This document shows positions 1 to 64,000 of a stretch of 64,000 nucleotides of DNA, piece after piece; the stretch's first letter is position 1, and every line of letters starts with the position of its first letter. A program made the position numbers and the translations under genes. This stretch comes from Amycolatopsis antarctica (GTDB lineage: Bacteria > Actinomycetota > Actinomycetes > Mycobacteriales > Pseudonocardiaceae), in contig NZ_NKYE01000004.1 in assembly GCF_002262875.1 (NCBI RefSeq), positions 62,001-126,000 on the forward strand, given 5' to 3'. A model generated the notes under the pieces. It was not told the origin of the DNA. It was given only the letters and a program-made list of their open reading frames with translations, and did not search any database.

Positions 1-1346
1 ACGGCGCGCGCGGCGACCAGTGCGACAACTGCGGCAACCAGCTCGACCCCTCGGACCTGATCAACCCGAAGTCGCGGATCAACGGCGAGACGCCCACCTT
101 CGTCGAGACCGAGCACCTGTTCCTCGACCTGCCCGCGTTCACCGAGACGCTCGGCAAGTGGCTGTCCACCAAGACCGACTGGCGGCCGAACGTTCTGAAC
201 TTCACCAGGAATCTGGTGGACGACATGCGTCCCCGCCCGATCACCCGGGACCTGGACTGGGGTGTGACCATCCCGCTGGACGGCTGGAGCAACCAGCCGC
301 TGAAGAAGTTCTACGTCTGGTTCGACGCGGTGATCGGCTACTTCTCCGCCAGCGTCGAGTGGGCCCGCCGTTCCGGTGACCCGGACGCCTGGAAGCAGTG
401 GTGGAACAACGAGGACGCCCGCTCGTACTACTTCATGGGCAAGGACAACATCACCTTCCACGCCCAGTTGTGGCCGACGTTCCTGCTCGGTCACAACGGT
501 GCGGGCGACCGCGGTGGCGAGCCGGGACCGTACGGCGCGCTGAATCTGCCGGACGAGATCGTCTCCAGCGAGTTCCTGACGATGAGCGGTTCGAAGTTCT
601 CCACTTCGCGCGGCACCGTCATCTACGTCAACGACTTCCTGCGTGAGTTCGGGCCGGACACCCTGCGGTACTTCATCGCCGCCGCCGGGCCGGAGACGCA
701 GGACAGCGACTTCACCTGGGACGAGTTCGTCCGCCGCACCAACTCCGAGCTCGCCAACGAGTGGGGCAACCTGGTCAACCGCTCGGTGTCGATGGCGTTC
801 AAAAACAACGGCGAGATTCCCCGTCCGGCCGCGCCGAAGCAGGCCGACGAGGAGCTCAAGGCCTTGTCGCGCAAGGCTTTCGGCACCGTCGGCGGGCACC
901 TGCAGCGGTCCCGGTTCAAGGCCGCCGCGAACGAGGCGATGCGCGTGGTGACGGCGGCGAACCGGTACCTCTCGGACCAGGAACCGTGGAAGCTCAAGGA
1001 GGACACCGAACGCCGCGACAGCGTGCTGCACACGGCGCTGCAGGTCGTGTCCGACGCGAACACGCTGCTCACCCCGTTCCTCCCGCATTCGGCGCAGAAG
1101 GTGCACGAGGCGCTGGGTGCGAGCGGGATCTGGGCGGCACAGCCGGAACTGCGGGAAGTGGACGACCTGGACATCCCCGGGCGGGTCAACCCGATCATCA
1201 CCGGGGACTACGCGAGCGAGCAGGCGCGCTGGGAGTCCACGCCGGTGGAGGTGGGCCGCAAGCTGGACAAGCCGACCCCGTTGTTCGCCAAGCTGGACGC
1301 GAAGCTGGGCGAGACCGGCCCGGAGTGGGCCCCGATCGAGCGATAG
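1..1346 (+). CDS. metG: Methionine-tRNA ligase, 3' part (5' end outside window)
   Basis: Class I methionyl-tRNA synthetase, which charges tRNA-Met in the cytoplasm. The reading frame is already open at base 3, so the N-terminal Rossmann half is missing from the window. Visible in order are a zinc-knuckle half (CDNC near base 21), the catalytic segment with WFDAVIGY and GKDNITFH, the KMSKS-equivalent loop [10 protein letters not shown] near base 590, and the helical anticodon-binding domain ending at TAG 1344-1346. No C-terminal dimerisation extension is seen. It is followed by a hairpin and then tatD, the usual actinobacterial order. Confidence 0.95.
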
Positions 1347-1358
1347 CAGCAGGATCGC

Positions 1359-1388
1359 GGGGCGGTACCGGTTCACCGGTGCCGCCCC
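1359..1388 (+). terminator. Hairpin between metG and tatD
   Basis: GGGGCGGTACCGG (1359-1371) pairs with CCGGTGCCGCCCC (1376-1388) over a four-base loop, with one wobble pair. No T-run follows, as is common in actinobacteria. It suggests metG and tatD are not simply one transcript. Confidence 0.5.
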
Positions 1389-1412
1389 GCGCGTCCGGTG
1401 AGGACTTCCGAC

Positions 1413-2249
1413 ATGAGCAAGCAGGAGCGCGGCCGTCCGCCGCTGCCCGAGCCGCTGGGTGTGCCGACGGTCGACTCGCACACCCACCTGGAGGCGTGCG
1501 GGGCCGAGACGGCCGCCGACGTCGCCGAGATCGTCGATCGCGCCGAGTCGGTCGGCGTGACCCGGGTGGTGACCATCGCCGATGACCTCGACGCCGCCCG
1601 CTGGGCCGCGCAGGCGTCCACTTGGGACGATCGCGTCTGGGCGGCCGTCGCCATACATCCCACGCGCACCAAGGATTTCGGCCCGGCCGAACAGTCCGAA
1701 GTGGAGCGTCTGGCCGCCGGTGAGCGGATCGTGGCGATCGGCGAGACGGGCCTGGACTACTACTGGGACTACTCGCCGCCGGACGCGCAGCGGGAGGCGT
1801 TCCGCTGGCACATCGACCTGGCGAAGCGGTTGCGCAAGCCGCTGATGATCCACGACCGCGAGGCGCACGAGGACATCCTGCGTGTACTCGACGAGGAGGG
1901 CGCGCCGGAGGACGTCGTCTTCCACTGCTTCTCCGGCGACGAGGATTTCGCGCGACGATGCGTGGACAGGGGTTTCGTGCTGTCGTTCGCCGGCACGGTG
2001 ACGTTCCGTAAGGCGTCCGGGCTGCACGACGCGGCCCGTTTCGTGCCGTCCGGCCAGTTCCTGGTGGAAACCGACGCGCCTTTCCTGACGCCGCACCCGC
2101 ACCGGGGCAGGCCGAACGAGCCGTACTGCGCCGCCTATACCGTGCGGGGCATCGCTGAGCTGCGGGGACAGTCCGCGGAAGAGGTCGCGGAAGCGGCAAG
2201 GGTGAACGCCGAACGCGTATTCCGGTTGCCCGTTGTCACCTCGCCTTGA
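1413..2249 (+). CDS. tatD: TatD family metal-dependent hydrolase
   Basis: Amidohydrolase-fold nuclease of the TatD/YcfH family, about 278 residues, the usual length. Metal-binding motifs are visible: DSHTHLE near the N-terminus, the GETGLDYYWDYS block, the HDREAHED histidine, VFHCFSGD, and LVETDAPFLTPHPHRG near the C-terminus. The frame opens at GTG 1398, but ATG 1413 is preferred because GAGG lies about nine bases before it. Family members act as 3'-5' exonucleases or deoxyribonucleases; the physiological substrate is not evident. It sits between metG and rpfB as in mycobacteria. Confidence 0.9.
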   Translation: MSKQERGRPPLPEPLGVPTVDSHTHLEACGAETAADVAEIVDRAESVGVTRVVTIADDLDAARWAAQASTWDDRVWAAVAIHPTRTKDFGPAEQSEVERLAAGERIVAIGETGLDYYWDYSPPDAQREAFRWHIDLAKRLRKPLMIHDREAHEDILRVLDEEGAPEDVVFHCFSGDEDFARRCVDRGFVLSFAGTVTFRKASGLHDAARFVPSGQFLVETDAPFLTPHPHRGRPNEPYCAAYTVRGIAELRGQSAEEVAEAARVNAERVFRLPVVTSP

Positions 2250-2323
2250 ACGCATTGCGACGATTGGTCTACACCGATCGGCCGGCCGTGAAGTGATGAA
2301 GGTCACGAGATCGCGGGTCGTGT

Positions 2324-2352
2324 TTGCGCAACCCCTAAGGGTCCGTTACGGT
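2324..2352 (+). promoter_or_regulatory. Candidate rpfB promoter
   Basis: TTGCGC (2324-2329), a 17-base spacer, then TACGGT (2347-2352). Spacing and -10 fit a housekeeping sigma promoter and give a leader of about 200 bases before rpfB. A GTCAC element lies just upstream (2302-2306). The long leader was searched by eye for a c-di-AMP (ydaO) riboswitch and no convincing core was found. Confidence 0.45.
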
Positions 2353-2556
2353 CCCGTGACCGTGCCGGTTGATCCGCGGATCACGCAGACCAGACCGGTA
2401 CGCCCACAGTCACGTCAGTGCGCGTCGGGGAAAGCGGTACCGGGAGTAGTCGGCCCGGGTCGCGGGGATGGCGCTGGCTGCGGGTCTCGAAAGACATGTG
2501 CGGAACGTGCGTGTTGACGTGAAGGCATTCGTGCCTGTGCGAAAGGGATCTACCCG

Positions 2557-4041
2557 GTGACTGATAGGCAGTGGCGCACCGACGCGCGCCATGACTCTTC
2601 GTTCGACATGTTCGGTTCCTCGTACCGTTCCGGTTCGCTGGCCACGATGGAGCGGCCGAACTTCGACGACTACGACTACTCGGGCTACAACGAGTACTCC
2701 GCCGACCCGCGCATCACCGGGCACGACGTGATGACCGCGCTGGGCTCCGACGCGGACGCCCTGATGGCCGAGGCCGACGTCGACGTCGACGAGTTGATCC
2801 GGCTGATCAACGCCGAGACCACCGTGATGCCCGCGATCCGCGTTCCGGACTCCGTCCGTGCCGAGCGCGCCGCGCTGGCCGACGTCGAGCCCGAGGACGA
2901 GCTCGTCACCGCCACGAAAACGTGGAAGAAGCGTTTCCTCAAGGGTGCGGCGCTGGCCGTGCTGATCACCCTCACCGGCGGCGGTGCCGCGGCGATGGCG
3001 ATGAACAAGTCCGTCACGGTCAACGTGGACGGCACCGAGCAGAGCGTCAACAGCTACGGCGACACCGTCGGCGAGGTGCTGGAGGACGCCGGCCTGACGG
3101 TCGGCGCGCACGACTCGCTCTCCCCGTCCCCGCAGGCCGAGGTCGGCGACGGCGGCGTCATCAAGCTCGAGCGCGGCCGCCAGCTCAACGTGATCGTCGA
3201 CGGTGCCCCCCGCGAGTCGTGGGTGCGGGCCACCAGCGTCGACGAGGCGCTGACCCAGCTCGGCATGCAGGACCTGCTGACCAAGCAGGGCACCTGGTTC
3301 TCCGCCCCGCAGAACGGCGCCGTGCCCCTCGAGGGCATGACGCTGGAGATCAAGACCCTCAAGACCATCACGCTCTACGACGGCGGTCAGGCCCCGCGTG
3401 AGCTGTCCACCAACGCGCTCACCACGCAGGAGCTCCTGGGCGAGCTCAACCTGCAGCTCGGCGCCGAGGACAAGGCCGAGAGCGGCCTGGACGCCAAGCT
3501 GACCGACGGTGCCGAGGTGCGGGTCAGCCGCACCGGCGTCTCGGTGATCAACGAGACCCAGCCCATCGAGTCCCCGGTCGAGGAGATCGAGGACCCGGAG
3601 ATGGAGCAGGGCGAGGAGAAGGTCGAGGAGGAGGGCCTTCCCGGCGAGAAGATCGTCACCTTCCGCGTCACGAAGAAGAACGACGAAGAGGTCGGGCGCG
3701 AGGAGATCGAGACCAAGGTCGTCAAGGAGCCGACGAAGAAGGTCGTGCGCGTCGGCACCAAGGAGCCGGAGCAGCCGCAGATCTCCGACGAGGGCGTCTG
3801 GGACCGACTCGCGCAGTGCGAGGCGACCGGCAACTGGGCGATCAACACCGGCAACGGTTTCTACGGCGGCCTGCAGTTCGACAAGCAGACCTGGAACTCC
3901 TACGGCGGTGACGCCTACGCCGCGATGCCGCACCAGGCCTCCCGTGAGCAGCAGATCGCGATCGCGACCAAGGTCCGTGACGACCGCGGTGGCTACGGCG
4001 CGTGGCCCGGTTGCTCCAGCAAGCTCGGCCTGCCGCGCTGA
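2557..4041 (+). CDS. rpfB: Resuscitation-promoting factor RpfB-like
   Basis: Secreted or membrane-anchored muralytic factor of 494 residues. A long acidic cytoplasmic N-terminus (about 1-125) is followed by one membrane segment (about residues 130-148, rich in A, L, G and T), three DUF348-type repeats, a G5-like segment with an acidic stretch (about 345-405), and a C-terminal Rpf lysozyme-like domain from WDRLAQCEATGNWAINTG to the end. The conserved glutamate in QCEATGNW is the presumed catalytic acid. Start is GTG 2557 with AAAGGGA about nine bases before it. The N-terminal cytoplasmic region is longer than in M. tuberculosis RpfB. It lies between tatD and ksgA as in mycobacteria. Confidence 0.93.
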   Translation: MTDRQWRTDARHDSSFDMFGSSYRSGSLATMERPNFDDYDYSGYNEYSADPRITGHDVMTALGSDADALMAEADVDVDELIRLINAETTVMPAIRVPDSVRAERAALADVEPEDELVTATKTWKKRFLKGAALAVLITLTGGGAAAMAMNKSVTVNVDGTEQSVNSYGDTVGEVLEDAGLTVGAHDSLSPSPQAEVGDGGVIKLERGRQLNVIVDGAPRESWVRATSVDEALTQLGMQDLLTKQGTWFSAPQNGAVPLEGMTLEIKTLKTITLYDGGQAPRELSTNALTTQELLGELNLQLGAEDKAESGLDAKLTDGAEVRVSRTGVSVINETQPIESPVEEIEDPEMEQGEEKVEEEGLPGEKIVTFRVTKKNDEEVGREEIETKVVKEPTKKVVRVGTKEPEQPQISDEGVWDRLAQCEATGNWAINTGNGFYGGLQFDKQTWNSYGGDAYAAMPHQASREQQIAIATKVRDDRGGYGAWPGCSSKLGLPR

Positions 4042-4073
4042 CGACCGCCCCCGGCGTCCCGGTGACGGCTCGC

Positions 4074-4079
4074 TAGGCT
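4074..4079 (+). promoter_or_regulatory. Leaderless -10 for ksgA
   Basis: TAGGCT, exactly six bases, then the GTG start at 4086, so the transcript would start at or next to the codon. Confidence 0.45.
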
Positions 4080-4085
4080 CTGCCG

Positions 4086-4985
4086 GTGACCGCTGCCCCC
4101 GACGTCCGGCTGCTCGGCCCCGCGGAGATCCGCGCGCTGGCCGGGGAGCTCGACGTCCGGCCCACGAAGAAGCTCGGGCAGAACTTCGTGCACGATCCGA
4201 ACACCGTCCGGCGCATCGTGGACCTGGCCGGGGTCGGTGCCGGTGACGTGGTGCTGGAAGTCGGCCCCGGCCTCGGCTCACTGACGCTCGGGCTGCTCGG
4301 CTCCAGTGCGGACGTGGTGGCCGTCGAGATCGATCCGGTGCTGGCGGGCAGGCTTTCGGAGACCGTCGCCGAGCGCGGCGGGTCCGCGGCCGGCCGGCTC
4401 ACCGTGCTGACCGCGGACGCGCTCCGGCTCGCCGCCGCCGACCTGCCGCGAGCCCCGACGGCGATCGTGGCGAACCTGCCGTACAACGTCGCGGTGCCCG
4501 TCGTGCTGCACCTGCTCGCCGAGCTGCCCTCGCTGCGCACCGGCATGGTGATGGTGCAGACCGAGGTGGCCGACCGGATGGCCGCGGGACCGGGCGGCCG
4601 GGTCTACGGCGTGCCGAGCGTCAAGCTCGCCTGGTACGGCAACGCCCGCAAGGTCGCGCCGGTGCCGCGCGCGGTGTTCTGGCCGGTGCCCAACGTCGAC
4701 TCCGCCCTGGTCGCGTTCGAGCGCGCCGGGCAGCGTGCCGAGAGCGAGCGAGTCGCCGTGTTCGCCGCCGTTGACGCCGCCTTCTCCCAGCGGCGCAAGA
4801 CCCTGCGTGCCGCGCTGGCCGGCTGGGCGGGTTCGGCCGACCGGGCGGGCGAGATTCTGGTCGCCGCCGGGGTCGACCCTCGGGCGCGGGGGGAGCGGCT
4901 CACCGTCGAGGACTTCACCCGGATCGCCGCCGCCCGCGAGGCGCCGTGCCCGCAGGGTGCCCGGGAGACGCCGCCGACCGTGTGA
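4086..4985 (+). CDS. ksgA: 16S rRNA dimethyladenosine transferase
   Basis: RsmA/KsgA, 299 residues, which dimethylates the two adjacent adenosines of 16S helix 45 using S-adenosylmethionine. Motifs: [12 protein letters not shown], the SAM-binding [11 protein letters not shown], and the target-adenine pocket [10 protein letters not shown] (NLPY). The C-terminal domain ends with a short tail. GTG 4086 is chosen because the -10-like TAGGCT lies six bases upstream and no Shine-Dalgarno is present. It is followed by a 365-base intergenic region holding a SAM-I riboswitch. Confidence 0.95.
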
Positions 4986-5047
4986 TCTCGGCCAAGCTCG
5001 CGGCCCGGGACTTGCATACGGCTCGCCGTTGCGCTGTACTCATGAGG

Positions 5048-5130
5048 CCATCCTGAGCGGCCGAGAGACCTGGCTCGACGACGCCGCAGCAACCACCCTT
5101 CGGGGCAGGTGCTACCGCCAGGACCGATGG
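5048..5130 (+). promoter_or_regulatory. SAM-I (S-box) riboswitch
   Basis: The aptamer core is recognisable. P1 arms are CCATC (5048-5052) and GATGG (5126-5130). P2 is GCGGC paired with GCCGC, enclosing the GAGAGA and GGCTC motifs. GCAACC follows in the J3 region, then a TTCG-capped P3 hairpin, and GGTGCTACCGCCAGGACC before P1 closes. This matches the S-box order of conserved blocks. It precedes the MetN-like ATPase by about 220 bases, so expression of that gene is expected to fall when SAM is high. Confidence 0.85.
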
Positions 5131-5292
5131 AGGAACTGTGTACCGGTCCCGAATGCTCACCAGGCGCCGAGTCGTCGACGAGGGTCGCCGCACCGTCAGT
5201 GCGTGTCGACGTCACAACGCCCGCACCTGAGTTTCGAGCAGTAGTCCCCTTCTCAGCCGAATCGTCCGTGGTCTTCGAGTCCACATAGGACG

Positions 5293-5334
5293 GTCACCCG
5301 GTGACGGTCGGCGCGCCCACGATCTGGCCGCGCC
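5293..5334 (+). promoter_or_regulatory. Inverted repeats before the MetN-like gene
   Basis: Two dyads lie between the riboswitch and the start codon. GTCACCCGGTGAC (5293-5305) is a palindrome, and GGCGCG (5310-5315) can pair with CGCGCC (5329-5334), which ends five bases before the CAGGAG ribosome binding site. The second could be part of a riboswitch expression platform, acting on translation or as a short terminator. Inference only. Confidence 0.35.
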
Positions 5335-5350
5335 CTTCCCAGGAGTACCC

Positions 5351-6361
5351 GTGATCACAGTAGAGAACGTCAGCAAATCCTTCGCAGGCAAGGGCTCAGC
5401 CGTCACCGCCCTGCGGGACGTGAGCCTCCGGATCCCGGCGGGCGCCATGTACGGCGTGGTGGGCCCCGCGGGTTCCGGCAAGTCGACCCTCGCCCGGTGC
5501 GTCGCTCTGGACGAGCGTCCCGACCGGGGAACCGTCCGGCTGGACGGCCTGGACACCGCCACGCTCCAGGGGCGCAGGCTGCGCGAGGCACGCAGGCAGG
5601 TCGGCGTGGTCACCGCACGTCCGGAACTGCACAACGAGCGCACCGTGGCCGGCAATGTGGCGGTCCCACTGGAACAGCTCGGCCTGGACGCCCCGCAGCG
5701 ACGCGAGCGCGTCGGCACCCTGCTCGACCTGGTCGGCCTCGCCCGTGGCGCCGCCTTGCGCCCGAGCGAGTTGACCGAGGGGCAGCGCAGGCGCATCGCC
5801 GTGGCCAGGGCGCTGGCGACGGGCGCGCCGGTACTGCTGGCCGACGACGCGACCGGCGCGATCGCCGAGGAGGAGACCGGCGGTGTGCTGCAGGCGCTGG
5901 ACCGTGCCCGTGCCGAGTTGGGAGTGACGGTGCTGCTGACGACGCAGGAGGCGGGCATCGCTCGCCGCGTCTGCGACGATCTCGCCGTGCTGGAGCGCGG
6001 CGCCCTGGTGGAGAGTGGTTCCCTGCTCGGCCTGCTGTCCGATCCCACCAGCCGCACCGCGCAGGCCCTGCTGCCCGCAATCGAGACCACCCGCGCCCAG
6101 TCCGCGCGGTACGAGCGTTCGGTCGACGTGGTCCTGGTCGGCTTCGCCGCGATCGGTTCGCTGCTGCCGGAGGCGGGCAGCCGCTTCGGCGTCGAGGTGG
6201 CGACCATCGGCGGCGGCGTGACCAGGGTCGGCGAGACCCCCGTCGCGCACTTCCGCCTCGGCCTGCGCGGCGAGCGTTCGGACGTGGCGCTGGCCTGGAT
6301 CTCCGAGCGTGGCGGCCACGTCACGCACACCGCCCGCGGCCCGCAGGGCGTCGCCGCCTGA
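5351..6361 (+). CDS. MetN-like ABC ATPase with NIL domain, catalytic motifs altered
   Basis: 336 residues: an ABC ATPase domain (about 1-240) and a C-terminal NIL domain (about 255-330, the methionine-binding regulatory domain of MetN). Walker A is intact (GPAGSGKST). Other motifs depart from the family: the Q-loop reads VTARPE where MetN has FQHFN, the signature is LTEGQ instead of LSGGQ, Walker B is LLADDAT with D in place of the catalytic E, and the switch reads TTQE instead of THE. No MetI permease or MetQ lipoprotein gene is adjacent. Start GTG 5351 has AGGAG upstream. With the SAM riboswitch this argues for a methionine-linked role, but perhaps regulatory rather than transport. Confidence 0.8.
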   Translation: MITVENVSKSFAGKGSAVTALRDVSLRIPAGAMYGVVGPAGSGKSTLARCVALDERPDRGTVRLDGLDTATLQGRRLREARRQVGVVTARPELHNERTVAGNVAVPLEQLGLDAPQRRERVGTLLDLVGLARGAALRPSELTEGQRRRIAVARALATGAPVLLADDATGAIAEEETGGVLQALDRARAELGVTVLLTTQEAGIARRVCDDLAVLERGALVESGSLLGLLSDPTSRTAQALLPAIETTRAQSARYERSVDVVLVGFAAIGSLLPEAGSRFGVEVATIGGGVTRVGETPVAHFRLGLRGERSDVALAWISERGGHVTHTARGPQGVAA

Positions 6362-6400
6362 GCCTCCTGGTCCGCCTGAGCTGCCCGTACACCGGTTGCC

Positions 6401-6435
6401 CACGGCCCCGCCCGGATCGTCGGGGCGGGGCCGTG
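6401..6435 (+). terminator. Terminator after the MetN-like gene
   Basis: A perfect 13-bp stem, CACGGCCCCGCCC (6401-6413) with GGGCGGGGCCGTG (6423-6435), and a nine-base loop. Confidence 0.7.
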
Positions 6436-6498
6436 CCGGACGCGATCCGTGCAGGTGACGAGGTTCGCGCCTCGCGCACGTGCCGCCGGTGGGCAACG

Positions 6499-6504
6499 TA
6501 GGCT
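6499..6504 (+). promoter_or_regulatory. Leaderless -10 for ispE
   Basis: TAGGCT, six bases, then GTG 6511. It is the same hexamer as for ksgA and the TetR gene at 24525. Confidence 0.45.
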
Positions 6505-6510
6505 GGTCGG

Positions 6511-7470
6511 GTGCTCGCCGTAGTCCCGCCACCAGTCACCGTCCGGGTGCCGTCGAAGATCAATCTGCATCTCGCCGTCGGTGACCTGCGCGATGACGGC
6601 TACCACGAGCTGGCCACGGTCTTCCACGCGCTCTCGCTGACCGACGAGGTCACGGTCGCCACGAGCGACGACCCCGGCGTGGAGGTCTACGGCGAGGGCG
6701 AGGGCGTGGTGCCAACGGGGGCGAACAACCTCGCCTGGCGGGCGGTGCAGGCACTGGCCGCGCACGTCGGACGGCCCGAGCCGAAGATCCGGGTGGCCCT
6801 GCGCAAGGGAATCCCGGTCGCCGGCGGAATGGCGGGCGGCAGTGCCGACGCCGCCGCCACCCTGGTCGGGCTCGCCGCACTGTGGCGGTTGGAGATCGGC
6901 CGGGACGAACTCGCCGGGATCGCCGCCAAGCTCGGCAGCGACGTGCCGTTCGCGCTGTACGGCGGCACGGCACTCGGGACCGGCCGGGGCGAACGGCTCG
7001 TCCAGGTGCTCTCCCGGCACCCGTTCCACTGGGTGCTCGCCCTCGACCAGAAGGGCCTGTCGACGCCCTCGGTGTTCCGCGAACTCGACCGCCTGCGCGA
7101 GGCGGGCGATCCGCCGCGGATCGGTTCGCACACGCCCGTCGTCGAGGCGCTCGCCTCGGGCGATCCGCGTCAGCTCGCCCTGCTGCTGGGCAACGACCTG
7201 CAGGCCGCCGCCGTGTCCCTGCGGCCCGGTCTCCGCCGTACCCTGCGCGCGGGGGTGGACGCCGGGGCGCTGGCCGGGACGGTGTCGGGTTCCGGCCCGA
7301 CCTGCGCCTTCCTCTGCGACGGGGCGCAGTCGGCCGTCGAGGTGGCCGCCTCGCTCGCGGGCGCCGGGGTCTGCCGCACGGTGCGGGTTGCGCACGGTCC
7401 GGTGCCCGGTGCCAGGGTGGTGGGCGGCGAGGAGTCGCCGCGGTCCGCTCCACCGCAGGTGCACGCGTGA
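6511..7470 (+). CDS. ispE: 4-diphosphocytidyl-2-C-methyl-D-erythritol kinase
   Basis: GHMP-family kinase of the MEP isoprenoid pathway, 319 residues. It phosphorylates CDP-ME at the 2-hydroxyl. Seen: [11 protein letters not shown] and GYHEL at the N-terminus, the GHMP glycine-rich ATP loop [15 protein letters not shown], and the C-terminal [13 protein letters not shown] motif. The GTG 6511 start has no Shine-Dalgarno but a -10 six bases upstream. Its stop overlaps the GTG of the next gene (GTGA at 7467), indicating translational coupling. Confidence 0.95.
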
Positions 7471-7877
7471 ACGACGCCGAGTTCGCCTTCCCGGGGCCGT
7501 TGCGTGACCAGCTCGTCGCGGCGATCCTCGCCGGCGCCAAGACGTCCACGAGTGGTCTGGTCGCCGAGTACGAGCGGTACGGCGAGAAGCTGCCGGTGGC
7601 GGGCGAACGGGAGCGGGTGGTCGACTCGACGGGCCGTGGTGTCGCCGTCATCGAGACCACCGCGGCACGGGTCGTCGCACTGTCCGAAGTGGACCTGGCG
7701 CACGCGCGGGACGAGGGCGAGGGGTTCGAGACGGTCGCGCAGTGGCGGGCCGGGCACGAGCGGTACTGGCACGGAGAGCAGATGCGGGCCGCGCTCGGCG
7801 ACCCGGATTTCACCGTGGATGACGACACAGTCGTTGTGTTGCAACGTTTTCGAGTGGTGGAAAGAGTCGGCCCGTAG
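7467..7877 (+). CDS. ASCH-domain protein
   Basis: A 136-residue protein with the ASCH/PUA-like fold signature: N-terminal [21 protein letters not shown], the [15 protein letters not shown] core strand, and the [20 protein letters not shown] block typical of YqfB/ASCH proteins. ASCH domains bind RNA or modified nucleosides, and some have amidohydrolase activity; the substrate here is unknown. It overlaps ispE by four bases and abuts the ABC-F gene (TAG then ATG), so the three are probably cotranscribed. Confidence 0.8.
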
Positions 7878-9665
7878 ATGGTGAACCTGGTCAACCTGGA
7901 ATCGGTCGACAAGTCCTACGGGGTGCGACCGCTGCTCGACGGTGTCTCCCTCGGCGTGGCCGCGGGCGACCGCATCGGCGTCGTCGGCCTCAACGGTGGC
8001 GGTAAGACCACCTTGCTGGAGGTGCTCGCCGGGGTCAGCGCACCCGACTCCGGCAGGGTCAGCAGGGTCGGCGGCCTGCGGATGGCCGTGGTCACCCAGC
8101 GCACCGAACTCCCGGCCGGCAGCACGGTCGGCGAAGTCGTGCTGGCCGGGTACGACATGGAGCACGAGTGGGCGGCCGACGCCCGCGTTCGTTCCATTGT
8201 GGACGGTCTGGGTATCTCGGCGCTGGGCCTCGACTCGACGACGTCCACGCTCTCCGGTGGGGAACGCAGGCGCGTCGCGCTGGCCGCCGCGCTGGTGGCC
8301 GAGCTGGACCTGGTCGTCCTGGACGAGCCGACCAACCACCTCGACGTCGAGGGTGTGCACTGGCTGGCCGAGCACCTGCTGAACCGCCGGATCGCGGTCG
8401 TGGTCGTCACGCACGACAGGTGGTTCCTGGACACCGTCTGCGGACGTACCTGGGAGGTCGTCGGCGGGCGCGTCGAGCAGTACGAGGGCGGCTACGCGGA
8501 CTGGGTGTTCGCCCGCGCGGAACGTGCCCGGCTCGCGGCGACCGTCGAGGAGAAGCGGCAGAACCTGGCACGTAAGGAACTGGCCTGGTTGCAGCGCGGG
8601 GCGAAGGCGCGGACCTCCAAGCCGCGCTACCGGATCGAGGCCGCCGAGGCGCTGATCTCCGACGTCCCGCCGCCCCGTGATTCGGTGGAACTGCTCAGCT
8701 TCGCCCGGCGCAGGCTCGGCAAGACGGTGCTGGAGCTGGAGGACGTGTCGCTGGCTGCGGGCGATCGGACGCTGGTCGACGACGTCACCTGGCGGGTCGG
8801 CCCCGGCGACCGGATCGGCCTGGTCGGTGTGAACGGTTCCGGCAAGACGACCCTGCTGCGCCTGCTCGCCGGTGAGGCCGAACCGGTGGCGGGCAGGCGG
8901 ATCCAGGGCAAGACCGTCAGCCTGGCGCATCTTCGGCAGGAACTCGACGATCTGCCTGGTGACCTGCGCGTGTTGCAGGCCGTCGAGGCGATCGCCGGAC
9001 GGGTGGTGCTCGGCAAGCAGGAACTGTCCGCCTCCCAGCTCGCGGAGAAGCTCGGGTTCCCGCCCGCGCGACAGTGGACGCCGGTGGCCGACCTCTCCGG
9101 CGGTGAGCGCAGGCGGTTGCAGCTCGTCCGGCTGCTGATGGCCGAACCGAACGTGCTGCTGCTCGACGAGCCGACGAACGACCTGGACATCGACACCCTG
9201 CAGCAGCTCGAGGACCTGCTCGACTCCTGGCCGGGAACGCTGGTGGTGGTCTCGCACGACCGGTACCTCACCGAGCGCGTCTGCGACAACGTGGTCGCGC
9301 TGCTCGGCGACGGCAAGATCACGCACCTGCCAGGGGGAATCGAGGAGTATCTGAGCCGCCGTGCGGCGGCGGTCCAGGCTCCCGGCCGTTCCCAGCGTTC
9401 GGAGCGGCCATCGGCGCGTCCGTCCGAACAGGACGGACGCAGGGCAGGGGCGGCGGAGAAGCGGGCCGCGTCGAAGGAACTCGCCAGGCTGGAGCGGAAG
9501 CTGGACACCTTGCACACCAAGGAGTCGAAGCTGCACGACGCGCTCGCACTGGCGGCCACCGACCCTGGTCGGTTGATGGAGCTCAACGCCGAGCTCAAGG
9601 CCGTGGTGGCGGAGAAGGACGAGATCGAACTGCGCTGGCTGGAAGTCTCCGAAGCCGCCGAGTGA
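7878..9665 (+). CDS. ABC-F family ATPase
   Basis: 595 residues with two ABC ATPase domains in one chain and no membrane segments: Walker A GLNGGGKTT and GVNGSGKTT, signatures LSGGERRRV and LSGGERRRL, Walker B LDEPTNHLD and LDEPTNDLD. The linker between the domains holds the NLARKELAWLQRGAKAR helix. The C-terminal part is charged and coiled-coil-like, as in Uup. ABC-F proteins act on the ribosome; the paralogue type (Uup, EttA or antibiotic resistance) cannot be fixed from sequence alone. The conserved genomic location favours a housekeeping Uup-like role. Confidence 0.9.
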   Translation: MVNLVNLESVDKSYGVRPLLDGVSLGVAAGDRIGVVGLNGGGKTTLLEVLAGVSAPDSGRVSRVGGLRMAVVTQRTELPAGSTVGEVVLAGYDMEHEWAADARVRSIVDGLGISALGLDSTTSTLSGGERRRVALAAALVAELDLVVLDEPTNHLDVEGVHWLAEHLLNRRIAVVVVTHDRWFLDTVCGRTWEVVGGRVEQYEGGYADWVFARAERARLAATVEEKRQNLARKELAWLQRGAKARTSKPRYRIEAAEALISDVPPPRDSVELLSFARRRLGKTVLELEDVSLAAGDRTLVDDVTWRVGPGDRIGLVGVNGSGKTTLLRLLAGEAEPVAGRRIQGKTVSLAHLRQELDDLPGDLRVLQAVEAIAGRVVLGKQELSASQLAEKLGFPPARQWTPVADLSGGERRRLQLVRLLMAEPNVLLLDEPTNDLDIDTLQQLEDLLDSWPGTLVVVSHDRYLTERVCDNVVALLGDGKITHLPGGIEEYLSRRAAAVQAPGRSQRSERPSARPSEQDGRRAGAAEKRAASKELARLERKLDTLHTKESKLHDALALAATDPGRLMELNAELKAVVAEKDEIELRWLEVSEAAE

Positions 9666-9682
9666 CCGGCTGACCGCGACCG

Positions 9683-9699
9683 TCCGCCGGGCGGGCGGA
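9683..9699 (+). terminator. Short hairpin after the ABC-F gene
   Basis: TCCGCC (9683-9688) and GGCGGA (9694-9699) form a six-pair stem shortly after the stop codon. A weak candidate. Confidence 0.3.
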
Positions 9700-9790
9700 A
9701 CCTCGTCGGCGTGATCGCCTCGACGGCAGTGGCCGGGCACCGGGTGCGGGCCAGGTGGTGACGAGCGGCGGGCCGGTTCGCCGCACCCTT

Positions 9791-9796
9791 TACAGT
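9791..9796 (+). promoter_or_regulatory. Leaderless -10 for the acyl-AMP ligase
   Basis: TACAGT, six bases, then ATG 9803. No clear -35. Confidence 0.5.
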
Positions 9797-9802
9797 TGCC
9801 GC

Positions 9803-11491
9803 ATGAGTCGGTTCGTGGACACGATGGTCGCTTCGGCGACGGCAGACGGTCGGCAGCGTGGGATGGTCACGGGCGAGCCGGGCGAACCCGTCCGCCGCAC
9901 CTGGGCCGAGGTGCACGAACAGGCCCGCCGGATCGCGGGCGGCCTGGCCGGTGGCGGATTCGAGGCCGGGGGCGCGGTCTCGGTGCTCGCGGCGGCTCCC
10001 GCCCTGATCGCGCCGACCGTGCAGGGCGTCTGGCTCGCCGGCGGCAGCGTCACCATGCTGCACCAGCCGACGCAGCGGACCGACCTCGCCGAATGGGCCG
10101 AGGACACCGTGCGGGTGCTGCGGATGATCGGTTCCGAACTCGTCGTGCTGGGCGAGCCGTTCGACGCGCTCGCACCGGTGCTCACCGAGCACGGCATCGG
10201 CTACCTGTTGATCTCCGAGCTGCTCGGCGCCGAGCCGATCGCCGCGCCGGTGCCGTCCGAGGAGGACGCGCCCGCGTTGCTCCAGCTCACCAGTGGTTCC
10301 ACCGCCGACCCCAAAGCCGTGCGGATCACCCACCGCAACCTGTTCGCCAACGTCACGGCGATGGTGGAGCAGGCCGAGTTCGACTTCGACACCGACGTGA
10401 TGGTGTCCTGGCTGCCGACCTTCCACGACATGGGCATGGTCGGCTTCCTCACCGTGCCGATGATCTTCGGCGTCGAACTCGTCAAGATCACCCCCGTCGA
10501 GTTTCTCACCGGCCCGCTGATCTGGCCGAAGCTGATCACCAAGTACGGCGGCACGGCGACGGCAGCCCCCAACTTTGCCTACGCCATCGTCGGGCGCAGG
10601 CTTGCCCGCGTCGACTCCGACGACGACTACGACCTGTCCAGCCTGCGCATCGCGCTGAACGGCGCCGAGCCCATCGACGAGTCCGCCGTCCAGGCCTTCA
10701 CCGACGCCGGTGCCCGCTTCAAGATGCCACCGGAGTGCGTGTTCCCGGCGTACGGCATGGCGGAGGCGACGCTGGCCGTCTCCTTCGCGCCGCTGTTCAC
10801 CGGCCTGACCCTGGACGTCATCGAGGCCGATCCGCTGGAGTCGGAGAACCGGGCCGTCCCGGTGCCCGAGGGCGATCCGCGGCGAGGCACCGACGAGGTG
10901 CGCTCCTTCGCGCTGCTCGGGCACCCGCTGCCCGGTCTGGAAGCCGAGATCGTGGACGCGCGTGGTGACCGGCTCGGTGAGCGGCAGGTCGGCGAGATCC
11001 GGTTGCGCGGCGAGGCCGTCACGCCCGGCTACCTGACGATGGACGGCCCGCTGGCGACCCAGGACGCCGAGGGCTGGCTGGCCACCGGCGACCTCGGCTA
11101 CCTCGTCGACGGGCAGCTCGTGATCTGCGGTCGCAGCAAGGACGTCATCATCATGGGCGGCCGCAACCTGTACCCGACCGACATCGAGCGGGCGGCGACC
11201 TCGGTGGACGGGGTGCGTCCCGGCAACGCCGTGGCCGTCCGCATCGACGCGGGCAGCAGGCGCGAACGCTTCGCCGTGGTGCTGGAGTCCAAGGCGGCGG
11301 GCGACGCGGGCGAGGAGCGCAGGCTGGTGAAGGAGGTGTCCGCCCGCGTCCGGGACGCCGTGGACGCCCGCCCCTACGCCGTCGTCGTGCTCCCCGCGGG
11401 AACGCTGCCGAAGACGCCGTCGGGCAAGGTGAAGCGCGCGGCCACGGCCACGCAGTTCGCCGAGCGGATCAACGGCGCGGCCGCCGGTTAG
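9803..11491 (+). CDS. Fatty acyl-AMP/CoA ligase (FadD/FAAL family)
   Basis: ANL-superfamily adenylating enzyme, 562 residues. Motifs: LLQLTSGSTADPKAV (AMP-binding P-loop), SWLPTFHDMGMVG and FPAYGMAEATLAVSF (both typical of the FAAL group), ATGDLGYLVDGQLVICGRSKDVIIMGGRNLYPTDIE, and the C-terminal lysine in LPKTPSGKVKR. It activates a long-chain fatty acid as acyl-AMP, and the HDMGMVG pattern favours the FAAL type that hands the acyl group to a carrier protein. It occupies the position of the acyl-ligase-like gene (pks16) in mycobacteria. ATG 9803 is preferred over GTG 9755 because a -10 lies six bases upstream. Confidence 0.88.
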   Translation: MSRFVDTMVASATADGRQRGMVTGEPGEPVRRTWAEVHEQARRIAGGLAGGGFEAGGAVSVLAAAPALIAPTVQGVWLAGGSVTMLHQPTQRTDLAEWAEDTVRVLRMIGSELVVLGEPFDALAPVLTEHGIGYLLISELLGAEPIAAPVPSEEDAPALLQLTSGSTADPKAVRITHRNLFANVTAMVEQAEFDFDTDVMVSWLPTFHDMGMVGFLTVPMIFGVELVKITPVEFLTGPLIWPKLITKYGGTATAAPNFAYAIVGRRLARVDSDDDYDLSSLRIALNGAEPIDESAVQAFTDAGARFKMPPECVFPAYGMAEATLAVSFAPLFTGLTLDVIEADPLESENRAVPVPEGDPRRGTDEVRSFALLGHPLPGLEAEIVDARGDRLGERQVGEIRLRGEAVTPGYLTMDGPLATQDAEGWLATGDLGYLVDGQLVICGRSKDVIIMGGRNLYPTDIERAATSVDGVRPGNAVAVRIDAGSRRERFAVVLESKAAGDAGEERRLVKEVSARVRDAVDARPYAVVVLPAGTLPKTPSGKVKRAATATQFAERINGAAAG

Positions 11492-11621
11492 GCCCCGGCT
11501 CGCGGGTACGTCCGAGCGACCCGAACGACCTCGACGACCTGAACGCCCCGCGCGCCGACGAGATCCGGCGGTGGGAAACGTGCACGGGCAACGGATCCAG
11601 CACCGAGGAGCAGCGAATCGC

Positions 11622-12950
11622 ATGGCAGCGCACGACAGCGGATCCGCGGCGGATGGCGCCCTGACCCGCCCCTGGGAAAGCCACGACTTCGGTCGCACGG
11701 TCCACCGCATGCCCCGCCGGGTAGCCCGCCCGTCCACCGTCGAGGAGGTCGCCGAGCTCGTACGCGGCGCGCGCGGCGAGGGCATCGGTGTCGCCGCGCG
11801 TGGGCGCGGGCACGGCATGAACGGGCACGGACTGGTCGAGGACGGCCTGCTGATCGACCTCGGCGATCTCGACGACATCGGCGCCGTGGAACCGGACCGG
11901 GTGCGGGTCGGTGCCGGCGCCACCTGGCACCAGGTGCTCGCCGCGACCACCGCGCACGGACTCACCCCGCCCGCGCTCACCGACTACCTGCACACCTCCG
12001 TCGGTGGCACCCTCTCCGTCGGTGGCGTCGGAGGCATGGCGCTGCACCACGGCATGCAGACCGACAACGTGCTGGCCCTCGAGGTCGTCACCGGCACCGG
12101 CGAACTGGTGACCTGTTCTCCGACGCGGGACCGGGAGCTGTTCGACACGGCGCGTGCCGGGATCGGACAGGTCGGGATCATCGTGCGCGCCACCGTGCGC
12201 CTGGTGCCCGCCTTCAACCACGCGAAGTGGTTCCACCTCGCCTACACCGACACCGCCGCCATGATCGCCGGCCAGCGCACACTGCTGGCCGCGGGCACAC
12301 CCTCGTTCCTGCAAGCCCTCGGCGCCTTCGACGACACCGGCACCTTCATCTGGAGCATCGACGCGGTCTTCTTCACCGACGTCCCCGAGGACGTCACCCC
12401 GGACATCCTCGGCGACGTCCACGCCACCGAGATCACCAGCGACACCCTGCCCTACAGCGCTTTCGCCGACCGGGTCGCGCCCGTGATGGAGCTGCGCCAC
12501 CAGAGCGGGGACTACTGGGCCCCGCATCCCTGGCTCAACCTGTACCTGCCCGACGCGATCGTCGACGCCGAACTGCCCGCCGTCCTCGCCGAGCTGACCC
12601 CGCAGAACATGGGCAGCACCGGCGCCCTGCTCACCTACCCCATCCCCACCGGCAAGGTCACCACTCCCGGTATCCGGCTGCCCGAGGCCGGCACCGCGTG
12701 GCTGATCGCCGTCCTGCACTCCGACGTCGACAAGCAGACCGACGGGCTCGCCACCTGGGAACGCCGCAACCGCGACATCTACGACCGGCTCCGCCGCAGC
12801 GGCGCCACCCAGTACCCGATCAGCCCGCCGACCTTCACCGCGGCCGAGTGGCGCGAGCACTACGGCACGCACTGGGACACCCTTGCCGCCGTCAAGGATC
12901 GCACCGACCCGGACCGGATCCTGACCCCCGGCACCGGCATGTGGAACTGA
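11622..12950 (+). CDS. FAD-binding oxidoreductase, BBE/cytokinin dehydrogenase-like
   Basis: A 442-residue PCMH-type flavoprotein. The N-terminal FAD-binding domain carries RPSTVEEVAELVRGA, a glycine- and histidine-rich loop (GRGHGMNG), and TSVGGTLSVGGVGGMALHHG. The C-terminal half resembles cytokinin dehydrogenase/berberine-bridge substrate domains and ends DRTDPDRILTPGTGMWN. No signal peptide is visible. The start is placed at ATG 11622, with GAGGAG 11 bases upstream. The substrate cannot be assigned. Confidence 0.8.
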   Translation: MAAHDSGSAADGALTRPWESHDFGRTVHRMPRRVARPSTVEEVAELVRGARGEGIGVAARGRGHGMNGHGLVEDGLLIDLGDLDDIGAVEPDRVRVGAGATWHQVLAATTAHGLTPPALTDYLHTSVGGTLSVGGVGGMALHHGMQTDNVLALEVVTGTGELVTCSPTRDRELFDTARAGIGQVGIIVRATVRLVPAFNHAKWFHLAYTDTAAMIAGQRTLLAAGTPSFLQALGAFDDTGTFIWSIDAVFFTDVPEDVTPDILGDVHATEITSDTLPYSAFADRVAPVMELRHQSGDYWAPHPWLNLYLPDAIVDAELPAVLAELTPQNMGSTGALLTYPIPTGKVTTPGIRLPEAGTAWLIAVLHSDVDKQTDGLATWERRNRDIYDRLRRSGATQYPISPPTFTAAEWREHYGTHWDTLAAVKDRTDPDRILTPGTGMWN

Positions 12951-13048
12951 CCGACACCAGCGAATCGCTTACGGCACAACCGATCCGGGAGTACTCGGTC
13001 AACGCTGTCGACGGCCGGCGTACGTCCCGGGGATGTCTCCGGACAGGC

Positions 13049-13390
13049 TCAGGCGTTGCTGCGCAGGCGTCGCCAGATGGACTTGCGGCCGTGCGAGTCC
13101 TCCAGCGCCGGTGCGATGTACGCACGGGCGAAATCCGCCCGTGCGGCCAGCGTGCTTTCCACCTGGCGCAGGAAGGCGTCCACCGCCGCACGGTCGTAGC
13201 CGCGCTTGCCCAGTGGCGCCCTGCCGAAGGCGACGCGGTGCACGTCGTCCGCGGTCAGCCGGTCCTCCCCTTCGAGGGTCTGCGCCACCCGGTGCAGGAA
13301 CGCGTCGACCTCGATCTCGTGGTATCCCTTCGCGCCGAGCGAGGCGGGGGTGAAGCGGATTTCCAGTACGTCCTCAGCGGTCACGGCCAT
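13049..13390 (-). CDS. Small DivIVA-domain protein
   Basis: 113 residues with two copies of the DivIVA N-terminal signature: LGAKGYHEIEVDAFLHRV, then LGKRGYDRAAVDAFLRQV. Each is the short membrane-targeting and coiled-coil-start motif (TIGR DivI1A type) rather than a full-length Wag31. No long coiled-coil follows. It may associate with the polar growth machinery. Its neighbour at 13421 is a paralogue with the same two-motif layout. Confidence 0.8.
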   Translation of the reverse strand: MAVTAEDVLEIRFTPASLGAKGYHEIEVDAFLHRVAQTLEGEDRLTADDVHRVAFGRAPLGKRGYDRAAVDAFLRQVESTLAARADFARAYIAPALEDSHGRKSIWRRLRSNA

Positions 13391-13420
13391 GGCCGGCCTC
13401 GCAATCTCCGTCGGGGTGGA

Positions 13421-13789
13421 TCAGCGGGGATATGACGATGTGGCGGTCGAGCGGCCGGTGGCGTCCTGCCGGGTGGCGGCCGTGGTGGCCTGGTCGTGTT
13501 CGCGGGCGCAGGGCACACCCGGGGCGACGGCGCCGGTGAGGTGCACCAGTTCGTCCTCGACGCGATCGAGGAACTCGTCGACCTCGCGCTCGTCGTAACC
13601 GCGCTTGCCGATCATCGGCCTGCCGAAGATGACGTGGTGCACCTCCGCGGGCGTCAGGTCGTCCTCGCCCCGGAGCGTTCCGGCGATCCGGTCGAGGAAT
13701 TCGTCGACCTGATCACGGGCATACCCGCGCCTGCCGATCGGCGCGTTACGGAACTCGACGTCGTAGACGTCTTCGGCGGACAGCGACAT
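13421..13789 (-). CDS. Small DivIVA-domain protein (paralogue)
   Basis: About 122 residues. It has two DivIVA signatures ([18 protein letters not shown] and [18 protein letters not shown]) and an unstructured tail rich in A, T and R. The start is at the ATG complementary to 13787-13789, which has AGGGAGA upstream; the frame also opens at 13825. With the 13049-13390 gene it forms a tandem pair upstream of nothing obvious in cell division, so its role is unknown beyond the family signature. Confidence 0.78.
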
Positions 13790-13972
13790 CACACGTTCTC
13801 CCTGGTCTCCGGGCCCGGTCCGCATTCCGTCCTACGCGGTCGCGAGCGTCGCCGCCAAGAGCTGGGACGTGGATCGACTCGAACAGGGGCGTGATGTCAA
13901 CGCCAATGGGTGAGTGGCCGGTCACCGATCGCGTTCGCGCACGAGCGGACGCACGGGCACCACCGGGGACGG

Positions 13973-14578
13973 TCAGCCGGCGTGGAAGGCGTTCTGAGCG
14001 GCGGCCAGACCGTGCGCGACGAGCGACTCCACGGCGTCGGCGCAACGGTCGATCTCGAACGCCAGTTCCTTGCGTTCGGTCGTGGAGAAGTCCTTGAGGA
14101 CGTAGTCGGCGGGGTCCATCCGGCCGGGCGGCCTGCCCACGCCGAAGCGCACCCGGTAGTACTCCTTGGTGCCCAGCGACTTGGTGATCGAGCGCAGCCC
14201 GTTGTGGCCGTTGTCGCCACCGCCGAGCTTCAGTTTCAGTGCGCCGTAAGGAAGATCGAGTTCGTCGTGGACGACGACGACCCCGGAGTGCGGGATCTTG
14301 TAGAACCTGGCTGTGCCGACGACGGCGCTGCCGGAGAGGTTCATGAACGACCGGGGCTTGGTCAGCGCGACCTTGCGGCCGGCGAGCCTGCCCTCCAGCA
14401 CGTCCGCGCCGCCCTTGTGCGACTTGAACCGGCCGCCGATCCGGGCGGCGAGTTCGTCGAGCACGAGGAACCCGATGTTGTGCCGGTTGCCCTCGTACCG
14501 GGGCCCGGGATTGCCGAGGCCGGCGAGCAGAATCTGCTCGCCGGCTCCGGGGACATCGGGGGAAGAGGAGTCTTCCAC
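13973..14578 (-). CDS. pth: Peptidyl-tRNA hydrolase
   Basis: 201 residues. It releases peptides from prematurely dropped peptidyl-tRNAs. Family motifs: LLAGLGNPGPRYEGNRHNIGF (with the catalytic His in NRHN), KPRSFMNLSG, VVHDELDLPYG, and GGDNGHNGLRSI. GTG start at 14578 with AGGAGA about nine bases before it. Only 12 bases separate it from the stop of rplY upstream, so rplY-pth is an operon, as in many actinobacteria. Confidence 0.95.
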   Translation of the reverse strand: MEDSSSPDVPGAGEQILLAGLGNPGPRYEGNRHNIGFLVLDELAARIGGRFKSHKGGADVLEGRLAGRKVALTKPRSFMNLSGSAVVGTARFYKIPHSGVVVVHDELDLPYGALKLKLGGGDNGHNGLRSITKSLGTKEYYRVRFGVGRPPGRMDPADYVLKDFSTTERKELAFEIDRCADAVESLVAHGLAAAQNAFHAG

Positions 14579-14590
14579 CGGAGGTTTCTC

Positions 14591-15256
14591 CTACTCGGAG
14601 TCCTCGGCGGGCTGCTCGGTGGCAGCGGCGTCCTCGGTCTCCGGCGCGTCCTCGACGACACCGGCACCCTCGGCGTCGACGTCGGCCTCCATCGAGGCCT
14701 CGGACGGCGCCTCGTTGACGGCGACGACCAGGTACTCGGGGTCGGTCAGCAGCTCGGCGCCCGCGGGGATCTGCACCTGCGAGGCGAAGACCTGCGTACC
14801 GGGCTGTGCGTCGGCGATCGAGACCTCGAACTGCTCCGGAATGTGCAGCGCCTCGACCTCGATGGAGACGGTGTCCAGGTCCTGGGTGACCAGGGTGCCG
14901 GGGGCCGGGTCGCCGGTGAGGACGAGGGGCACGTCGACGGTGACCTTCTCGCCCTTCTTCACCACGAGCAGGTCGACGTGCTCGATGTAGTTGCGCAGCG
15001 GGTGCACGGTGATGGTCTTGGTCAGGGCCAGCTCGGTGCCCTTGTTGCCACCGGCCTCGACGTCCAGGGTGAGGACGGCGTTCTGGCCGTTCTCCCGGAC
15101 GACGCGGGCGAACTCCAGGGCGGGCAGCGCCAGGTGACGCGGGTCCGAGCCATGGCCGTAGAGCACCGCGGGGATCTTGCCGGAGCGACGGGTGCGGCGC
15201 GCTGCGCCCTTGCCGAACTCGGTGCGCGGCTCGACGGACAGACGTACCTCGGACAC
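14591..15256 (-). CDS. rplY: 50S ribosomal protein L25/general stress protein Ctc
   Basis: 221 residues. The N-terminal L25 5S-rRNA-binding domain ([29 protein letters not shown]) is followed by the TL5/CTC C-terminal beta domain, and then an acidic low-complexity tail (from about residue 190) rich in E, A and D. Start GTG 15256 has AAGGAGA nine bases upstream. First gene of the rplY-pth operon. Confidence 0.95.
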
Positions 15257-15604
15257 GGTGCTGCTCTCCTTGCGGTGGGGATCTCAGGCAATGGTGCTGT
15301 GGCTTCGATGGTGCTGTGCGTTCCGATGCTGTGTGCCGGCCCGAAGTTCTCGGGCTTCCGGCCTCTCGGCGGCGAGTTCCACAAAACGTGCACGACGGGG
15401 TGGCTGCTCAAGCCGCCGCGTCGATCACGCCGGGCACCATGTGCGCGTGGAGCCCGCCTCGCCGAGACAACCTGAACAGTGTAGAGCAGGCGCGGCGAAT
15501 GCGACCGAGGCGGGTGCGCCGAACCGGGAACCGGGTGTGCGTACGCCACGTCACAACGGCGCTCGCCCGGCCGGGTCGAGTGAGCCGGTCGAGCGGGGTG
15601 GCGC
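15257..15604. other. 348-base divergent intergenic region
   Basis: Lies between rplY (reverse) and the lipoprotein gene (forward). On the reverse strand TACACT (15478-15483) is a good -10 and would give rplY a leader of about 215 bases. No RNA element or repeat is recognised in the leader. The final 100 bases before 15605 show no clear promoter. Confidence 0.35.
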
Positions 15605-16681
15605 ATGGGCGGGCCGAGGGGTGTCGCGGCGATCGTGGTCATCGGCTGCGCACTGCTCAGTGGCTGTCAGGTGCTGGTGGACGGGGAGAGCGGACCGAGC
15701 GAGGACGGGCTGCGGCGGGCGAACGCCCAGGCGGACGAGCGGCGGGCGATCGACGAGGCCCTGCGGACGCTCGGTGCCGCCGGTGCGCTCACCTACCGCG
15801 GCACCGGTCAGGACGGGGCCGCGCTCGCGCTTACCGCGGGGAAGAACGGGACGCTGTTCGGTGCGCTGCCGATGGCGGGCCACACCGTGCGGCTGGCTGT
15901 CGCGAGTGGACGGACGTTCGTGTCGGCGCCGGTGGAGTTCTGGGCCGCCAACGGTTCCGGCGATCCGGCCGCCTACGGCGGGCACTGGACCGGGGCTGAT
16001 CCCGCGGAGCTGCCGTTGCCGCCGTCCGCGCTGGCCCCGCCGGAACTGGAGCGGACGCTGCGCGCGGCGGCCGGACGCCGGGACGTTCTCGCCGAGCCGG
16101 TGCGCGGGGTCGAGAACGGCACCGAGGTGTTCGCCGTCGACACTCCCGGCGGCGGCTTCGCCGTCACCGCGGCCGCCCCGAGCACCCTCACCCGGGTGTC
16201 CGGCGCGCTGCTGGGCGCCTCCGGTGCGGGCGAACTGCGGCTGGAGACCCCGGCCGCCGACACACTGACGGCCGTGCGCGCGGAGTTCGAGGCCGAGCTG
16301 CCCGCTCTGGTCCAGTCCGTCGACTCGGCGGCGTCGGTCTCGGCGTTTCCCAATGACAACAAGGTCGAGTGCGCACCGAACGGTTCCTGTACGACGACGG
16401 TGCAGGCGGGCAACACCGTCGGCTCGGACAGCACCGGATCGGTACGGATCGTGCTGCGGGCCAAGGTGTCGGCCGACGGACTCGGCGAGCAGACCTGCAC
16501 GGCGGAGGCGATGGCCGCGCCGAACGCCGTGGTCCCGGTGTCCTGCGAGGTCCGGTTCCAGGTACCCGCGCGCACGGCGCGGTACCAGGTGCTCTCCGTT
16601 CCGACGGTGACCGGGCAGGGCATCTCCGGTGGCGACGTGGAGGAGTTGCGCCGTTCGGTGCTGGCCGACCTCGCGGGCTGA
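15605..16681 (+). CDS. Putative lipoprotein of unknown function
   Basis: 358 residues with a lipoprotein signal: hydrophobic AAIVVIGCALL then lipobox LSGC, giving a mature N-terminal cysteine near residue 21. The rest is secreted and alternates beta-rich segments with acidic and alanine-rich helices. It has a pair of cysteines at CAPNGSC (about residue 256-262) and further ones at QTC and VSC that could form disulphides. It stands at the place of lpqT in mycobacteria but in the opposite orientation, and I see no clear relation. No family assigned. Confidence 0.75.
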   Translation: MGGPRGVAAIVVIGCALLSGCQVLVDGESGPSEDGLRRANAQADERRAIDEALRTLGAAGALTYRGTGQDGAALALTAGKNGTLFGALPMAGHTVRLAVASGRTFVSAPVEFWAANGSGDPAAYGGHWTGADPAELPLPPSALAPPELERTLRAAAGRRDVLAEPVRGVENGTEVFAVDTPGGGFAVTAAAPSTLTRVSGALLGASGAGELRLETPAADTLTAVRAEFEAELPALVQSVDSAASVSAFPNDNKVECAPNGSCTTTVQAGNTVGSDSTGSVRIVLRAKVSADGLGEQTCTAEAMAAPNAVVPVSCEVRFQVPARTARYQVLSVPTVTGQGISGGDVEELRRSVLADLAG

Positions 16682-16690
16682 CGGTGACGG

Positions 16691-17077
16691 TTACCCGGTG
16701 CGGGTGGCGTGCTCGCCGCGGGCGGTGACGATCTCGTGCACGTGGCTCTCGGCCCAGTCGCGCACGGCCTGGATCGGTTCGCGCAGGGAGTGGCCGAGCG
16801 TGGTCAGTTCGTAGGTGACCTTCGGCGGAATCTGCGGGTACACGGTGCGCACCAGCAGCCCGTCGCGTTCCAGCGCGCGCAGGGTCTGGGTGAGCACCTT
16901 GGCCGCGACGCCGCCGACACCCTCGCGCAGCTCGCCGAACCGCAGCGGCCCGTCCCGCAGCAGGTGCACCACGAGCACCGTCCACTTGTCGCCGATGCGA
17001 TCCAGGACGAGCCGGGTCGGACAGTTCGGATCGGTGATGTCACCACGAAACCATTCGCTGACCTGTTCGGTAACCAC
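16691..17077 (-). CDS. HxlR-family transcriptional regulator
   Basis: 128 residues with the HxlR-type winged helix: CPTRLVLDRIGDKWTVLVVHLLRDGPLRFGELREGVGGVAAKVLTQTLRALERDGLLVR, split here only by the usual helix boundaries (cysteine at residue 19). HxlR proteins sense aldehydes, quinones or redox state. GTG 17077 has no Shine-Dalgarno; the -10-like TATAGA ends six bases upstream, suggesting a leaderless mRNA. It is divergent from the NAD(P)-binding gene at 17175, its likely target, with nested inverted repeats between them. Confidence 0.85.
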   Translation of the reverse strand: MVTEQVSEWFRGDITDPNCPTRLVLDRIGDKWTVLVVHLLRDGPLRFGELREGVGGVAAKVLTQTLRALERDGLLVRTVYPQIPPKVTYELTTLGHSLREPIQAVRDWAESHVHEIVTARGEHATRTG

Positions 17078-17122
17078 AAGGTATCTATAGCACGTTGAAG
17101 TGCTTGATTACCAATGGTTACC
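17069..17122. promoter_or_regulatory. Nested dyads between HxlR and NAD(P)-binding genes
   Basis: Inner repeat AGCAC (17089-17093), six bases, GTGCT (17100-17104). Outer repeat GGTAACC (17069-17075) and GGTTACC (17116-17122). Both share almost the same centre. The palindromic CTATAG (17085-17090) provides a -10 in either direction. This is a likely autoregulatory operator. Confidence 0.55.
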
Positions 17123-17174
17123 GTCGGCTTCACGGGACCGCGACCCACGCGGCCGGGAGCAGGGAGCGACGACG

Positions 17175-17822
17175 ATGGCGAGACTGGTGCTGTTCGGGGC
17201 GACGGGGTACGCCGGGACCCGGATCCGGGAGGAGGCGCTGCGGCGCGGGCACGAGGTGGTGGCCGTCGCCAGGGACACCACGGCGCTCGCCGGCGGGCCG
17301 GGGGTGACGGTCCGCCAGGGTTCCCTGCACGACGAGGCGTTCGTGCGCGAGACGGCCGTAGGAGCGGACGTGCTCGTCTGCGCGATCCCGGGCAGGCCGC
17401 TGGACGGTGCGACACTGCTCGACGCGGTGCCCGTTCTGGTCGCCGCGGCGGCCGCGCAGGACGCGCGCCTCGGTGTCGTCGGCGGGGCGGGCAGCCTGCG
17501 CACGAGTGCGGACGGGCCGAAGCTGATCGACACGCCGGAGTTCCCCGAAGCGTTCAAGCTGGAGGCCGGAAGTCACTCCGAGGTGCTGGATGCCTTGCGT
17601 GCCAACGGTTCCGCGGCAGACTGGTTCTATCTCAGCCCGGCGGCGGGGTTCGGTGCGCACACGCCGGGCCGACGCCGCGGAACTTACCGGGTCGGCGGCG
17701 AGGTGTTGCTGAGCGACGAGGAGGGCGTCTCCGCGATCGGCGGCGAGGACTTCGCCACCGCCTTCGTGGACGAGATCGAGCGGCCGGCGCACCACCGGCA
17801 GCGGTTCACCGTCGCGTACTGA
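17175..17822 (+). CDS. NAD(P)H-binding protein (atypical SDR, YwnB/NmrA-like)
   Basis: 215 residues with a Rossmann fold: the N-terminal LVLFGATGYAGTRI glycine motif, then VTVRQGSLHDEAFV and GVVGGAGSLR typical of the COG2910 group. The frame opens at 17100, but ATG 17175 is chosen because AGGGAG lies eight bases upstream and the homologous region starts there. Divergent partner of the HxlR regulator, a very common arrangement in actinomycetes, in which the product is thought to detoxify quinones or electrophiles. Confidence 0.82.
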   Translation: MARLVLFGATGYAGTRIREEALRRGHEVVAVARDTTALAGGPGVTVRQGSLHDEAFVRETAVGADVLVCAIPGRPLDGATLLDAVPVLVAAAAAQDARLGVVGGAGSLRTSADGPKLIDTPEFPEAFKLEAGSHSEVLDALRANGSAADWFYLSPAAGFGAHTPGRRRGTYRVGGEVLLSDEEGVSAIGGEDFATAFVDEIERPAHHRQRFTVAY

Positions 17823-17824
17823 GG

Positions 17825-18694
17825 TCAGCGGCCCTTCAGCTCCGCCAGGACGGGAGCGAACTCCTCCAGATACGGCTCGAAGACCGTGACGTAGGAGAAG
17901 CCGTACCGCTCCCGCCTGGCGAGCAGCTGCTCGGCCAGCAGTGCGCGTTCGCCGAGCAGGAGCTGGGGCGCTTCCAGCAGCTCGTCGACGTCCAGGATCC
18001 GTTGCGGCAGAAGGGCTTTCCAGCGTGCCGCGGCTTCGCGCCGATCACCGGTGACGGCCACGTGCTGGACGAGCATGTTCAGTTCGACGTGCTGGGCCCG
18101 GGCACCCGCGCGCTCGCGGAAGAAGGCCACCCGCTCGTCCATCTCCTCGGCGCCGGCCAGCAGGAACGTGCCCGGCGAGTGGCCGGGCGCGTGCCGCAGG
18201 CCGGAGAACCCGGCGATGTCGGCGTGGTCCGCGGCCAGTCCGAGTGTTCCGTCGCCGTGCCCGGCGAGCAGGATCGGTGGCATGGCGGTCTCCGCGCCGA
18301 TCCGGTCGCGGAGTTCGCCGAGCGTGGCCTCCAGCCTGCGCACCCGCCCGGCGGCGGGCAGCCACGGCAGCCCCGCCTCGTCGAACTCCGCCTTCATGTG
18401 GCCCGCGCCCAGCCCCAGATCCAGCCGGTCGCCGGTGAGCCGCGCGGTGCTGACGATGTCGCGGGCGAGCAGCGCCGGGTTGTAGAACGGCACGTTGAGC
18501 ACCAGTGAACCGACCCGCACGTGCTCGGTGACGGCCGCCGCCACCGCGAGTGCGGGCAGCGGTGCGGGCCCGCCCAGATGGTCCGGCACGGTGATCACGT
18601 CGTAGCCGAGTTCCTCCGCCCGGCGGCACTTCGCCACCCACTCGGCGCGCTCGCCGATCGCTCGCATGCTGACGCCGAACCGGAACTCCCGCAC
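17825..18694 (-). CDS. LLM-class flavin/F420-dependent oxidoreductase
   Basis: 289-residue luciferase-like monooxygenase-fold protein of the TIGR03621 type: N-terminal FRFGVSM, WVAKCRRAEELGYDVITVPDHLG, VGSLVLNVPFYNPALLARDI, and LGLGAGHMKAEFDEAGLPW. The cofactor is FMN or F420; sequence alone does not settle which. The start is at GTG 18694 with GGAGG five bases upstream; the open frame reaches 18808 without support. Its stop lies two bases from the stop of the convergent NAD(P)-binding gene. Confidence 0.85.
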   Translation of the reverse strand: MREFRFGVSMRAIGERAEWVAKCRRAEELGYDVITVPDHLGGPAPLPALAVAAAVTEHVRVGSLVLNVPFYNPALLARDIVSTARLTGDRLDLGLGAGHMKAEFDEAGLPWLPAAGRVRRLEATLGELRDRIGAETAMPPILLAGHGDGTLGLAADHADIAGFSGLRHAPGHSPGTFLLAGAEEMDERVAFFRERAGARAQHVELNMLVQHVAVTGDRREAAARWKALLPQRILDVDELLEAPQLLLGERALLAEQLLARRERYGFSYVTVFEPYLEEFAPVLAELKGR

Positions 18695-18787
18695 ACGCAC
18701 CTCCGCCGTCTCGTCTGCCGGTGACGCTATCCGGGCAACGGTTGCCGCGTCAGCGGAGTTCGCTCTCGGCGTGCGCCCCCGGGACGA

Positions 18788-18826
18788 CCGCGAGGCGGGC
18801 CCCGACAACGGGAGCCCGCCTCGCGG
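18788..18826 (-). terminator. Terminator after prs
   Basis: A 13-bp stem, CCGCGAGGCGGGC (18788-18800) with GCCCGCCTCGCGG (18814-18826), and a 13-base loop, 16 bases beyond the prs stop on the reverse strand. Confidence 0.65.
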
Positions 18827-18841
18827 GGGTCGCCGGAACGC

Positions 18842-19822
18842 TCAGGCGTTGCCGTCGAACAGGCTGGTGACCGAGCCGTCCTCGAACACCGCCTGGATCG
18901 CGCGGGCCAGCAGCGGCGCGATCGACAGCACGGTCATGTTCGGGAACCGCTTCTCCTCCGGGATCGGCAGCGTGTTGGTGAAGATGACCTCACGCGCCTT
19001 GCACGCCGACAGTCGCTCGGTGGCCGGGTCGGACAGGATGCCGTGGGTGGAGGCGATGACCACGTCGGACGCCCCCTCCTCGAGAAGCGCCTCGGTGGCC
19101 TTCACGATGGTGCCGCCGGTGTCGATCATGTCGTCGATCAGCACACAGAGCTGGCCGTTGACCTTGCCGACGACGCGGTTGGCGACAGCCTGGTTGGGCT
19201 TGTCCGGGTCGCGCGTCTTGTGGATGAACGCGATCGGCCGGTCACCGAGGCGCTGGGCCCACTTCTCCGCCAGGCGGACGCGGCCCGAGTCGGGGGAGAC
19301 GACGGTAATGTTGTCCGTGGAGTAGTTGTCCCGGATGTGGTCGGCGAGCACGTTCTGCGCGAGCAGGTGGTCCACCGGGCCGTCGAAGAAGCCCTGGATC
19401 TGCGCGGTGTGCAGGTCGACGGTCATGATCCGGTCGGCACCCGCGGTCTTGAACATGTCGGCGATCAGCCGGGCCGAGATCGGCTCGCGGCCCTTGTGCT
19501 TCTTGTCCTGCCGCGCGTACGGATAGAACGGCACGACCACGGTGATGCGCTTCGCGCTGGCGCGCTTGAGCGCGTCCACCATGATGAGCTGCTCCATGAT
19601 CCACTCGTTGATCGGAGCGGGGTGGCTCTGGATCACGAAGGCGTCGCAACCGCGTACGGACTCCTGGAACCGCACGAAGATCTCGCCGTTGGCGAAGTTG
19701 TGCGCGGTCTGCGGGGTGACCGTCACGTTGAGGTTCTTGGCGACCTCGTCAGCCAGCTCCGGGTGCGCGCGGCCGGAGAAGAGCATCAGGTTCTTCTTCG
19801 GCGTGCCTGACTTGGGGCTCAT
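18842..19822 (-). CDS. prs: Ribose-phosphate pyrophosphokinase
   Basis: 326 residues. It makes PRPP from ribose 5-phosphate and ATP for nucleotide, histidine and arabinan precursor synthesis. Motifs: FANGEIFVRFQESVRG, PFYPYARQDKKHKGREPIS (catalytic loop), the metal-binding TVDLHTAQIQGFF, and the PRPP-binding loop CVLIDDMIDTGGT. Only three bases follow the glmU stop, so glmU-prs is an operon, as in most actinobacteria. Confidence 0.97.
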   Translation of the reverse strand: MSPKSGTPKKNLMLFSGRAHPELADEVAKNLNVTVTPQTAHNFANGEIFVRFQESVRGCDAFVIQSHPAPINEWIMEQLIMVDALKRASAKRITVVVPFYPYARQDKKHKGREPISARLIADMFKTAGADRIMTVDLHTAQIQGFFDGPVDHLLAQNVLADHIRDNYSTDNITVVSPDSGRVRLAEKWAQRLGDRPIAFIHKTRDPDKPNQAVANRVVGKVNGQLCVLIDDMIDTGGTIVKATEALLEEGASDVVIASTHGILSDPATERLSACKAREVIFTNTLPIPEEKRFPNMTVLSIAPLLARAIQAVFEDGSVTSLFDGNA

Positions 19823-19825
19823 TGG

Positions 19826-21283
19826 TCACGACTCCTGAGTCGGTTCGTCCTGCTGCTGCGCGGCGAGGGCTGCCTCAGCCGCGGGGGTACCTGGCCTGCG
19901 CTTGGTGACCCAGTCCTCGATATTCCGTTGTGGCCCACCGGAAACGCCAAGGGCGCCCGGCGGCACGTTCCGTCGTACCACGGTTCCGGCGCCGGTGTAG
20001 GCGCCGTCGCCGATGGTCACCGGCGCGACGAACATGTTGTCCGAGCCGGTGCGCACGTGGGAACCGATCGTGGTGTGGTGCTTGGTGATCCCGTCGTAGT
20101 TCACGAAGACACTGGAGGCGCCGATGTTGCTCTGCTCGCCGATCGTCGCGTCGCCGACGTAGGTCAGGTGCGGGACCTTGGTTCCCGCGCCGATGTCCGC
20201 CTTCTTCGTCTCGACGAAGGTGCCGATCTTGCCGCCCGCGCCCAGCTTCGTGCCCGGGCGCAGGTAGGAGAAGGGGCCGATGGTCGCGTTCGCGCCGATC
20301 ACCGAGCCGGAGCCGTGCGTGCGCACGACGCTGGCCCCCGTTTCGATCGTCACGTCGGTGAGAGTGGAGTCCGGTCCGATCGTGACGTCCTCTGCGACGG
20401 AGGTCTCACCGCGGAGCTGCACGCCCGGCTCCAGCACCACGTCCCGCGCGAGCGTGACGCCCGCGTCGATCCAGGTGCTCGCCGGATCCGTCACCGTCAC
20501 ACCCTCGCGCTGCCAGCGCCGGACGATCCGCCGGTTCAGTTCCGCGCCGACCGTGGCGAGCTGCACCCGGTCGTTGATGCCCTCGGTCAGCCACGGGTCG
20601 TCGACCACGAGGGCGCCGACCCGCCTGCCGTCGCCGCGGGCGATGCCCAGCACGTCGGTCAGGTACAGCTCGCCCTGGGCGTTGTCGGTGGAGAGCCGGG
20701 AAAGGCCGTCGGTGAGGACGGCGGCGTCGAAGGCGTACACCCCGGAGTTGATCTCACGGATCGCGAGCTGCTCCGCGTCGGCGTCCTTCTGTTCGACGAT
20801 GCCGAGCACCTCGCCCGCCTCGTCGCGCAGGATGCGGCCGTAACCGGTGGAGTCCTCGACGACGGAGGTCAGCACCGTCGCCGCGTTACCGCCGCGCTCG
20901 TGCTCGGCGAGCAGCGCGGCCAGGGTGTCCGTGTCCAGCATCGGGACGTCGCCGTAGCTGACCAGCACCGTGCCGGAGACATCCGCCTCCAGTGCGCCGA
21001 GCGCGCAGCCGACCGCGTGCCCGGTTCCGTTCTGCGTTTCCTGCACGGCCGTCGAGACGGGCCGGTCCAGCGCCTTGCCGAGGTGCAGCAGGTGCTCCTC
21101 GACGGCCTCGCGGCCGTGGCCGACCACCACCACCAGGTTCGCCGGATCCAGGCCCGCGGCGGCCCGCACCGCGTGTTCCACCAACGGCCTGCCCGCGATC
21201 GGATGCAGCACCTTCGGCAGCTTCGAGCGCATCCGGGTGCCCTCGCCCGCGGCGAGGATCAACGTACTCAACTGGCCGGTCAC
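19826..21283 (-). CDS. glmU: Bifunctional UDP-N-acetylglucosamine pyrophosphorylase/GlcN-1-P acetyltransferase
   Basis: 485 residues. The N-terminal nucleotidyltransferase ([40 protein letters not shown]) is followed by a C-terminal left-handed beta-helix of hexapeptide repeats ([42 protein letters not shown]). It supplies UDP-GlcNAc for peptidoglycan. The start is GTG 21283 with TTGGAG five bases before it; the frame stays open to 21481, but that extension has no homology. A disordered Q/E-rich tail ends the protein. Confidence 0.95.
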
Positions 21284-21326
21284 GGCACTCCAAAATTCTC
21301 CATGCGGCTGGTACCGGGCCAGGATG

Positions 21327-23072
21327 CTACGTGTGGTCGCCGATGCCCCACGTGGGGTCGGTTGTGGCCGGCTCCTCGCCGGCGGCCTGCGGAGCGCCAC
21401 CGACCGGTGAAACCTGGTTCCCACCTCGGCGTTTGGCCTGGTACATGGCGGCGTCGGCGCGGGAGAGCACCTCGTCGGCACGTTCCTGCGGGCGGAGCGA
21501 GACGAGGCCCACCGACAAGGTCACACCGTGCGAGAGGTGGTGCGGCAGCGCGGCCACCGCACTGACCGACCGGCCGAGCGCCTGGGTGGCCGCGGACACC
21601 GGCGCTCCCGGCAGCAGCACCACGAACTCGTCGCCGCCGTACCGGGCGACGATGTCGTCCCCGCGCAGCGTGTCGCGCAGCGTGCTGGCGACCACGCGCA
21701 GCACGTCGTCCCCGTCCGCGTGCGAGTGCAGGTCGTTGACGCCCTTGAAGCCGTCGAGGTCGATCAGCGCGACCGCCAGCGGCTGGGCGCCCGTCGAGGT
21801 GGCCAGGGTGCGCAGCCGCTCGTCCAGGGCGCGCCGGTTCGGCAGGCCGGTGAGTGGATCGTGCAGGGCTTGTTTGGTGATCGCGCCGTGCTCGGCGGAG
21901 AGCCGGGCGTGCTCGCGCCGGGTGTGCAGCGAGGCGATCTGCGACTCGCGCAATGCCCACAGCTCGTTCTCCAGCGTGCTCGCGTAACTGGCGAGCAGGC
22001 CGTTCGGGCACTTCGGTGGCGGGTCGGGCGGCATGCCGGCGCCGTTGGCCAGCCGGGCGAGCTCGCGCACCAGGATCAGCCGCATCGCGGGCTGGGCGTG
22101 TTCCTCGGGCCGGGTCTGCTGGATCCGCAGCAGCACGTCGATCGCCTCGTCGTCGCGTCCCTCCCGGCTCAGGCACCGGGCGAGCGCGATGGCGACCAGG
22201 ATCTGGCTCGGCGGGAAACCCGGCTCGTCCTGCAGGGGCACCAGCCGTTCGATGTGCACGCCACCCGGAGCGGCGAGCGCGAGCGCGGCCGCCAGCAGGC
22301 CCACCTGGTCGACGGCGGGCACCCCGGCCCGGCGCGGGAACAGCGATTCGGTGAAGGGGGCCTCGACGGCGATGGCCATCGAGGCGGCGGTGCGGAACTT
22401 CTCCGCCGCGGTCTCGTACTCCCCGGCCCGTTCCAGGCGCAGGCCCCAGGCGAGCATCATCTTGATCCGGTTGAGTAGCTGCAGGGTGATCTCGTGCGGC
22501 CCGGCGCTGTCCCGGATCGCCTGGTGCGCTCGGGTGATGACCTCCTCGGCCGCCTCGTAGAGGCCGAGCTGGTGCAGCACCACCCAGCAGTCGACCAGCG
22601 TCGCCGAGAGCAGCTTGCTGCGGTTGCGCAGTCCGCCCATCTGCGTGTCCGGCGCCGAGGCCGCGTCGTCCAGGATGGCCAGCGCCCCGGCGATCTCGGT
22701 GAGGGCCGCGTCCTCCTGGCCCGCCAGCACCATCCGCCGGCCGCGCAGCGCGTGCGCGTCCGCGCGCAGGATGAGCAGGCCGTGCCTGCGGGTGTGCGCG
22801 AGGAGCTCGTCGAGCAGGGGTTCGGCCTCGGCCGCGTATCCGCTGACGACCAGTTTGGCCAGCCCGGCGTAGCGCAGGAGCTGGGCAACCAGGAAGGGTT
22901 CGCCGCGGCGCTGGGACTCGGTGAGCAGTTCGTCGACGCGGTCCAGGAGGTCGAGCTGTTCCGCCCGGGACGTCCGCTGGATCGCGGCCATCAGCTCGCG
23001 CGCGCGCCCCATCAGCCAGGTGTCCGACATCTCCACGAGCATCGGCCTGCTGGGCTCCCTCGGCTCCATCAC
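21327..23072 (-). CDS. GGDEF diguanylate cyclase with long helical (TPR-like) N-terminus
   Basis: 581 residues. The C-terminal domain (about 405-560) has a canonical active site YGGDEF, the preceding [12 protein letters not shown] and [14 protein letters not shown] motifs, and so should make cyclic di-GMP. The first 400 residues are alpha-helical with TPR-like repeats (for example [35 protein letters not shown]) and contain no membrane segment, PAS, GAF or EAL domain. No inhibitory RxxD is obvious just before GGDEF. The start is uncertain (GTG 23072 or the adjacent ATG 23069). It sits between tRNA-Gln and glmU, which are neighbours in many actinomycetes, so it looks inserted. Confidence 0.85.
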
Positions 23073-23118
23073 CTCGTCGCGCAGTGGCTTTCCGTCCTCT
23101 CGGCCCTGGTCGCACGCG

Positions 23119-23190
23119 CTCCGCCGCCAGGGTTCGAACCTGAACTGTCAGAACCAAAATCTGAAGTGCTGCCAATTACACTACGGCGGA
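23119..23190 (-). tRNA. tRNA-Gln (anticodon UUG)
   Basis: Full cloverleaf on the reverse strand. The acceptor arms TCCGCCG and CGGCGGA pair, the anticodon loop reads ATTTTGG with TTG in the centre, and the T arm is AGGTTCGAACCCT-like. The discriminator is G and CCA is not encoded. A TATCCT -10 lies at 23203-23208 on the same strand. Confidence 0.93.
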
Positions 23191-23372
23191 TCGTGCCTGG
23201 TCAGGATAGCCACACCCGAGGATCGGCAGCGCGGCTACCCGGATCGTGCGCTCGTCGATCCTGCCACGCCGGTGTGACCTGGCGTGGAGCGGTCCCGGCA
23301 CGACCAAGCCGGGCCCTCGGGTGCGACGAATCCCTCCCTGATGGACCTCCACACGCCGCGAAACCTCCTGTA

Positions 23373-23395
23373 CCGTAACTTACGGCAACGTAGGT
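23373..23395. promoter_or_regulatory. Operator palindromes before the desaturase
   Basis: CCGTAACTTACGG (23373-23385) is a perfect 13-bp palindrome. It overlaps ACTTACG (23378-23384), GCAA, CGTAGGT (23389-23395), an inverted repeat with one mismatch. They lie 45-65 bases before the desaturase start, in promoter position. A TetR-family gene follows the desaturase and could be the cognate repressor. Confidence 0.5.
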
Positions 23396-23438
23396 AAGGC
23401 GACCCTTCGTAGGTCCCGTACGGAAGAAGTGAACGCCC

Positions 23439-24404
23439 GTGACCGCAACACTCGACCGTTCCCCGGCCTCCGGAGAGCCGCCGTCCGCGAAGGGCCCCAA
23501 GCCCGTCCTCGTCGGGAAGCGCTCGATGGGGATCCAGATCTCCGTGTACGCGGGCGTCATCGCTCCGCTGCTGGCCCTGCTGGTGGCCGTCCCGTTCGCC
23601 TGGGGATGGGGGCTCACCTGGATCGACGTCGGCCTGTTCGTGGCGTTCTACGCCTTCTCCGGGCTCGGCATCACCGTCGCCTTCCACCGCTACTTCACGC
23701 ACGGCTCGTTCAAGGCGAAGCCGTGGCTGCGGGTGCTACTGGCGATCGCGGGCAGCATGGCCGTGCAGGGGCCGGTGATCACCTGGGTCGCCGACCACCG
23801 CAGGCACCACGCCTTCTCCGACCGCGAGGGCGACCCGCACTCGCCGTGGGCGTTCGGCAACACCCCACTGGCGGTCGCCAAGGGATTCTGGCACTCGCAC
23901 ATGGGCTGGCTGTTCGAACGCGACCAGAGCAACGCCGAGCGGTTCGCCCCGGATCTGTTGCGCGACAAGGCGATCGTCAGCGTCAACAAGAACTTCGGCT
24001 GGCTCACCCTTGCCACGCTCCTGCTGCCCGCGATCCTCGGCGGCCTGATCTCCTGGTCGCTCTGGGGCGCGGTGACGGCGTTCTTCTGGGCAGGTCTGGT
24101 GCGCGTCTGCGTGCTGCACCACGTCACCTGGTCGGTCAACTCGATCTGCCACATGATCGGCGAGCGCCCGTTCGCGGCCCGCGACAAGTCGGCGAACTTC
24201 TGGCCGCTGGCGATCTTCTCCTTCGGCGAGTCCTGGCACAACCTGCACCACGCCGACCCCACGTCGGCGCGGCACGGCGTGCAGCGCGGTCAGATCGACA
24301 TTTCCGCGCGGATGATCTGGATGTTCGAGAAGTTCGGCTGGGCGCACAGCGTCCGCTGGCCGACACCGCAGCGGCTCGACCGACTGGCAGTCGAGTCGAA
24401 GTAG
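23439..24404 (+). CDS. Membrane acyl-CoA delta-9 fatty acid desaturase
   Basis: 321 residues with the three histidine boxes of stearoyl-CoA desaturases: HRYFTH, HRRHH and HNLHH. Four hydrophobic segments flank them (about 38-60, 62-80, 95-115, 190-225). It is a di-iron enzyme that introduces a double bond into saturated acyl chains, resembling mycobacterial DesA3. GTG start with GGAAGAA upstream. A strong terminator follows, then a TetR gene. No reductase partner is adjacent. Confidence 0.92.
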   Translation: MTATLDRSPASGEPPSAKGPKPVLVGKRSMGIQISVYAGVIAPLLALLVAVPFAWGWGLTWIDVGLFVAFYAFSGLGITVAFHRYFTHGSFKAKPWLRVLLAIAGSMAVQGPVITWVADHRRHHAFSDREGDPHSPWAFGNTPLAVAKGFWHSHMGWLFERDQSNAERFAPDLLRDKAIVSVNKNFGWLTLATLLLPAILGGLISWSLWGAVTAFFWAGLVRVCVLHHVTWSVNSICHMIGERPFAARDKSANFWPLAIFSFGESWHNLHHADPTSARHGVQRGQIDISARMIWMFEKFGWAHSVRWPTPQRLDRLAVESK

Positions 24405-24421
24405 CACCTCCAACGGTCTTT

Positions 24422-24458
24422 CGCGGGGGCGTGGCGGAATTTCCGCCACGCCCCCGCG
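24422..24458 (+). terminator. Strong terminator after the desaturase
   Basis: CGCGGGGGCGTGGCGGAA (24422-24439) is perfectly complementary to 24441-24458: 18 potential pairs around a single T, about 15 realistically paired. Confidence 0.8.
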
Positions 24459-24512
24459 TCCGTTCGGGTCCGTCCGGCGGCGTTGCCCGGTACCCCCGGG
24501 AGGGGGAGCGGC

Positions 24513-24518
24513 TAGGCT
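24513..24518 (+). promoter_or_regulatory. Leaderless -10 for the TetR gene
   Basis: TAGGCT, six bases, then GTG 24525. Confidence 0.5.
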
Positions 24519-24524
24519 GCGGAC

Positions 24525-25202
24525 GTGGCGGCGAGAAGGCGAGCGAAGCGCGACCCGGCGGCAGGCACCGTCGGCGCCCGGCCCGCCGCCGCCGTGCCCC
24601 GCGTGCGGATGACCGGCACGGAGCGCAGGCAGCAACTGCTGGACGTGGCGCGGGAGTTGTTCGCGGAGAAGGGTTTCGAGGGCGCGTCGGTCGAGGAGAT
24701 CGCGCACCGGGCGAAGGTGTCGAAGCCGGTCGTCTACGAGCATTTCGGTGGCAAGGAAGGGATCTACGCGGTCGTGGTCGACCGGGAGACCCAGTTGCTG
24801 CTCGACCACATGGTCTCCACGCTGCACGGCGGGCACCCCAGGGTGATGCTCGAACAGGCCGCCGTCGCGCTGCTCAGCTACGTCGAGGAGTCGCACGACG
24901 GGTTCCGCATCCTCGTCCGCGACTCGCCGGTCGCCAGTTCGACCGGCACCTTCTCCACCTTGCTCAACGACATCGCCAGTCAGGTCGAGCACATCCTCGG
25001 CCAGCAGTTCGCCGCCCGCGGTTACGACGAGAAGCTGTCGGCGCTCTACGCCCAGGCGCTCGTCGGCATGGTCGCGCTGACCGGTCAGTGGTGGCTGGAC
25101 GCCCGCAAGCCCAAGCGCGACGAGGTCGCCGCGCACCTGGTCAACCTCGCCTGGAACGGCCTTTCCCACCTCGACCACAAGCCCCGCCTCACCCCGACCT
25201 GA
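24525..25202 (+). CDS. TetR-family transcriptional regulator
   Basis: 225 residues with an N-terminal TetR DNA-binding domain: RRQQLLDVARELFAEKGFEG, then VEEIAHRAKVSKPVVYEHFGGKEG (about residues 33-80). The ligand domain is unassigned. A basic, disordered 28-residue stretch precedes the domain. Leaderless GTG 24525. It corresponds in position to Rv1019 of M. tuberculosis. The desaturase with its palindromic operator just upstream is a plausible target, an inference from position only. The first palindrome cluster begins 38 bases after its stop. Confidence 0.88.
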   Translation: MAARRRAKRDPAAGTVGARPAAAVPRVRMTGTERRQQLLDVARELFAEKGFEGASVEEIAHRAKVSKPVVYEHFGGKEGIYAVVVDRETQLLLDHMVSTLHGGHPRVMLEQAAVALLSYVEESHDGFRILVRDSPVASSTGTFSTLLNDIASQVEHILGQQFAARGYDEKLSALYAQALVGMVALTGQWWLDARKPKRDEVAAHLVNLAWNGLSHLDHKPRLTPT

Positions 25203-25240
25203 TCCCACGCCCGTCGGCCCGCACGGCGGCACCCCCAGAC

Positions 25241-25328
25241 CGCAATATGTCGACGTATTGCGCTGCAGCCGACCGCAATACGTCGACATATTGCGGTCCC
25301 GATCTCCGCAATTCGTCGACATATTGCG
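25241..25328. repeat. Palindrome cluster A (three units, 33-bp period)
   Basis: Three 22-bp imperfect palindromes centred on GTCGAC at 25241-25262, 25274-25295 and 25307-25328, with 11-base spacers of unrelated sequence. Arms are CGCAAT(A/T)(T/C)GTC and GAC(G/A)TATTGCG. The cluster lies between the convergent stops of the TetR gene (38 bases away) and the DUF559 gene (one base away), so it could act as a bidirectional transcription end. Confidence 0.95.
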
Positions 25329-25329
25329 G

Positions 25330-26226
25330 TCAGGTGCTGGACGCGAGCGCCGCTCGCACAGCCGCCACGATCGCGCCCGGGTCGCCGGACAGCTCATCGT
25401 TGGTGACGACGACGAAGCGCCACCCCGCTGCTCGCATACGCCGGCGCCGGTACTGATCCTTCGCCGTCTGCTCCGGTGACTCGTGCCATCTGCCGTCGTA
25501 CTCCACGGCCAGCTTGTGCTTGGGAAACGCAAGGTCGAGGCGCCCGAGGAAGTTGTGGTTCCGGTCGTAGACGTTCCACTGGACCTCGGGATGCAGGTCG
25601 TGCAACCGAAGCCACACACGCAGCTCCGATTCGCGGATCGACTCCGCCCGCTGATCGGCGTGCGACAGCGCTACACGGGCGCGGACGATGCCGCGATCGC
25701 GGCGATGACGCAGGACCGAGTCGACGTCCTCGACACGGACGAACTCGTGACCCAGCAGCGTGTCGAGTTGTCCCACCGTGCGTGGCAATGATCGCCGTAG
25801 CTTTCGGTTGCACAGCAGATCGAGGGTCATCCGCAGGGGCGTGGCCAGTTGTATTTCATGCCACGGCACGCCGTCCGCCGGACCGAGCGTGGTCCGGGTG
25901 ATGTGCATGCCGCGTTTCGCGGTGAACCTGCTGTCCTCGGGTACGACGAACTCGACCGGGTCGTGGGTGGCGGCGAAGTCGAAGCCGTAGACGGCCGCGG
26001 CGGAGGCACCGGTCAGCGTCGCCGTTTCCGGTGCCAGCCAGGCCGCGCCCGCGCAGCGAATCTTGTGTGTGAGTGTGCGCCATGACTCGACGTACACGTC
26101 GTGGAAAAGCTGGGTGTAGAGCGGCGACCGTAGCCGATGTCTGGTCAGGAAGCCTTCTCCGAGCGCGTGCGAGCCGCGGAAAGTGCCGTGGGTCGACGTG
26201 AATGACGAAAGCGTGTCTGTGGTCAT
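25330..26226 (-). CDS. AbiEi-like/DUF559 endonuclease-fold protein
   Basis: 298 residues. The N-terminal half resembles the AbiEi-type winged-helix and following domain of actinobacterial type IV antitoxin-like proteins (LTGASAAAVYGF, VEFVVPEDSRF). The C-terminal half is a DUF559 / PD-(D/E)XK-like fold: LGRLDLAFPKHKLAVEYDG, then QTAKDQYRRRRMRAAGWRFVVVTNDEL, with D, E and later K candidates for the active site. These proteins occur in many copies per actinomycete genome without a fixed toxin partner, and none is next to it here. The start is set at ATG 26226; the frame opens further upstream through palindrome cluster B, which is not credible coding. Palindrome clusters lie on both sides. Confidence 0.75.
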   Translation of the reverse strand: MTTDTLSSFTSTHGTFRGSHALGEGFLTRHRLRSPLYTQLFHDVYVESWRTLTHKIRCAGAAWLAPETATLTGASAAAVYGFDFAATHDPVEFVVPEDSRFTAKRGMHITRTTLGPADGVPWHEIQLATPLRMTLDLLCNRKLRRSLPRTVGQLDTLLGHEFVRVEDVDSVLRHRRDRGIVRARVALSHADQRAESIRESELRVWLRLHDLHPEVQWNVYDRNHNFLGRLDLAFPKHKLAVEYDGRWHESPEQTAKDQYRRRRMRAAGWRFVVVTNDELSGDPGAIVAAVRAALASST

Positions 26227-26287
26227 CCCGCAACGGTGTGCTTCGCGGCCGACAGAACACCGCGTCCCGCCGGTACGTGCCCCCAGG

Positions 26288-26314
26288 TTGTCCACATCCC
26301 CCCGGTTGTCCACA
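26288..26314. promoter_or_regulatory. Two DnaA boxes
   Basis: TTGTCCACA occurs twice (26288-26296 and 26306-26314), same orientation, 18 bases apart. It equals the actinobacterial consensus DnaA box. No dnaA, dnaN or AT-rich unwinding element is nearby, so this is not a recognisable oriC. Confidence 0.55.
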
Positions 26315-26320
26315 GGTCGC

Positions 26321-26408
26321 CGCAATACGTCGACGAATTGCGCTTGGGCAGCCCGCAATACGTCGACATATTGCGATCCGGGGCTTCGCAATATGTCGAC
26401 GTATTGCG
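26321..26408. repeat. Palindrome cluster B (three units, 33-bp period)
   Basis: Units at 26321-26342, 26354-26375 and 26387-26408, spacers of 11 bases. The last unit ends three bases from the stop codon of the reverse-strand MarR gene. The DUF559 gene starts 95 bases beyond the other end, with the DnaA boxes between. Confidence 0.95.
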
Positions 26409-26411
26409 GGG

Positions 26412-26951
26412 TCAGGGCGTGTGGTCGGCTCGGGCGGAGAGGTCGGCGAGCAGGATGCGCAGGAGATCGGACAGCTGCTCGCTCTGCTCGGGGGCCAGGC
26501 TCGCCAGCAGCGTCTCCTCGTGCGTGAGCAGCTCGTCCACGGTCCGTTCGATCAGTGCGTGCCCCGTGTCGGTGAGCTCGACGAGCACGCCCCGCCCGTC
26601 GTCGGCGGAACGGGCCCGCCGCACCAGGCCGTCCCGCTCCGCTCGGGCGACGCGCTGCGAGATCGCGCCGGGGCTGACCAGGCCGCGCCTGGCCAGCTCG
26701 CCGGCGGGCACCCGGTAGGGCGGGCCCGCCCGGCGCAGGGTGCTCAGCAGGTCGCGGGTCGCCGCGTCCATGCCGAGCCGCAGCATCGTCTCGCGCCGGT
26801 CCTCATCGAGCAGTTTCGCGATGCGCCAGATGCGCGTGATGACACCGATCGACGACACCGGTGTGCCGGGACGCTCCCGTATCCAGGCGTCCTGAATGGC
26901 GTCGACGACGTCGGTTGACGCTGTTTCGGATTCGTGAGTACGCTCGGCCAC
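26412..26951 (-). CDS. MarR-family transcriptional regulator
   Basis: 179 residues. Winged-helix core: RDLLSTLRRAGPPYRVPAGEL, VSPGAISQRVARAERDGLVRR, and the wing SADDGRGVLVELTDTG. The N-terminus carries a helix (WIRERPGTP) for dimerisation. GTG 26951 has no ribosome binding site; TAAAGT (26958-26963, reverse) ends six bases upstream, indicating a leaderless mRNA. It is divergent from an SDR gene that it probably controls. Confidence 0.87.
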   Translation of the reverse strand: MAERTHESETASTDVVDAIQDAWIRERPGTPVSSIGVITRIWRIAKLLDEDRRETMLRLGMDAATRDLLSTLRRAGPPYRVPAGELARRGLVSPGAISQRVARAERDGLVRRARSADDGRGVLVELTDTGHALIERTVDELLTHEETLLASLAPEQSEQLSDLLRILLADLSARADHTP

Positions 26952-26957
26952 AGAGGT

Positions 26958-26973
26958 ACTTTAGCAGTAAAAG
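26958..26973. promoter_or_regulatory. Candidate MarR operator
   Basis: CTTTA, GCAG, TAAAAG (26959-26973) is an inverted repeat with one unpaired base. It covers the -10 of the MarR gene and lies between the divergent MarR and SDR genes. Confidence 0.4.
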
Positions 26974-27024
26974 ACTGCCGGGAGAAGAACGCTCGGGAGA
27001 AGGTCAACGGTAAAGGACGAAGTG

Positions 27025-27756
27025 ATGGGCAACGGGAGAAACGTCGTCGTGACCGGCGGCGGCACCGGCATCGGTTACGCGGTCGCGGCCAGGTTCGCGC
27101 GGGACGGCGACACGGTGACGATCACCGGACGCCGCGAGGACGTGCTCGCCGAAGCGGGCACCCTTCTCGGCGCGATCCCGGTGCCGTTCGACGCGGCCGA
27201 TCCCGCGGCCGTCCGCGCCGCGCTGCCCTCACTGCCGGAGCGGGTGGACGTGCTGGTGAACAACGCGGGCGGGAACACCGACATCGGCGCCGACGCCCCC
27301 GCCGACGGCGACCTGGACGCCCTCGCGGCCGGCTGGCGGGCCAACCTCGACGCCAACCTGCTCAGCGCCGTCCTGGTCACGGCCGCGCTGCGCGATCGGC
27401 TGACCGACGATGCGCGTGTGGTGAACATCGGCTCCATCGCCGCCCGCGCCGGCGCCGGTTCCTACGGTGCGGCGAAGGCGGCCATGGAGGCGTGGAACAC
27501 GCAGCTGGCGAGCGACCTCGGACCACGCGGAATCACCGCGAACGTCGTATCGCCGGGCCTCGTCGTGGACACCGAGTTCTTCCGTGGGCAGCTATCCGCC
27601 GAGCGGAGGCGGCTGCTGGAGGCGGCGGCCCTGACCGGGCGTGCGGGGACCCCGGACGACATCGCCGCCACCGTCGCGTTTCTGGCGAGTCAGGGCGCCG
27701 GCCACGTCACCGGGCAGGTGCTGCACGTCAACGGCGGTGCCCACCGCGGCCTCTGA
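27025..27756 (+). CDS. Short-chain dehydrogenase/reductase
   Basis: 243 residues, classical SDR. Cofactor motif VTGGGTGIGYAVA, NNAG, and the catalytic Ser (NIGS), Tyr and Lys (GSYGAAKAAM) are present. It ends GHVTGQVLHVNGGAHRGL. The arginine in TGRRED suggests NADP(H) preference. The substrate is unknown. ATG 27025 is preferred over the adjacent GTG 27022 because AAGGA lies eight bases upstream. It probably responds to the divergent MarR regulator. Its stop lies three bases from the stop of the convergent dehydrogenase gene. Confidence 0.88.
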   Translation: MGNGRNVVVTGGGTGIGYAVAARFARDGDTVTITGRREDVLAEAGTLLGAIPVPFDAADPAAVRAALPSLPERVDVLVNNAGGNTDIGADAPADGDLDALAAGWRANLDANLLSAVLVTAALRDRLTDDARVVNIGSIAARAGAGSYGAAKAAMEAWNTQLASDLGPRGITANVVSPGLVVDTEFFRGQLSAERRRLLEAAALTGRAGTPDDIAATVAFLASQGAGHVTGQVLHVNGGAHRGL

Positions 27757-27759
27757 GGC

Positions 27760-28959
27760 TCAGCCCTGGGTGAAGCGCAGCAGCTTGTCGTCGTCGCCCT
27801 CGGACGTGGTCACGTACAGCGCACCGTCCGGCCCGGTCCGGGCGGTGCGCAGCCTGCCGTAGGTGTCGTCGAACTCCGGCGGCAACACGACCTCGACGAC
27901 CGCGCCCGCCTCGTCGAGGCTGAACAACAGCATCTTCTGGCCCTTCAGCGCGACGACGGCCAGCTTGCCGTCGAGGGCGCCCCACTGCGGCCCGGAGAGG
28001 AACGCCGCGCCGCAGATCGCCTCGGTGATGTCCCCGGAGGTCCACTGCGCCGGCACCGCGTTGGGGAAGCGTTCCAGGTCCGTCATCGGGACGCTCTCGT
28101 CGTAGGAGTCCTCGGTACCGCCCCGGGAGGGATCCCAGCCGTAGTTCCCGCCGGGCCGGACCAGGTTGACCTCGTCGTTTACGGTCGGCCCGTGCTCGGC
28201 GAGGAAGACCTGATCGGACCCGGGCCGGATCGCGACACCCTGGATGTTGCGGTTGCCGTAGGTGTAGACGCGGCGCTCCACCGGGTTCGGCGAGGACGCG
28301 AACGGGTTGTCCGGCAGCCCCTCGCCGGTGTTCAGGTCGATCCGCAGCAGCTTGCCGCCGAGGCTGTTGCGGTCCTGCGAGATCGTCGGATCGGACGCGG
28401 TGTCCCCGGTGCCGACGAGCAGCGCGCCGTCGGGGGCGATCGTCGGGCGGCAGCCGGAGTGCCTGCCGCTGGAGTTGATCGGCAACCCGGTGAGCAGGTC
28501 GCCCGCCCGGGTGGCGCTGCGGCCGTCGGCGGCGAGCGTCCAGGTGACCAGCCGAACGTCCACCGCCTCGTCGTTCTGCTGGTGCGTCTGACAGGTGACG
28601 AACTTTCGCGACTGCTCGAAGTCGGGGTGCAGCACCATGCCCATCAGGCCGCCCTCGCCGTCGGCGAGCACGTCGGAGAAGTCGGCGGCGACCTCGGTGA
28701 CCGGGGAGCCGGGCGCGGTGCCGCCGATCAGCGCCAGCCTGCCGGGGCGCTGGGTGACCAGCACCTGGCCGTCCGGCAGGAAGCCCATGTCCCAGCCGTG
28801 TTCCAGCCCGCCCGCCACCTCCTCGACCTTCAGCGCGGCCCCGGCCGGGGCCGCGGAGGTGGTCTTCGCGCCGGTCGCGGGGTTGGCACCCCCCTCGGCG
28901 GGAGTGCAGGCGACCGTCAGCAGGGTCAGAGCGGCGAGGGCGATTCCGAACACGCGCAT
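27760..28959 (-). CDS. PQQ-type glucose/sorbosone dehydrogenase-like lipoprotein
   Basis: 399 residues. Lipobox LTVAC follows a hydrophobic signal, so it is a surface lipoprotein. The rest is a six-bladed propeller of the GSDH family: HGWDMGFLPDGQVLVTQRPGRL, GLMGMVLHPDF, SSGRHSGCRPTIAPDGALLVGTGD, SLGGKLLRIDLNTGEG, NPVERRVYTYGNRNIQGVA, and FLAEHGPTVNDEVNL. These histidine and arginine positions match Asd-like soluble dehydrogenases, although PQQ use in actinomycetes is rarely proven. The ATG 28959 start has CACACT six bases upstream and no Shine-Dalgarno. Confidence 0.87.
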   Translation of the reverse strand: MRVFGIALAALTLLTVACTPAEGGANPATGAKTTSAAPAGAALKVEEVAGGLEHGWDMGFLPDGQVLVTQRPGRLALIGGTAPGSPVTEVAADFSDVLADGEGGLMGMVLHPDFEQSRKFVTCQTHQQNDEAVDVRLVTWTLAADGRSATRAGDLLTGLPINSSGRHSGCRPTIAPDGALLVGTGDTASDPTISQDRNSLGGKLLRIDLNTGEGLPDNPFASSPNPVERRVYTYGNRNIQGVAIRPGSDQVFLAEHGPTVNDEVNLVRPGGNYGWDPSRGGTEDSYDESVPMTDLERFPNAVPAQWTSGDITEAICGAAFLSGPQWGALDGKLAVVALKGQKMLLFSLDEAGAVVEVVLPPEFDDTYGRLRTARTGPDGALYVTTSEGDDDKLLRFTQG

Positions 28960-29035
28960 GTGTCCAGTGTGTCCGTATCGGTGTGCGCTCGCCGTACGAA
29001 ACGCTCTCGGGACGTTCGTCCCGCCGCTTCGGCGG

Positions 29036-29380
29036 CTACGAGTTCCTGCCCGCGAGCGACCGTACGTAGTGGATGTAGAGCCCGGTGACGAGCGCCGCGC
29101 CAAGGCTTGTCAGGACGCCGAGACACAGCAGCCACACCACCCAGCCGTGCCCCTGGAGCTGCTCCACGGCCATCGTTCCGTAGTCCCTGGACGAGGTCTC
29201 GACACCGCGGCCGAAGGTCGTACAGACGCCGCCGGGCCGCATTTCCCTGTCGCCGCAGTACACCGGCCCCTCGCGATCAGCTTCCGGAGCCGCCCCGGAC
29301 ACCAGCGTCAGGCCGAGTACGAACACGATCCCGCCGAACGCGATCGCCAGGAAGTTGTAGTCGGGACGGTTCCTCGTCAT
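29036..29380 (-). CDS. Small membrane protein of an ESX-like cassette
   Basis: 114 residues with two membrane segments (about 11-30 and 82-106) enclosing an extracytoplasmic loop with two cysteines (VYCGDREMRPGGVC) that could form a disulphide. GGAGG lies eight bases before ATG 29380. It is the last gene of a four-gene reverse-strand cassette of WXG-like proteins. No family recognised; it may be an immunity or accessory protein, by position only. Confidence 0.65.
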   Translation of the reverse strand: MTRNRPDYNFLAIAFGGIVFVLGLTLVSGAAPEADREGPVYCGDREMRPGGVCTTFGRGVETSSRDYGTMAVEQLQGHGWVVWLLCLGVLTSLGAALVTGLYIHYVRSLAGRNS

Positions 29381-29397
29381 CGAAATACCTCCGGCCC

Positions 29398-29736
29398 CTA
29401 CCTTGGGCCCCGGCCCGGCGGCATGTGCCGGAGCGCGTCCGTCCCGCGTGCGTCGGCCGTGATGTAGTCCCGCGCGCTCGCCCGGCCGGCATCGACCAGG
29501 CTCTGGAAGGCCCGGGGCATTTCGTCGGCCGTCCGGTACGAGGCCTCGCGTGCCGGGGCGTAGTGGGTTCGGAACGACCGGGCGATCTCGTCGCCGCCGA
29601 TCCCGCCTTCGTCGGCCGCGATGCCGGCCCGGGCGTTCTGCCAGTCGTTCGCCAGTGTGGTCCCGGTGGTCTCCAGCGCCGCGAACACCGGTTCGGCGGC
29701 GTCGGGGTCGATTTCGGCGAATCCGCCGGCTGTCAT
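29398..29736 (-). CDS. WXG100/ESX-like helical protein
   Basis: 112 residues, almost wholly helical. It has a W at NDWQNARAG and a spacing resembling ESX-secreted helical hairpins, with no signal peptide. The family call rests on size, helicity and context. Its ATG overlaps the stop of the upstream WXG-like gene (ATGA at 29733-29736), so the two are coupled. Confidence 0.6.
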   Translation of the reverse strand: MTAGGFAEIDPDAAEPVFAALETTGTTLANDWQNARAGIAADEGGIGGDEIARSFRTHYAPAREASYRTADEMPRAFQSLVDAGRASARDYITADARGTDALRHMPPGRGPR

Positions 29737-30851
29737 CGGATCTCCCTCGTCTCGGTGCGGGGCGCCGAGGAACCGACGGTGTCGTATTCCTGGGCCGTTC
29801 CCGCGCGGTGGAACTGGGCCAGGGTGGTGTCCCCGGTGCCGGGGACACCGATGCCGCCCAGTTCGACGATTTTGCCGGGGTCGGAGGCGTCCCAGTTGTA
29901 CCGGTCGTAGACGTGGGTCTGGTAGGTCACCTCGACCTGCGGTGCGGCGCCTGGAGTGATGGGCGGATGCACGGTGGCCACCCCGGTCACCGAGTGATGG
30001 ACGTTGCCGATCGCCAGGTGCCAGTTCCGGTCGTGCTGCGGGGTGATGTTGAACGGCTCCTGCGTCCATTGCGAGGTGAAGGGGATCGGCCTGCCGTAGT
30101 CGTTGTCGGTGGCGGCCTGTGCGGCGACCTCCCGAAGCTGCTGGTCGAGCTGCCCTTCGATCGCGGTACCCAGTTCCGGGACGTCATGGATGATGTCGTC
30201 CGGGTTGACGTCCATCGGGGTGCCGGTGCCGTCGAAGTAGTGCGCGAGGTGTTCGGCCCCGTCCGGCGCAAACGGGTGTGCCGCCGCGGCGAGCTCGTCG
30301 TAGAGCAACTCCTGCAGTTTCTGGTCGATCGTGAACGGATCGGAGGCGAACGGGCCCGATCCGTAGTCGTGAGGAGGATGCGGTAGCGGGCCGGGCAGAT
30401 CGCTCCGCGCGGCGACCTGGGCCGCGGTCCGGGCGAGAACGTCGTTCACCTCGTCGGCCAGCCGGTGAACGATCGCGATCCGCAGCGGCAACAGGGAAGT
30501 GGTGTCGTACAACTCCTGACCGGTGGTCAGCAGGGTGCGGATCGACGTCTTCGCGTGCGTCACGGCGTCGGCCAGGTGGGTGGCCCGGCCGACGAGCTCC
30601 GTCATGCCGGACGCGGTCCCGTCCGCCTCCGCCAGCACCTCGCCTATTCGGGTGCGGTAGCCCTCACCGGCGGCATCGGGCCAGGCGGCGGCGAGCGGGG
30701 CGGGATTGAACTCGCTCGCGGCCGTGAATGCCGCCTGGCCCGCCTGCCAACCTCCGGCCAGCCGGCGTGCTGCGTCCTCATCGGTCTCCGGCCAGCCACT
30801 GCGCGGCTTGACCATGCTCCACAGGTAACCCTCTGGTTCGGCGATCGGCAT
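29733..30851 (-). CDS. WXG/ESX-like protein with unidentified C-terminal domain
   Basis: 372 residues. The first 150 are helical with the WPDAAGEGYR segment seen in actinomycete ESX substrate-like proteins. Residues about 150-245 are proline-rich and loop-like. The C-terminal 125 residues form a separate beta-rich domain with NWHLAIGNVHHSVTGVA and HVYDRYNWDASDPGK. No catalytic motif is recognised, so a toxin role is only a possibility. ATG 30851 has GGAGG nine bases upstream. It is the second gene after a YbaB-like gene in the cassette. Confidence 0.6.
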   Translation of the reverse strand: MPIAEPEGYLWSMVKPRSGWPETDEDAARRLAGGWQAGQAAFTAASEFNPAPLAAAWPDAAGEGYRTRIGEVLAEADGTASGMTELVGRATHLADAVTHAKTSIRTLLTTGQELYDTTSLLPLRIAIVHRLADEVNDVLARTAAQVAARSDLPGPLPHPPHDYGSGPFASDPFTIDQKLQELLYDELAAAAHPFAPDGAEHLAHYFDGTGTPMDVNPDDIIHDVPELGTAIEGQLDQQLREVAAQAATDNDYGRPIPFTSQWTQEPFNITPQHDRNWHLAIGNVHHSVTGVATVHPPITPGAAPQVEVTYQTHVYDRYNWDASDPGKIVELGGIGVPGTGDTTLAQFHRAGTAQEYDTVGSSAPRTETREIR

Positions 30852-30872
30852 CGTGGTGACCTCCGGACGGCT

Positions 30873-31145
30873 TCAGCGTGGTCTGATCAGGTCGGCCACG
30901 GCGGCGACCTGACGGCGAGCGTCGGCATTGGCTTCGCCGACGGCGGCGAGGATGCGCGCACCGAGGGCCCGCGTGTCGTGCTCGCGGTAGATGCGGGGAT
31001 CCAGGTCCAGCGCGAGCAACTCGCCGCGACCGTCGACGGTCGCGGTCACCAGGCCGTCGGGGCACTCCCCGCTCCCCCGGACCGCCTCGATCTTCCGGTG
31101 CGCGGCTCGAAGTTCCTCGACCACCAGATCCTCTGTGCTGTCCAC
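30873..31145 (-). CDS. YbaB/EbfC-family DNA-binding-like protein
   Basis: About 90 residues. YbaB/EbfC fold pattern: a charged first helix ([19 protein letters not shown]), then two strands ([19 protein letters not shown]) and a C-terminal helix ([27 protein letters not shown]). Such proteins are regularly found directly upstream of WXG-like genes in actinomycetes. The start is not secure: GTG 31145 or the in-frame GTG 31169, neither with a clear ribosome binding site. It lies back to back with mfd. Confidence 0.65.
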
Positions 31146-31326
31146 GGCAACCAGTGTCGAGTTCGGCACCCGCCGGGCGGGCTCGTGCGTCCGCTTCCGG
31201 TCACCCGGGTCCGGCGCTGGTCGGCGGGCGGGGCAGGCGCGCCGGGACGTACGCTGGGGTGGAGAGCCCGCTGCCCGTTCTCGTCCCGGGCAGGGGTGTG
31301 CCCGCATGCGTGAGGGGAACATTCCG

Positions 31327-34300
31327 GTGACCGACGCCGAAGGTGTCCGCAAGGCTCCGCTGTCCGGACTGCTGTCCGTGATCCTGACCGATCCCGCCTT
31401 GAGCGTGGTGCGTGAACGTGCCGGGGCACCACTGCTCGACCTGCAGGGACCGAGCGCCGCCCGGCAACTCGTCGTGGCCACGCTCGCCGCGGAGGGCGGC
31501 GCCGGACGTCCGGTGCTGGCCGTGACGGCCACCGGCCGCGAGTCCGACGAGCTGGCAGCCGCGCTGCGCGACCTGCTCGGCGAGGACGCGGTCGCCGACT
31601 TCCCGTCCTGGGAGACGCTTCCGCACGAGCGGCTGTCCCCACGGGCCGACACGGTCGGCAGGCGGATGCAGGTGCTGCACCGGCTGCACACCCCGGACCT
31701 CGGCGGCCTGCGCGTCGTGGTGTCCACGGTGCGCAGCCTGATCCAGCCGATGGCACCGGGACTGGGTGCGCTGGCGCCGGTCGAGCTGCGCGTGGGCGTG
31801 GAGAACCAGTTCGAGTCGGTGCTGGAACGCCTCGTCGAACTCGCCTACACCCGCGTCGACATGGTGGAGAAGCGCGGCGAGTTCGCCGTCCGCGGCGGCA
31901 TCCTGGACGTCTTCGGTCCCACCGACGAACACCCGCACCGGATCGAGTTCTGGGGCGACGAGGTCAGCGAGATCCGCACCTTCGCGGTGTCCGACCAGCG
32001 GTCCCTGCCCGGCGAGATCGACGCCGTCACCGCGCCGCCCTGCCGGGAGCTGTTGCTGACCGCCGACGTCCGGCAGCGGGCCGCGGAGCTGGCCAAGGCG
32101 CACGAGGCGGACGCCCAGCTCGCCGAGATGCTCACCAAGCTCTCCGACGGAATCCCTTGCGAGGGAATGGAAGCGCTCATCCCGGTGCTGTGCGCGGGCG
32201 AGCTGGAACTGCTCACCGACGCGATGCCCGAGGGTGCCTGCGTGCTGCTCGCCGACCCGGAGAAGATCCGGGCCCGCGCGGCCGACCTGGTGCGGACCGG
32301 ACAGGAGTTCCTGGAAGCGTCCTGGACCGTCGCGGCGACCGGTGGCAGCGCGCCGATCGACCTCGGCGCCTCCGCCTACCGGGGCCTGGCCGAGATCGCC
32401 GACCACGCGAGCGGCAGCGGCCGTTCCTGGTGGACGCTCTCGCAGCTCACCGCCGACCGCGAGGACGTGCTGCCGATCGCCGTGGAGGCCGCGCCCGGCT
32501 ATCGCGGCGAGTTCGACCGCGCCACCGCCGAGCTGCGCGCGCACACCGCCGCCGGTGGCGCCGCCGTGATCGTCGTCGCCGGGCACGGCACCGCCGCCCG
32601 CGCGGTGGAGCAGCTCTCCGCCGCGGACGTACCCGCGACCCTGGCGGCCGACGGACTCACCGAGCCGCCCGTCGCCGGCCTGGTCACCGTCACCTGCGGT
32701 GGCATCTCCGACGGTTTCGTCTCGTCCGCCCGTCTTTCGCCACCGCCCTCAACGGTGTCGCGCGGCGACGCTGATCAGGACGCGCAGGCGCTGGTCGTAC
32801 TGTCCGAATCGGACCTCACCGGCCGTGGCGCGAACACCGGACGGTCCACAAAGGACCTGAACACCAAGATGCCGTCCCGGCGGCGAAACGCGGTCGACCC
32901 GATCGCGCTGAAGTCCGGCGACTACGTGGTGCACGACCAGCACGGCATCGGCCGCTTCGTGGAGATGGTGCAGCGCACGGTCGGTGGCGCGACCCGCGAG
33001 TACCTGCTGCTCGAGTACGCGTCCTCCAAGCGCGGCCACCCCGGCGACCGGCTGTTCGTGCCCACCGACCAGCTCGACGAGGTCTCCCGGTACGTCGGCG
33101 GCGAGTTGCCCACACTGAACAAGCTGGGCGGTTCGGACTGGAAGAACACCAAGGCGAAGGCCAAGAAGGCGGTCAAGGAGATCGCCGCCGAACTGGTGCA
33201 GTTGTACGCTGCCCGGCAGGCCGCGCCCGGGTACGCCTTCGGCGCGGACACGCCGTGGCAGAACGAACTCGAGGACGCGTTCCCCTTCGTCGAGACCAAC
33301 GACCAGCTCGCCGCGATCGACGAGGTCAAGACCGACATGCAGCGCGGCGTGCCGATGGACCGGGTCATCTGTGGCGATGTCGGTTACGGCAAGACCGAGA
33401 TCGCGGTGCGCGCGGCGTTCAAGGCGGTGCAGGACGGCAAGCAGGTCGTGGTCCTCGTCCCGACGACCCTGCTCGCGCAGCAGCACCTGTCGACGTTCAT
33501 CGAGCGGATGCAGTCGTTCCCGGTGACCATCAAGGGCCTGTCCCGCTTCTCCGACAAGTCCGAAGTGGACGCCACGTTCACCGGTCTCGCCGAGGGCGAG
33601 GTGGACATCGTCATCGGCACGCATCGCCTGCTGCAGACCGGAATCCGGTACAAGGACCTCGGTCTGGTGATCGTCGACGAGGAGCAGCGCTTCGGTGTCG
33701 AGCACAAGGAGCACATCAAGTCGCTGCGGACGCACGTCGACGTGCTGACCATGTCGGCGACCCCGATCCCGCGGACACTGGAGATGTCGCTGGCCGGGAT
33801 CCGTGAGATGTCCACGATCCTCACCCCGCCGGAGGACCGGCACCCGATCCTCACCTACGTCGGCGGCTACGACGACAAACAGGTGGGCGCCGCGATCCGC
33901 CGGGAGCTGTTGCGTGACGGACAGGTGTTCTACGTCCACAACCGGGTCTCCTCGATCGAGAAGGCGGCCAAACGGCTGCGCGAGCTGGTGCCGGAGGCGC
34001 GGGTGGTGACCGCGCACGGCCAGATGAACGAGGACAAGCTCGAGAAGATCATCGAAGGCTTCTGGGAGAACGAGTTCGACGTACTCGTGTGCACCACGAT
34101 CGTCGAGACGGGACTGGACATCTCCAACGCCAACACGCTCATCGTCGAACGTGGCGACCTGCTCGGGCTCGCGCAACTGCACCAGCTCCGTGGCCGGGTC
34201 GGCCGTGGCCGCGACCGTGGTTACGCGTATTTCCTGTACCCCTCGGAGGTTCCGCTCACCGAGACCGCGCACGACCGGCTCGCGACGATCGCGCAGAACA

Positions 34301-34974
34301 CCGAACTCGGTGCGGGCATGGCCGTGGCGATGAAGGACCTGGAGATCCGCGGCGCGGGCAACATCCTCGGCGCCGAGCAGTCCGGGCACATCGCCGGCGT
34401 CGGGTTCGACCTGTACGTGCGCCTCGTCGGTGAGGCCGTGGACGACTTCCGCCGCGAGGCCGGTGCTGGGCCCGCGCTGGAGGAGCAGCAGGCGGACGTG
34501 CGCGTCGATCTTCCGGTGGACGCCCACATTCCGCACGACTACGTCCCGGGTGAACGGCTGCGGCTGGAGGCGTACCGCAAGATCGCCTCCGCGCACGGGG
34601 ACGAGGCGCTCGACGCCGTGCGGGACGAACTGGTCGACCGGTACGGCCAGCCGCCGGCTCCGGTACGCAGGCTGCTGGCCGTCGCGTCGTTCCGGCAGGC
34701 GTGCCGCGCGGCGGGTGTCACCGAGGTGTCGGCGCAGGGCAACACGATCCGGTTCGCGCCGATGGACCTCGCCGACTCGCAGCTCGTCCGGCTGAAGCGC
34801 CTGTACCCCAAGGCGATGTACAAGGCGGTCACCAGCACGGTGTCGCAGCCGCTGCCGACCGAGGGGGCCGCCGGTGGCCGTATGGGAGCCCCGCAGTTGC
34901 GCGACGAGGAACTGCTCGACTGGGCGCGCAAGTTCCTCAAGGACGTGACGAAGGCTCCGGCCCCGGTCGCGTAA
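31327..34974 (+). CDS. mfd: Transcription-repair coupling factor
   Basis: 1215 residues. In order: UvrB-homology domains ([19 protein letters not shown]), the CarD-like RNA polymerase-interaction domain ([17 protein letters not shown], about residue 530), a superfamily-2 translocase (Walker [22 protein letters not shown] box [41 protein letters not shown]), and the C-terminal TRCF domain. It removes stalled RNA polymerase and recruits UvrA. GTG 31327 has GAGGGG nine bases upstream; ATG 31306 is an alternative. Palindrome cluster C starts six bases after its stop. Confidence 0.97.
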
Positions 34975-34980
34975 CCCCGC

Positions 34981-35068
34981 CGCGATTCGTCGACGTGTCG
35001 CGCCGGCTCGGATCGCAATTCGTCGACGTATTGCGGTGGCGGTGAGCGCAATTCGTCGACGTATTGCG
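34981..35068. repeat. Palindrome cluster C (three units, 33-bp period)
   Basis: Units at 34981-35002, 35014-35035 and 35047-35068, spacers of 11 bases. The first is degenerate (CGCGATTCGTC and GACGTGTCGCG); the second and third are identical. Directly downstream of mfd and about 100 bases before the XRE gene. Confidence 0.95.
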
Positions 35069-35152
35069 CGGGAGTGGTGTTGCGGCGGCGCAACAGCGAC
35101 TCCGCATGGATGAACCGGCTGTGTCGCTCACCCGTGCGGCGCGGCGTCGCCC

Positions 35153-35158
35153 TAGGTT
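35153..35158 (+). promoter_or_regulatory. Leaderless -10 for XRE/DUF5753 gene
   Basis: TAGGTT, six bases, then ATG 35165. Confidence 0.45.
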
Positions 35159-35164
35159 GCTCGC

Positions 35165-36073
35165 ATGGGCAGGAATCCCGGGTGGGAACCGACGGCGCGG
35201 GCGCGCGAACTGGGCGGCGAGCTCCGGCAGGCGCGGGAACGTGCCGAGCTGACGATGCGCGACCTGTCGCGCCAGCTCGGCTGGTCGCCGAGCAAGACCT
35301 CGCGGATCGAGTGCGGTCTCCGCGGCGTGGCGGAGATGGACGTCGTGCTCTACCTGGCGAACTGCGGAGTCGTCCGCGACGAACTCGAACGCCTCCTCGA
35401 CCTCGCCCGCGAACCGGACGGCGGGCACTGGCTGCGTTCACACGGTGAGCGACTGCCGGACGAACTGCGTTCGCTGGTCGTGCTGGAGAGCACCGCACAC
35501 ACGATCACCGCCTTCGAACACATGTTGGTGCCCGGGATGCTGCAGACCGAGGAGTACGCCCGCGAGGTCTTCCGGCTCGCCGAGCGGTTCCCCCCGGACG
35601 CGGTAGAACGCTTGGTGCGCGCCAGGATGGCGCGGCAGAGCCTGCTGCACCGCCGGACGCCCGCGGCGTTCACCTTCTACCTGCACGAGAACGCGCTGCG
35701 TTCCATGGTCGGCGGGCCCGAGGTGATGCACGAGCAGGTCATGAAGCTGCTGCTGGCGTGTTCCTGGCCGAACTCGACGATCCGCGTGGTGCCACGGGCG
35801 GCGGGTGCGGCCGGCACCTTCGAGGGCCCGTTCTGGTTCATCGAGTGCGCGGAGCACCCTCCGGTCGTCTACGTGCAGAACGTGACGGCCAGCGTGTTCC
35901 TGGACGGCGCCGAGCATCTCGACGTCTACCGGCGGATCGTCGCGAAGCTCGCCAGGGTCGCCCTCGATGCGGGACAATCCCGGTCGTGGCTTGCCCGCCT
36001 GGCAGGCCGACACGACGTACCGAGGAGCCAGTCCGATGTGCCACCGAGTCCTCCCGGAACGACGCTGGCGTAA
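35165..36073 (+). CDS. XRE-family regulator with DUF5753 domain
   Basis: 302 residues. The N-terminal Cro/C1 helix-turn-helix (LGGELRQARERAELTMRDLSRQLGWSPSKTSRIECG, shown by residues 17-52) is followed by a DUF5753 ligand-like domain (HMLVPGMLQTEEYAREVF, HRRTPAAFTFYLHENALR, FIECAEHPPVVYVQNVTASVFLDG). This is the WhiJ-type regulator of streptomycetes and relatives. It overlaps a DUF397 gene at its 3' end, the standard regulator/antagonist pair. Confidence 0.9.
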   Translation: MGRNPGWEPTARARELGGELRQARERAELTMRDLSRQLGWSPSKTSRIECGLRGVAEMDVVLYLANCGVVRDELERLLDLAREPDGGHWLRSHGERLPDELRSLVVLESTAHTITAFEHMLVPGMLQTEEYAREVFRLAERFPPDAVERLVRARMARQSLLHRRTPAAFTFYLHENALRSMVGGPEVMHEQVMKLLLACSWPNSTIRVVPRAAGAAGTFEGPFWFIECAEHPPVVYVQNVTASVFLDGAEHLDVYRRIVAKLARVALDAGQSRSWLARLAGRHDVPRSQSDVPPSPPGTTLA

Positions 36074-36224
36074 GAGCAGCTACAGCAACGGCGGTACCGG
36101 CGAATGCGTCGAGGTCGCGGTCGCCGCGCTGAACGTCGCCGTCCGTGACTCGAAGGCCCCCGCCGCAGGGGTCGAAGTCGGGCACGCGTCCTGGCGAGCG
36201 TTCCTGGCCGTCGTCACCGCCTGA
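36036..36224 (+). CDS. DUF397 protein
   Basis: 62 residues with the DUF397 signature WRKSSYSNGGTGECVEVAV, then VAVRDSK and WRAFLAVV. ATG 36036 has CGAGGAG nine bases upstream and lies inside the 3' end of the XRE gene (38-base overlap, different frame). DUF397 proteins act with their neighbouring XRE regulators in development or antibiotic control. A degenerate palindrome begins immediately after its stop. Confidence 0.88.
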   Translation: MCHRVLPERRWRKSSYSNGGTGECVEVAVAALNVAVRDSKAPAAGVEVGHASWRAFLAVVTA

Positions 36225-36246
36225 GCCGATTCGCCGACGTATCGCG
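36225..36246. repeat. Degenerate single copy of the GTCGAC-centred palindrome
   Basis: The 22 bases at 36225-36246 match the family at most positions (centre GCCGAC; arms GCCGATTCGCC and GACGTATCGCG), closest to unit C1. It starts on the base after the DUF397 stop codon. Confidence 0.65.
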
Positions 36247-36287
36247 GGCGAGTGGCGGCGGTACGCCGCATCCACGTCCTTGTGCCG

Positions 36288-36695
36288 TCACGCCGTGGCG
36301 CGGCGGATGCCGGTGTACTCCAGCGCGGCGAACGTCAGCACCCACGCCGCGCCGAGAACGACCACGCCGACGCCCAGGGCGGTCAGCGGCAGTACCCCGG
36401 CGAACGCGACGGGCAGCAGCGCCACACCGAGCGCCGCGTTGGCGGCGACGGCCACCCGGGCGTACCGCGCCGGGATCACCGGGCAGCCGGAGATGAGGCC
36501 GAGCGCGATGGCACCGCCCAGCATCGCGATCCCGATCGGCACGAACCAGCTCGCCGGCAGGCCGAGCGGCCCGGGTAGCCATGGCCCGGCGACCAGCATC
36601 AGCACGCCGAACGCGGCGGTACCCCAGCCGTCGATCCGGAGGCTGACCCGCAACAGGTCACCCTTGCGCCCCACCTCGGCGGTCACTGTGCTCAT
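36288..36695 (-). CDS. Small integral membrane protein
   Basis: 135 residues with four hydrophobic segments (about 24-42, 48-68, 80-102, 105-125), short loops and a basic N-terminus. It resembles unassigned actinobacterial four-helix proteins. The start is ATG 36695 with AAGGGG upstream. Divergent from the XRE gene at 36823, which may regulate it. No function assigned. Confidence 0.7.
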   Translation of the reverse strand: MSTVTAEVGRKGDLLRVSLRIDGWGTAAFGVLMLVAGPWLPGPLGLPASWFVPIGIAMLGGAIALGLISGCPVIPARYARVAVAANAALGVALLPVAFAGVLPLTALGVGVVVLGAAWVLTFAALEYTGIRRATA

Positions 36696-36809
36696 GGCAT
36701 CCCCTTCTCCGGTCCGGACGCCGAACCGCCCGGTCCCGACGACAGTGGCCGAGGCGGCGCGGCGGTTCAATGACCTGCGAGGTCATGGCCGCGCTGACCA
36801 CCGTCCCGA

Positions 36810-36815
36810 TACGTT
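36810..36815 (+). promoter_or_regulatory. Leaderless -10 for the XRE gene at 36823
   Basis: TACGTT, seven bases, then ATG 36823. Confidence 0.4.
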
Positions 36816-36822
36816 GAGGGCC

Positions 36823-37641
36823 ATGAGTGCGGCCGGGCAGAGCAGAGTGGGGCAACTACTGCGGGAGTGGCGGCAGCGGCGCAGGCTCAGCCAGTTCGAC
36901 CTCGCGCTGCGGACGGACACGTCCGCGCGGCACGTCTCCCGCGTCGAGACCGGACGCGCGCAGCCGAGCCGGGAAATGGTGCTGCGGCTGTCGAACTCGC
37001 TGGACATCCCGCTGCGCGAGCGCAACACGCTGCTGCTCGCCGCCGGGTTCTCCCCGGAGTATCGGGAGAGCAGCCTCGACGACGCGGGCATGGCGTCGAT
37101 CCGCTCGGCCCTCGACACGATGCTCGCGGCCCACGAGCCCTACCCGGCGGTCGTGGTCGACCGGTACTGGAACCTGGTCGCGGGCAACGCCGCCATGCCG
37201 CTCCTGACCGGCGGTATCCCGCCCCACCTGTTCGCACCCCGGCCGAACGTGTTCCGTCTCGTCCTGCATCCCGAAGGGCTGGCCCCGCGGCTGGCCAACC
37301 CGCGCCAGGTCCGCTCCTACTTCCTGGAACGCCTGCTGCACCAGGTCAACGCGACCGGGGACGCCGAACTCCGGGCGCTGTACGAGGAGGTGCGCGGTTT
37401 TCCCGTAGCACCGGACGAGGGCGCGGGGGAGGACGGGGACGGGTGCCCGGCGGGGCCGATCCAGGTGCCGCTGCGCGTGCGCACCCCGATGGGTGTGCTG
37501 TCCATGTTCGGCACGATGGCGACGTTCGGCGCCCCGGCCGACGTGACCCTGTCGGAGCTGGCCATCGAACTCTTCTACCCGCTGGACGAGTTCACCGCGG
37601 ATGCCCTGCGGGCGTTCGCCTCCCGCGTACCGGTTCCCTGA
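36823..37641 (+). CDS. XRE-family regulator with MmyB-like ligand domain
   Basis: 272 residues. HTH in residues about 8-62 (LREWRQRRRLSQFDLAL, RHVSRVETGRAQPSREMVLRL), then an MmyB/MLTR-type domain (PAVVVDRYWNLVAGNAAM, NVFRLVLHPEGL, PLDEFTADALRAF). MmyB-like domains bind small hydrophobic molecules, often fatty acids. Its divergent neighbour encodes a small membrane protein that is the obvious candidate target. Confidence 0.88.
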   Translation: MSAAGQSRVGQLLREWRQRRRLSQFDLALRTDTSARHVSRVETGRAQPSREMVLRLSNSLDIPLRERNTLLLAAGFSPEYRESSLDDAGMASIRSALDTMLAAHEPYPAVVVDRYWNLVAGNAAMPLLTGGIPPHLFAPRPNVFRLVLHPEGLAPRLANPRQVRSYFLERLLHQVNATGDAELRALYEEVRGFPVAPDEGAGEDGDGCPAGPIQVPLRVRTPMGVLSMFGTMATFGAPADVTLSELAIELFYPLDEFTADALRAFASRVPVP

Positions 37642-37745
37642 CGGCCGAGCCGTCGTCCGTTTGCCGTAGTGGCTCGGTGACCGCCCGTCGTACGTCCACG
37701 GTCTTGCCGGCGGGTCACGATGGCTGTGAGAGGGTACGTCCTGTG

Positions 37746-38705
37746 ATGCGGATCATCGGACGAACCCGTGCGTTCATCGCCGTCGTTGCCTGCGCCGCGC
37801 TGCTCACCGCGTGCGGCTCGGGCCCCAGCCAGATGTCCTCGGCCGCCATCGTCGGCGACCGTTCCGTCGAACTGGGTGCGGTGCAGCACGAGATCCAGTG
37901 GCTGCTCGACAACGTGCCCGAGGCGAAGCAGGCGCAGGACCAGCGCAAGCTCGACGCGGAGTCGCGCAAGATCGTGCAGGGCCGGGTGATCCACGAGCTG
38001 GTGAGTGTCGCCGCGCAGCGCGAGGGCCTGCGCACCGACGAGCGGCAGGTGGCCGAGCTGATCGACGGCAGCGGTGGCCTCGAACAGGCCGCGAAGGCCG
38101 TGCAGGTCGAGCCGGGCCGGGTCCGCGACGTCGCGTCCGACCAGGTTCTGCTGCAGGATCTCGGTCGCCGGTATCTCGACCGTTTGTCGGTCGCGCTCGT
38201 CGGCACCGTCATCACCGAGGAGCAGCCAGGCAACACCGCCAAGGACCAGGCCCTCGAACTCGGCCGCAAGATCGCCGCCGAACCCGCCCGCGCCGCCGAG
38301 ATCGTGCAGCAGAGTGGTCAGCGGCTGGTGGACGAGAAGGAGCGGCTGAGCCTGGGGGCCGAGGCGCAGAACGGTTCGGAGATCGCGTCCAGCGCCGTCT
38401 TCGGCGCCAAGGAGGGCACGGTCCTGGTGATCCAGCCCAGCCAGCAGCAGGCGGGCTGGCTGGTCGCGCTGGTCAAGGACCGCAGCACCGAGCAGGTACC
38501 CGGCGGCGACCCCGGCTTCGGTCAGCAGGCGGATCCCCGGCTGCTCTACACGATCGGCGTGCGCATGCTGCAGCCGATCGCCGACGAACTCGGCGTGCGC
38601 GTCAACCCGAGGTACGGCGTGTGGGACGCGACCGCGATGTCGCTGGCCGCCAACGAGAACGAGATCACCGGCTTCCAGTTGATGCCGCGAACCGTGCAGC
38701 CGTGA
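37746..38705 (+). CDS. SurA N-terminal-domain lipoprotein
   Basis: 319 residues. Lipobox LLTAC is followed by a SurA_N-like helical chaperone domain (VELGAVQHEIQWLLDNVPEA, VIHELVSVAAQREGLRTDERQV). No PPIase (rotamase) domain is recognised in the C-terminal half, which ends with an NPRYGVWD motif. It is probably an extracytoplasmic folding factor. Start ATG 37746 (GTG 37743 possible). Its stop overlaps the mazG start (GTGA at 38702), so the two are coupled. Confidence 0.8.
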   Translation: MRIIGRTRAFIAVVACAALLTACGSGPSQMSSAAIVGDRSVELGAVQHEIQWLLDNVPEAKQAQDQRKLDAESRKIVQGRVIHELVSVAAQREGLRTDERQVAELIDGSGGLEQAAKAVQVEPGRVRDVASDQVLLQDLGRRYLDRLSVALVGTVITEEQPGNTAKDQALELGRKIAAEPARAAEIVQQSGQRLVDEKERLSLGAEAQNGSEIASSAVFGAKEGTVLVIQPSQQQAGWLVALVKDRSTEQVPGGDPGFGQQADPRLLYTIGVRMLQPIADELGVRVNPRYGVWDATAMSLAANENEITGFQLMPRTVQP

Positions 38706-39658
38706 TCCCGGCGTCGGCGACGGTGGTGCTGGCGCCGTCCGCACTTCCCGCCGTGCTCCCGGCCGCGGCCTGGCCCGCTCTCCGCTCCGCCGAGGTGGTC
38801 TACGCGGCCGCCGACCTGCCCGGTCCGGCCCGGGCCGCGCTGGATGCGAAACCGGCGCCGGAGCCGTCCGAACTGGTTCGTCAGCGCAACGTCGTGCTGG
38901 TCGCCGCCACCCCGGACGACCCGGCCGCCGCCGCGCTCATCACCGCCGGTGCCCGGGTGATCGACACGCCGGTGCCGGAGCTCGTCCGCGCCGCCGAGGT
39001 GATGGACCGGCTGCGTTCGCCCGGCGGCTGCCCCTGGGACGCAGAGCAGACGCACTCCTCGCTGCGTCAGTACCTTGTCGAGGAGACGTACGAACTGCTG
39101 GACGCCATCGAGGAGGGCGACCGGGCGGCGATGCGCGAGGAACTCGGCGACGTGCTGCTGCAGGTTCTCTTCCACGCGCGGGTCGCCGCCGAGGACCCGG
39201 CGGATCCGTTCGGCATCGACGTCGTCGCGGCGGAGCTGGTGGACAAGCTGGTCAGCAGGCATCCGCACGTCTTCGGTACGGGCGAGACCGTGCACACCGC
39301 CGAGCACCAGCAGGTCCGCTGGGAGGAACTGAAGCAGTCGGAGAAGCGCCGTGAGTCCATTGTGGATGGTGTGGCGCTCGGGCAGCCCGCGACGGCGCTG
39401 GCGGGCAAGCTCGGTCACCGCACCGGCCGTGCCGGGGTGCCGCTGGACCTGTTCCCCGGTGGTACGAGCGAGGCGGAGAAGCTGTTCCGGATCGCCGCGG
39501 CGGCACGGCGTGGCGGTACCGATCCCGAGGGGGAACTGCGGGCCGTGGCGAAGCGGTTCGCGCTTGACGTACGTACCGCCGAGGCCGCTGCCAGGGCGGA
39601 CGGCGTCGAGCCCGCGATGCTGGAGGCCGACGGCTGGCGCCACTACTGGCCCACCTGA
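38702..39658 (+). CDS. mazG: Nucleoside triphosphate pyrophosphohydrolase MazG
   Basis: 318 residues. An N-terminal extension of about 95 residues, as in mycobacterial MazG, is followed by the MazG domain: LRSPGGCPWDAEQTHSSLRQYLVEETYELLDAIEEG, the EELGDVLLQVLFHARV metal-binding helix (EExxE...D), and RHPHVFG. It hydrolyses (d)NTPs, including oxidised ones. GTG 38702 overlaps the SurA-like gene by four bases. Palindrome cluster D begins 22 bases after its stop. Confidence 0.93.
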   Translation: MIPASATVVLAPSALPAVLPAAAWPALRSAEVVYAAADLPGPARAALDAKPAPEPSELVRQRNVVLVAATPDDPAAAALITAGARVIDTPVPELVRAAEVMDRLRSPGGCPWDAEQTHSSLRQYLVEETYELLDAIEEGDRAAMREELGDVLLQVLFHARVAAEDPADPFGIDVVAAELVDKLVSRHPHVFGTGETVHTAEHQQVRWEELKQSEKRRESIVDGVALGQPATALAGKLGHRTGRAGVPLDLFPGGTSEAEKLFRIAAAARRGGTDPEGELRAVAKRFALDVRTAEAAARADGVEPAMLEADGWRHYWPT

Positions 39659-39680
39659 TCCTCCCGGCCCACCTACTCAC

Positions 39681-39777
39681 CGCAATATGTCGACGTATTG
39701 CGATACCTTGTGCGCGATGGATCGCAATACGTCGACATATTGCGGGCTACTGGATCGCAATACGTCGACATATTGCG
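39681..39777. repeat. Palindrome cluster D (three units, 42- and 33-bp steps)
   Basis: Units at 39681-39702, 39723-39744 and 39756-39777. The first spacer is 20 bases instead of 11, nine more than elsewhere; the second is 11. Downstream of mazG and about 115 bases before the lytic transglycosylase gene. Confidence 0.95.
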
Positions 39778-39881
39778 ATCCAGGGGGTCGGTCACCGGTA
39801 AGGCTGCTGGGCATCTTCGCAGGTCGACGTGCTGTCTACGGGATCATGTGCGTTCCCCGGCGGGCCGGCGCGCACCCCACG

Positions 39882-39887
39882 TAACCT
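39882..39887 (+). promoter_or_regulatory. Leaderless -10 for the transglycosylase gene
   Basis: TAACCT, six bases, then GTG 39894. Confidence 0.5.
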
Positions 39888-39893
39888 GAACGA

Positions 39894-40748
39894 GTGGCCG
39901 AACCCAGCCCTCCGCCGGAAGAGCACCCGCGTGCCGAGCCGGCACCCCCGGCGCCGCACCCGCCGTACGTGCGGCTGCGGGTGGGGCGCATCGTGCTCGC
40001 CCTGCTGGTCGTCAGTGGCGGGCTGGCGCTGATCCTGACCATCGGCGTGACCCGGGAACGCGCCGCGCAACAGCCCCCTCGGCAGTTCACCGTGCAGGAA
40101 CTGAAACCGCCGCCCGGAGCGACCGCCCCGCGCGCGGGCCTGCCCGCCCCGGAGGACCGGCCGAACGCCTCCGACCAGGCCGCGCTGGACGACTGGGCCG
40201 ACCAGGTGGCGCGGTCCACCCGCATACCCGCCCGCGTACTGGTGGCGTACGGGCGCGCGGAGATGTGGATGCGCTCGCAGCAGCCGGGATGCAAGATCAA
40301 CTGGGTGACCATCGCGGGGATCGGCCGTGCCGAGTCCGGCCACGGCAGCTTCGGCGGGGCGCAGATCGGACTGGACGGCCGCGTCACCAAACCGATCATC
40401 GGACCACCACTGGACGGCCAGGAAGGCGTGAAGGCCATCCCGGACACCGAGGGCGGCAGGCTCGACGGCGACACCCAGTGGGACCGCGCCGTCGGCCCGA
40501 TGCAGTTCCTGCCACAGACCTGGGACCGCTGGGGCGAACGCGCGACCGGTGACGGCGCCGACCCGGACCCGCAGCACATCGACGACGCGGCGCTCGGCAC
40601 CGCCCGGTACCTGTGCTCGGGCGGTGCCGACCTGACCACCCCGGACGGCTGGTGGAAAGCGGTGCTGACGTACAACCAGTCGGTCGAGTACGGCCAGGAC
40701 GTGTTCTCCGGCGCGGACGCCTACGCCGCCGCCAGCGCGGCCCCTTAG
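39894..40748 (+). CDS. Lytic transglycosylase, LpqU-like
   Basis: 284 residues: a proline-rich cytoplasmic head, one membrane segment (about 32-51), then a soluble lytic transglycosylase domain (SLT2/MltB-like) with the catalytic glutamate in IAGIGRAESGHG and conserved DTQWDRAVGPMQFLPQTW and ALGTARYLCSGG. It cleaves peptidoglycan glycan strands at the membrane surface. No lipobox, unlike mycobacterial LpqU. It lies between mazG and eno in the conserved block. A paralogue is encoded at 48868. Confidence 0.9.
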   Translation: MAEPSPPPEEHPRAEPAPPAPHPPYVRLRVGRIVLALLVVSGGLALILTIGVTRERAAQQPPRQFTVQELKPPPGATAPRAGLPAPEDRPNASDQAALDDWADQVARSTRIPARVLVAYGRAEMWMRSQQPGCKINWVTIAGIGRAESGHGSFGGAQIGLDGRVTKPIIGPPLDGQEGVKAIPDTEGGRLDGDTQWDRAVGPMQFLPQTWDRWGERATGDGADPDPQHIDDAALGTARYLCSGGADLTTPDGWWKAVLTYNQSVEYGQDVFSGADAYAAASAAP

Positions 40749-40774
40749 GAAACCCCTTACGCCGCAAGGGTTTC
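40749..40774. terminator. Terminator between convergent genes
   Basis: AAACCCCTT (40750-40758) and AAGGGTTT (40766-40773) pair with one bulged C around a seven-base loop, between the stops of the transglycosylase and the thioredoxin-reductase-like gene. Confidence 0.55.
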
Positions 40775-40785
40775 GCTCCGTCTCG

Positions 40786-41709
40786 CTACGCGGGAACGCC
40801 GGCCTTCGAACGTGCCGCGCCGATTTCCTCGCCGAGCAGGTCCGCGGTGATCGACATGGCGGCGCGAGAGCCGTCGCTGGCCGAGGTGATCAGCGAGCCC
40901 CGCGGATCGACCGCGTTCCCGGCCGCCCACAACCACGCCACACCGGTGCGCCCGTCGCCGTCCACGCGGACGTCGCCGTTCTCGCCTGCCGGGCAGCCCG
41001 TCGCCGTCAGCAGCGAGTCCTTGGCGACGAACCGCGGCGTCACGAACACGGCGTCCCGGGGAACCTCCGGCCCGCCCGCAGGCAGTACGCCGCGCAGCCG
41101 CCCGTTCTCGGTCGTCAGCCGCTCCACGGCGCCCGGCACCACGGTGATCCCGCGGGCTTCGAGCGTGCGCCGCTCGTCCGCGCCGAGGTCGAGTGTGTGC
41201 GTGAACAACGTGACCTCCGCGCTCCACTGCCGGAGCAGATGCGCGACGTGCGGGGAGTGTGGCGAGGTGCCCAGCACGCCGAGCGCCTGATCGCGGACCT
41301 CCCAGCCGTGGCAGAACGGGCAGTGGTGCACGTCGATCGCCCACAGGTCCGCGACGCCGGGGATGTCCGGCAGTTCGTCGGCCAGGCCGGTGGTCACCAG
41401 TACCCGCCTTGCCGTCAGCACCGAGCCGCCCGCCAGTTCGACGGCGCGGTCCGGGCGGATGCGCAGGGCGATGTCGTCGATCAGCGTCACCCCGTAGCCG
41501 GCCACCTCGGCGCGGCCGATCCGCAGCAGTTCGGCGGGCACGATCCCGTCCCTGCTCAGGTAGCCCTGGGCGTGCGCGGCGGCGGCGTTGCGCGGACGTC
41601 CCGCGTCCACCACGGCCACCCGCCGACGCGCCCTTCCCAGCAGCAGCGCCGCGCTCAGCCCGGCGGGCCCGGCCCCCACGATCACCACGTCGTACGTCTT
41701 CCCGGTCAT
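40786..41709 (-). CDS. Thioredoxin-reductase-like FAD/NAD(P) oxidoreductase
   Basis: 307 residues. An FAD-binding N-terminus (VVIVGAGPAGLSAALLLGRA) and a redox-active-type CPFC in HHCPFCHGWEVRD, where thioredoxin reductases have CATC. The NADPH domain lacks a clean GGGxSA motif, and the sequence there reads ALGVLGTSPHSPHVA. Such proteins include holomycin/gliotoxin-type dithiol oxidases as well as reductases, so the substrate is open. ATG 41709 (GGAGG eight bases upstream) is preferred over 41733. Divergent from an XRE-cupin regulator. Confidence 0.82.
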   Translation of the reverse strand: MTGKTYDVVIVGAGPAGLSAALLLGRARRRVAVVDAGRPRNAAAAHAQGYLSRDGIVPAELLRIGRAEVAGYGVTLIDDIALRIRPDRAVELAGGSVLTARRVLVTTGLADELPDIPGVADLWAIDVHHCPFCHGWEVRDQALGVLGTSPHSPHVAHLLRQWSAEVTLFTHTLDLGADERRTLEARGITVVPGAVERLTTENGRLRGVLPAGGPEVPRDAVFVTPRFVAKDSLLTATGCPAGENGDVRVDGDGRTGVAWLWAAGNAVDPRGSLITSASDGSRAAMSITADLLGEEIGAARSKAGVPA

Positions 41710-41764
41710 CTCGACCACCTCCGCCGTCGACACTCCGGGTCAGGCGCCGGGTTGGCAAACTACC

Positions 41765-41782
41765 TTGCCGATACGGCAATAT
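41765..41782. promoter_or_regulatory. Operator TTGCCG-ATA-CGGCAA
   Basis: A perfect inverted repeat at 41765-41779 between the divergent reductase-like and XRE-cupin genes. It overlaps CAATAT (41777-41782), the -10 candidate six bases before ATG 41789, so binding there would repress the regulator gene. Confidence 0.6.
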
Positions 41783-41788
41783 GGCGGG

Positions 41789-42373
41789 ATGACGGATCCG
41801 CAGCAGATCGAAAGCATGCTTCTCGCCGTGGGCCCCCGCCTGCGTGCTCTTCGCCGCGAACGCCGGACCACGCTCGCCGCGCTCGCGGAGTCCACCGGCA
41901 TCTCCGCCAGCACGCTCTCCCGGCTGGAATCGGGGCAGCGCAAGGCAACCCTCGAACTCCTGCTGTCCATCGCGGGCGCGTACCAGGTGTCGGTGGACGA
42001 GCTGATCGGTACGCGCAGGGCCGCCGACCCCCGTGTCCGCGTCGAACCGCGGGAGGTCGACGGCGCGCTCGCCTACCCGCTCACCAAGCAGCCGGGGCAG
42101 CCGCAGGCCTTCAAGCTCGTCCTGCCGACCAGGCGGCTCGAACCGGATCCGCGGACGCACGAGGGCTACGAGTGGATCTACGTGCTCAGCGGCAGGCTGC
42201 GCCTGGTGCTCGGTGACCGGGACATGACGCTCGGGCCCGGCGAGGCGGCCGAGTTCGACACCCGCTTCCCGCACTGGATGGGCAGCAACGGTGACGGCCC
42301 GGTCGAGGTACTGGCCCTGTTCGGCAAACAGGGCGAACGCGCGCACCTGCGTGCCAGCACCAACCGCCGCTGA
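41789..42373 (+). CDS. XRE-cupin transcriptional regulator
   Basis: 194 residues. HTH domain in residues about 12-68 (LRALRRERRTTLAALAEST, SASTLSRLESGQRKATLELLL), then a cupin-2 domain (about 110-185) with HEGYEWIYVLSGRLRLVLGD and LGPGEAAEFDTRFPHWMG, carrying the histidine and glutamate metal-site positions. A ligand- or metal-responsive regulator of the divergent reductase-like gene is the simplest reading. Confidence 0.88.
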   Translation: MTDPQQIESMLLAVGPRLRALRRERRTTLAALAESTGISASTLSRLESGQRKATLELLLSIAGAYQVSVDELIGTRRAADPRVRVEPREVDGALAYPLTKQPGQPQAFKLVLPTRRLEPDPRTHEGYEWIYVLSGRLRLVLGDRDMTLGPGEAAEFDTRFPHWMGSNGDGPVEVLALFGKQGERAHLRASTNRR

Positions 42374-42408
42374 CCCCTCGCCCCGCGCGTCCGGCCCGGG
42401 GGCGGCGT

Positions 42409-42801
42409 TCAGTTGCCCGGGTCGAGTGCGATCCGGGCGCGGACCGAACCGATCGCGTCCTGGTACTCCGGCGCCGGGTTCATCGCCCACGCGATCCGGA
42501 GCTGGCCCAGCGCCTCGGCCAGTCTGCCGAGCCGTTGCAGGGTGCGCCCGAGAACGAACCGGGCGTAGTGGTCGGCGGGGTCGAGCTCGACCACCCTGGT
42601 CAGGGCCGCCTCGGCCCGGCCGAGCTGCGCGGAGTGGAAGTAGGCCCGCCCGGCGAGCAACTGCACGCTGGTCTTGTCGGCCTCGACGTCGAGTACGGGC
42701 TCGAGCGCCTTGAGGGCATCCAGCGGACGCCGCCGGACCAGCTCCTCGGCCCGGCGGAACGCCTGTACCGGATCTTCACCGGCATGTTCCTCGTCAGCCA
42801 T
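42409..42801 (-). CDS. Small TPR-repeat protein
   Basis: 130 residues with about three tetratricopeptide-like helical pairs (VQLLAGRAYFHSAQLGRAEAA, LDPADHYARFVLGRTLQRLGRLAEALGQL). Cytoplasmic, likely a protein-interaction module; partner unknown. Upstream on its strand is the inverted repeat GTAAC-GAG-GTTAC (42806-42818). Confidence 0.75.
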   Translation of the reverse strand: MADEEHAGEDPVQAFRRAEELVRRRPLDALKALEPVLDVEADKTSVQLLAGRAYFHSAQLGRAEAALTRVVELDPADHYARFVLGRTLQRLGRLAEALGQLRIAWAMNPAPEYQDAIGSVRARIALDPGN

Positions 42802-42805
42802 CTCC

Positions 42806-42818
42806 GTAACGAGGTTAC
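42806..42818. promoter_or_regulatory. Inverted repeat upstream of the TPR gene
   Basis: GTAAC (42806-42810), GAG, GTTAC (42814-42818), five bases from the start codon. A possible operator or start-proximal hairpin. Confidence 0.25.
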
Positions 42819-42930
42819 CTGCGTGCGGTCGCTTTCACGACCCGCCGACCGCGCTAACGCGGGGGCCCGATCCGGCGATCAAGCAGCCGACCCCGCGCCG
42901 GACGGGGCCCGGGTCCGCTGGGGGCTTCGC

Positions 42931-43886
42931 ATGAAGAGCAGTCCGTTCGACCATCCCGACCTCGATGAGGAGTGGGTCCGCCAGGCCGAGGCCGGGGCCC
43001 GGCGCGAAGCCGTCGGAGCGCCCTGCGACGACTCCTCCCCGCACGGCGCGCGCGGCCGCGTCGCCCCTTGGCGCCGATCGCGCTCGTCCTGGCGATCATC
43101 GTGGTGGCCCTCGGCGGCATCTACCTGGTGCAGGTACTCCGCGAGCCGCCACCGGCAGGCGACCTGGCCGACCGGGCCGTCCCGAACACGATCGACCTGA
43201 CGATCCCGTTCGCGGGCACACCGGCCCAGGACTGGGCCGACGGTGCAGCCGGGATCGTCGTCCCGGAGCCGCGGGCGGTCGACGGGCACGAGGCCGAACG
43301 GGTCGGCGCCGCCTACGAACAGGTCCGCCGGATTCTGGTGACCGCCCGGCTGGACCGCACCGTGATCGAGGGAGGTGATGGGCAGGCGCTCGCCGCGTTG
43401 TTCGCCCAGGACGTGCGGGAGAGCGTCGCCGCGGAGTTCGCGCCCGGCTCCGGCACGTCCGTGCTGGGTACTCGGATCGCTCCGGGGTTCCGGCTCGCCG
43501 CCGCCGAACCGAAGGTCAGCGGACGGATGTGGGCTGAGTCCGGCCCGGACGGGAGCCTTCTGGTGCGCACCAACTACGTGTTCGCCTACGCCTTCCACAC
43601 CGACGACCCGGACAGCCTGGTCAGCACGCTGGACACGGTCGCGATGATCCGCGCCGACGTCGATTTCGCCGTACTGGAGGGCAAGAGCTGGGAGCCGGTG
43701 TCGCGCGGTGTCCGGCCCGAGGCGTCCGAGACCGGTTTCTACGCCATGGCCTGCGGGCCCGCCGAGGCCGGAATGCTGGCACCCGCGTGGAGCGAACCCG
43801 GCTACGGCACCGCCCCGGACCCCCGCGAGCCCCGGGACTACTTCGACCCGGCGGCGCCGATGGACTTCCCTGATGGCTGTGCGTGA
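42931..43886 (+). pseudogene. Membrane-anchored protein with probable -1 frameshift
   Basis: Two frames join. Frame 1 begins at ATG 42931 with a typical acidic/polar N-terminus (MKSSPFDHPDLDEEWVRQAE) and good codon-position bias to about 43065. Frame 3 then carries the single membrane segment (PIALVLAIIVVALGGIYLV) and a 240-residue extracytoplasmic domain to 43886. Adding one C to the C4 run at 43064-43067 joins them as RVAPLAPIALVLA. The frame-3 ORF alone could start at GTG 42972, but its first 30 residues are an arginine/proline-rich sequence unlike a real N-terminus. The extracytoplasmic domain is of unknown family. The cause may be a sequencing error or a true mutation. Confidence 0.7.
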
Positions 43887-43946
43887 ACCGGCGTGTGAAC
43901 GGGGTGTGTACCGCCGGCCCGGCCCGATGTGGTGGACTTGCCCGCC

Positions 43947-44408
43947 ATGAGCGACGAAGAGCCCAGGCTGCTCGGCCTCGCCCCGTACCTGTACTACGCG
44001 GACGCCGGTGAGGCGCTGGAGTGGTTGGTCCGGGTGTTCGGCTTCACCGAGCGGTACCGCTACGTGGATTCCGCGGGTGCCGTCTTCCAGGCGTCGGTGC
44101 TGGCAGGCGAGGCGGAGGTCCAGCTCGCCGGCGTCGGTTCGGACTACTGGGACGCCAAGGGTGTGGACGGGCCGGTGGGGCAGCTCACCGTGGTCTACAC
44201 CGACGACGCGGACGCCCAGCACGCCCGGATCTCCGCCGCGCTCGGTGACCAGGTCGAGGTCTCCCAGCCGCAGGACCAGCCATACGGGGCGCGGCTGTTC
44301 ACCGTGCAGGACATCGGTGGCAACAACTGGACGTTCTGGCAGCAGGTGTCCGACGACCTCGATCTGCCCTCCGGCTGGCAGAAGGTGCTGCCCGGCGAGG
44401 GTCACTAG
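43947..44408 (+). CDS. VOC-superfamily (glyoxalase-like) protein
   Basis: 153 residues with the two beta-alpha-beta-beta-beta modules of the vicinal oxygen chelate fold: LAPYLYYADAGEALEWLVRVFGF (PhnB/YdfG type) and QDQPYGARLFTVQDIGGNNWTFWQQV. Metal ligands and substrate are not certain. ATG 43947 is chosen; GTG 43929 is in frame but has no support. Confidence 0.82.
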   Translation: MSDEEPRLLGLAPYLYYADAGEALEWLVRVFGFTERYRYVDSAGAVFQASVLAGEAEVQLAGVGSDYWDAKGVDGPVGQLTVVYTDDADAQHARISAALGDQVEVSQPQDQPYGARLFTVQDIGGNNWTFWQQVSDDLDLPSGWQKVLPGEGH

Positions 44409-45818
<1,410 letters not shown>

Positions 45819-45826
45819 GCGACCTC

Positions 45827-46417
45827 GTGGCCGAGCGGGGCAGGGCACGGACACGGCGTGGCGGGCGGGCACCGAGCTCGTCCGCTCGCCGCCCCGAGCG
45901 TGCCAGGCGGGATTCCGCCGCACGCCGGGACAGCTCACGCCGGGACGGTCCCCGGCGCGACATCGCGCGCCGTGCGGCAAGGGCCGAGGGCAGGCGCGCG
46001 CGGTTGCGGCGCGGCCTGAGCGCGACCCGTGCCTCCGGCGCCGCCCGGGTGCTCGGCCTTTCCAACACCCGCAGGGCCGCCGTGCTCGCCATCGTGGTGT
46101 GCGCGCTGGCGTTCACCATCGCCGTGCCGCTGCGTACCTACGTGACCCAGCGGTCCGAGGTCTCGGTCGAGGAACAGAAACGCGAACGCCTGCAGGACGA
46201 GGTGGCGCAGCTCGAGGAACGCAAGGCCGAGCTCGCCGACCCGGCGCAGGTCGAGGCCGAGGCGCGGCGCAGGCTGCGGTACGTGATGCCGGGGGAGACG
46301 CCGTACATGGTGCAGCTCCCGGAGGACAAGCAGCAGGCGCAGAACCCCGGCCCGGCCCAGCCGCCCGCGCCGCAGGGCGCCTGGTACGAGCAGCTCTGGG
46401 AGAACCTGCGCAAGTGA
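45827..46417 (+). CDS. Septum formation initiator (FtsB/DivIC family)
   Basis: 196 residues: a long, very arginine-rich cytoplasmic N-terminus (about 1-80), one membrane segment (AAVLAIVVCALAFTIAVPL, about 83-101), and an extracytoplasmic coiled coil (VEEQKRERLQDEVAQLEERKAEL) ending in the DivIC motif RRRLRYVMPGETPYMV. It probably joins FtsL and FtsQ in the divisome. The start is eight bases after eno. The extended basic N-terminus is typical of filamentous actinomycetes. Confidence 0.9.
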   Translation: MAERGRARTRRGGRAPSSSARRPERARRDSAARRDSSRRDGPRRDIARRAARAEGRRARLRRGLSATRASGAARVLGLSNTRRAAVLAIVVCALAFTIAVPLRTYVTQRSEVSVEEQKRERLQDEVAQLEERKAELADPAQVEAEARRRLRYVMPGETPYMVQLPEDKQQAQNPGPAQPPAPQGAWYEQLWENLRK

Positions 46418-46434
46418 CGCGGCCCGGCTCCTGC

Positions 46435-46440
46435 GAGAAT
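46435..46440 (+). promoter_or_regulatory. Leaderless -10 for DUF501 gene
   Basis: GAGAAT, six bases, then GTG 46447. The same hexamer and spacing precede the uracil-DNA glycosylase gene at 54918. Confidence 0.35.
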
Positions 46441-46446
46441 TCCCGG

Positions 46447-46962
46447 GTGAGCAGCACGGAATTGCCCCACCTCGAACCCGTCACCGAGGCCGACCGGCAG
46501 GTGATCGCCGAACAGCTCGGCCGCCCGCCGCGCGCTCTGCGGGCCGTCGCCGCCCGGTGCCCCGGCGGCCACCCCTCGGTGGTCCAGACCAGCCCGAGGC
46601 TGGAGAACGGCACGCCGTTCCCGACGCTCTACTACCTGACCTGCCCTCGGCTGACCGCCCTCGTCGGCACGCTGGAGGCGAACGGCGTGATGCGCGAGAT
46701 GACCGACCGCCTCGCCGTCGACGAGGACCTGGCCGCCCACTACCTGCGCGCCCACCGCGAGTACCTCGCCGCCCGCGACGCGATCGACCCGCTCGGGCAC
46801 GAGGTCACCGCCGGGGGCATGCCGGGCAGGGTGAAGTGCCTGCACGTCCACCTCGCGCACACCCTCGCCTGCGGTCCGGGCGCGAATCCTTTCGGCGACG
46901 AGACCGTGGCGCTGCTGGCGGGAGACTGGCCGTCCGGGGACTGCGCGGCCGCGCCGCGCTGA
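46447..46962 (+). CDS. DUF501 protein
   Basis: 171 residues with the DUF501 features: QLGRPPRALRAVAARCPGGHPSVVQTSPRL, PFPTLYYLTCPRL, GRVKCLHVHLAHTLACGPGANP. Conserved histidines and cysteines (KCLHVHLAHTLAC) suggest a metal site. Always found between divIC and ppx in actinobacteria; function unknown. It converges on the AidB-like gene with six bases between stops. Confidence 0.9.
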   Translation: MSSTELPHLEPVTEADRQVIAEQLGRPPRALRAVAARCPGGHPSVVQTSPRLENGTPFPTLYYLTCPRLTALVGTLEANGVMREMTDRLAVDEDLAAHYLRAHREYLAARDAIDPLGHEVTAGGMPGRVKCLHVHLAHTLACGPGANPFGDETVALLAGDWPSGDCAAAPR

Positions 46963-46968
46963 GCGGCC

Positions 46969-48636
46969 TCAGCGCGGGGTGACCCGGTCGACCAGCGGTA
47001 CCGGGTCTATGCCGCGCGGCAGGGTGCCCAGCGTGTGCCGGGCCGGGTCGCCGAAACGGGACGCGCAGAACGCCTCGGACACGGCCGTCGGAGCGTGCCG
47101 TAGCAGCAGCGAACCCTGCAGGCAGAGCGCGATCAGCTCGGCGAGCCTGCGCGCGCGGGACTGTTCCGGCGCGCGCAGTTCCGCGCGCAGGGCCGTCACG
47201 GCCGAGTCGAGGCCCGCGTCGGCGCCCGCCGTGGCGTCCACCTCGGCGAGCAGCGCGTCGGCGCTGTCCGGGCTGCGGCCCAGGGCACGCAGCACGTCCA
47301 GTGCGGTGACGTTGCCCGAGCCCTCCCAGATCGAGAGCAGCGGCGCCTCCCGGTACAGCCGGGGCATCCCGGACTCCTCGACGTAACCGTTGCCGCCAAG
47401 GCATTCCAGCGCCTCGCCGACCACCATCGGCGCCCGCTTGCAGACGTAGTACTTCGACGCGGGCAGGGCCAGCCGCAACAGGGCGGCGTCGGTGCCGGAC
47501 GGTGCGTCGACGGCCGCCGCCAGCCGCAGTGCGAGTGTGGTGGCCGCCTCCGACTCGCACGCCAGGTCCGCCAGCACCGCCCGCATCGCGGGCTGGTCGT
47601 GCAGCACCTCGCCGAACGCCGAGCGGTGCGCCGTGTGCCAGGCGGCCTCCGACAACGCGGCCCGGATACTCGCCGAGGAACCGAGTACGCAGTCGAGCCG
47701 GGTCATCGTGACCATCTCGATGATCGTCCGTACGCCGCGGCCCTCCTCGCCGACCAGCCAGCCGGTCGCGCCGGTGTACTCGATCTCGGCGGATGCGTTG
47801 GACTTGTTGCCCAGCTTGTCCTTCAGCCGCTGCAACCGGATCTCGTTGGGCGTGCCGTCGGGGAGCACCCTGGGGAGCACGAAACAGGACAGCCCGCCAG
47901 CGGTCTGCGCGAGCGTCAGGAAGATGTCGTTCATCGGCGCGGAGGTGAACCACTTGTGCCCGACGAGCCGGTACGTCCCGTCGCCGGCCGGGGTGGCGGT
48001 GGTCGTGTTCGCGCGGACGTCCGAACCGCCCTGCTTCTCCGTCATCGACATCCCGGCGAGCAGACCCGCCTTGTCCGACGGGGCGCGCAGGCCGAAGTCG
48101 TAGGCACGCGAACGCAGCAGCGGTTCGTACGCGGCGGCGGCGTCCGGCGCGTGCCGCAGTGCGGGGATCGCCGCGTAGGTCATCGAGATCGGGCAGCCGT
48201 GGCCGGCCTCGGCCTGTGACCAGAGGTAGAACCCGGCCGCCCGCAGCAGGTGGGCGTGCGGGCCCGCGTCCGGCGACCAGGGTGCGGCGTGCAGGCCGTG
48301 ACCGACCGCGCGCTCCATCAGCCGGTGCCAGGACGGATGGAAGTCCACCTCGTCCACCCGGTTGCCGAACCGGTCGTGGGTACGCAGCACCGGCGGGTTC
48401 TCGTTCGCCAGCCTGCCGTGCTCGCGGGTCGCGGCCGTCGCCGATTCCAGCGCCAGTGCCCGCAAGTCCGGCGTCGTCTCCGCTCCCGCCGCCCGCAGGG
48501 CGATGCCGACGGCCGGGTCGCAGGCGAGCGGATCGTGACCGGACAGGACCGGCGGCTGGTTGCGGACCTCGTGCGTACGCGGGGAGAACGCCGCTTCGCC
48601 GGGGTCGGTGTCGCTGGAGTCGCGCAGTGCCGTCAT
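46969..48636 (-). CDS. AidB-like acyl-CoA dehydrogenase
   Basis: 555 residues, matching the AidB subgroup rather than short-chain acyl-CoA dehydrogenases. Seen: GHGCPISMTYAAIPALR, MTEKQGGSDVRANTT, LVGHKWFTSAPMNDIFL, RLKDKLGNKSNASAEIEY, ECLGGNGYVEESGMPRLYREAPLLSIWEGSGNV (the last two by short pieces). AidB proteins bind FAD and respond to alkylation stress in E. coli; the real substrate is unknown. ATG 48636 is leaderless-like, with TACCGT ending six bases upstream. Confidence 0.9.
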   Translation of the reverse strand: MTALRDSSDTDPGEAAFSPRTHEVRNQPPVLSGHDPLACDPAVGIALRAAGAETTPDLRALALESATAATREHGRLANENPPVLRTHDRFGNRVDEVDFHPSWHRLMERAVGHGLHAAPWSPDAGPHAHLLRAAGFYLWSQAEAGHGCPISMTYAAIPALRHAPDAAAAYEPLLRSRAYDFGLRAPSDKAGLLAGMSMTEKQGGSDVRANTTTATPAGDGTYRLVGHKWFTSAPMNDIFLTLAQTAGGLSCFVLPRVLPDGTPNEIRLQRLKDKLGNKSNASAEIEYTGATGWLVGEEGRGVRTIIEMVTMTRLDCVLGSSASIRAALSEAAWHTAHRSAFGEVLHDQPAMRAVLADLACESEAATTLALRLAAAVDAPSGTDAALLRLALPASKYYVCKRAPMVVGEALECLGGNGYVEESGMPRLYREAPLLSIWEGSGNVTALDVLRALGRSPDSADALLAEVDATAGADAGLDSAVTALRAELRAPEQSRARRLAELIALCLQGSLLLRHAPTAVSEAFCASRFGDPARHTLGTLPRGIDPVPLVDRVTPR

Positions 48637-48642
48637 GCGTTC

Positions 48643-48648
48643 ACGGTA
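48643..48648 (-). promoter_or_regulatory. Leaderless -10 for the AidB-like gene
   Basis: On the reverse strand TACCGT, six bases (GAACGC), then ATG 48636. Confidence 0.45.
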
Positions 48649-48867
48649 GGAGATCGGTAACGATCCAGCGAGCGTGACGGATAACGGTGGCAGAGACGAT
48701 CCGGCCGGATACCGGCACACGGCGGTCGTCTGCGGGACACCAACGGTGTCATGCTCGGAAAACGCCCCGGCGATGGCGAAAGCGGCCAGGGCACAGAGGT
48801 TTCACACAGGCTGGACGATTATCGGTACCGCCACGGGTTCGTGGCCGGTTCCGGGAGGGCTGCAGGG

Positions 48868-50058
48868 GTGCGTTTTTCGCTGTCACCGAGTGCCATAGGC
48901 AGCGCTGTCCGGCGTTTCGGTACCAATCACCGCGTGCTCGTCGCCGGCGCCGCCGGGCTACTCGCCGTGCTGCCCGCGTTCGCGGCGAGCGGCGGTGCCG
49001 CCCGCTGGGCCGAGACGGCGAGCACCGAGTACTCGGCGAACGCCGCGCTGCAGAGCGGTGTGGACCCGAAGCTGACGCAGATCGGCGTCAACGGAAGCCT
49101 GCCGCAGGCGGCGAAACCGGAGGCGCTGCCCGCGTACGAGATCCCGGAGGGCACGCTCGGCATTCCGGGCACCGCCCTCGACGCCTACCACAATGCCGCC
49201 GGCATCCTCGCCGCCGAGCAGCCCGCCTGCCGCATCGACTGGGCGCTCATCGCCAGCATCGGCCGGATCGAGTCGAACCACGCCCGCGGCGGGTTCGTCG
49301 ACGAGAACGGCGACACCCGGGAGCCGATCCTCGGCCCGGTGCTCGACGGCGCGGGCCCGGTGGCCGCGATCCCGGACACCGACCAGGGCCGGTTCGACGG
49401 CGACACCGTCTGGGACCGTGCCGTCGGCCCGACGCAGTTCATCCCGTCGACCTGGTACGGCTACGCCTCCGACGGCAACGGGGACGGGGAGTCCAACCCG
49501 AACAACATCTTCGACGCCACCCTCGCCACCGGCCGGTACCTCTGCTCGGGTGGCATGGACATGGCGAACCCGGACCAGTTGCGCACGGCGATCTTCCGCT
49601 ACAACAACTCCGACACCTACGTGAACACCGTGATCCTCTGGGCGCAGGCGTACCGTTCCGGCGTCCTGCCGCTGCCGAACAGCCAGGTGCCCGTGGGCGC
49701 GCCGAACGCCCAGCCGGAACCGCTGCCCGCACCGGGTGCTGTCCCGCAGCCCCCGGCTCCGGTCACCACCCCGCCGCCGTCCTCGCAGGACCCCGCGCCG
49801 GGCGGCCCCGGTTCGCCGACGAGTGGACCGGACACCACGCTGCCCGGGAGCAGTTCGACCACCTCGCCGACCACCACGGAGAGCTGCGTCTCCGAGTACC
49901 CGGATCCGACGGAGACCTCCACCACCACGCCGCCGCCGACGTCGACCTCCGAACTCCCGCCGTGCGACGGGGTCACCTCACCGCCGTCGCCCACGCCGCC
50001 GTCCTCGGACGGTTCCAGCTCCAACTCCGCCACCCGGACCGGCGATCCCACGACGTGA
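48868..50058 (+). CDS. Secreted lytic transglycosylase with disordered tail
   Basis: 396 residues from GTG 48868, chosen for GGGAGGG eight bases upstream; an open frame reaches ATG 48751. A signal/anchor segment (VLVAGAAGLLAVLPAFAAS, about 22-40) precedes an SLT domain closely resembling that at 39894, with the catalytic Glu in IASIGRIESNHARGG, WDRAVGPTQFIPSTWYG and ATGRYLCSGG. From about residue 260 a long low-complexity P/T/S tail follows, with two cysteines. It is likely exported and wall-spanning. The paralogue pair flanks the eno-divIC-DUF501 segment. Confidence 0.88.
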   Translation: MRFSLSPSAIGSAVRRFGTNHRVLVAGAAGLLAVLPAFAASGGAARWAETASTEYSANAALQSGVDPKLTQIGVNGSLPQAAKPEALPAYEIPEGTLGIPGTALDAYHNAAGILAAEQPACRIDWALIASIGRIESNHARGGFVDENGDTREPILGPVLDGAGPVAAIPDTDQGRFDGDTVWDRAVGPTQFIPSTWYGYASDGNGDGESNPNNIFDATLATGRYLCSGGMDMANPDQLRTAIFRYNNSDTYVNTVILWAQAYRSGVLPLPNSQVPVGAPNAQPEPLPAPGAVPQPPAPVTTPPPSSQDPAPGGPGSPTSGPDTTLPGSSSTTSPTTTESCVSEYPDPTETSTTTPPPTSTSELPPCDGVTSPPSPTPPSSDGSSSNSATRTGDPTT

Positions 50059-50071
50059 CAGCGGGTCCCGA

Positions 50072-50077
50072 TAGGGT
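50072..50077 (+). promoter_or_regulatory. Leaderless -10 for ppx
   Basis: TAGGGT, six bases, then ATG 50084. Confidence 0.5.
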
Positions 50078-50083
50078 CGGGGA

Positions 50084-51040
50084 ATGCCTCGTGTAGCCGC
50101 GATCGACTGTGGGACCAACTCCATCCGCCTGCTGGTGGCCGAGCTGACGCTTCGCCACGACGGCACCGCCGACCTGCGTGACCTGCATCGGGAGATGCGG
50201 GTGGTGCGCCTCGGGCAGGGCGTCGACGCGACCGGTGAGCTGGCTCCCGAGGCGCTGGAACGCACCCGCGCCGCGCTCGCCGACTACACGACCGCCGCGC
50301 GCCGCAAGGGCGTCGAGAAGGTGCGGATGGTGGCCACCTCGGCGACCCGCGACGCGCGCAACCGGGACGAGTTCTTCGCGATGACCCGCGAGACCCTTGG
50401 TGTCGAGGCCGAGGTGATCAGCGGCGACGAGGAGGCCCGGCTGTCGTTCACCGGTGCCGTCGGCGAACAGAATCCGGACGACGGGCCGTTCCTGGTGGTC
50501 GATGTCGGCGGCGGCTCCACCGAACTCGTACTGGGCAACTGGGATGGTCTGCGCGCCGAGGTGCTGGCCGCGAAGTCCGTCGACATCGGCTGCGTGCGGA
50601 TCACCGAGCGCACCCTGCGATCCGACCCGCCCGCCCCCGGTGAGATCAGCACCGCCCACGCCCTCGCCTCCGACGTGCTCGCCGAGGCCTTCGAGGCCGT
50701 GGACGTCTCGCGCGCCCGCCGCTGGATCGGCGTCGCGGGCACGATCACCACACTGTCGGCTGTCGCGCAGGAGCTGACCGAGTACGACGCCGAGCGCACC
50801 CACCTGTCCACGCTGACCCGCGCCGACATCGACCGGACGGCCGAGCGCCTGCTGAGCGTCGATCACGAGACGAGGGCGGCGAACCCGGTCATCCATCCCG
50901 GCCGGGTGGACGTCATCGGTGGTGGCGCGGTGGTGGTCCAGGTACTGGCGGAACAGCTCGCCGCGCGGGGCGGTCCGTCCGATCTGGTCGTCAGCGAACA
51001 CGACATTCTGGACGGGATCGCGCTCTCACTCGCCGGGTAA
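50084..51040 (+). CDS. ppx: Exopolyphosphatase (Ppx/GppA family)
   Basis: 318 residues, the short actinobacterial form. Sugar-kinase/actin-fold phosphate-binding motifs: AAIDCGTNSIRLLVAE, ATSATRDARNRDEFF, ISGDEEARLSFTGA, and VVDVGGGSTELVLG. It hydrolyses inorganic polyphosphate or the pppGpp 5'-gamma-phosphate. It corresponds to ppx2 (Rv1026), whose activity in mycobacteria is weak, so the exact substrate is uncertain. Leaderless ATG 50084. Confidence 0.9.
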   Translation: MPRVAAIDCGTNSIRLLVAELTLRHDGTADLRDLHREMRVVRLGQGVDATGELAPEALERTRAALADYTTAARRKGVEKVRMVATSATRDARNRDEFFAMTRETLGVEAEVISGDEEARLSFTGAVGEQNPDDGPFLVVDVGGGSTELVLGNWDGLRAEVLAAKSVDIGCVRITERTLRSDPPAPGEISTAHALASDVLAEAFEAVDVSRARRWIGVAGTITTLSAVAQELTEYDAERTHLSTLTRADIDRTAERLLSVDHETRAANPVIHPGRVDVIGGGAVVVQVLAEQLAARGGPSDLVVSEHDILDGIALSLAG

Positions 51041-51348
51041 CGATTTTCCATCGCCAGGCGGTCCGCACGAAAGTCGTACCCGACAATTTCGGGATAGGCG
51101 ATTCCTCGCCGCGACCGTTCATGCGCTGTCCGTAGTGGACACCGGCCCACGTGGTGGCCCCGACCAGGAACCCGCTGTCACCGGCGGATTTCCGCACGGC
51201 TGCGGACCAGTCGAGCACGATTCCCGCATGGGGGATATTTGCCGACAATACGAAAGTCGGCTGCTGATAAAGGTTCGATCAGGAATCGTTCCACGCGAGG
51301 TGTGCTTGACGTAGTTTGCACCTGACACTGTGCGAGGAAGGAATTCGC
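51041..51348 (+). other. 308-base leader of the S8 peptidase gene
   Basis: Richer in A+T than its surroundings. A TTGACG (51306-51311) resembles a -35, but no convincing -10 follows at 16-18 bases. CGAT-CAGGA-ATCG (near 51275) is a short inverted repeat. No tRNA, repeat unit or open frame of note is visible. Confidence 0.3.
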
Positions 51349-53079
51349 GTGAGAAGGTCCAAACTCTTGGTCGCCGCACTGGCGGTGCCCCTCATCGGTG
51401 GCATCACCGCGGTCGCCGCCCCCGTCGCTCTGGCGGGTCCGCAGCCGACCGGCCCGGCAACCGAGTTCACCGTGCTCTCGGCCGAAGGGCAGTCCCCGGC
51501 AGCCGCGGAGCAGGCTGTCCGCGATGCCGGGGGCACCGTGGTCCACACCAATACCGCCATCGGCCTGATCACCGCCACGGCGCCCGCGCAGGGATTCGCC
51601 GAGCTGGTCTCCGCGAACACCGCGGTCGAGGGTGCGGCGAAGGCCCGCCCGATCGGCCACGCGCCGAAGAACGCCGAACGCCCCGCCCCCGACGTGGTCG
51701 AGAAGGAGGGCCAGCGCGCGGGGAAGAAGGCGACGCCGCAGCAGAAGCCCGCCGCGCCCGTCGGCCTGGACCCGCTGGACGAGAAGCTGTGGGGCCTCAA
51801 GTCCGTCCGTTCGGACATGTCGCGTACCGACCAGCCCGGTGACAAGCGCGTCAAGGTCGGCGTCATCGACACCGGTGTCGACGCCTCGCACCCGGACATC
51901 GCGCCGAACTTCGACGAGGCCACCTCGCGCAACTTCACCCGCGACATCCCGGCGGACGAGAACGGCAACGTCGTCGACGGCCCGTGCGAGTTCCGCGGTT
52001 GCGTCGACCCGGTCGGCCACGACGACGGCGGGCACGGCACGCACGTCGCGGGCACGATCGCCGCGGCTGCCAACGGGTTCGGCCTCTCCGGTGTGGCCCC
52101 GAACGTCAGCCTGGTCAACCTCCGGGCCGGCCAGGACTCGGGCAGCTTCTTCCTGCAGTCCGTCGTCGACGCGATCACCTACTCCGGCGACGCGGGCGTG
52201 GACGTCACCAACATGTCGTTCTACGTCGACCCGTGGCTCTACAACTGCGACTCCAACGCCGCGGACTCGCCCGAGCAGCAGCGTGAACAGCGCACCACGA
52301 CCAAGGCCGTGAACCGGGCCCTGAAGTACGCCCACTCCAAGGGCGTCACCCAGGTGACCTCGCTGGGCAACCAGCACACCGACCTCGGTGCGCCGCAGCC
52401 GGACGTCACCAGCCCGAACTTCCCGTCCGGCAACGAGAAGGAACGCGACATCGACAACGCGAGCTGCGTCTCGCTGCCCGTCGAGGGCGCTCACACCATC
52501 GGCGTCTCCGCGTTCGGCCCCTCGCAGGCGAAGGCCGACTACTCCAACTACGGCACCGAGCAGATCTCGGTGTCCGCGCCGGGCGGCTACTTCCGCGACG
52601 GTTTCGGCACGGACTGGTTCAACACCAACGAGAACCTGATCCTGTCCACGTACCCGAAGAATGTCGCCATCGCCGAGGGCATGGTCGACGAGGCGGGCAA
52701 CGTGACACCGGAGGGCGTCGAGGCCGGGGTGCAGAAGCAGACCGCCGCCGACGGCCGGGTCGGGTACTACCAGTACCTGCAGGGCACCTCGATGGCCTCA
52801 CCGCACGCCACCGGCGTCGCCGCGGTCATCGTGTCGCAGTTCGGCAAGGCCAAGCGCGGCGAGTTCGGCATGGCACCGGACGCCGTGCAGCGCGTGCTGG
52901 AGGGCACCGCGGCGAAGATCGCCTGCCCGGTCCCCGGCACCGTCGACTACATCGACGAGGGCCGCGACGAGTCGTTCACCGCGACCTGCACCGGTACGCC
53001 GCAGTTCAACGGCTTCTACGGCCACGGTGCCGTTGACGCCTACTCGGCGATCAAGCACGGCAAACAGTTCGTCAAGTAA
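51349..53079 (+). CDS. Secreted subtilisin-like S8 peptidase
   Basis: 576 residues. Signal peptide (KLLVAALAVPLIGGITAVAAPVALA-type, cleaved near residue 30), an I9-like propeptide region, then the S8 domain with catalytic Asp in VGVIDTGVD, His in GHGTHVAGT, and Ser in QGTSMASPHATG. Between His and Ser it has a large insertion, and cysteines at CEFRGC and CPVPG may pair. GTG 51349 has GAGGAAGGA seven bases upstream. It is an extracellular serine peptidase; no partner gene is adjacent. Confidence 0.93.
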   Translation: MRRSKLLVAALAVPLIGGITAVAAPVALAGPQPTGPATEFTVLSAEGQSPAAAEQAVRDAGGTVVHTNTAIGLITATAPAQGFAELVSANTAVEGAAKARPIGHAPKNAERPAPDVVEKEGQRAGKKATPQQKPAAPVGLDPLDEKLWGLKSVRSDMSRTDQPGDKRVKVGVIDTGVDASHPDIAPNFDEATSRNFTRDIPADENGNVVDGPCEFRGCVDPVGHDDGGHGTHVAGTIAAAANGFGLSGVAPNVSLVNLRAGQDSGSFFLQSVVDAITYSGDAGVDVTNMSFYVDPWLYNCDSNAADSPEQQREQRTTTKAVNRALKYAHSKGVTQVTSLGNQHTDLGAPQPDVTSPNFPSGNEKERDIDNASCVSLPVEGAHTIGVSAFGPSQAKADYSNYGTEQISVSAPGGYFRDGFGTDWFNTNENLILSTYPKNVAIAEGMVDEAGNVTPEGVEAGVQKQTAADGRVGYYQYLQGTSMASPHATGVAAVIVSQFGKAKRGEFGMAPDAVQRVLEGTAAKIACPVPGTVDYIDEGRDESFTATCTGTPQFNGFYGHGAVDAYSAIKHGKQFVK

Positions 53080-53094
53080 CACCGTTTCGACCCC

Positions 53095-53131
53095 GACGGC
53101 CCCGCAGGCGCACAGCGCAGGCGGGGCCGTC
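53095..53131 (+). terminator. Terminator after the S8 peptidase gene
   Basis: GACGGCCCCGC (53095-53105) pairs with GCGGGGCCGTC (53121-53131), with an inner GCGC/GCGC extension. Confidence 0.75.
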
Positions 53132-53156
53132 CCACGTCCACCCCACCGGCCCCCCG

Positions 53157-53245
53157 CCGTGTCACGCCCTCCGGCACCCCGTGTCGGGCGTTTCAGCACC
53201 CCGTGTCGTGCGCTGTGGCATGCCGTGTCGGGCTTCGCCGCACCC
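53157..53245. repeat. 22-bp-period array, left block (four forward units)
   Basis: CCGTGTC recurs at 53157, 53179, 53201 and 53223, exactly 22 bases apart, followed by variable bases and mostly ending GCACC. A fifth, degenerate unit may start near 53244. Confidence 0.85.
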
Positions 53246-53295
53246 GTTCGTCCCGCTGTGGGGCAAGCGATCGAAGTCGTTCTGCCGGAACGCCC

Positions 53296-53346
53296 GACAC
53301 ACCCTGCCGGGGCGCGCGACACGGGGTGCCGGGGCGCGCGACACGG
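53296..53346. repeat. 22-bp-period array, right block (three inverted units)
   Basis: GACAC at 53296, and GACACGG at 53318 and 53340, exactly 22 bases apart: the left-block unit in opposite orientation. For example GCACCCCGTGTCG on the left is complementary to CGACACGGGGTGC on the right. The blocks face each other across about 50 bases, between convergent peptidase genes. Confidence 0.85.
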
Positions 53347-53373
53347 CGACCGGGTGGCCGGGCGGGGGCGGGG

Positions 53374-54852
53374 TCAGCGGTTGGCGGCGTTGCGGACGAA
53401 CTCCCCGAGGTCCTTGCCCTGCTGGACGCGGGACGGTTCGTGGATGTACATCATGTGACCGGCGGGGTAGTACGCCGTGTCGATGTTCTCCCGCAGCGCG
53501 TCCGGGATCGGCAGGTGCGCGACGACGTGCTCGGCGGCGTAGTACGGGGTCGCCCCGTCGTAGTGGCCGAACGCGACGTGGACCTTCAGGTGCGGGTTGG
53601 CGCGCATGGCGGAGCCGAGGTCGTCCACCACCGATACCGAACGTCCCTCGAAGTCCGAGTACGACCAGGCCTTGTTGACGTCCAGCGAGAGGATGTCGTA
53701 CGGCAGATCGTTCTCATAGCCGAGTTCGTCGCGCACGTAGTGGTTGAACGCGGCCGAGTAGGCGCCGATCACCCGCGAGACGGACGGATCGTCACTCATG
53801 TGCTCGCGTCCGCCGTCCGGCTCCCAGGTGGTGAACCGGCCGTCCATCCGCCCGGTGGTAAGCCCACGATCGCGCAGCAGCTCGGTGAAGAACCTGATGT
53901 GCTCGATCCGCAGATTCACTCTATCCACATAGGACTCGCTCAGTCCGGTCAGCCGGGCGGTGGTGGCGACCACCTCGGCGCGCTCCGCCTCGGTCAGCCG
54001 GTTGCCCCTCGACAGCGCCCACGGGTAGTCGCGGGAGGCGAACTCCTCCGCCTCGGCGAGCACGTCCGCGAGCGGGCGGTCGCCGTGGAAACCGTGGTAG
54101 TGCGCGATCGCCGCGTAGGTCGGCAGGTAGAGGGCGTGCGGCAGGTCGTTGCCCTCGCTGAAGTCCACCGAGCCGAGATTCAGCACGGACGAGATGAGCA
54201 GCACGCCGTTGAGGTAGAGGCCGTGTCGCTGCTGCAGGTGTGCGGCCAGCCCGGCGGCGCGGATCGTCCCGTAGGACTCGCCCGCGACGAACTTCGGCGA
54301 GAGCCAGCGGCCGTTGCGCGAGGTCCACAGCCGAATGACCTCGCCGACCGACTCGATGTCGGCCTTGAAGCCGTGGAAGTCACCGGGTTTCTGCCCGGAC
54401 GCCGCCCGGGAGAACCCGGTGGACACCGGGTCGATGAACACCAGGTCGCTGTGTGCGAGGAGGGTGTCCGGGTTGTCGGCGAGGCCGTACGGCGGCGGTT
54501 CGGGGGAGTCGACGTCGCCGGAGACGACGCGGCGCGGGCCGAGCACGCCGAGGTGCAGCCAGATGCTCGACGATCCGGGCCCGCCGTTGAAGGCGAAGGT
54601 CACCGGCCTGCTGCCCGGTTCGGCACCGTCGAGGGTGTACGAGGTGAGAAACACCTCCGCCGTGGCCACGTGACCGTCGAACGTGCCGTCGGTCAGCTTC
54701 TCGCGACGCAGCACCACCCGTCCGGTCTGCGCGGTGTAGGCGAGTTTGCGGCGCTTCACGGTCAGCGAATGCCTGGTGGTGACCAGATCGTCGGTGGGTT
54801 CGGCAGGCGCGGTGGTCCGCTCGGCTTCGTCATCGGTCTTGGATTCGGGCAT
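53374..54852 (-). CDS. S10-family serine carboxypeptidase-like protein
   Basis: 492 residues. Alpha/beta-hydrolase of the S10 family: FAFNGGPGSSSIWLHLG (oxyanion hole), the nucleophile in VAGESYGTIRAAG, Asp region VHVAFGHYDGATPY and the C-terminal His in YPAGHMMYIHEP. No signal peptide or membrane segment is visible, and the N-terminus is charged and disordered, so it is probably cytoplasmic, as are its actinobacterial relatives. ATG 54852 is preceded by TAGTTT and six bases (leaderless). Confidence 0.9.
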   Translation of the reverse strand: MPESKTDDEAERTTAPAEPTDDLVTTRHSLTVKRRKLAYTAQTGRVVLRREKLTDGTFDGHVATAEVFLTSYTLDGAEPGSRPVTFAFNGGPGSSSIWLHLGVLGPRRVVSGDVDSPEPPPYGLADNPDTLLAHSDLVFIDPVSTGFSRAASGQKPGDFHGFKADIESVGEVIRLWTSRNGRWLSPKFVAGESYGTIRAAGLAAHLQQRHGLYLNGVLLISSVLNLGSVDFSEGNDLPHALYLPTYAAIAHYHGFHGDRPLADVLAEAEEFASRDYPWALSRGNRLTEAERAEVVATTARLTGLSESYVDRVNLRIEHIRFFTELLRDRGLTTGRMDGRFTTWEPDGGREHMSDDPSVSRVIGAYSAAFNHYVRDELGYENDLPYDILSLDVNKAWSYSDFEGRSVSVVDDLGSAMRANPHLKVHVAFGHYDGATPYYAAEHVVAHLPIPDALRENIDTAYYPAGHMMYIHEPSRVQQGKDLGEFVRNAANR

Positions 54853-54858
54853 ACGACC

Positions 54859-54864
54859 AAACTA
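54859..54864 (-). promoter_or_regulatory. Leaderless -10 for the S10 peptidase gene
   Basis: Reverse strand TAGTTT, six bases, then ATG 54852. Confidence 0.45.
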
Positions 54865-54905
54865 GCGCCGAGATCGCCCCCGGTGCAGCGAGCGTCCGCC
54901 GGGGT

Positions 54906-54911
54906 GAGAAT
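54906..54911 (+). promoter_or_regulatory. Leaderless -10 for the uracil-DNA glycosylase gene
   Basis: GAGAAT, six bases, then GTG 54918. Confidence 0.4.
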
Positions 54912-54917
54912 GCGACG

Positions 54918-55619
54918 GTGATCGACGTGCCGACCCTCCCCGAACTCGACGCCGAGCTGACCGGGTGCCGGGCCTGCCCACGCCTGGTCGCCTGGCGGGA
55001 GGAGGTCGCCGCGACGAAACGGGCGGCGTTCGCCGGTGAGACGTACTGGGGGCGTCCGGTGCCCGGCTTCGGGCCGCCGGACGCCGCGCTCGCCGTCGTC
55101 GGCCTCGCCCCCGCCGCGCACGGCGCCAACCGCACCGGCCGGATGTTCACCGGGGACCGCTCCGGCGACGTGCTGTACCAGGCGATGTACGAGGTCGGCC
55201 TGGCTTCGCAGCCGCACGCGACCCACACGGGCGACGGCCTGACCCTCTACGGCACCCGGATCACCTCCCCCGTGCACTGCGCGCCCCCGGCGAACAAGCC
55301 CACCACCGCGGAACGGGACAACTGCCGTCCGTGGCTGGCCCGCGAGCTGGAGCTGCTCCGGCCGACGCTGCGTGCCGTCATGGTGCTCGGCGGGTTCGGC
55401 TGGCAGGCGCTGCTCCCGGTGCTGGCCGACGCCGGCTGGCGGATCCCGCGTCCGCGGCCCCGGTTCGGCCACGGCGCGCACGTACGACTGGACGGGCCGG
55501 TGCAGCTGAACCTGTTCGGCTGCTACCACGTGTCGCAGCAGAACACCTTCACCGGCAGGCTCACCCCGGAGATGCTGCGCGAGGTGCTCGGCTCGGCGAA
55601 AGAGGCCGCGGGACTGTGA
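54918..55619 (+). CDS. Uracil-DNA glycosylase family 5 (UdgB)
   Basis: 233 residues. It removes uracil and related bases from DNA. Family-5 features: four cysteines for an iron-sulphur cluster (C-x2-C in TGCRACP, C at PVHCAPP, C at ERDNC), motif A GLAPAAHGANRTGRMFTGD, which lacks the usual catalytic acid as in UdgB, and the C-terminal GCYHVSQQNTFTG histidine motif. GTG 54918 is leaderless-like. It is divergent from the S10 peptidase gene over a 65-base gap. Confidence 0.92.
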   Translation: MIDVPTLPELDAELTGCRACPRLVAWREEVAATKRAAFAGETYWGRPVPGFGPPDAALAVVGLAPAAHGANRTGRMFTGDRSGDVLYQAMYEVGLASQPHATHTGDGLTLYGTRITSPVHCAPPANKPTTAERDNCRPWLARELELLRPTLRAVMVLGGFGWQALLPVLADAGWRIPRPRPRFGHGAHVRLDGPVQLNLFGCYHVSQQNTFTGRLTPEMLREVLGSAKEAAGL

Positions 55620-55797
55620 AAGGCGCTCCGGCCGGCCACCCCCGGTGCCTGCCGGGTCACCCGGTGCGAGCCTTGAGCGGCCGGGTCGGGTACTAGGTCC
55701 CGGGACCTTTCTGAATCGTCTCACCCTCGGGGTTGAACCTCGCGCGACGACGGTCACAAGGGGGCAGGGTCCACGAGCAAATCGGCGCCTGGGGTGC

Positions 55798-55803
55798 GAC
55801 TAT
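55798..55803 (+). promoter_or_regulatory. Leaderless -10 for NDH-2
   Basis: GACTAT, six bases, then ATG 55810. Confidence 0.4.
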
Positions 55804-55809
55804 GGGGGC

Positions 55810-57135
55810 ATGGCCGCAACGAAGTCGGAACCGACTCGGATCCTGGTTCTCGGTGGTGGGTACGTCGGGCTGTACACGGCGTTCGGACTGCAGAAGAAGC
55901 TCCGCGCCAACGAAGCCTCCGTCACCGTGGTGGACCCCCAGCCCCACATGACCTATCAGCCGTTCCTCCCCGAGGCGGCTGCCGGCTCCATCGAACCGCG
56001 ACACGTTGTCGTGCCGCTGCGCCGCGTGCTGCGGCGGTGTCACGTGCTCACCGCGCGCGTCACCGACATCGAGCACGCCGCGAAGTCCGTCACGGTCGAG
56101 GCCGCCGACGGGCACGTCGAGAAGCTGTCCTACGACGTGCTGGTCGTGGCCCTCGGTGCCATCTCCCGCCTGTTGCCGATCCCCGGCCTTGCGGAGCAGG
56201 GCATCGCGTTCAAGACCATCGGCGAGGCGATCTACCTGCGCAACCACGTCATGACGAAGATGGACGAGGCGGCGAGCACGCTCGACCCCGAGCTGCGCAA
56301 GAAGCTGCTCACGTTCACCGTCGTCGGTGGCGGGTTCGCCGGTATCGAGGCGCTCGGCGAGCTCGAGGACATGACGCGCGACGCGTGCAAGTACTACGAG
56401 AACATCGATCCGTCCGACATCCGCTGGGTGCTGGTCGAGGCCGCGGGCCGGATCCTGCCGGAGGTGCGCGAGACGCTCGGCGTGTGGACGGCCGAGCAGC
56501 TCGAGAAGCGCGGCATCGAGGTCTACCTGTCGACGGCGGCGAAGTCCTTCGAGGACGGGCACGTCGTGCTCAGCGACGGCACCGAGTTCGACAGCGACAC
56601 CATCATCTGGACCGCCGGGGTCAAGGCGAACCCGGTGCTGGCCTCCTCGGATCTGCCGATCGACAAGCGCGGCCGGGTGCAGGCCACCGCCGCGCTGCAG
56701 GTCGTCGGGCACCCGGACGTGTGGACGGCGGGGGACAACTCGGCCGTGCCGGACCTCTCGCGCACCGAGGAGGACCCGACGGCCACCTGCCCGCCCAACG
56801 CGCAGCACGCCGTCCGGCAGGCCCGTCACCTGGCGAAGAACATCATCACCGCGATCCGCGGCGGAAAGCCGAAGGACTACTACCACAAGAACGTGGGTTC
56901 GGTGGCCAGCCTCGGTCTCGGCCAGGGGGTCGCGGACACCTTCGGCATCAAGGTCAAGGGCTACCCGGCGTGGCTGATGCACCGTGCCTACCACGTCAAG
57001 GCGATGCCGACGTTCAACCGCAAGGCGCGCATCGCGATCGACTGGCTGCTGGGTGGGCTGTTCCGCCGGGAAGTCGTCTCGCTCGGGCAGATCAACAACC
57101 CGAAGGAAGAGTTCGCCAGGGCGTCCAAGTCCTGA
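55810..57135 (+). CDS. ndh: Type II NADH dehydrogenase
   Basis: 441 residues. Single-subunit, non-proton-pumping NADH:quinone oxidoreductase on the inner face of the membrane. FAD motif LVLGGGYVGLYTAFGL, NADH motif VVGGGFAGIEALGELED, and the NDH-2 AGDNSAVPD and CPPNAQHAVRQARHLAKN segments. The C-terminal amphipathic part (AYHVKAMPTFNRKARIAIDWL) anchors to the membrane. The frame extends upstream to 55645, but ATG 55810, with a -10 six bases before it, fits the family start. A strong terminator follows. Confidence 0.93.
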   Translation: MAATKSEPTRILVLGGGYVGLYTAFGLQKKLRANEASVTVVDPQPHMTYQPFLPEAAAGSIEPRHVVVPLRRVLRRCHVLTARVTDIEHAAKSVTVEAADGHVEKLSYDVLVVALGAISRLLPIPGLAEQGIAFKTIGEAIYLRNHVMTKMDEAASTLDPELRKKLLTFTVVGGGFAGIEALGELEDMTRDACKYYENIDPSDIRWVLVEAAGRILPEVRETLGVWTAEQLEKRGIEVYLSTAAKSFEDGHVVLSDGTEFDSDTIIWTAGVKANPVLASSDLPIDKRGRVQATAALQVVGHPDVWTAGDNSAVPDLSRTEEDPTATCPPNAQHAVRQARHLAKNIITAIRGGKPKDYYHKNVGSVASLGLGQGVADTFGIKVKGYPAWLMHRAYHVKAMPTFNRKARIAIDWLLGGLFRREVVSLGQINNPKEEFARASKS

Positions 57136-57149
57136 GCCGTACGTGGTCG

Positions 57150-57189
57150 AAGGGCCCCGCCGCCGGATCAACTCCGGGGCGGGGCCCTT
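57150..57189 (+). terminator. Terminator after ndh
   Basis: A 12-bp stem, AAGGGCCCCGCC (57150-57161) with GGCGGGGCCCTT (57178-57189), then TCTTC. Confidence 0.8.
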
Positions 57190-57207
57190 CTTCGTACGCG
57201 CGGGGTG

Positions 57208-57897
57208 TCAGCAGGTGACGGAGACGTCCGCGCCGGATTCGAACGAGACGTGCACGTGGTCGAAGTGGTTGGCGGTCTCGTCGCCGCGGTCCTCCATCGT
57301 CGACCAGCTTCCGCCGTCGTTGTAGCGCTGCTTCCAGATGACGTACTCGACGCCGAACTCTTCCTGGTTGTCGAGCACGTACTCGGCGATCTCGTCGCCG
57401 GTCGCGGAGCCGACCATGAAGTCGAGTGCCAGGCCGGACGGGTGGTCGCTGTCGCCGGAGCGCCCGGCCTTGCCGCCGACGGAATCGACGTCGAACTTGC
57501 CCTTGACGTGGTTGCCCACCTGCGCGACGTGTGGCTTGGTGCCCTCCAGCGAGGTGGGGCAGGACGCCTTCTTCTCCTCGGTCGTCGTGGTCGGCTCAGG
57601 CGACTCGGTGGTGGGCGGTGGTTCCTCGGTGGTCGGTTCCGGTTCGGTCGTTGTGGTGACCGGGGGCGGTGGTGTCGTGGTGGTGCTGGATGGCGGGGCC
57701 GGGGGCGCGGTCGTCGTGCTGGGGGCGGTGCGCATGCTCAGGGCCGCGGCAGCCTGCCCGGTCGTCGCGTCGTTCGCGATGCCACCGGTGAACCAGGCGG
57801 CGAGCATCAGCACGGAGGCCGCCGCGGCCGCGATCACGGACGGCAGCACCCAACTGCGAGAGCGTTTACGATGTCGGCCGGTCATCAGTTTCCTCAT
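57208..57897 (-). CDS. Secreted protein with ARB_07466-like C-terminal domain
   Basis: 229 residues. Basic N-terminus, one membrane/signal segment (about 17-40), a T/P/E low-complexity wall-spanning linker (about 55-110), then a compact domain with DHPSGLALDFMVG, YVIWKQRYNDGG and FDHVHVSF. This HxxG...D...HVH pattern resembles D-Ala-D-Ala carboxypeptidase/hedgehog-like zinc hydrolases, so a wall-related activity is likely but unproven. ATG 57897 or ATG 57885 (GAGGA upstream) may be the start. Confidence 0.8.
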   Translation of the reverse strand: MRKLMTGRHRKRSRSWVLPSVIAAAAASVLMLAAWFTGGIANDATTGQAAAALSMRTAPSTTTAPPAPPSSTTTTPPPPVTTTTEPEPTTEEPPPTTESPEPTTTTEEKKASCPTSLEGTKPHVAQVGNHVKGKFDVDSVGGKAGRSGDSDHPSGLALDFMVGSATGDEIAEYVLDNQEEFGVEYVIWKQRYNDGGSWSTMEDRGDETANHFDHVHVSFESGADVSVTC

Positions 57898-58061
57898 CCT
57901 CGGGGTGCGATAACGGCCACATTACGAACACGACACAGCCATGTCTCGGGAACGTGGTGACCAGCACAGATCGACACCCTGGCCGCATGAATAACTCCAT
58001 TGGGTGACGCGGATCATGGGCGCGTGATCGGTTGTTTCCGGCCACCGAATAAGCTGGCCCG

Positions 58062-58138
58062 GCCCCCGTAGCCCAATCGGCAGAGGCAGTCGACTTAAAA
58101 TCGATCAAGTGCGGGTTCGAACCCCGTCGGGGGCACCA
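58062..58138 (+). tRNA. tRNA with anticodon UAA and short variable loop
   Basis: Acceptor arms GCCCCCG (58062-58068) and CGGGGGC (58128-58134), discriminator A (58135), and encoded CCA (58136-58138). The anticodon stem is GTCGA/TCGAT around loop CTTAAAA, so the anticodon is TAA (58096-58098), which reads UUA (leucine). The variable region is only five bases (58106-58110), whereas tRNA-Leu is normally class II with a long variable arm. TAAGCT (58050-58055) is a -10 six bases before the mature 5' end. The 3' half is next to an integrase gene. Confidence 0.85.
58105..58138 (+). other. Probable attachment-site core (tRNA 3' end)
   Basis: Integrative elements of this type recombine within the 3' end of a tRNA gene. 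The integrase gene ends 80 bases away, so this end is the likely attL. The matching attR copy must lie beyond the window, so the exact core is not visible. Confidence 0.4.
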
Positions 58139-58217
58139 TCGGCGCAGGTCACAGGCTTGCGCCAGGGGGACGCGAAGATCGACAGGCCCACTTTCGGCCC
58201 ACAAACGAGGCTTACCC

Positions 58218-59372
58218 TCACATAATGTCTTCCAGCGCCGCCGCAGCAGCCGGGGAGATCTCGCCACGCCCCATGTAGACGTCCTGCGTCATCGAGGGCT
58301 TGGAGTGGCCGAGCTGATCAGCGATTTCACGAGCGGTCAGCCGGGCGTTGTCGAGGATGGTGGCCGCCGTCTTGCGGAAGACATGCGAGGTCACCCACGC
58401 AAACCCATCGCTGCCACGGGCCTCCCGGAGCGCCCGGCGGGTGTTCGACGGGTCCCGGAGTCCGCCAAGCGTGTCGGGGAACACCGGGTGTGCACCGGCT
58501 CGATTCTCGGAGACCGCGATCCGCTGGCGTTCCCTGAGCATGGCCGCCGCCCACTCGGGCAGGGACAGAGTGCGTTCCCCAGATGCGCTCTTCGGGTCGG
58601 TCCGCCGGAGCCCTTCACCGCGAACCCGGACCACCGTCCACTCGATCACCACGGCCGGGGCGATCAGGTCCACATCCTCCCAGTACAACGCGAGCGCTTC
58701 CCCGATACGAACCCCGGTCGCCAGCATGAACCGCGTCAGATCGGGAAGATCCTTCGCCACGGCCACCGGGTCCGCTTCGAGCTGGGCCAACCATTCCTTC
58801 CGCTCCGTCCGAGTGAGTGCCCGGACCTTCTTCCGGGAACCACCCTCGATGGCCTCGACTTCACGGACCGGGTTCGCGGTCAGTGCCCCGTTGCGCACGG
58901 CATGCCGGAGCACTCCGCTTACGACCGCCCGCGCAGTGCGCGCATGAGCCGCACTCGTCTTCCTTGCCAGGGTGGGAAAGAAGCGGTCCAGACGAGGTAT
59001 CGAGACCTCGTTCAGCCTCAGCTCACCGAACGCGGGCAAGACGTGGTTACGCAGCATGCTCCGGTAGTTGTCCAGCGTTCCGGTAGCCCGCTCCCCGGCG
59101 ATCACTCGCTCCTGCTGGATCTCCAACCACTGCTCCGCTGCCTCGCAGAACCGGGTACGCGGTGACAGCTCCCCACCGACCGGCGTCCTCAGAGCATCCG
59201 CGACGGCCTTCTTCACGGCTCGCTCAGCTTTGGTCCGGGACGCCCCCGAGCCGCTGGCATCGCGGATCACCCCGTCATAACCACGGTAACGCGCACGGGC
59301 GCGGTAGCCGGTAGCAGTAGCCACAAATCGGACCGTGCCATGTGTTCCGACATCCATCGGCGTCCGTGGCAT
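58218..59372 (-). CDS. int: Tyrosine-type site-specific integrase
   Basis: 384 residues. N-terminal SAM-like/AP2-type arm domain, core-binding domain (ATGTLDNYRSMLRNHVLPAFGE), and a catalytic domain with the RHRY residues: R in ATGVRIGEALALYWEDVD, then HVFRKTAATILDN (H..R), a later H in QLGHSKPSMTQDVYMG, and the tyrosine nucleophile there. It excises and integrates the element at the adjacent tRNA. Its ATG overlaps the xis stop (ATGA at 59369-59372 region), so xis-int are coupled. Confidence 0.93.
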   Translation of the reverse strand: MPRTPMDVGTHGTVRFVATATGYRARARYRGYDGVIRDASGSGASRTKAERAVKKAVADALRTPVGGELSPRTRFCEAAEQWLEIQQERVIAGERATGTLDNYRSMLRNHVLPAFGELRLNEVSIPRLDRFFPTLARKTSAAHARTARAVVSGVLRHAVRNGALTANPVREVEAIEGGSRKKVRALTRTERKEWLAQLEADPVAVAKDLPDLTRFMLATGVRIGEALALYWEDVDLIAPAVVIEWTVVRVRGEGLRRTDPKSASGERTLSLPEWAAAMLRERQRIAVSENRAGAHPVFPDTLGGLRDPSNTRRALREARGSDGFAWVTSHVFRKTAATILDNARLTAREIADQLGHSKPSMTQDVYMGRGEISPAAAAALEDIM

Positions 59373-59548
59373 CAGGCACCGTCCTGGTTGGTTATCCAGG
59401 TGTCTACGTCTTCGGGGCGGTAGCGGACGTGTTTGCCGATGCGGCGTCCGGTGGGGCCGTAGCCTTTGGTGCGCCATTGGTAGAGGGTTCCTACGGGGAC
59501 GCCGAGGTGGTCGGACAGGTCGGTGATGGTCCAGAGTTTGGCGCTCAT
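59372..59548 (-). CDS. xis: Excisionase (MerR-like winged helix)
   Basis: 58 residues, a single helix-turn-helix/winged-helix domain: LWTITDLSDHLGVPVGTLYQWRTKGYGP, then GRRIGKHVRYRPEDVDTWI. It directs excision by int. Its start overlaps the stop of the replication initiator gene (ATGA at 59545-59548) and its stop overlaps the int start. Confidence 0.88.
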   Translation of the reverse strand: MSAKLWTITDLSDHLGVPVGTLYQWRTKGYGPTGRRIGKHVRYRPEDVDTWITNQDGA

Positions 59549-60900
59549 GGTGTGTTCTCCTCTGTGTATTTTTCTTTGCGGTGTTGGCGTTTTCTGGCGT
59601 AGATGGCTTCTGCGAGTTCGCGTTCTGCGGGGGTGTTGTAGCCGCTGCCGGTGTGTCGCCAGTCGTTGATGACGAGCACGCTGTTGGGGTCGTGTCCGGT
59701 GGCGGTGATCGATTCGGCACGCCGGTATTCGGCGCGCTGGCCTCGGATGGTTTTGAAGGTCAGTGAGTAGCGTTGGCTTTTGGTGAGGAAGTGGCCCCGG
59801 AACCCGAGCATGTGCGCCCATTTCCGCAGGAACGCCAGGTCGGGGTTGGTGCCGAGGTCCCAGGCGGTGCGGATCATGGCTTTGTGGTGGGAGTGGATGG
59901 TCAGGGCGTCGATGTCGAGTTCGGAGCGCATCGGCCGGTCGGCGGCCTCGCTGGTGGAGGTGCCCTTGGTGGCGTACTTGGCGATGTATCCGGCCAGCGC
60001 CCGGTCGGAGATCTCGCCGCCTGTGTCGTCGGTGGCGGGGGCGTGTTCGGGGCGGATCGCGCGGATGTCGAGTTGGGTGCCCCATCGGAAGGTGTGGACG
60101 TCGGGGGTGCCGTCGAGGATGAGTCTGGTGGTGACCTCGGCCGTTTCGACGGCGGTGCGGATGGCGTGCTCGATCAGCTCGGCGGTGGCCCAGGCGGGGG
60201 CGGGGTCGTCGGGCCCATCGGGGCCATCGAGGCGGAACAGGGCGTGGAAGTGCACGGTGCCGCGCTTCTGGTATTCCGCGACTTTGGCGTAGGAGAGGCG
60301 CGCGTGGTCGGGGAAGTCCTTGACGCGCAGACCGGCGGCGGTGGCGAGGGCGCGTCGGAGGCGGATCATGGTGCGCTGCCACAGATCTCCGGCATGTCCC
60401 TGCCAGAGGACTGCGCCACGGTAGTCGTATCGGTCGGGGTCTGTGGCTGTACCCAGACGCGGGTCGGCGGGGTGGTGGTACTCCCCGCACGGACAGGGCA
60501 GGGGACGGCCGGTGCGGCGGTGTTGGCGTCGGGTGTGGACGGTGCCGAAGGAGGGGGCGGTGACGGTGACGAACAGTCGCGGTTTGTCGGCCACGTCGGT
60601 GGGGATGGTTTTGCCGCCGCACATGCCGGCGCGGATGAGGTGGAAGGCATCGGCTTGGTAGCGGTCGGAGCAGGCCGGGCACACGCTGTCGCGGCGGTTG
60701 CCGCACGGGGCGTACACGGTGCCCTCGGTACGGGTCAGGACGGTGCCGGAGAGGTCGGTCAGGGTGCGGTGCCCGGACAGGTGCACCGGCTTCGAACATC
60801 CACCGGTCGCCACGGCCAGGGCGCGGATGTCGCCGGTAGTCCGGCCACGGGAGAGGCGGCGGGTGATGCGGTCGGCGAGTTCGTGGGGTGCGGGCGTCAT
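59545..60900 (-). CDS. repSA: RepSA-like replication initiator
   Basis: 451 residues. Rolling-circle initiator of the pSAM2 RepSA group: zinc-finger-like CGNRRDSVCPACSDRYQADAFHLIRAG, FVTVTAPSFG, HFHALFRLDG (HUH histidines, GTVHFHALF), and the YIAKYATKGTS tyrosine motif near residue 300. It supports autonomous replication of the excised element. ATG 60900 has GGAG six bases upstream. Confidence 0.9.
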   Translation of the reverse strand: MTPAPHELADRITRRLSRGRTTGDIRALAVATGGCSKPVHLSGHRTLTDLSGTVLTRTEGTVYAPCGNRRDSVCPACSDRYQADAFHLIRAGMCGGKTIPTDVADKPRLFVTVTAPSFGTVHTRRQHRRTGRPLPCPCGEYHHPADPRLGTATDPDRYDYRGAVLWQGHAGDLWQRTMIRLRRALATAAGLRVKDFPDHARLSYAKVAEYQKRGTVHFHALFRLDGPDGPDDPAPAWATAELIEHAIRTAVETAEVTTRLILDGTPDVHTFRWGTQLDIRAIRPEHAPATDDTGGEISDRALAGYIAKYATKGTSTSEAADRPMRSELDIDALTIHSHHKAMIRTAWDLGTNPDLAFLRKWAHMLGFRGHFLTKSQRYSLTFKTIRGQRAEYRRAESITATGHDPNSVLVINDWRHTGSGYNTPAERELAEAIYARKRQHRKEKYTEENTP

Positions 60901-60995
60901 GGGTGCTCCGATCTGGACAGGGTGAGACCAGGACAGGCCACCAGGGGTTCTCGGGGATGGCCTGCCCTGCCAGGTGATGCGCGCGGGGCGACGGT

Positions 60996-61661
60996 TCAGG
61001 TGGTGATCGGGTGGCCGTTGACGGTGGTGTTCAGCTCGTCCACCAGCGCGGCCAGTACCGGGTCGGGGAGGCTGATCAGGTCGGTGATGTCGTCGGCGGT
61101 CACCGCACGGCCGCTGCTGTGGGCGTGCTCGGTGACGGCGGTGATCCGCTCGCGTGGGGAGGCGGGCAACTTCGCCAACGTCGAACCCGCCGGGGCCGGA
61201 GCTGGGATGTGTTGTGGGACAGGCGATACCGGGATCGGGGCCGGTGCCGGGGCCGGTGCCGGGGCCGTGCCGGTGTGGGTGGGTGCGCGGCGCATCAGCA
61301 GCTTGACCACGACGAGGAACCCGAGGGCGGGTGTCGCGGCGACCAGCCACCCGGCGGGACTCGGTGGTGCGAGGGCGACTTGCGCGGTCATCTGGATACC
61401 AAACCCGGCCACCAGTACCACCATCGGGAAGGTGACCCGCCGCGCCGGGCCGGTGTGGTGGTGGCGGTCGGCGTGGATCTCGAACCCGGCCATGACCACC
61501 ATGCCCTCGATCACCACGGCCACGGCCCAGGCGATCCATCCGGCCTGTCCGTTGGCCACGGCCCAATCGTGGGTGTGGGTGAACCCGGCGGCCGCGCCGA
61601 TGCTGCCGAGCACGGCCGCGATGGTGATCCGTAGGCAGGTGGTGACACGGGCGGCGGTCAT
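60996..61661 (-). CDS. DUF2637 membrane protein (Spd-like)
   Basis: 221 residues. Four membrane segments in the first 125 residues, DUF2637 pattern (AAAGFTHTHDWAVANGQAGWIAWAV), then an A/P repeat linker (about 130-150) and a soluble C-terminal domain with a winged-helix-like SSGRAVTADDITDLI segment. DUF2637 proteins are linked to plasmid spread (Spd) functions in actinomycete mobile elements. AAGGAG lies nine bases before ATG 61661. Confidence 0.8.
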   Translation of the reverse strand: MTAARVTTCLRITIAAVLGSIGAAAGFTHTHDWAVANGQAGWIAWAVAVVIEGMVVMAGFEIHADRHHHTGPARRVTFPMVVLVAGFGIQMTAQVALAPPSPAGWLVAATPALGFLVVVKLLMRRAPTHTGTAPAPAPAPAPIPVSPVPQHIPAPAPAGSTLAKLPASPRERITAVTEHAHSSGRAVTADDITDLISLPDPVLAALVDELNTTVNGHPITT

Positions 61662-61667
61662 GGCGGG

Positions 61668-61976
61668 TTACTCCTTGGTGGGTGCGGACTGGACGTAGCG
61701 GGCGTGGGAGTCGAGGACGGCGGCGAGGTAGCGGGCGTAGGCCGGTGGCATGGACAGTTCCCACACCGCGACCGGACGGGTGCTGTGGCCCCGGGTATGG
61801 GTGATACGTAGATGGATCTGGTCGGCGGAGGCTTCGACGGCGGTGTTGCCGACGCCGACACCGCAGAACCGGACATCATCGGTGCCACGGACCGGGGCGA
61901 TGGCGAAGGCGTCTTCCAGGGTGTGCAGTGCTTGTGTCCACACGTCGGACTCCGGTGGAGGGATGCTGGCGTTCAT
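61668..61976 (-). CDS. Hypothetical element protein
   Basis: 102 residues, no membrane segment or known motif. Mixed alpha/beta composition (DVWTQALHTLEDAFAIAPVRG, DQIHLRITHTRGHSTRPVAVWEL, YARYLAAVLDSHARYV). ATG 61976 is preferred because the homologous-looking sequence begins there and GGAGGG lies upstream. Cassette gene of the integrative element; function unknown. Confidence 0.6.
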   Translation of the reverse strand: MNASIPPPESDVWTQALHTLEDAFAIAPVRGTDDVRFCGVGVGNTAVEASADQIHLRITHTRGHSTRPVAVWELSMPPAYARYLAAVLDSHARYVQSAPTKE

Positions 61977-61996
61977 GGGGTGTTCGCCTCCCTTTG

Positions 61997-62230
61997 TCAG
62001 TCGTGGTCGAGGTGCTGGACGAACTGGTAGTGATAGGTGCCGTTGCCGCGTTGCTCGGCGCGCCATTCCCGGTAGAGCGCCAGCGAGATGCCGGTGAAGA
62101 TCAGCACGGTCAGGCCGGTGATGGTGGCGAACCACAGCGGGTCGCGGATGGTGCCGCGTTCGATCACCACCGCCAGCACCGTGAGCGCGGCGTATTTGAG
62201 CCAGGCTTTGACGAACTGGATCGTGATCAC
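61997..62230 (-). CDS. Small membrane protein of the element
   Basis: 77 residues with two hydrophobic segments (about 9-24 and 32-52) and a basic tail. GTG 62230 overlaps the stop of the upstream gene (GTGA at 62227-62230). Spd-type spread proteins in related elements are small membrane proteins like this; that role is inferred from context only. Confidence 0.65.
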   Translation of the reverse strand: MITIQFVKAWLKYAALTVLAVVIERGTIRDPLWFATITGLTVLIFTGISLALYREWRAEQRGNGTYHYQFVQHLDHD

Positions 62231-62661
62231 GCCGCACCCTCCGTTTCGGAGATGTCGCGTAGCGCCATTGCCAGGACGTAGAGTTCGTCGGCTGTCACGG
62301 TTTCCGGGCTATCGCCGGGTAGGACCATCAGCGACCGGCACGCGGTAGTGGGGATCTCGTCATAGACGCGGGCGGTAATGCCGGGGGCGAGTCGGCCGGT
62401 GATCGTGATGTGCAGCCGATCGGGGGCCGGGCACCACCAGGTGGCGGTGATGCCGCTCAGGCGGTGTGTCCACACCATCAGCGACCCCAGCACCTCCACA
62501 GCCGGGGCCTGATAGCCCACGCGGGGCTGAATTTCGATGCACCGGGAATGGGGGTTCAGCGCGACCCGAGCCGGTGTGGGGGCGGGCGTGGAATCGACGT
62601 AGCGGGACGCGGCCAGCGCGAGCGTGGTCACAGTGGACAGTGACACGAGTTGCTGCGACAT
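62227..62661 (-). CDS. Hypothetical element protein
   Basis: 144 residues from ATG 62661, with AAGGAAA upstream. It is beta-rich with VWTHRLSGITATWWCPAPDRLHITITG in the middle (here in pieces) and an acidic end (ETVTADELYVLAMALRDISETEG). No family recognised. Overlaps the next gene by four bases. Confidence 0.6.
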   Translation of the reverse strand: MSQQLVSLSTVTTLALAASRYVDSTPAPTPARVALNPHSRCIEIQPRVGYQAPAVEVLGSLMVWTHRLSGITATWWCPAPDRLHITITGRLAPGITARVYDEIPTTACRSLMVLPGDSPETVTADELYVLAMALRDISETEGAA

Positions 62662-62671
62662 AACGGTTTCC

Positions 62672-62884
62672 TTACTGGTAGTCGGATGCATCACGGGCGC
62701 GTTCAACGGCGCGGGCCGCGTCGCGGAGAAGGTTGCGTGCCTGATCGACGCACGAGTTGCGGAATGCTGTGGTGTTCTCGGCGGCTCCGGGTGGCGTTGT
62801 GCGCGGGCCGTTGAGATCGCCCAGGGCGGCGCGGATGCTGTTCAGCGCGTCAGCGAATCGGTCCTGCCAGTCAACTTCGATCAC
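62672..62884 (-). CDS. Small hypothetical element protein
   Basis: 70 residues, helical and amphipathic, with GTG 62884 preceded by AAAGGA at eight bases. Between traB and the next element gene. No family recognised. Confidence 0.55.
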   Translation of the reverse strand: MIEVDWQDRFADALNSIRAALGDLNGPRTTPPGAAENTTAFRNSCVDQARNLLRDAARAVERARDASDYQ

Positions 62885-62905
62885 GGGTGTGTCCTTTCTG
62901 GACGG

Positions 62906-64000
62906 TTAGGCGGCGACGGGCACGAGGTGCGGACCGTCTGCGGGGTGGTGGGGTGTGCAGGTGGTGACGAGTTCGGTGATGTCGGTGTCGGTGGTGTGTC
63001 CGGCGCGTACGCGCATGGGGGTGCGGGAGCGTTCGTCGGTGCGGTAGCCGATCCCGGCGTAGTCCTCGGTTTCGGGGATCTCGTCGGCTAGTGCGCCGCG
63101 CATCCGTGCGTCGTCCCCAAGTACGAGGTCTACGAAGGTGGAGGATCCGACGCGTAGGCAGATGCGGCGGGTGAACAGGTCCCGGATCGGGACGATGTCC
63201 TTGGTGGGTTCCTGCACGTAGGCCAGGACAGAGAATCCGCAGGCGCGGCCCTGGGTGAGGATTTCGGCCAGGATGCGGTTGATGTCGCGGGCGGAGGTGC
63301 CGAACGCGGTCAGCATCGCGAGTTCGTCGATGAACAGGACCTCGAACGGGGTGTCCGGGCCGGGGGTGAACTTGCGTTCCCCACGTGCCCGCAGCAGCTC
63401 TTGACGTTGTTTCATGCGGTCGCGGAAGCGGGTGATCGCGGCGAGCATGGGGCACCAGGTGTCGCCGTCGTCGTCGGTGAGTTCGTCGTCGGCGGAGGTG
63501 GCGTGGTCGTAGTAGAGCGGGATGCCCTGCTCGGTTTCCATGCCGCCCTTGGGGTCGATCATCGTGACCCGCACCAAGCGGTCGCGGATCATCGGACCCA
63601 ACGAGCGCAACGGGTTCCACAGCAGGCTCGACTTACCGGAGCCGGTGGCCCCGGCGATGAGCCAGTGCTGACCGACCAGGGGTTCGGTCCAGGCTCGCCC
63701 GTACTCGGTGTCCCCCAACTCGATCGCCGTGAGGTCCACGTCGTCGGGGTCGTCGGGGATGTCCACGGCCGGAACGATCTGGTCGAACGGGTTGCCGTGC
63801 ACCGCGGTGATGGTGATGACCCGGGGCGATTCCTTCTGGATACCGAGGACATCGGCACCGAGGGAGGCGGCCAGTTCTTCCTGGGCTTGTTGGAAGGTGC
63901 GTACGCACTGGCCCTTGACCAGTCGGACCCGGATCACATCGATCGACGGCGTCGGGGCGGAGACCTTGAGCACCCGGGGGATCAGCGTTTTGCCGGTGCG
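62906..64000 (-). CDS. traB: FtsK/SpoIIIE-type DNA translocase TraB (5' end outside window)
   Basis: At least 364 residues; the frame is still open at the window edge and reads RTGKTLIPRVLKV there. Walker A is IAGATGSGKSSLLWNPLRSL and Walker B is VLFIDELAML. This is the conjugative FtsK/SpoIIIE translocase of AICE elements, which moves double-stranded DNA between mycelia. The GTG at 63973 is internal to the true protein. The position with repSA, xis and int matches pSAM2-type organisation. Confidence 0.9.
   Translation of the reverse strand, partial: RTGKTLIPRVLKVSAPTPSIDVIRVRLVKGQCVRTFQQAQEELAASLGADVLGIQKESPRVITITAVHGNPFDQIVPAVDIPDDPDDVDLTAIELGDTEYGRAWTEPLVGQHWLIAGATGSGKSSLLWNPLRSLGPMIRDRLVRVTMIDPKGGMETEQGIPLYYDHATSADDELTDDDGDTWCPMLAAITRFRDRMKQRQELLRARGERKFTPGPDTPFEVLFIDELAMLTAFGTSARDINRILAEILTQGRACGFSVLAYVQEPTKDIVPIRDLFTRRICLRVGSSTFVDLVLGDDARMRGALADEIPETEDYAGIGYRTDERSRTPMRVRAGHTTDTDITELVTTCTPHHPADGPHLVPVAA

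Follow-up and report, generated by a model that had tools for sequence, protein, structure and literature searches.

What are the 22-bp palindromes that stand in groups of regularly spaced units along one part of the Amycolatopsis antarctica genome, and why does a single gene lie between two of these groups? The window considered here is a stretch of 64,000 nucleotides (contig NZ_NKYE01000004.1 of assembly GCF_002262875.1, positions 62,001 to 126,000, forward strand), in which a first-pass annotation had described thirteen copies of a GTCGAC-centred palindrome. On balance, we favour the answer that these palindromes belong to a repeat family spread through the whole genome, that its units are probably bound by the DUF559-domain protein encoded between the groups, as sites of that protein's own, and that this protein is predicted to have copied them into gene ends.

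A repeat family with two fixed steps

The palindrome family is real, in that 11 units of the window match the first-pass consensus at 0–1 mismatch, and 100 shuffles gave no match; the remaining copies among the thirteen are unit C1, at 3 mismatches from a slightly wider consensus, and a more degenerate one at 36225 (Table 1). That every copy falls inside 14.5 kb is true of the window but fails genome-wide, where 169 copies (≤3 mismatches, 6.34 Mb; 0 with a reversed-pattern control) make the window a dense patch. Those listed stand mostly in pairs or triplets at fixed spacing and are not scattered singly. Among the matches listed, at least 137 units (≤4 mismatches) in at least 55 clusters form the basis of the cluster and step statistics, and across the 55 clusters listed 79 of the 82 steps between units are exactly 33 bp (49) or 42 bp (30), the others being 34, 45 and 74 bp, one each. 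Hence the 33-bp period first reported stands for clusters A, B and C (33,33 in each) and for one step of D (42,33), and is joined by a second regular class to which the other step of D belongs. The first-pass annotation suggested that bound dimers would lie on one face of the DNA, which is a possibility; with 10.5 bp to the helical turn, the 42-bp step spans 4.0 turns and the 33-bp step 3.14.

The 33-bp step contains an 11-bp spacer of constant length and randomised sequence, bearing out the earlier remark that these spacers are mutually unrelated; the 42-bp step contains a 20-bp spacer that is conserved in sequence and is itself an imperfect palindrome. The units, which are AT-rich between G-rich outer flanks, begin with CGCAAT, end with ATTGCG, are adjoined mostly by A-C/G before and G/C-T after, and are fixed in sequence to about 1%, whereas the 11-bp spacers vary. 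Perfect dyad symmetry is avoided (2 of 52 observed against 20 expected, in a subset not chosen by type), and T..G across the dyad is frequent in the units of A. antarctica and of congener G072. Neighbours across the 11-bp spacer are inverted in 22 cases, alike in orientation in 13 and not classed in 14, the units being nearly symmetric. A three-unit array of this sequence occurs in none of 84,980 other genomes, a search that may have left out A. antarctica itself. Single units were absent from the viral contigs searched and the cluster D sequence from the plasmids searched, and Rfam matched no family at the clusters. No described family was matched exactly, and the literature searched contained no named family with this layout, in agreement with the first-pass annotation.

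Table 1. Palindrome units and associated features (positions in the window)
Feature	Position	Strand	Context	Basis
Unit A1	25241..25262	.		consensus match
Unit A2	25274..25295	.	33-bp step	consensus match
Unit A3	25307..25328	.	33-bp step; nuclease gene stop codon 1 bp away	consensus match
DUF559-domain gene (predicted endonuclease)	25330..26226	-	between clusters A and B; putatively AbiEi-like N-terminal, Vsr/homing-endonuclease-like C-terminal	
Unit B1	26321..26342	.	nuclease gene ATG 94 bp downstream	consensus match
Unit B2	26354..26375	.	33-bp step	consensus match
Unit B3	26387..26408	.	33-bp step; MarR-family gene end 3 bp away	consensus match
Unit C1	34981..35002	.	3 mismatches; 6 bp past TRCF-domain (mfd-like) gene	
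Unit C2	35014..35035	.	33-bp step	consensus match
Unit C3	35047..35068	.	33-bp step	consensus match
Single degenerate copy	36225..36246	.	5 mismatches; likely relic	read directly
Unit D1	39681..39702	.	22 bp past MazG-domain gene	consensus match
Conserved 20-bp spacer	39703..39722	.	within 42-bp step; imperfect palindrome	
Unit D2	39723..39744	.	42-bp step	consensus match
Unit D3	39756..39777	.	33-bp step	consensus match

Placement at gene ends

All 55 clusters listed are intergenic, and most lie close to stop codons. Neither this placement, nor the conserved 20-bp spacer, nor the bracketed nuclease gene had figured in the first-pass annotation. Relative to the strand of the gene, units are oriented 30 in the same and 34 in the opposite sense, and the 20-bp spacer 8:8 with 1 unclear; a strand-specific RNA element was rejected on these counts. 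In three of four congeners sampled, the congener's own units are dispersed at gene ends as well. Among 56 congener loci examined, one site (L058/L149) is common to A. antarctica and a congener, which by our estimate is no more than chance level. No empty insertion site was readable; at one locus the closest congener reaches 78% identity.

Placement at gene ends would also be expected if the units folded in RNA into hairpins terminating or shielding transcripts at gene 3′ ends, two paired units making up a single long stem closed by a spacer loop. By eye, the unit–spacer–unit pairs that several congeners carry at their nuclease gene are near-exact inverted repeats, and the locus orthologous to L058 in G021 and G076 shows a GC-rich hairpin and no units. 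Furthermore, isolated units of G072 lie in a stem of at least 5 bp in 5 of 32 cases (0.3 expected), and the separate flanks of cluster-bearing convergent regions fold more weakly in length-matched comparisons (−11.8 vs −22.2, n = 8, 14; −21.3 vs −37.6, n = 5, 9), although the pieces are shorter. We nonetheless regard hairpins as distinctly unlikely. The GC-rich hairpin and T-run of an intrinsic terminator are replaced here by AT-rich units with G-rich right flanks, and a T-run is absent; the T..G asymmetry is not aligned with transcription (30:34), the sequence is fixed more tightly than a hairpin alone needs, and the units' own outer flanks pair not clearly better than swapped flanks (p 0.066–0.20).

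Likewise, the proposal that units sit as loops of older terminators was rejected, given this similarity of own and swapped flanks and complementarity of single-unit flanks that did not exceed shuffles. Flank complementarity is nonetheless seen at L018 and L061, and the G072 stems counted above exceed expectation; on this account such loops may still be a landing preference.

The bracketed DUF559 gene

DUF559 proteins are common and mostly without an assigned role. The one encoded in the window, whose gene was analysed as 25330–26223 with the ATG at 26226 read from the sequence, is flanked by like units on both sides. It matches PF04480 at 28.5 bits (cut-off 20.6) and PF18741 at 29.4 bits, the latter under its cut-off of 38.2. 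In the predicted fold, the N-terminal part has an AbiEi-like match, but at high rmsd, and the C-terminal part resembles Vsr and homing endonucleases. Its conserved acidic core comprises an invariant E241 and nearly invariant D230, D243 and H247. By domain match and acidic core, we predict a DUF559/Vsr-like endonuclease of the PD-(D/E)XK type. PADLOC gave no result for this protein, and NCBIfam gave none above its cut-off.

Palindromes and nucleases across Amycolatopsis

Bracketing extends well beyond this one gene. In 27 of the 30 closest loci of the genus, a DUF559 gene is bracketed by one palindrome type, and a label-free test found that the two sides share a near-identical palindromic stretch at 22 of the 30 loci and at 0 of 390 control genes, the 30 loci being related by descent and hence not independent. 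A wider set of 45 includes five loci with units on just one side and three with none on either side, and two further copies from A. antarctica itself are among these eight. The palindrome types differ between lineages, tracking the protein tree; eight have been found on both sides of DUF559-type genes, and the unit types of Amycolatopsis lineages include CACGTG, AGGA/TCCT and CTTTCCCTA. Despite these different sequences, the steps at congener nuclease genes are mostly 33 or 41–43 bp. Because such steps recur with different palindromes, and because the 11-bp spacer keeps its length while its sequence is randomised, a sequence-specific protein that would act on the units at fixed spacing is supported at the sequence level; this part of the interpretation first offered survives, and confinement to 14.5 kb does not. 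CACGTG units are perfectly symmetric, and a general need for a T:G mismatch as in Vsr was rejected on that account, despite the T..G bias in A. antarctica and G072.

In most loci paired units lie upstream of the nuclease gene, where they could be just an operator. According to the available part of PMC7319586, AbiEi and Rv2827c each bind 23-bp repeats that stand in tandem in their promoters, and the units by the nuclease gene might similarly be only an autoregulatory operator, the genome-wide copies having been spread by another agent. We consider this very unlikely, as 27 of the 30 loci also have units at the 3′ end of the nuclease gene, which is unexpected for an operator, and the dispersed clusters keep the same steps.

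DUF559 matches occur in 66 of 80 genus genomes, and the presence of the gene was rejected as a tracker of unit dispersal for being this widespread. Among 14 congeners with at least 40 GCATTYAG-type units, six carry a close relative of the nuclease (51–54% identical), and in the other eight (G002, G007, G008, G019, G032, G053, G072 and G079) the best match is a 44–46% paralogue, which in the seven of these where it was examined is flanked by its own GCCCGC-type units. Because these eight hold only the paralogue, GCATTYAG-type units evidently persist in number without the close nuclease, which counts against the reading favoured here. A further point against it comes from G037, where a search of 280 kb did not recover the unit that brackets this genome's own nuclease gene, while the CACGTG unit of a sister lineage gave five matches with 0–4 mismatches.

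The eight congeners lacking a close relative are also what one might expect if the units were sites of an unrelated DNA-binding protein, for example a nucleoid protein or a transcription roadblock, with the nuclease gene carrying units just as other genes do. The position by stop codons, the indifference to orientation (30 same, 34 opposite), the fixed spacing and the conservation of units but not spacers all fit such a protein. It is still an unlikely explanation, since it predicts neither the two-sided palindromic stretch at 22 of 30 DUF559 loci and 0 of 390 controls nor a unit type that changes along the protein tree.

Discussion

The closest parallel lies in the REP/BIME elements, described in the accessible part of PMC2817692 as more than 100 short extragenic palindromes in regularly spaced arrays, with a nuclease gene that stands between palindromes of its own. 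The A. antarctica family shares the high copy number, the extragenic location, the regular arrays and the flanked nuclease gene, and RAYT transposases are thought to spread REP/BIME repeats, as we propose here for the DUF559 protein. However, the RAYT domain Y1_Tnp (PF01797) was found in 0 of 80 genus genomes, A. antarctica included (the control was positive in 5 of 14 known genomes), and an IS200-type mobiliser was rejected accordingly; the bracketed gene is instead Vsr-like with a putatively AbiEi-like part, and no GTAG-type tag was found at the unit ends. CGTC-tagged REPs are likewise short palindromic repeats, apparently without a dedicated transposase in the portion of PMC3733652 available, in which the word Actinobacteria does not appear; the present units differ in having no CGTC at their ends and a proposed cognate gene. 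The AbiEi and Rv2827c antitoxins resemble our protein in its tentative N-terminal match and in tandem repeats of about 23 bp beside their own gene, but here a nuclease domain follows and the sites are dispersed genome-wide. In contrast to Vsr and the homing endonuclease I-Bth0305I, no intron is seen, and a dispersed palindrome would be the target. A CRISPR array would be a single tract of repeats whose unique spacers exceed 20 bp, whereas the spacers here are 11 or 20 bp, with at most four units per cluster at 55 separate places among the clusters listed.

We describe the family as REP/BIME-like, with an AbiEi–Vsr nuclease and not a RAYT as its likely partner in binding, cutting and spreading, activities that we infer. 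The AbiEi-like part would dock on the unit of about 22 bp, with copies of the protein occupying neighbouring units at the fixed step, and the Vsr/homing-endonuclease-like part may then nick or cut near the unit. Repair would copy units, and at times the whole cassette, into the intergenic DNA next to stop codons; there the copies may be tolerated or, with protein bound, form barriers at 3′ ends. In genomes without the nuclease gene, the units could be survivors of a nuclease that was lost or exchanged. A more ambitious reading, toward which we remain slightly sceptical, is that of a second, independently evolved REP-type system, in which an AbiEi–Vsr fusion nuclease with a homing-endonuclease-related fold owns a lineage-specific palindrome of about 22 bp, assembles on it with a constant spacing of 33 or 42 bp and places copies by the hundred at gene ends, while the nuclease and its palindrome reshape one another's sequence throughout Amycolatopsis.

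Within the field of bacterial repeats, the CGTC class (PMC3733652) exemplifies REP-like elements that lack a RAYT and apparently any dedicated mover. A nuclease of another superfamily that sits between palindromes of its own and changes in step with them would offer a candidate agent testable within one genus, and the eight palindrome types would provide matched protein–site pairs for learning how AbiEi-type domains read DNA. It would also give DUF559 proteins a role: the product of the bracketed gene likely recognises the units and would promote their spread. Such spreading would be a novel route by which bacterial genomes become filled with repeats.

Results

The first-pass annotation had described a family of 22-bp palindromes in the window, and direct reading bore this out: the unit is present in four clusters and one relic (see table). 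Its sequence is CGCAAT-WY-GTCGAC-RW-ATTGCG, and the genome of A. antarctica (6.34 Mb in 64 contigs) holds 169 copies at up to 3 mismatches, against none of a reversed control pattern. Reading covered part of the family, 137 units in 55 clusters. The clusters were picked from the first 50 sites of the genome match list together with all 88 exact AT|AC sites, so that tallies of unit type over all 55 are biased to AT|AC; where this matters, the subset L016–L038, picked without regard to unit type, is tallied separately. Among the units read, which were limited to at most 4 mismatches, departures from consensus outside the variable dinucleotides occur at 23 of 2466 positions. The variable place of the arms is AT, AC or TC (TT once), and both arms are equal, giving a perfect palindrome, in 6 of 123 units where 49 are expected (subset: 2 of 52, 20 expected). 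One variant with two changed bases recurs in three clusters with different adjoining spacers.

Features of the window
Feature	Position	Strand	Remarks
SAM riboswitch	5045-5133	+	Rfam RF00162
Cluster A	25241
DUF559 gene, 298 residues	25330-26226	-	cluster A 1 bp past stop; cluster B 94 bp before ATG
Cluster B	26321
Cluster C	34981
HTH_31/DUF5753 gene	35165-36073	+	between cluster C and relic
Relic (degenerate copy)	36225
Cluster D	39681

Of 82 start-to-start steps between neighbouring units, 49 measure 33 bp and 30 measure 42 bp, with 34, 45 and 74 bp once each. The 11-bp spacer of the shorter step is about as variable as column-shuffled sequence (43 pairs at up to 2 differences, about 28 expected); the 20-bp spacer of the longer step is conserved as ATRCCTTGTGCACGATGSWT or its reverse and is an imperfect palindrome too. 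A simple codon-position gene caller that allows overlaps of up to 30 bp puts all 55 clusters in intergenic DNA, flanked by codirectional (31), convergent (19) or divergent (4) genes, with one unresolved. Codirectional clusters sit a median of 26 bp from the stop and 122 bp from the next start, and the orientation of asymmetric units is independent of transcription (30 same, 34 opposite). Cluster neighbours in the window are ordinary genes (TetR, MarR, TRCF-domain (mfd-like) and MazG); the HTH_31/DUF5753 gene, with cluster C on one side and the degenerate relic on the other, is likewise flanked by units.

The gene between clusters A and B encodes a DUF559 protein with a predicted AbiEi-like N-terminus and a Vsr/homing-endonuclease-like C-terminus, and searching the genus with this protein brought up matches in 66 of the 80 genomes. 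When the 30 best DUF559 loci were compared, one per genome and our own included, a near-palindromic 20-mer lay on both gene sides at up to 2 mismatches in 22, versus 0 of 390 control genes from A. antarctica and three congeners (G070, G075, G013), the best control having 3 mismatches; what the two sides share at L234 and L243 is the linker palindrome. Dropping both the palindrome condition and the 10-bp overlap into the gene left 15 of 30 loci versus 0 of 451 at up to 1 mismatch, and 2 of 30 versus 4 of 451 at exactly 2. With types defined post hoc from the flanks, one unit type is found on both sides at 27 of 30 loci and on one side in G021, G075 and G013. A paralogue group has GCCCGC-type units on both sides at 10 of 15 loci, on one side at 2 and on neither at 3 (of 19 loci, two distant copies in congener G072 and two already counted were left out). 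At L252 in G072, a distant DUF559 relative (25% identical) is flanked by the exact repeat TGAAAGGTCCTTTCCTTGCA, at 110 bp before the gene and at 97 bp after it. A. antarctica also carries another small palindrome family, resembling GCGTTTAGCGGGCTAAATGC, in three copies (C14:267603, 281487 and 288363); a second DUF559 gene has its stop 8 bp from one of these.

When the unit types are mapped onto a tree of 45 DUF559 proteins, 13 changes are required, compared with a minimum of 11 and a shuffled mean of 31.1, although kinship of near relatives makes some clustering inevitable and the loci, related by descent, are non-independent. One gene neighbourhood is common to 17 species, yet contains five unit types; in another the nuclease cassette is inverted between two groups, and protein matches within some 1.4 kb of flanking DNA distinguish at least six neighbourhoods, including the paralogue pair. 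Across 22 loci the step is 33 in six CACGTG loci and our own, and 41–43 in the CTTTCCCTA, AGGA/TCCT and CGTCGACTTGC types (centres rounded), the exception being congener G015 with 25, 52 and 57. Because both steps are kept across differing unit types, they outlast the sequences. Four-unit arrays whose step is exactly 25 bp make up a third class and occur at L134 (1577–1652) in a congener and L242 (1280–1355) in G015. The CACGTG-type unit (CTTTCACGTGAAAG; L220, L223–L226, L228, L229) is similar to the chromosome-partition site parS, GTTTCACGTGAAAC.

No three-unit array of our palindrome was found in 84,980 other genomes (a set possibly without our own), and in 79 congeners the unit is absent except for 0–2 matches each at 2 mismatches. 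GCATTYAG-NNNN-CTRAATGC units occur in 26 of these congeners, 14 of them with 40–203 copies (control 0; own genome 3). For G072, 69 units at 40 sampled places were convergent (38), codirectional (18), divergent (2), inside genes (4) or unresolved (7), and of the 19 close steps there, 8 measure 42 bp and contain a comparable palindromic spacer of 22 bp; hence the same two-part architecture recurs with another sequence. Stem halves beside units appear swapped at L170 (1954 and 3416, 1462 bp apart) and L167 (2007 and 2281, 274 bp apart) of G072, and look as they might after inversion between two units.

Discussion

Bracketing, co-turnover and geometry support recognition of the unit, which we propose is made by the AbiEi-like part of the DUF559 protein. 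Copies of the protein would occupy neighbouring units at a fixed step, and we infer that nuclease action followed by repair would copy units to new gene ends, where they may have a role. REP/RAYT repeats (PMC2817692, PMC3733652) are the working analogue. Membership of that family fails, however, because the Y1_Tnp protein is absent from all 80 genus genomes and our units are without the GTAG tag. Titles and abstracts, largely of freely accessible literature, yielded no paper tying DUF559/Vsr-like genes or Amycolatopsis to such palindromes.

Genomes rich in units where the nuclease relative is distant count against the model. In 8 of the 14 congeners with at least 40 GCATTYAG-type units (G002, G007, G008, G019, G032, G053, G072 and G079), no nuclease relative is closer than 44–46% identity. 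The nuclease may have been lost or exchanged once the units had spread, which would explain this, and so would another binder. The paralogue examined in seven of these eight has units of its own on both sides, and their outer arms (GCGTTTAG) are similar to the dispersed units.

Dispersed units are seen in sister lineages too. G003, of the CACGTG type, has three unit pairs in 400 kb outside its nuclease locus, each with a stop 3–8 bp away on one side or both, and G076 has three units in 120 kb, located at gene ends; neither type was found in a 400-kb sample of our own genome, and 380 kb of G070, G075 and G013 held one match to the G003 unit. The bracketing unit of G037 was not found in 280 kb of that genome, which counts against the model; the same 280 kb held five CACGTG-unit matches at 0–4 mismatches, one inside a called gene. 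Lone sister-type units occur where the genome's own bracketing type differs, at L280 (14826) in G003 and at L300 (10144) and L301 (3504 and 3910) in G037. The single sister-type units of G003 and G037 are possibly relics of an earlier specificity.
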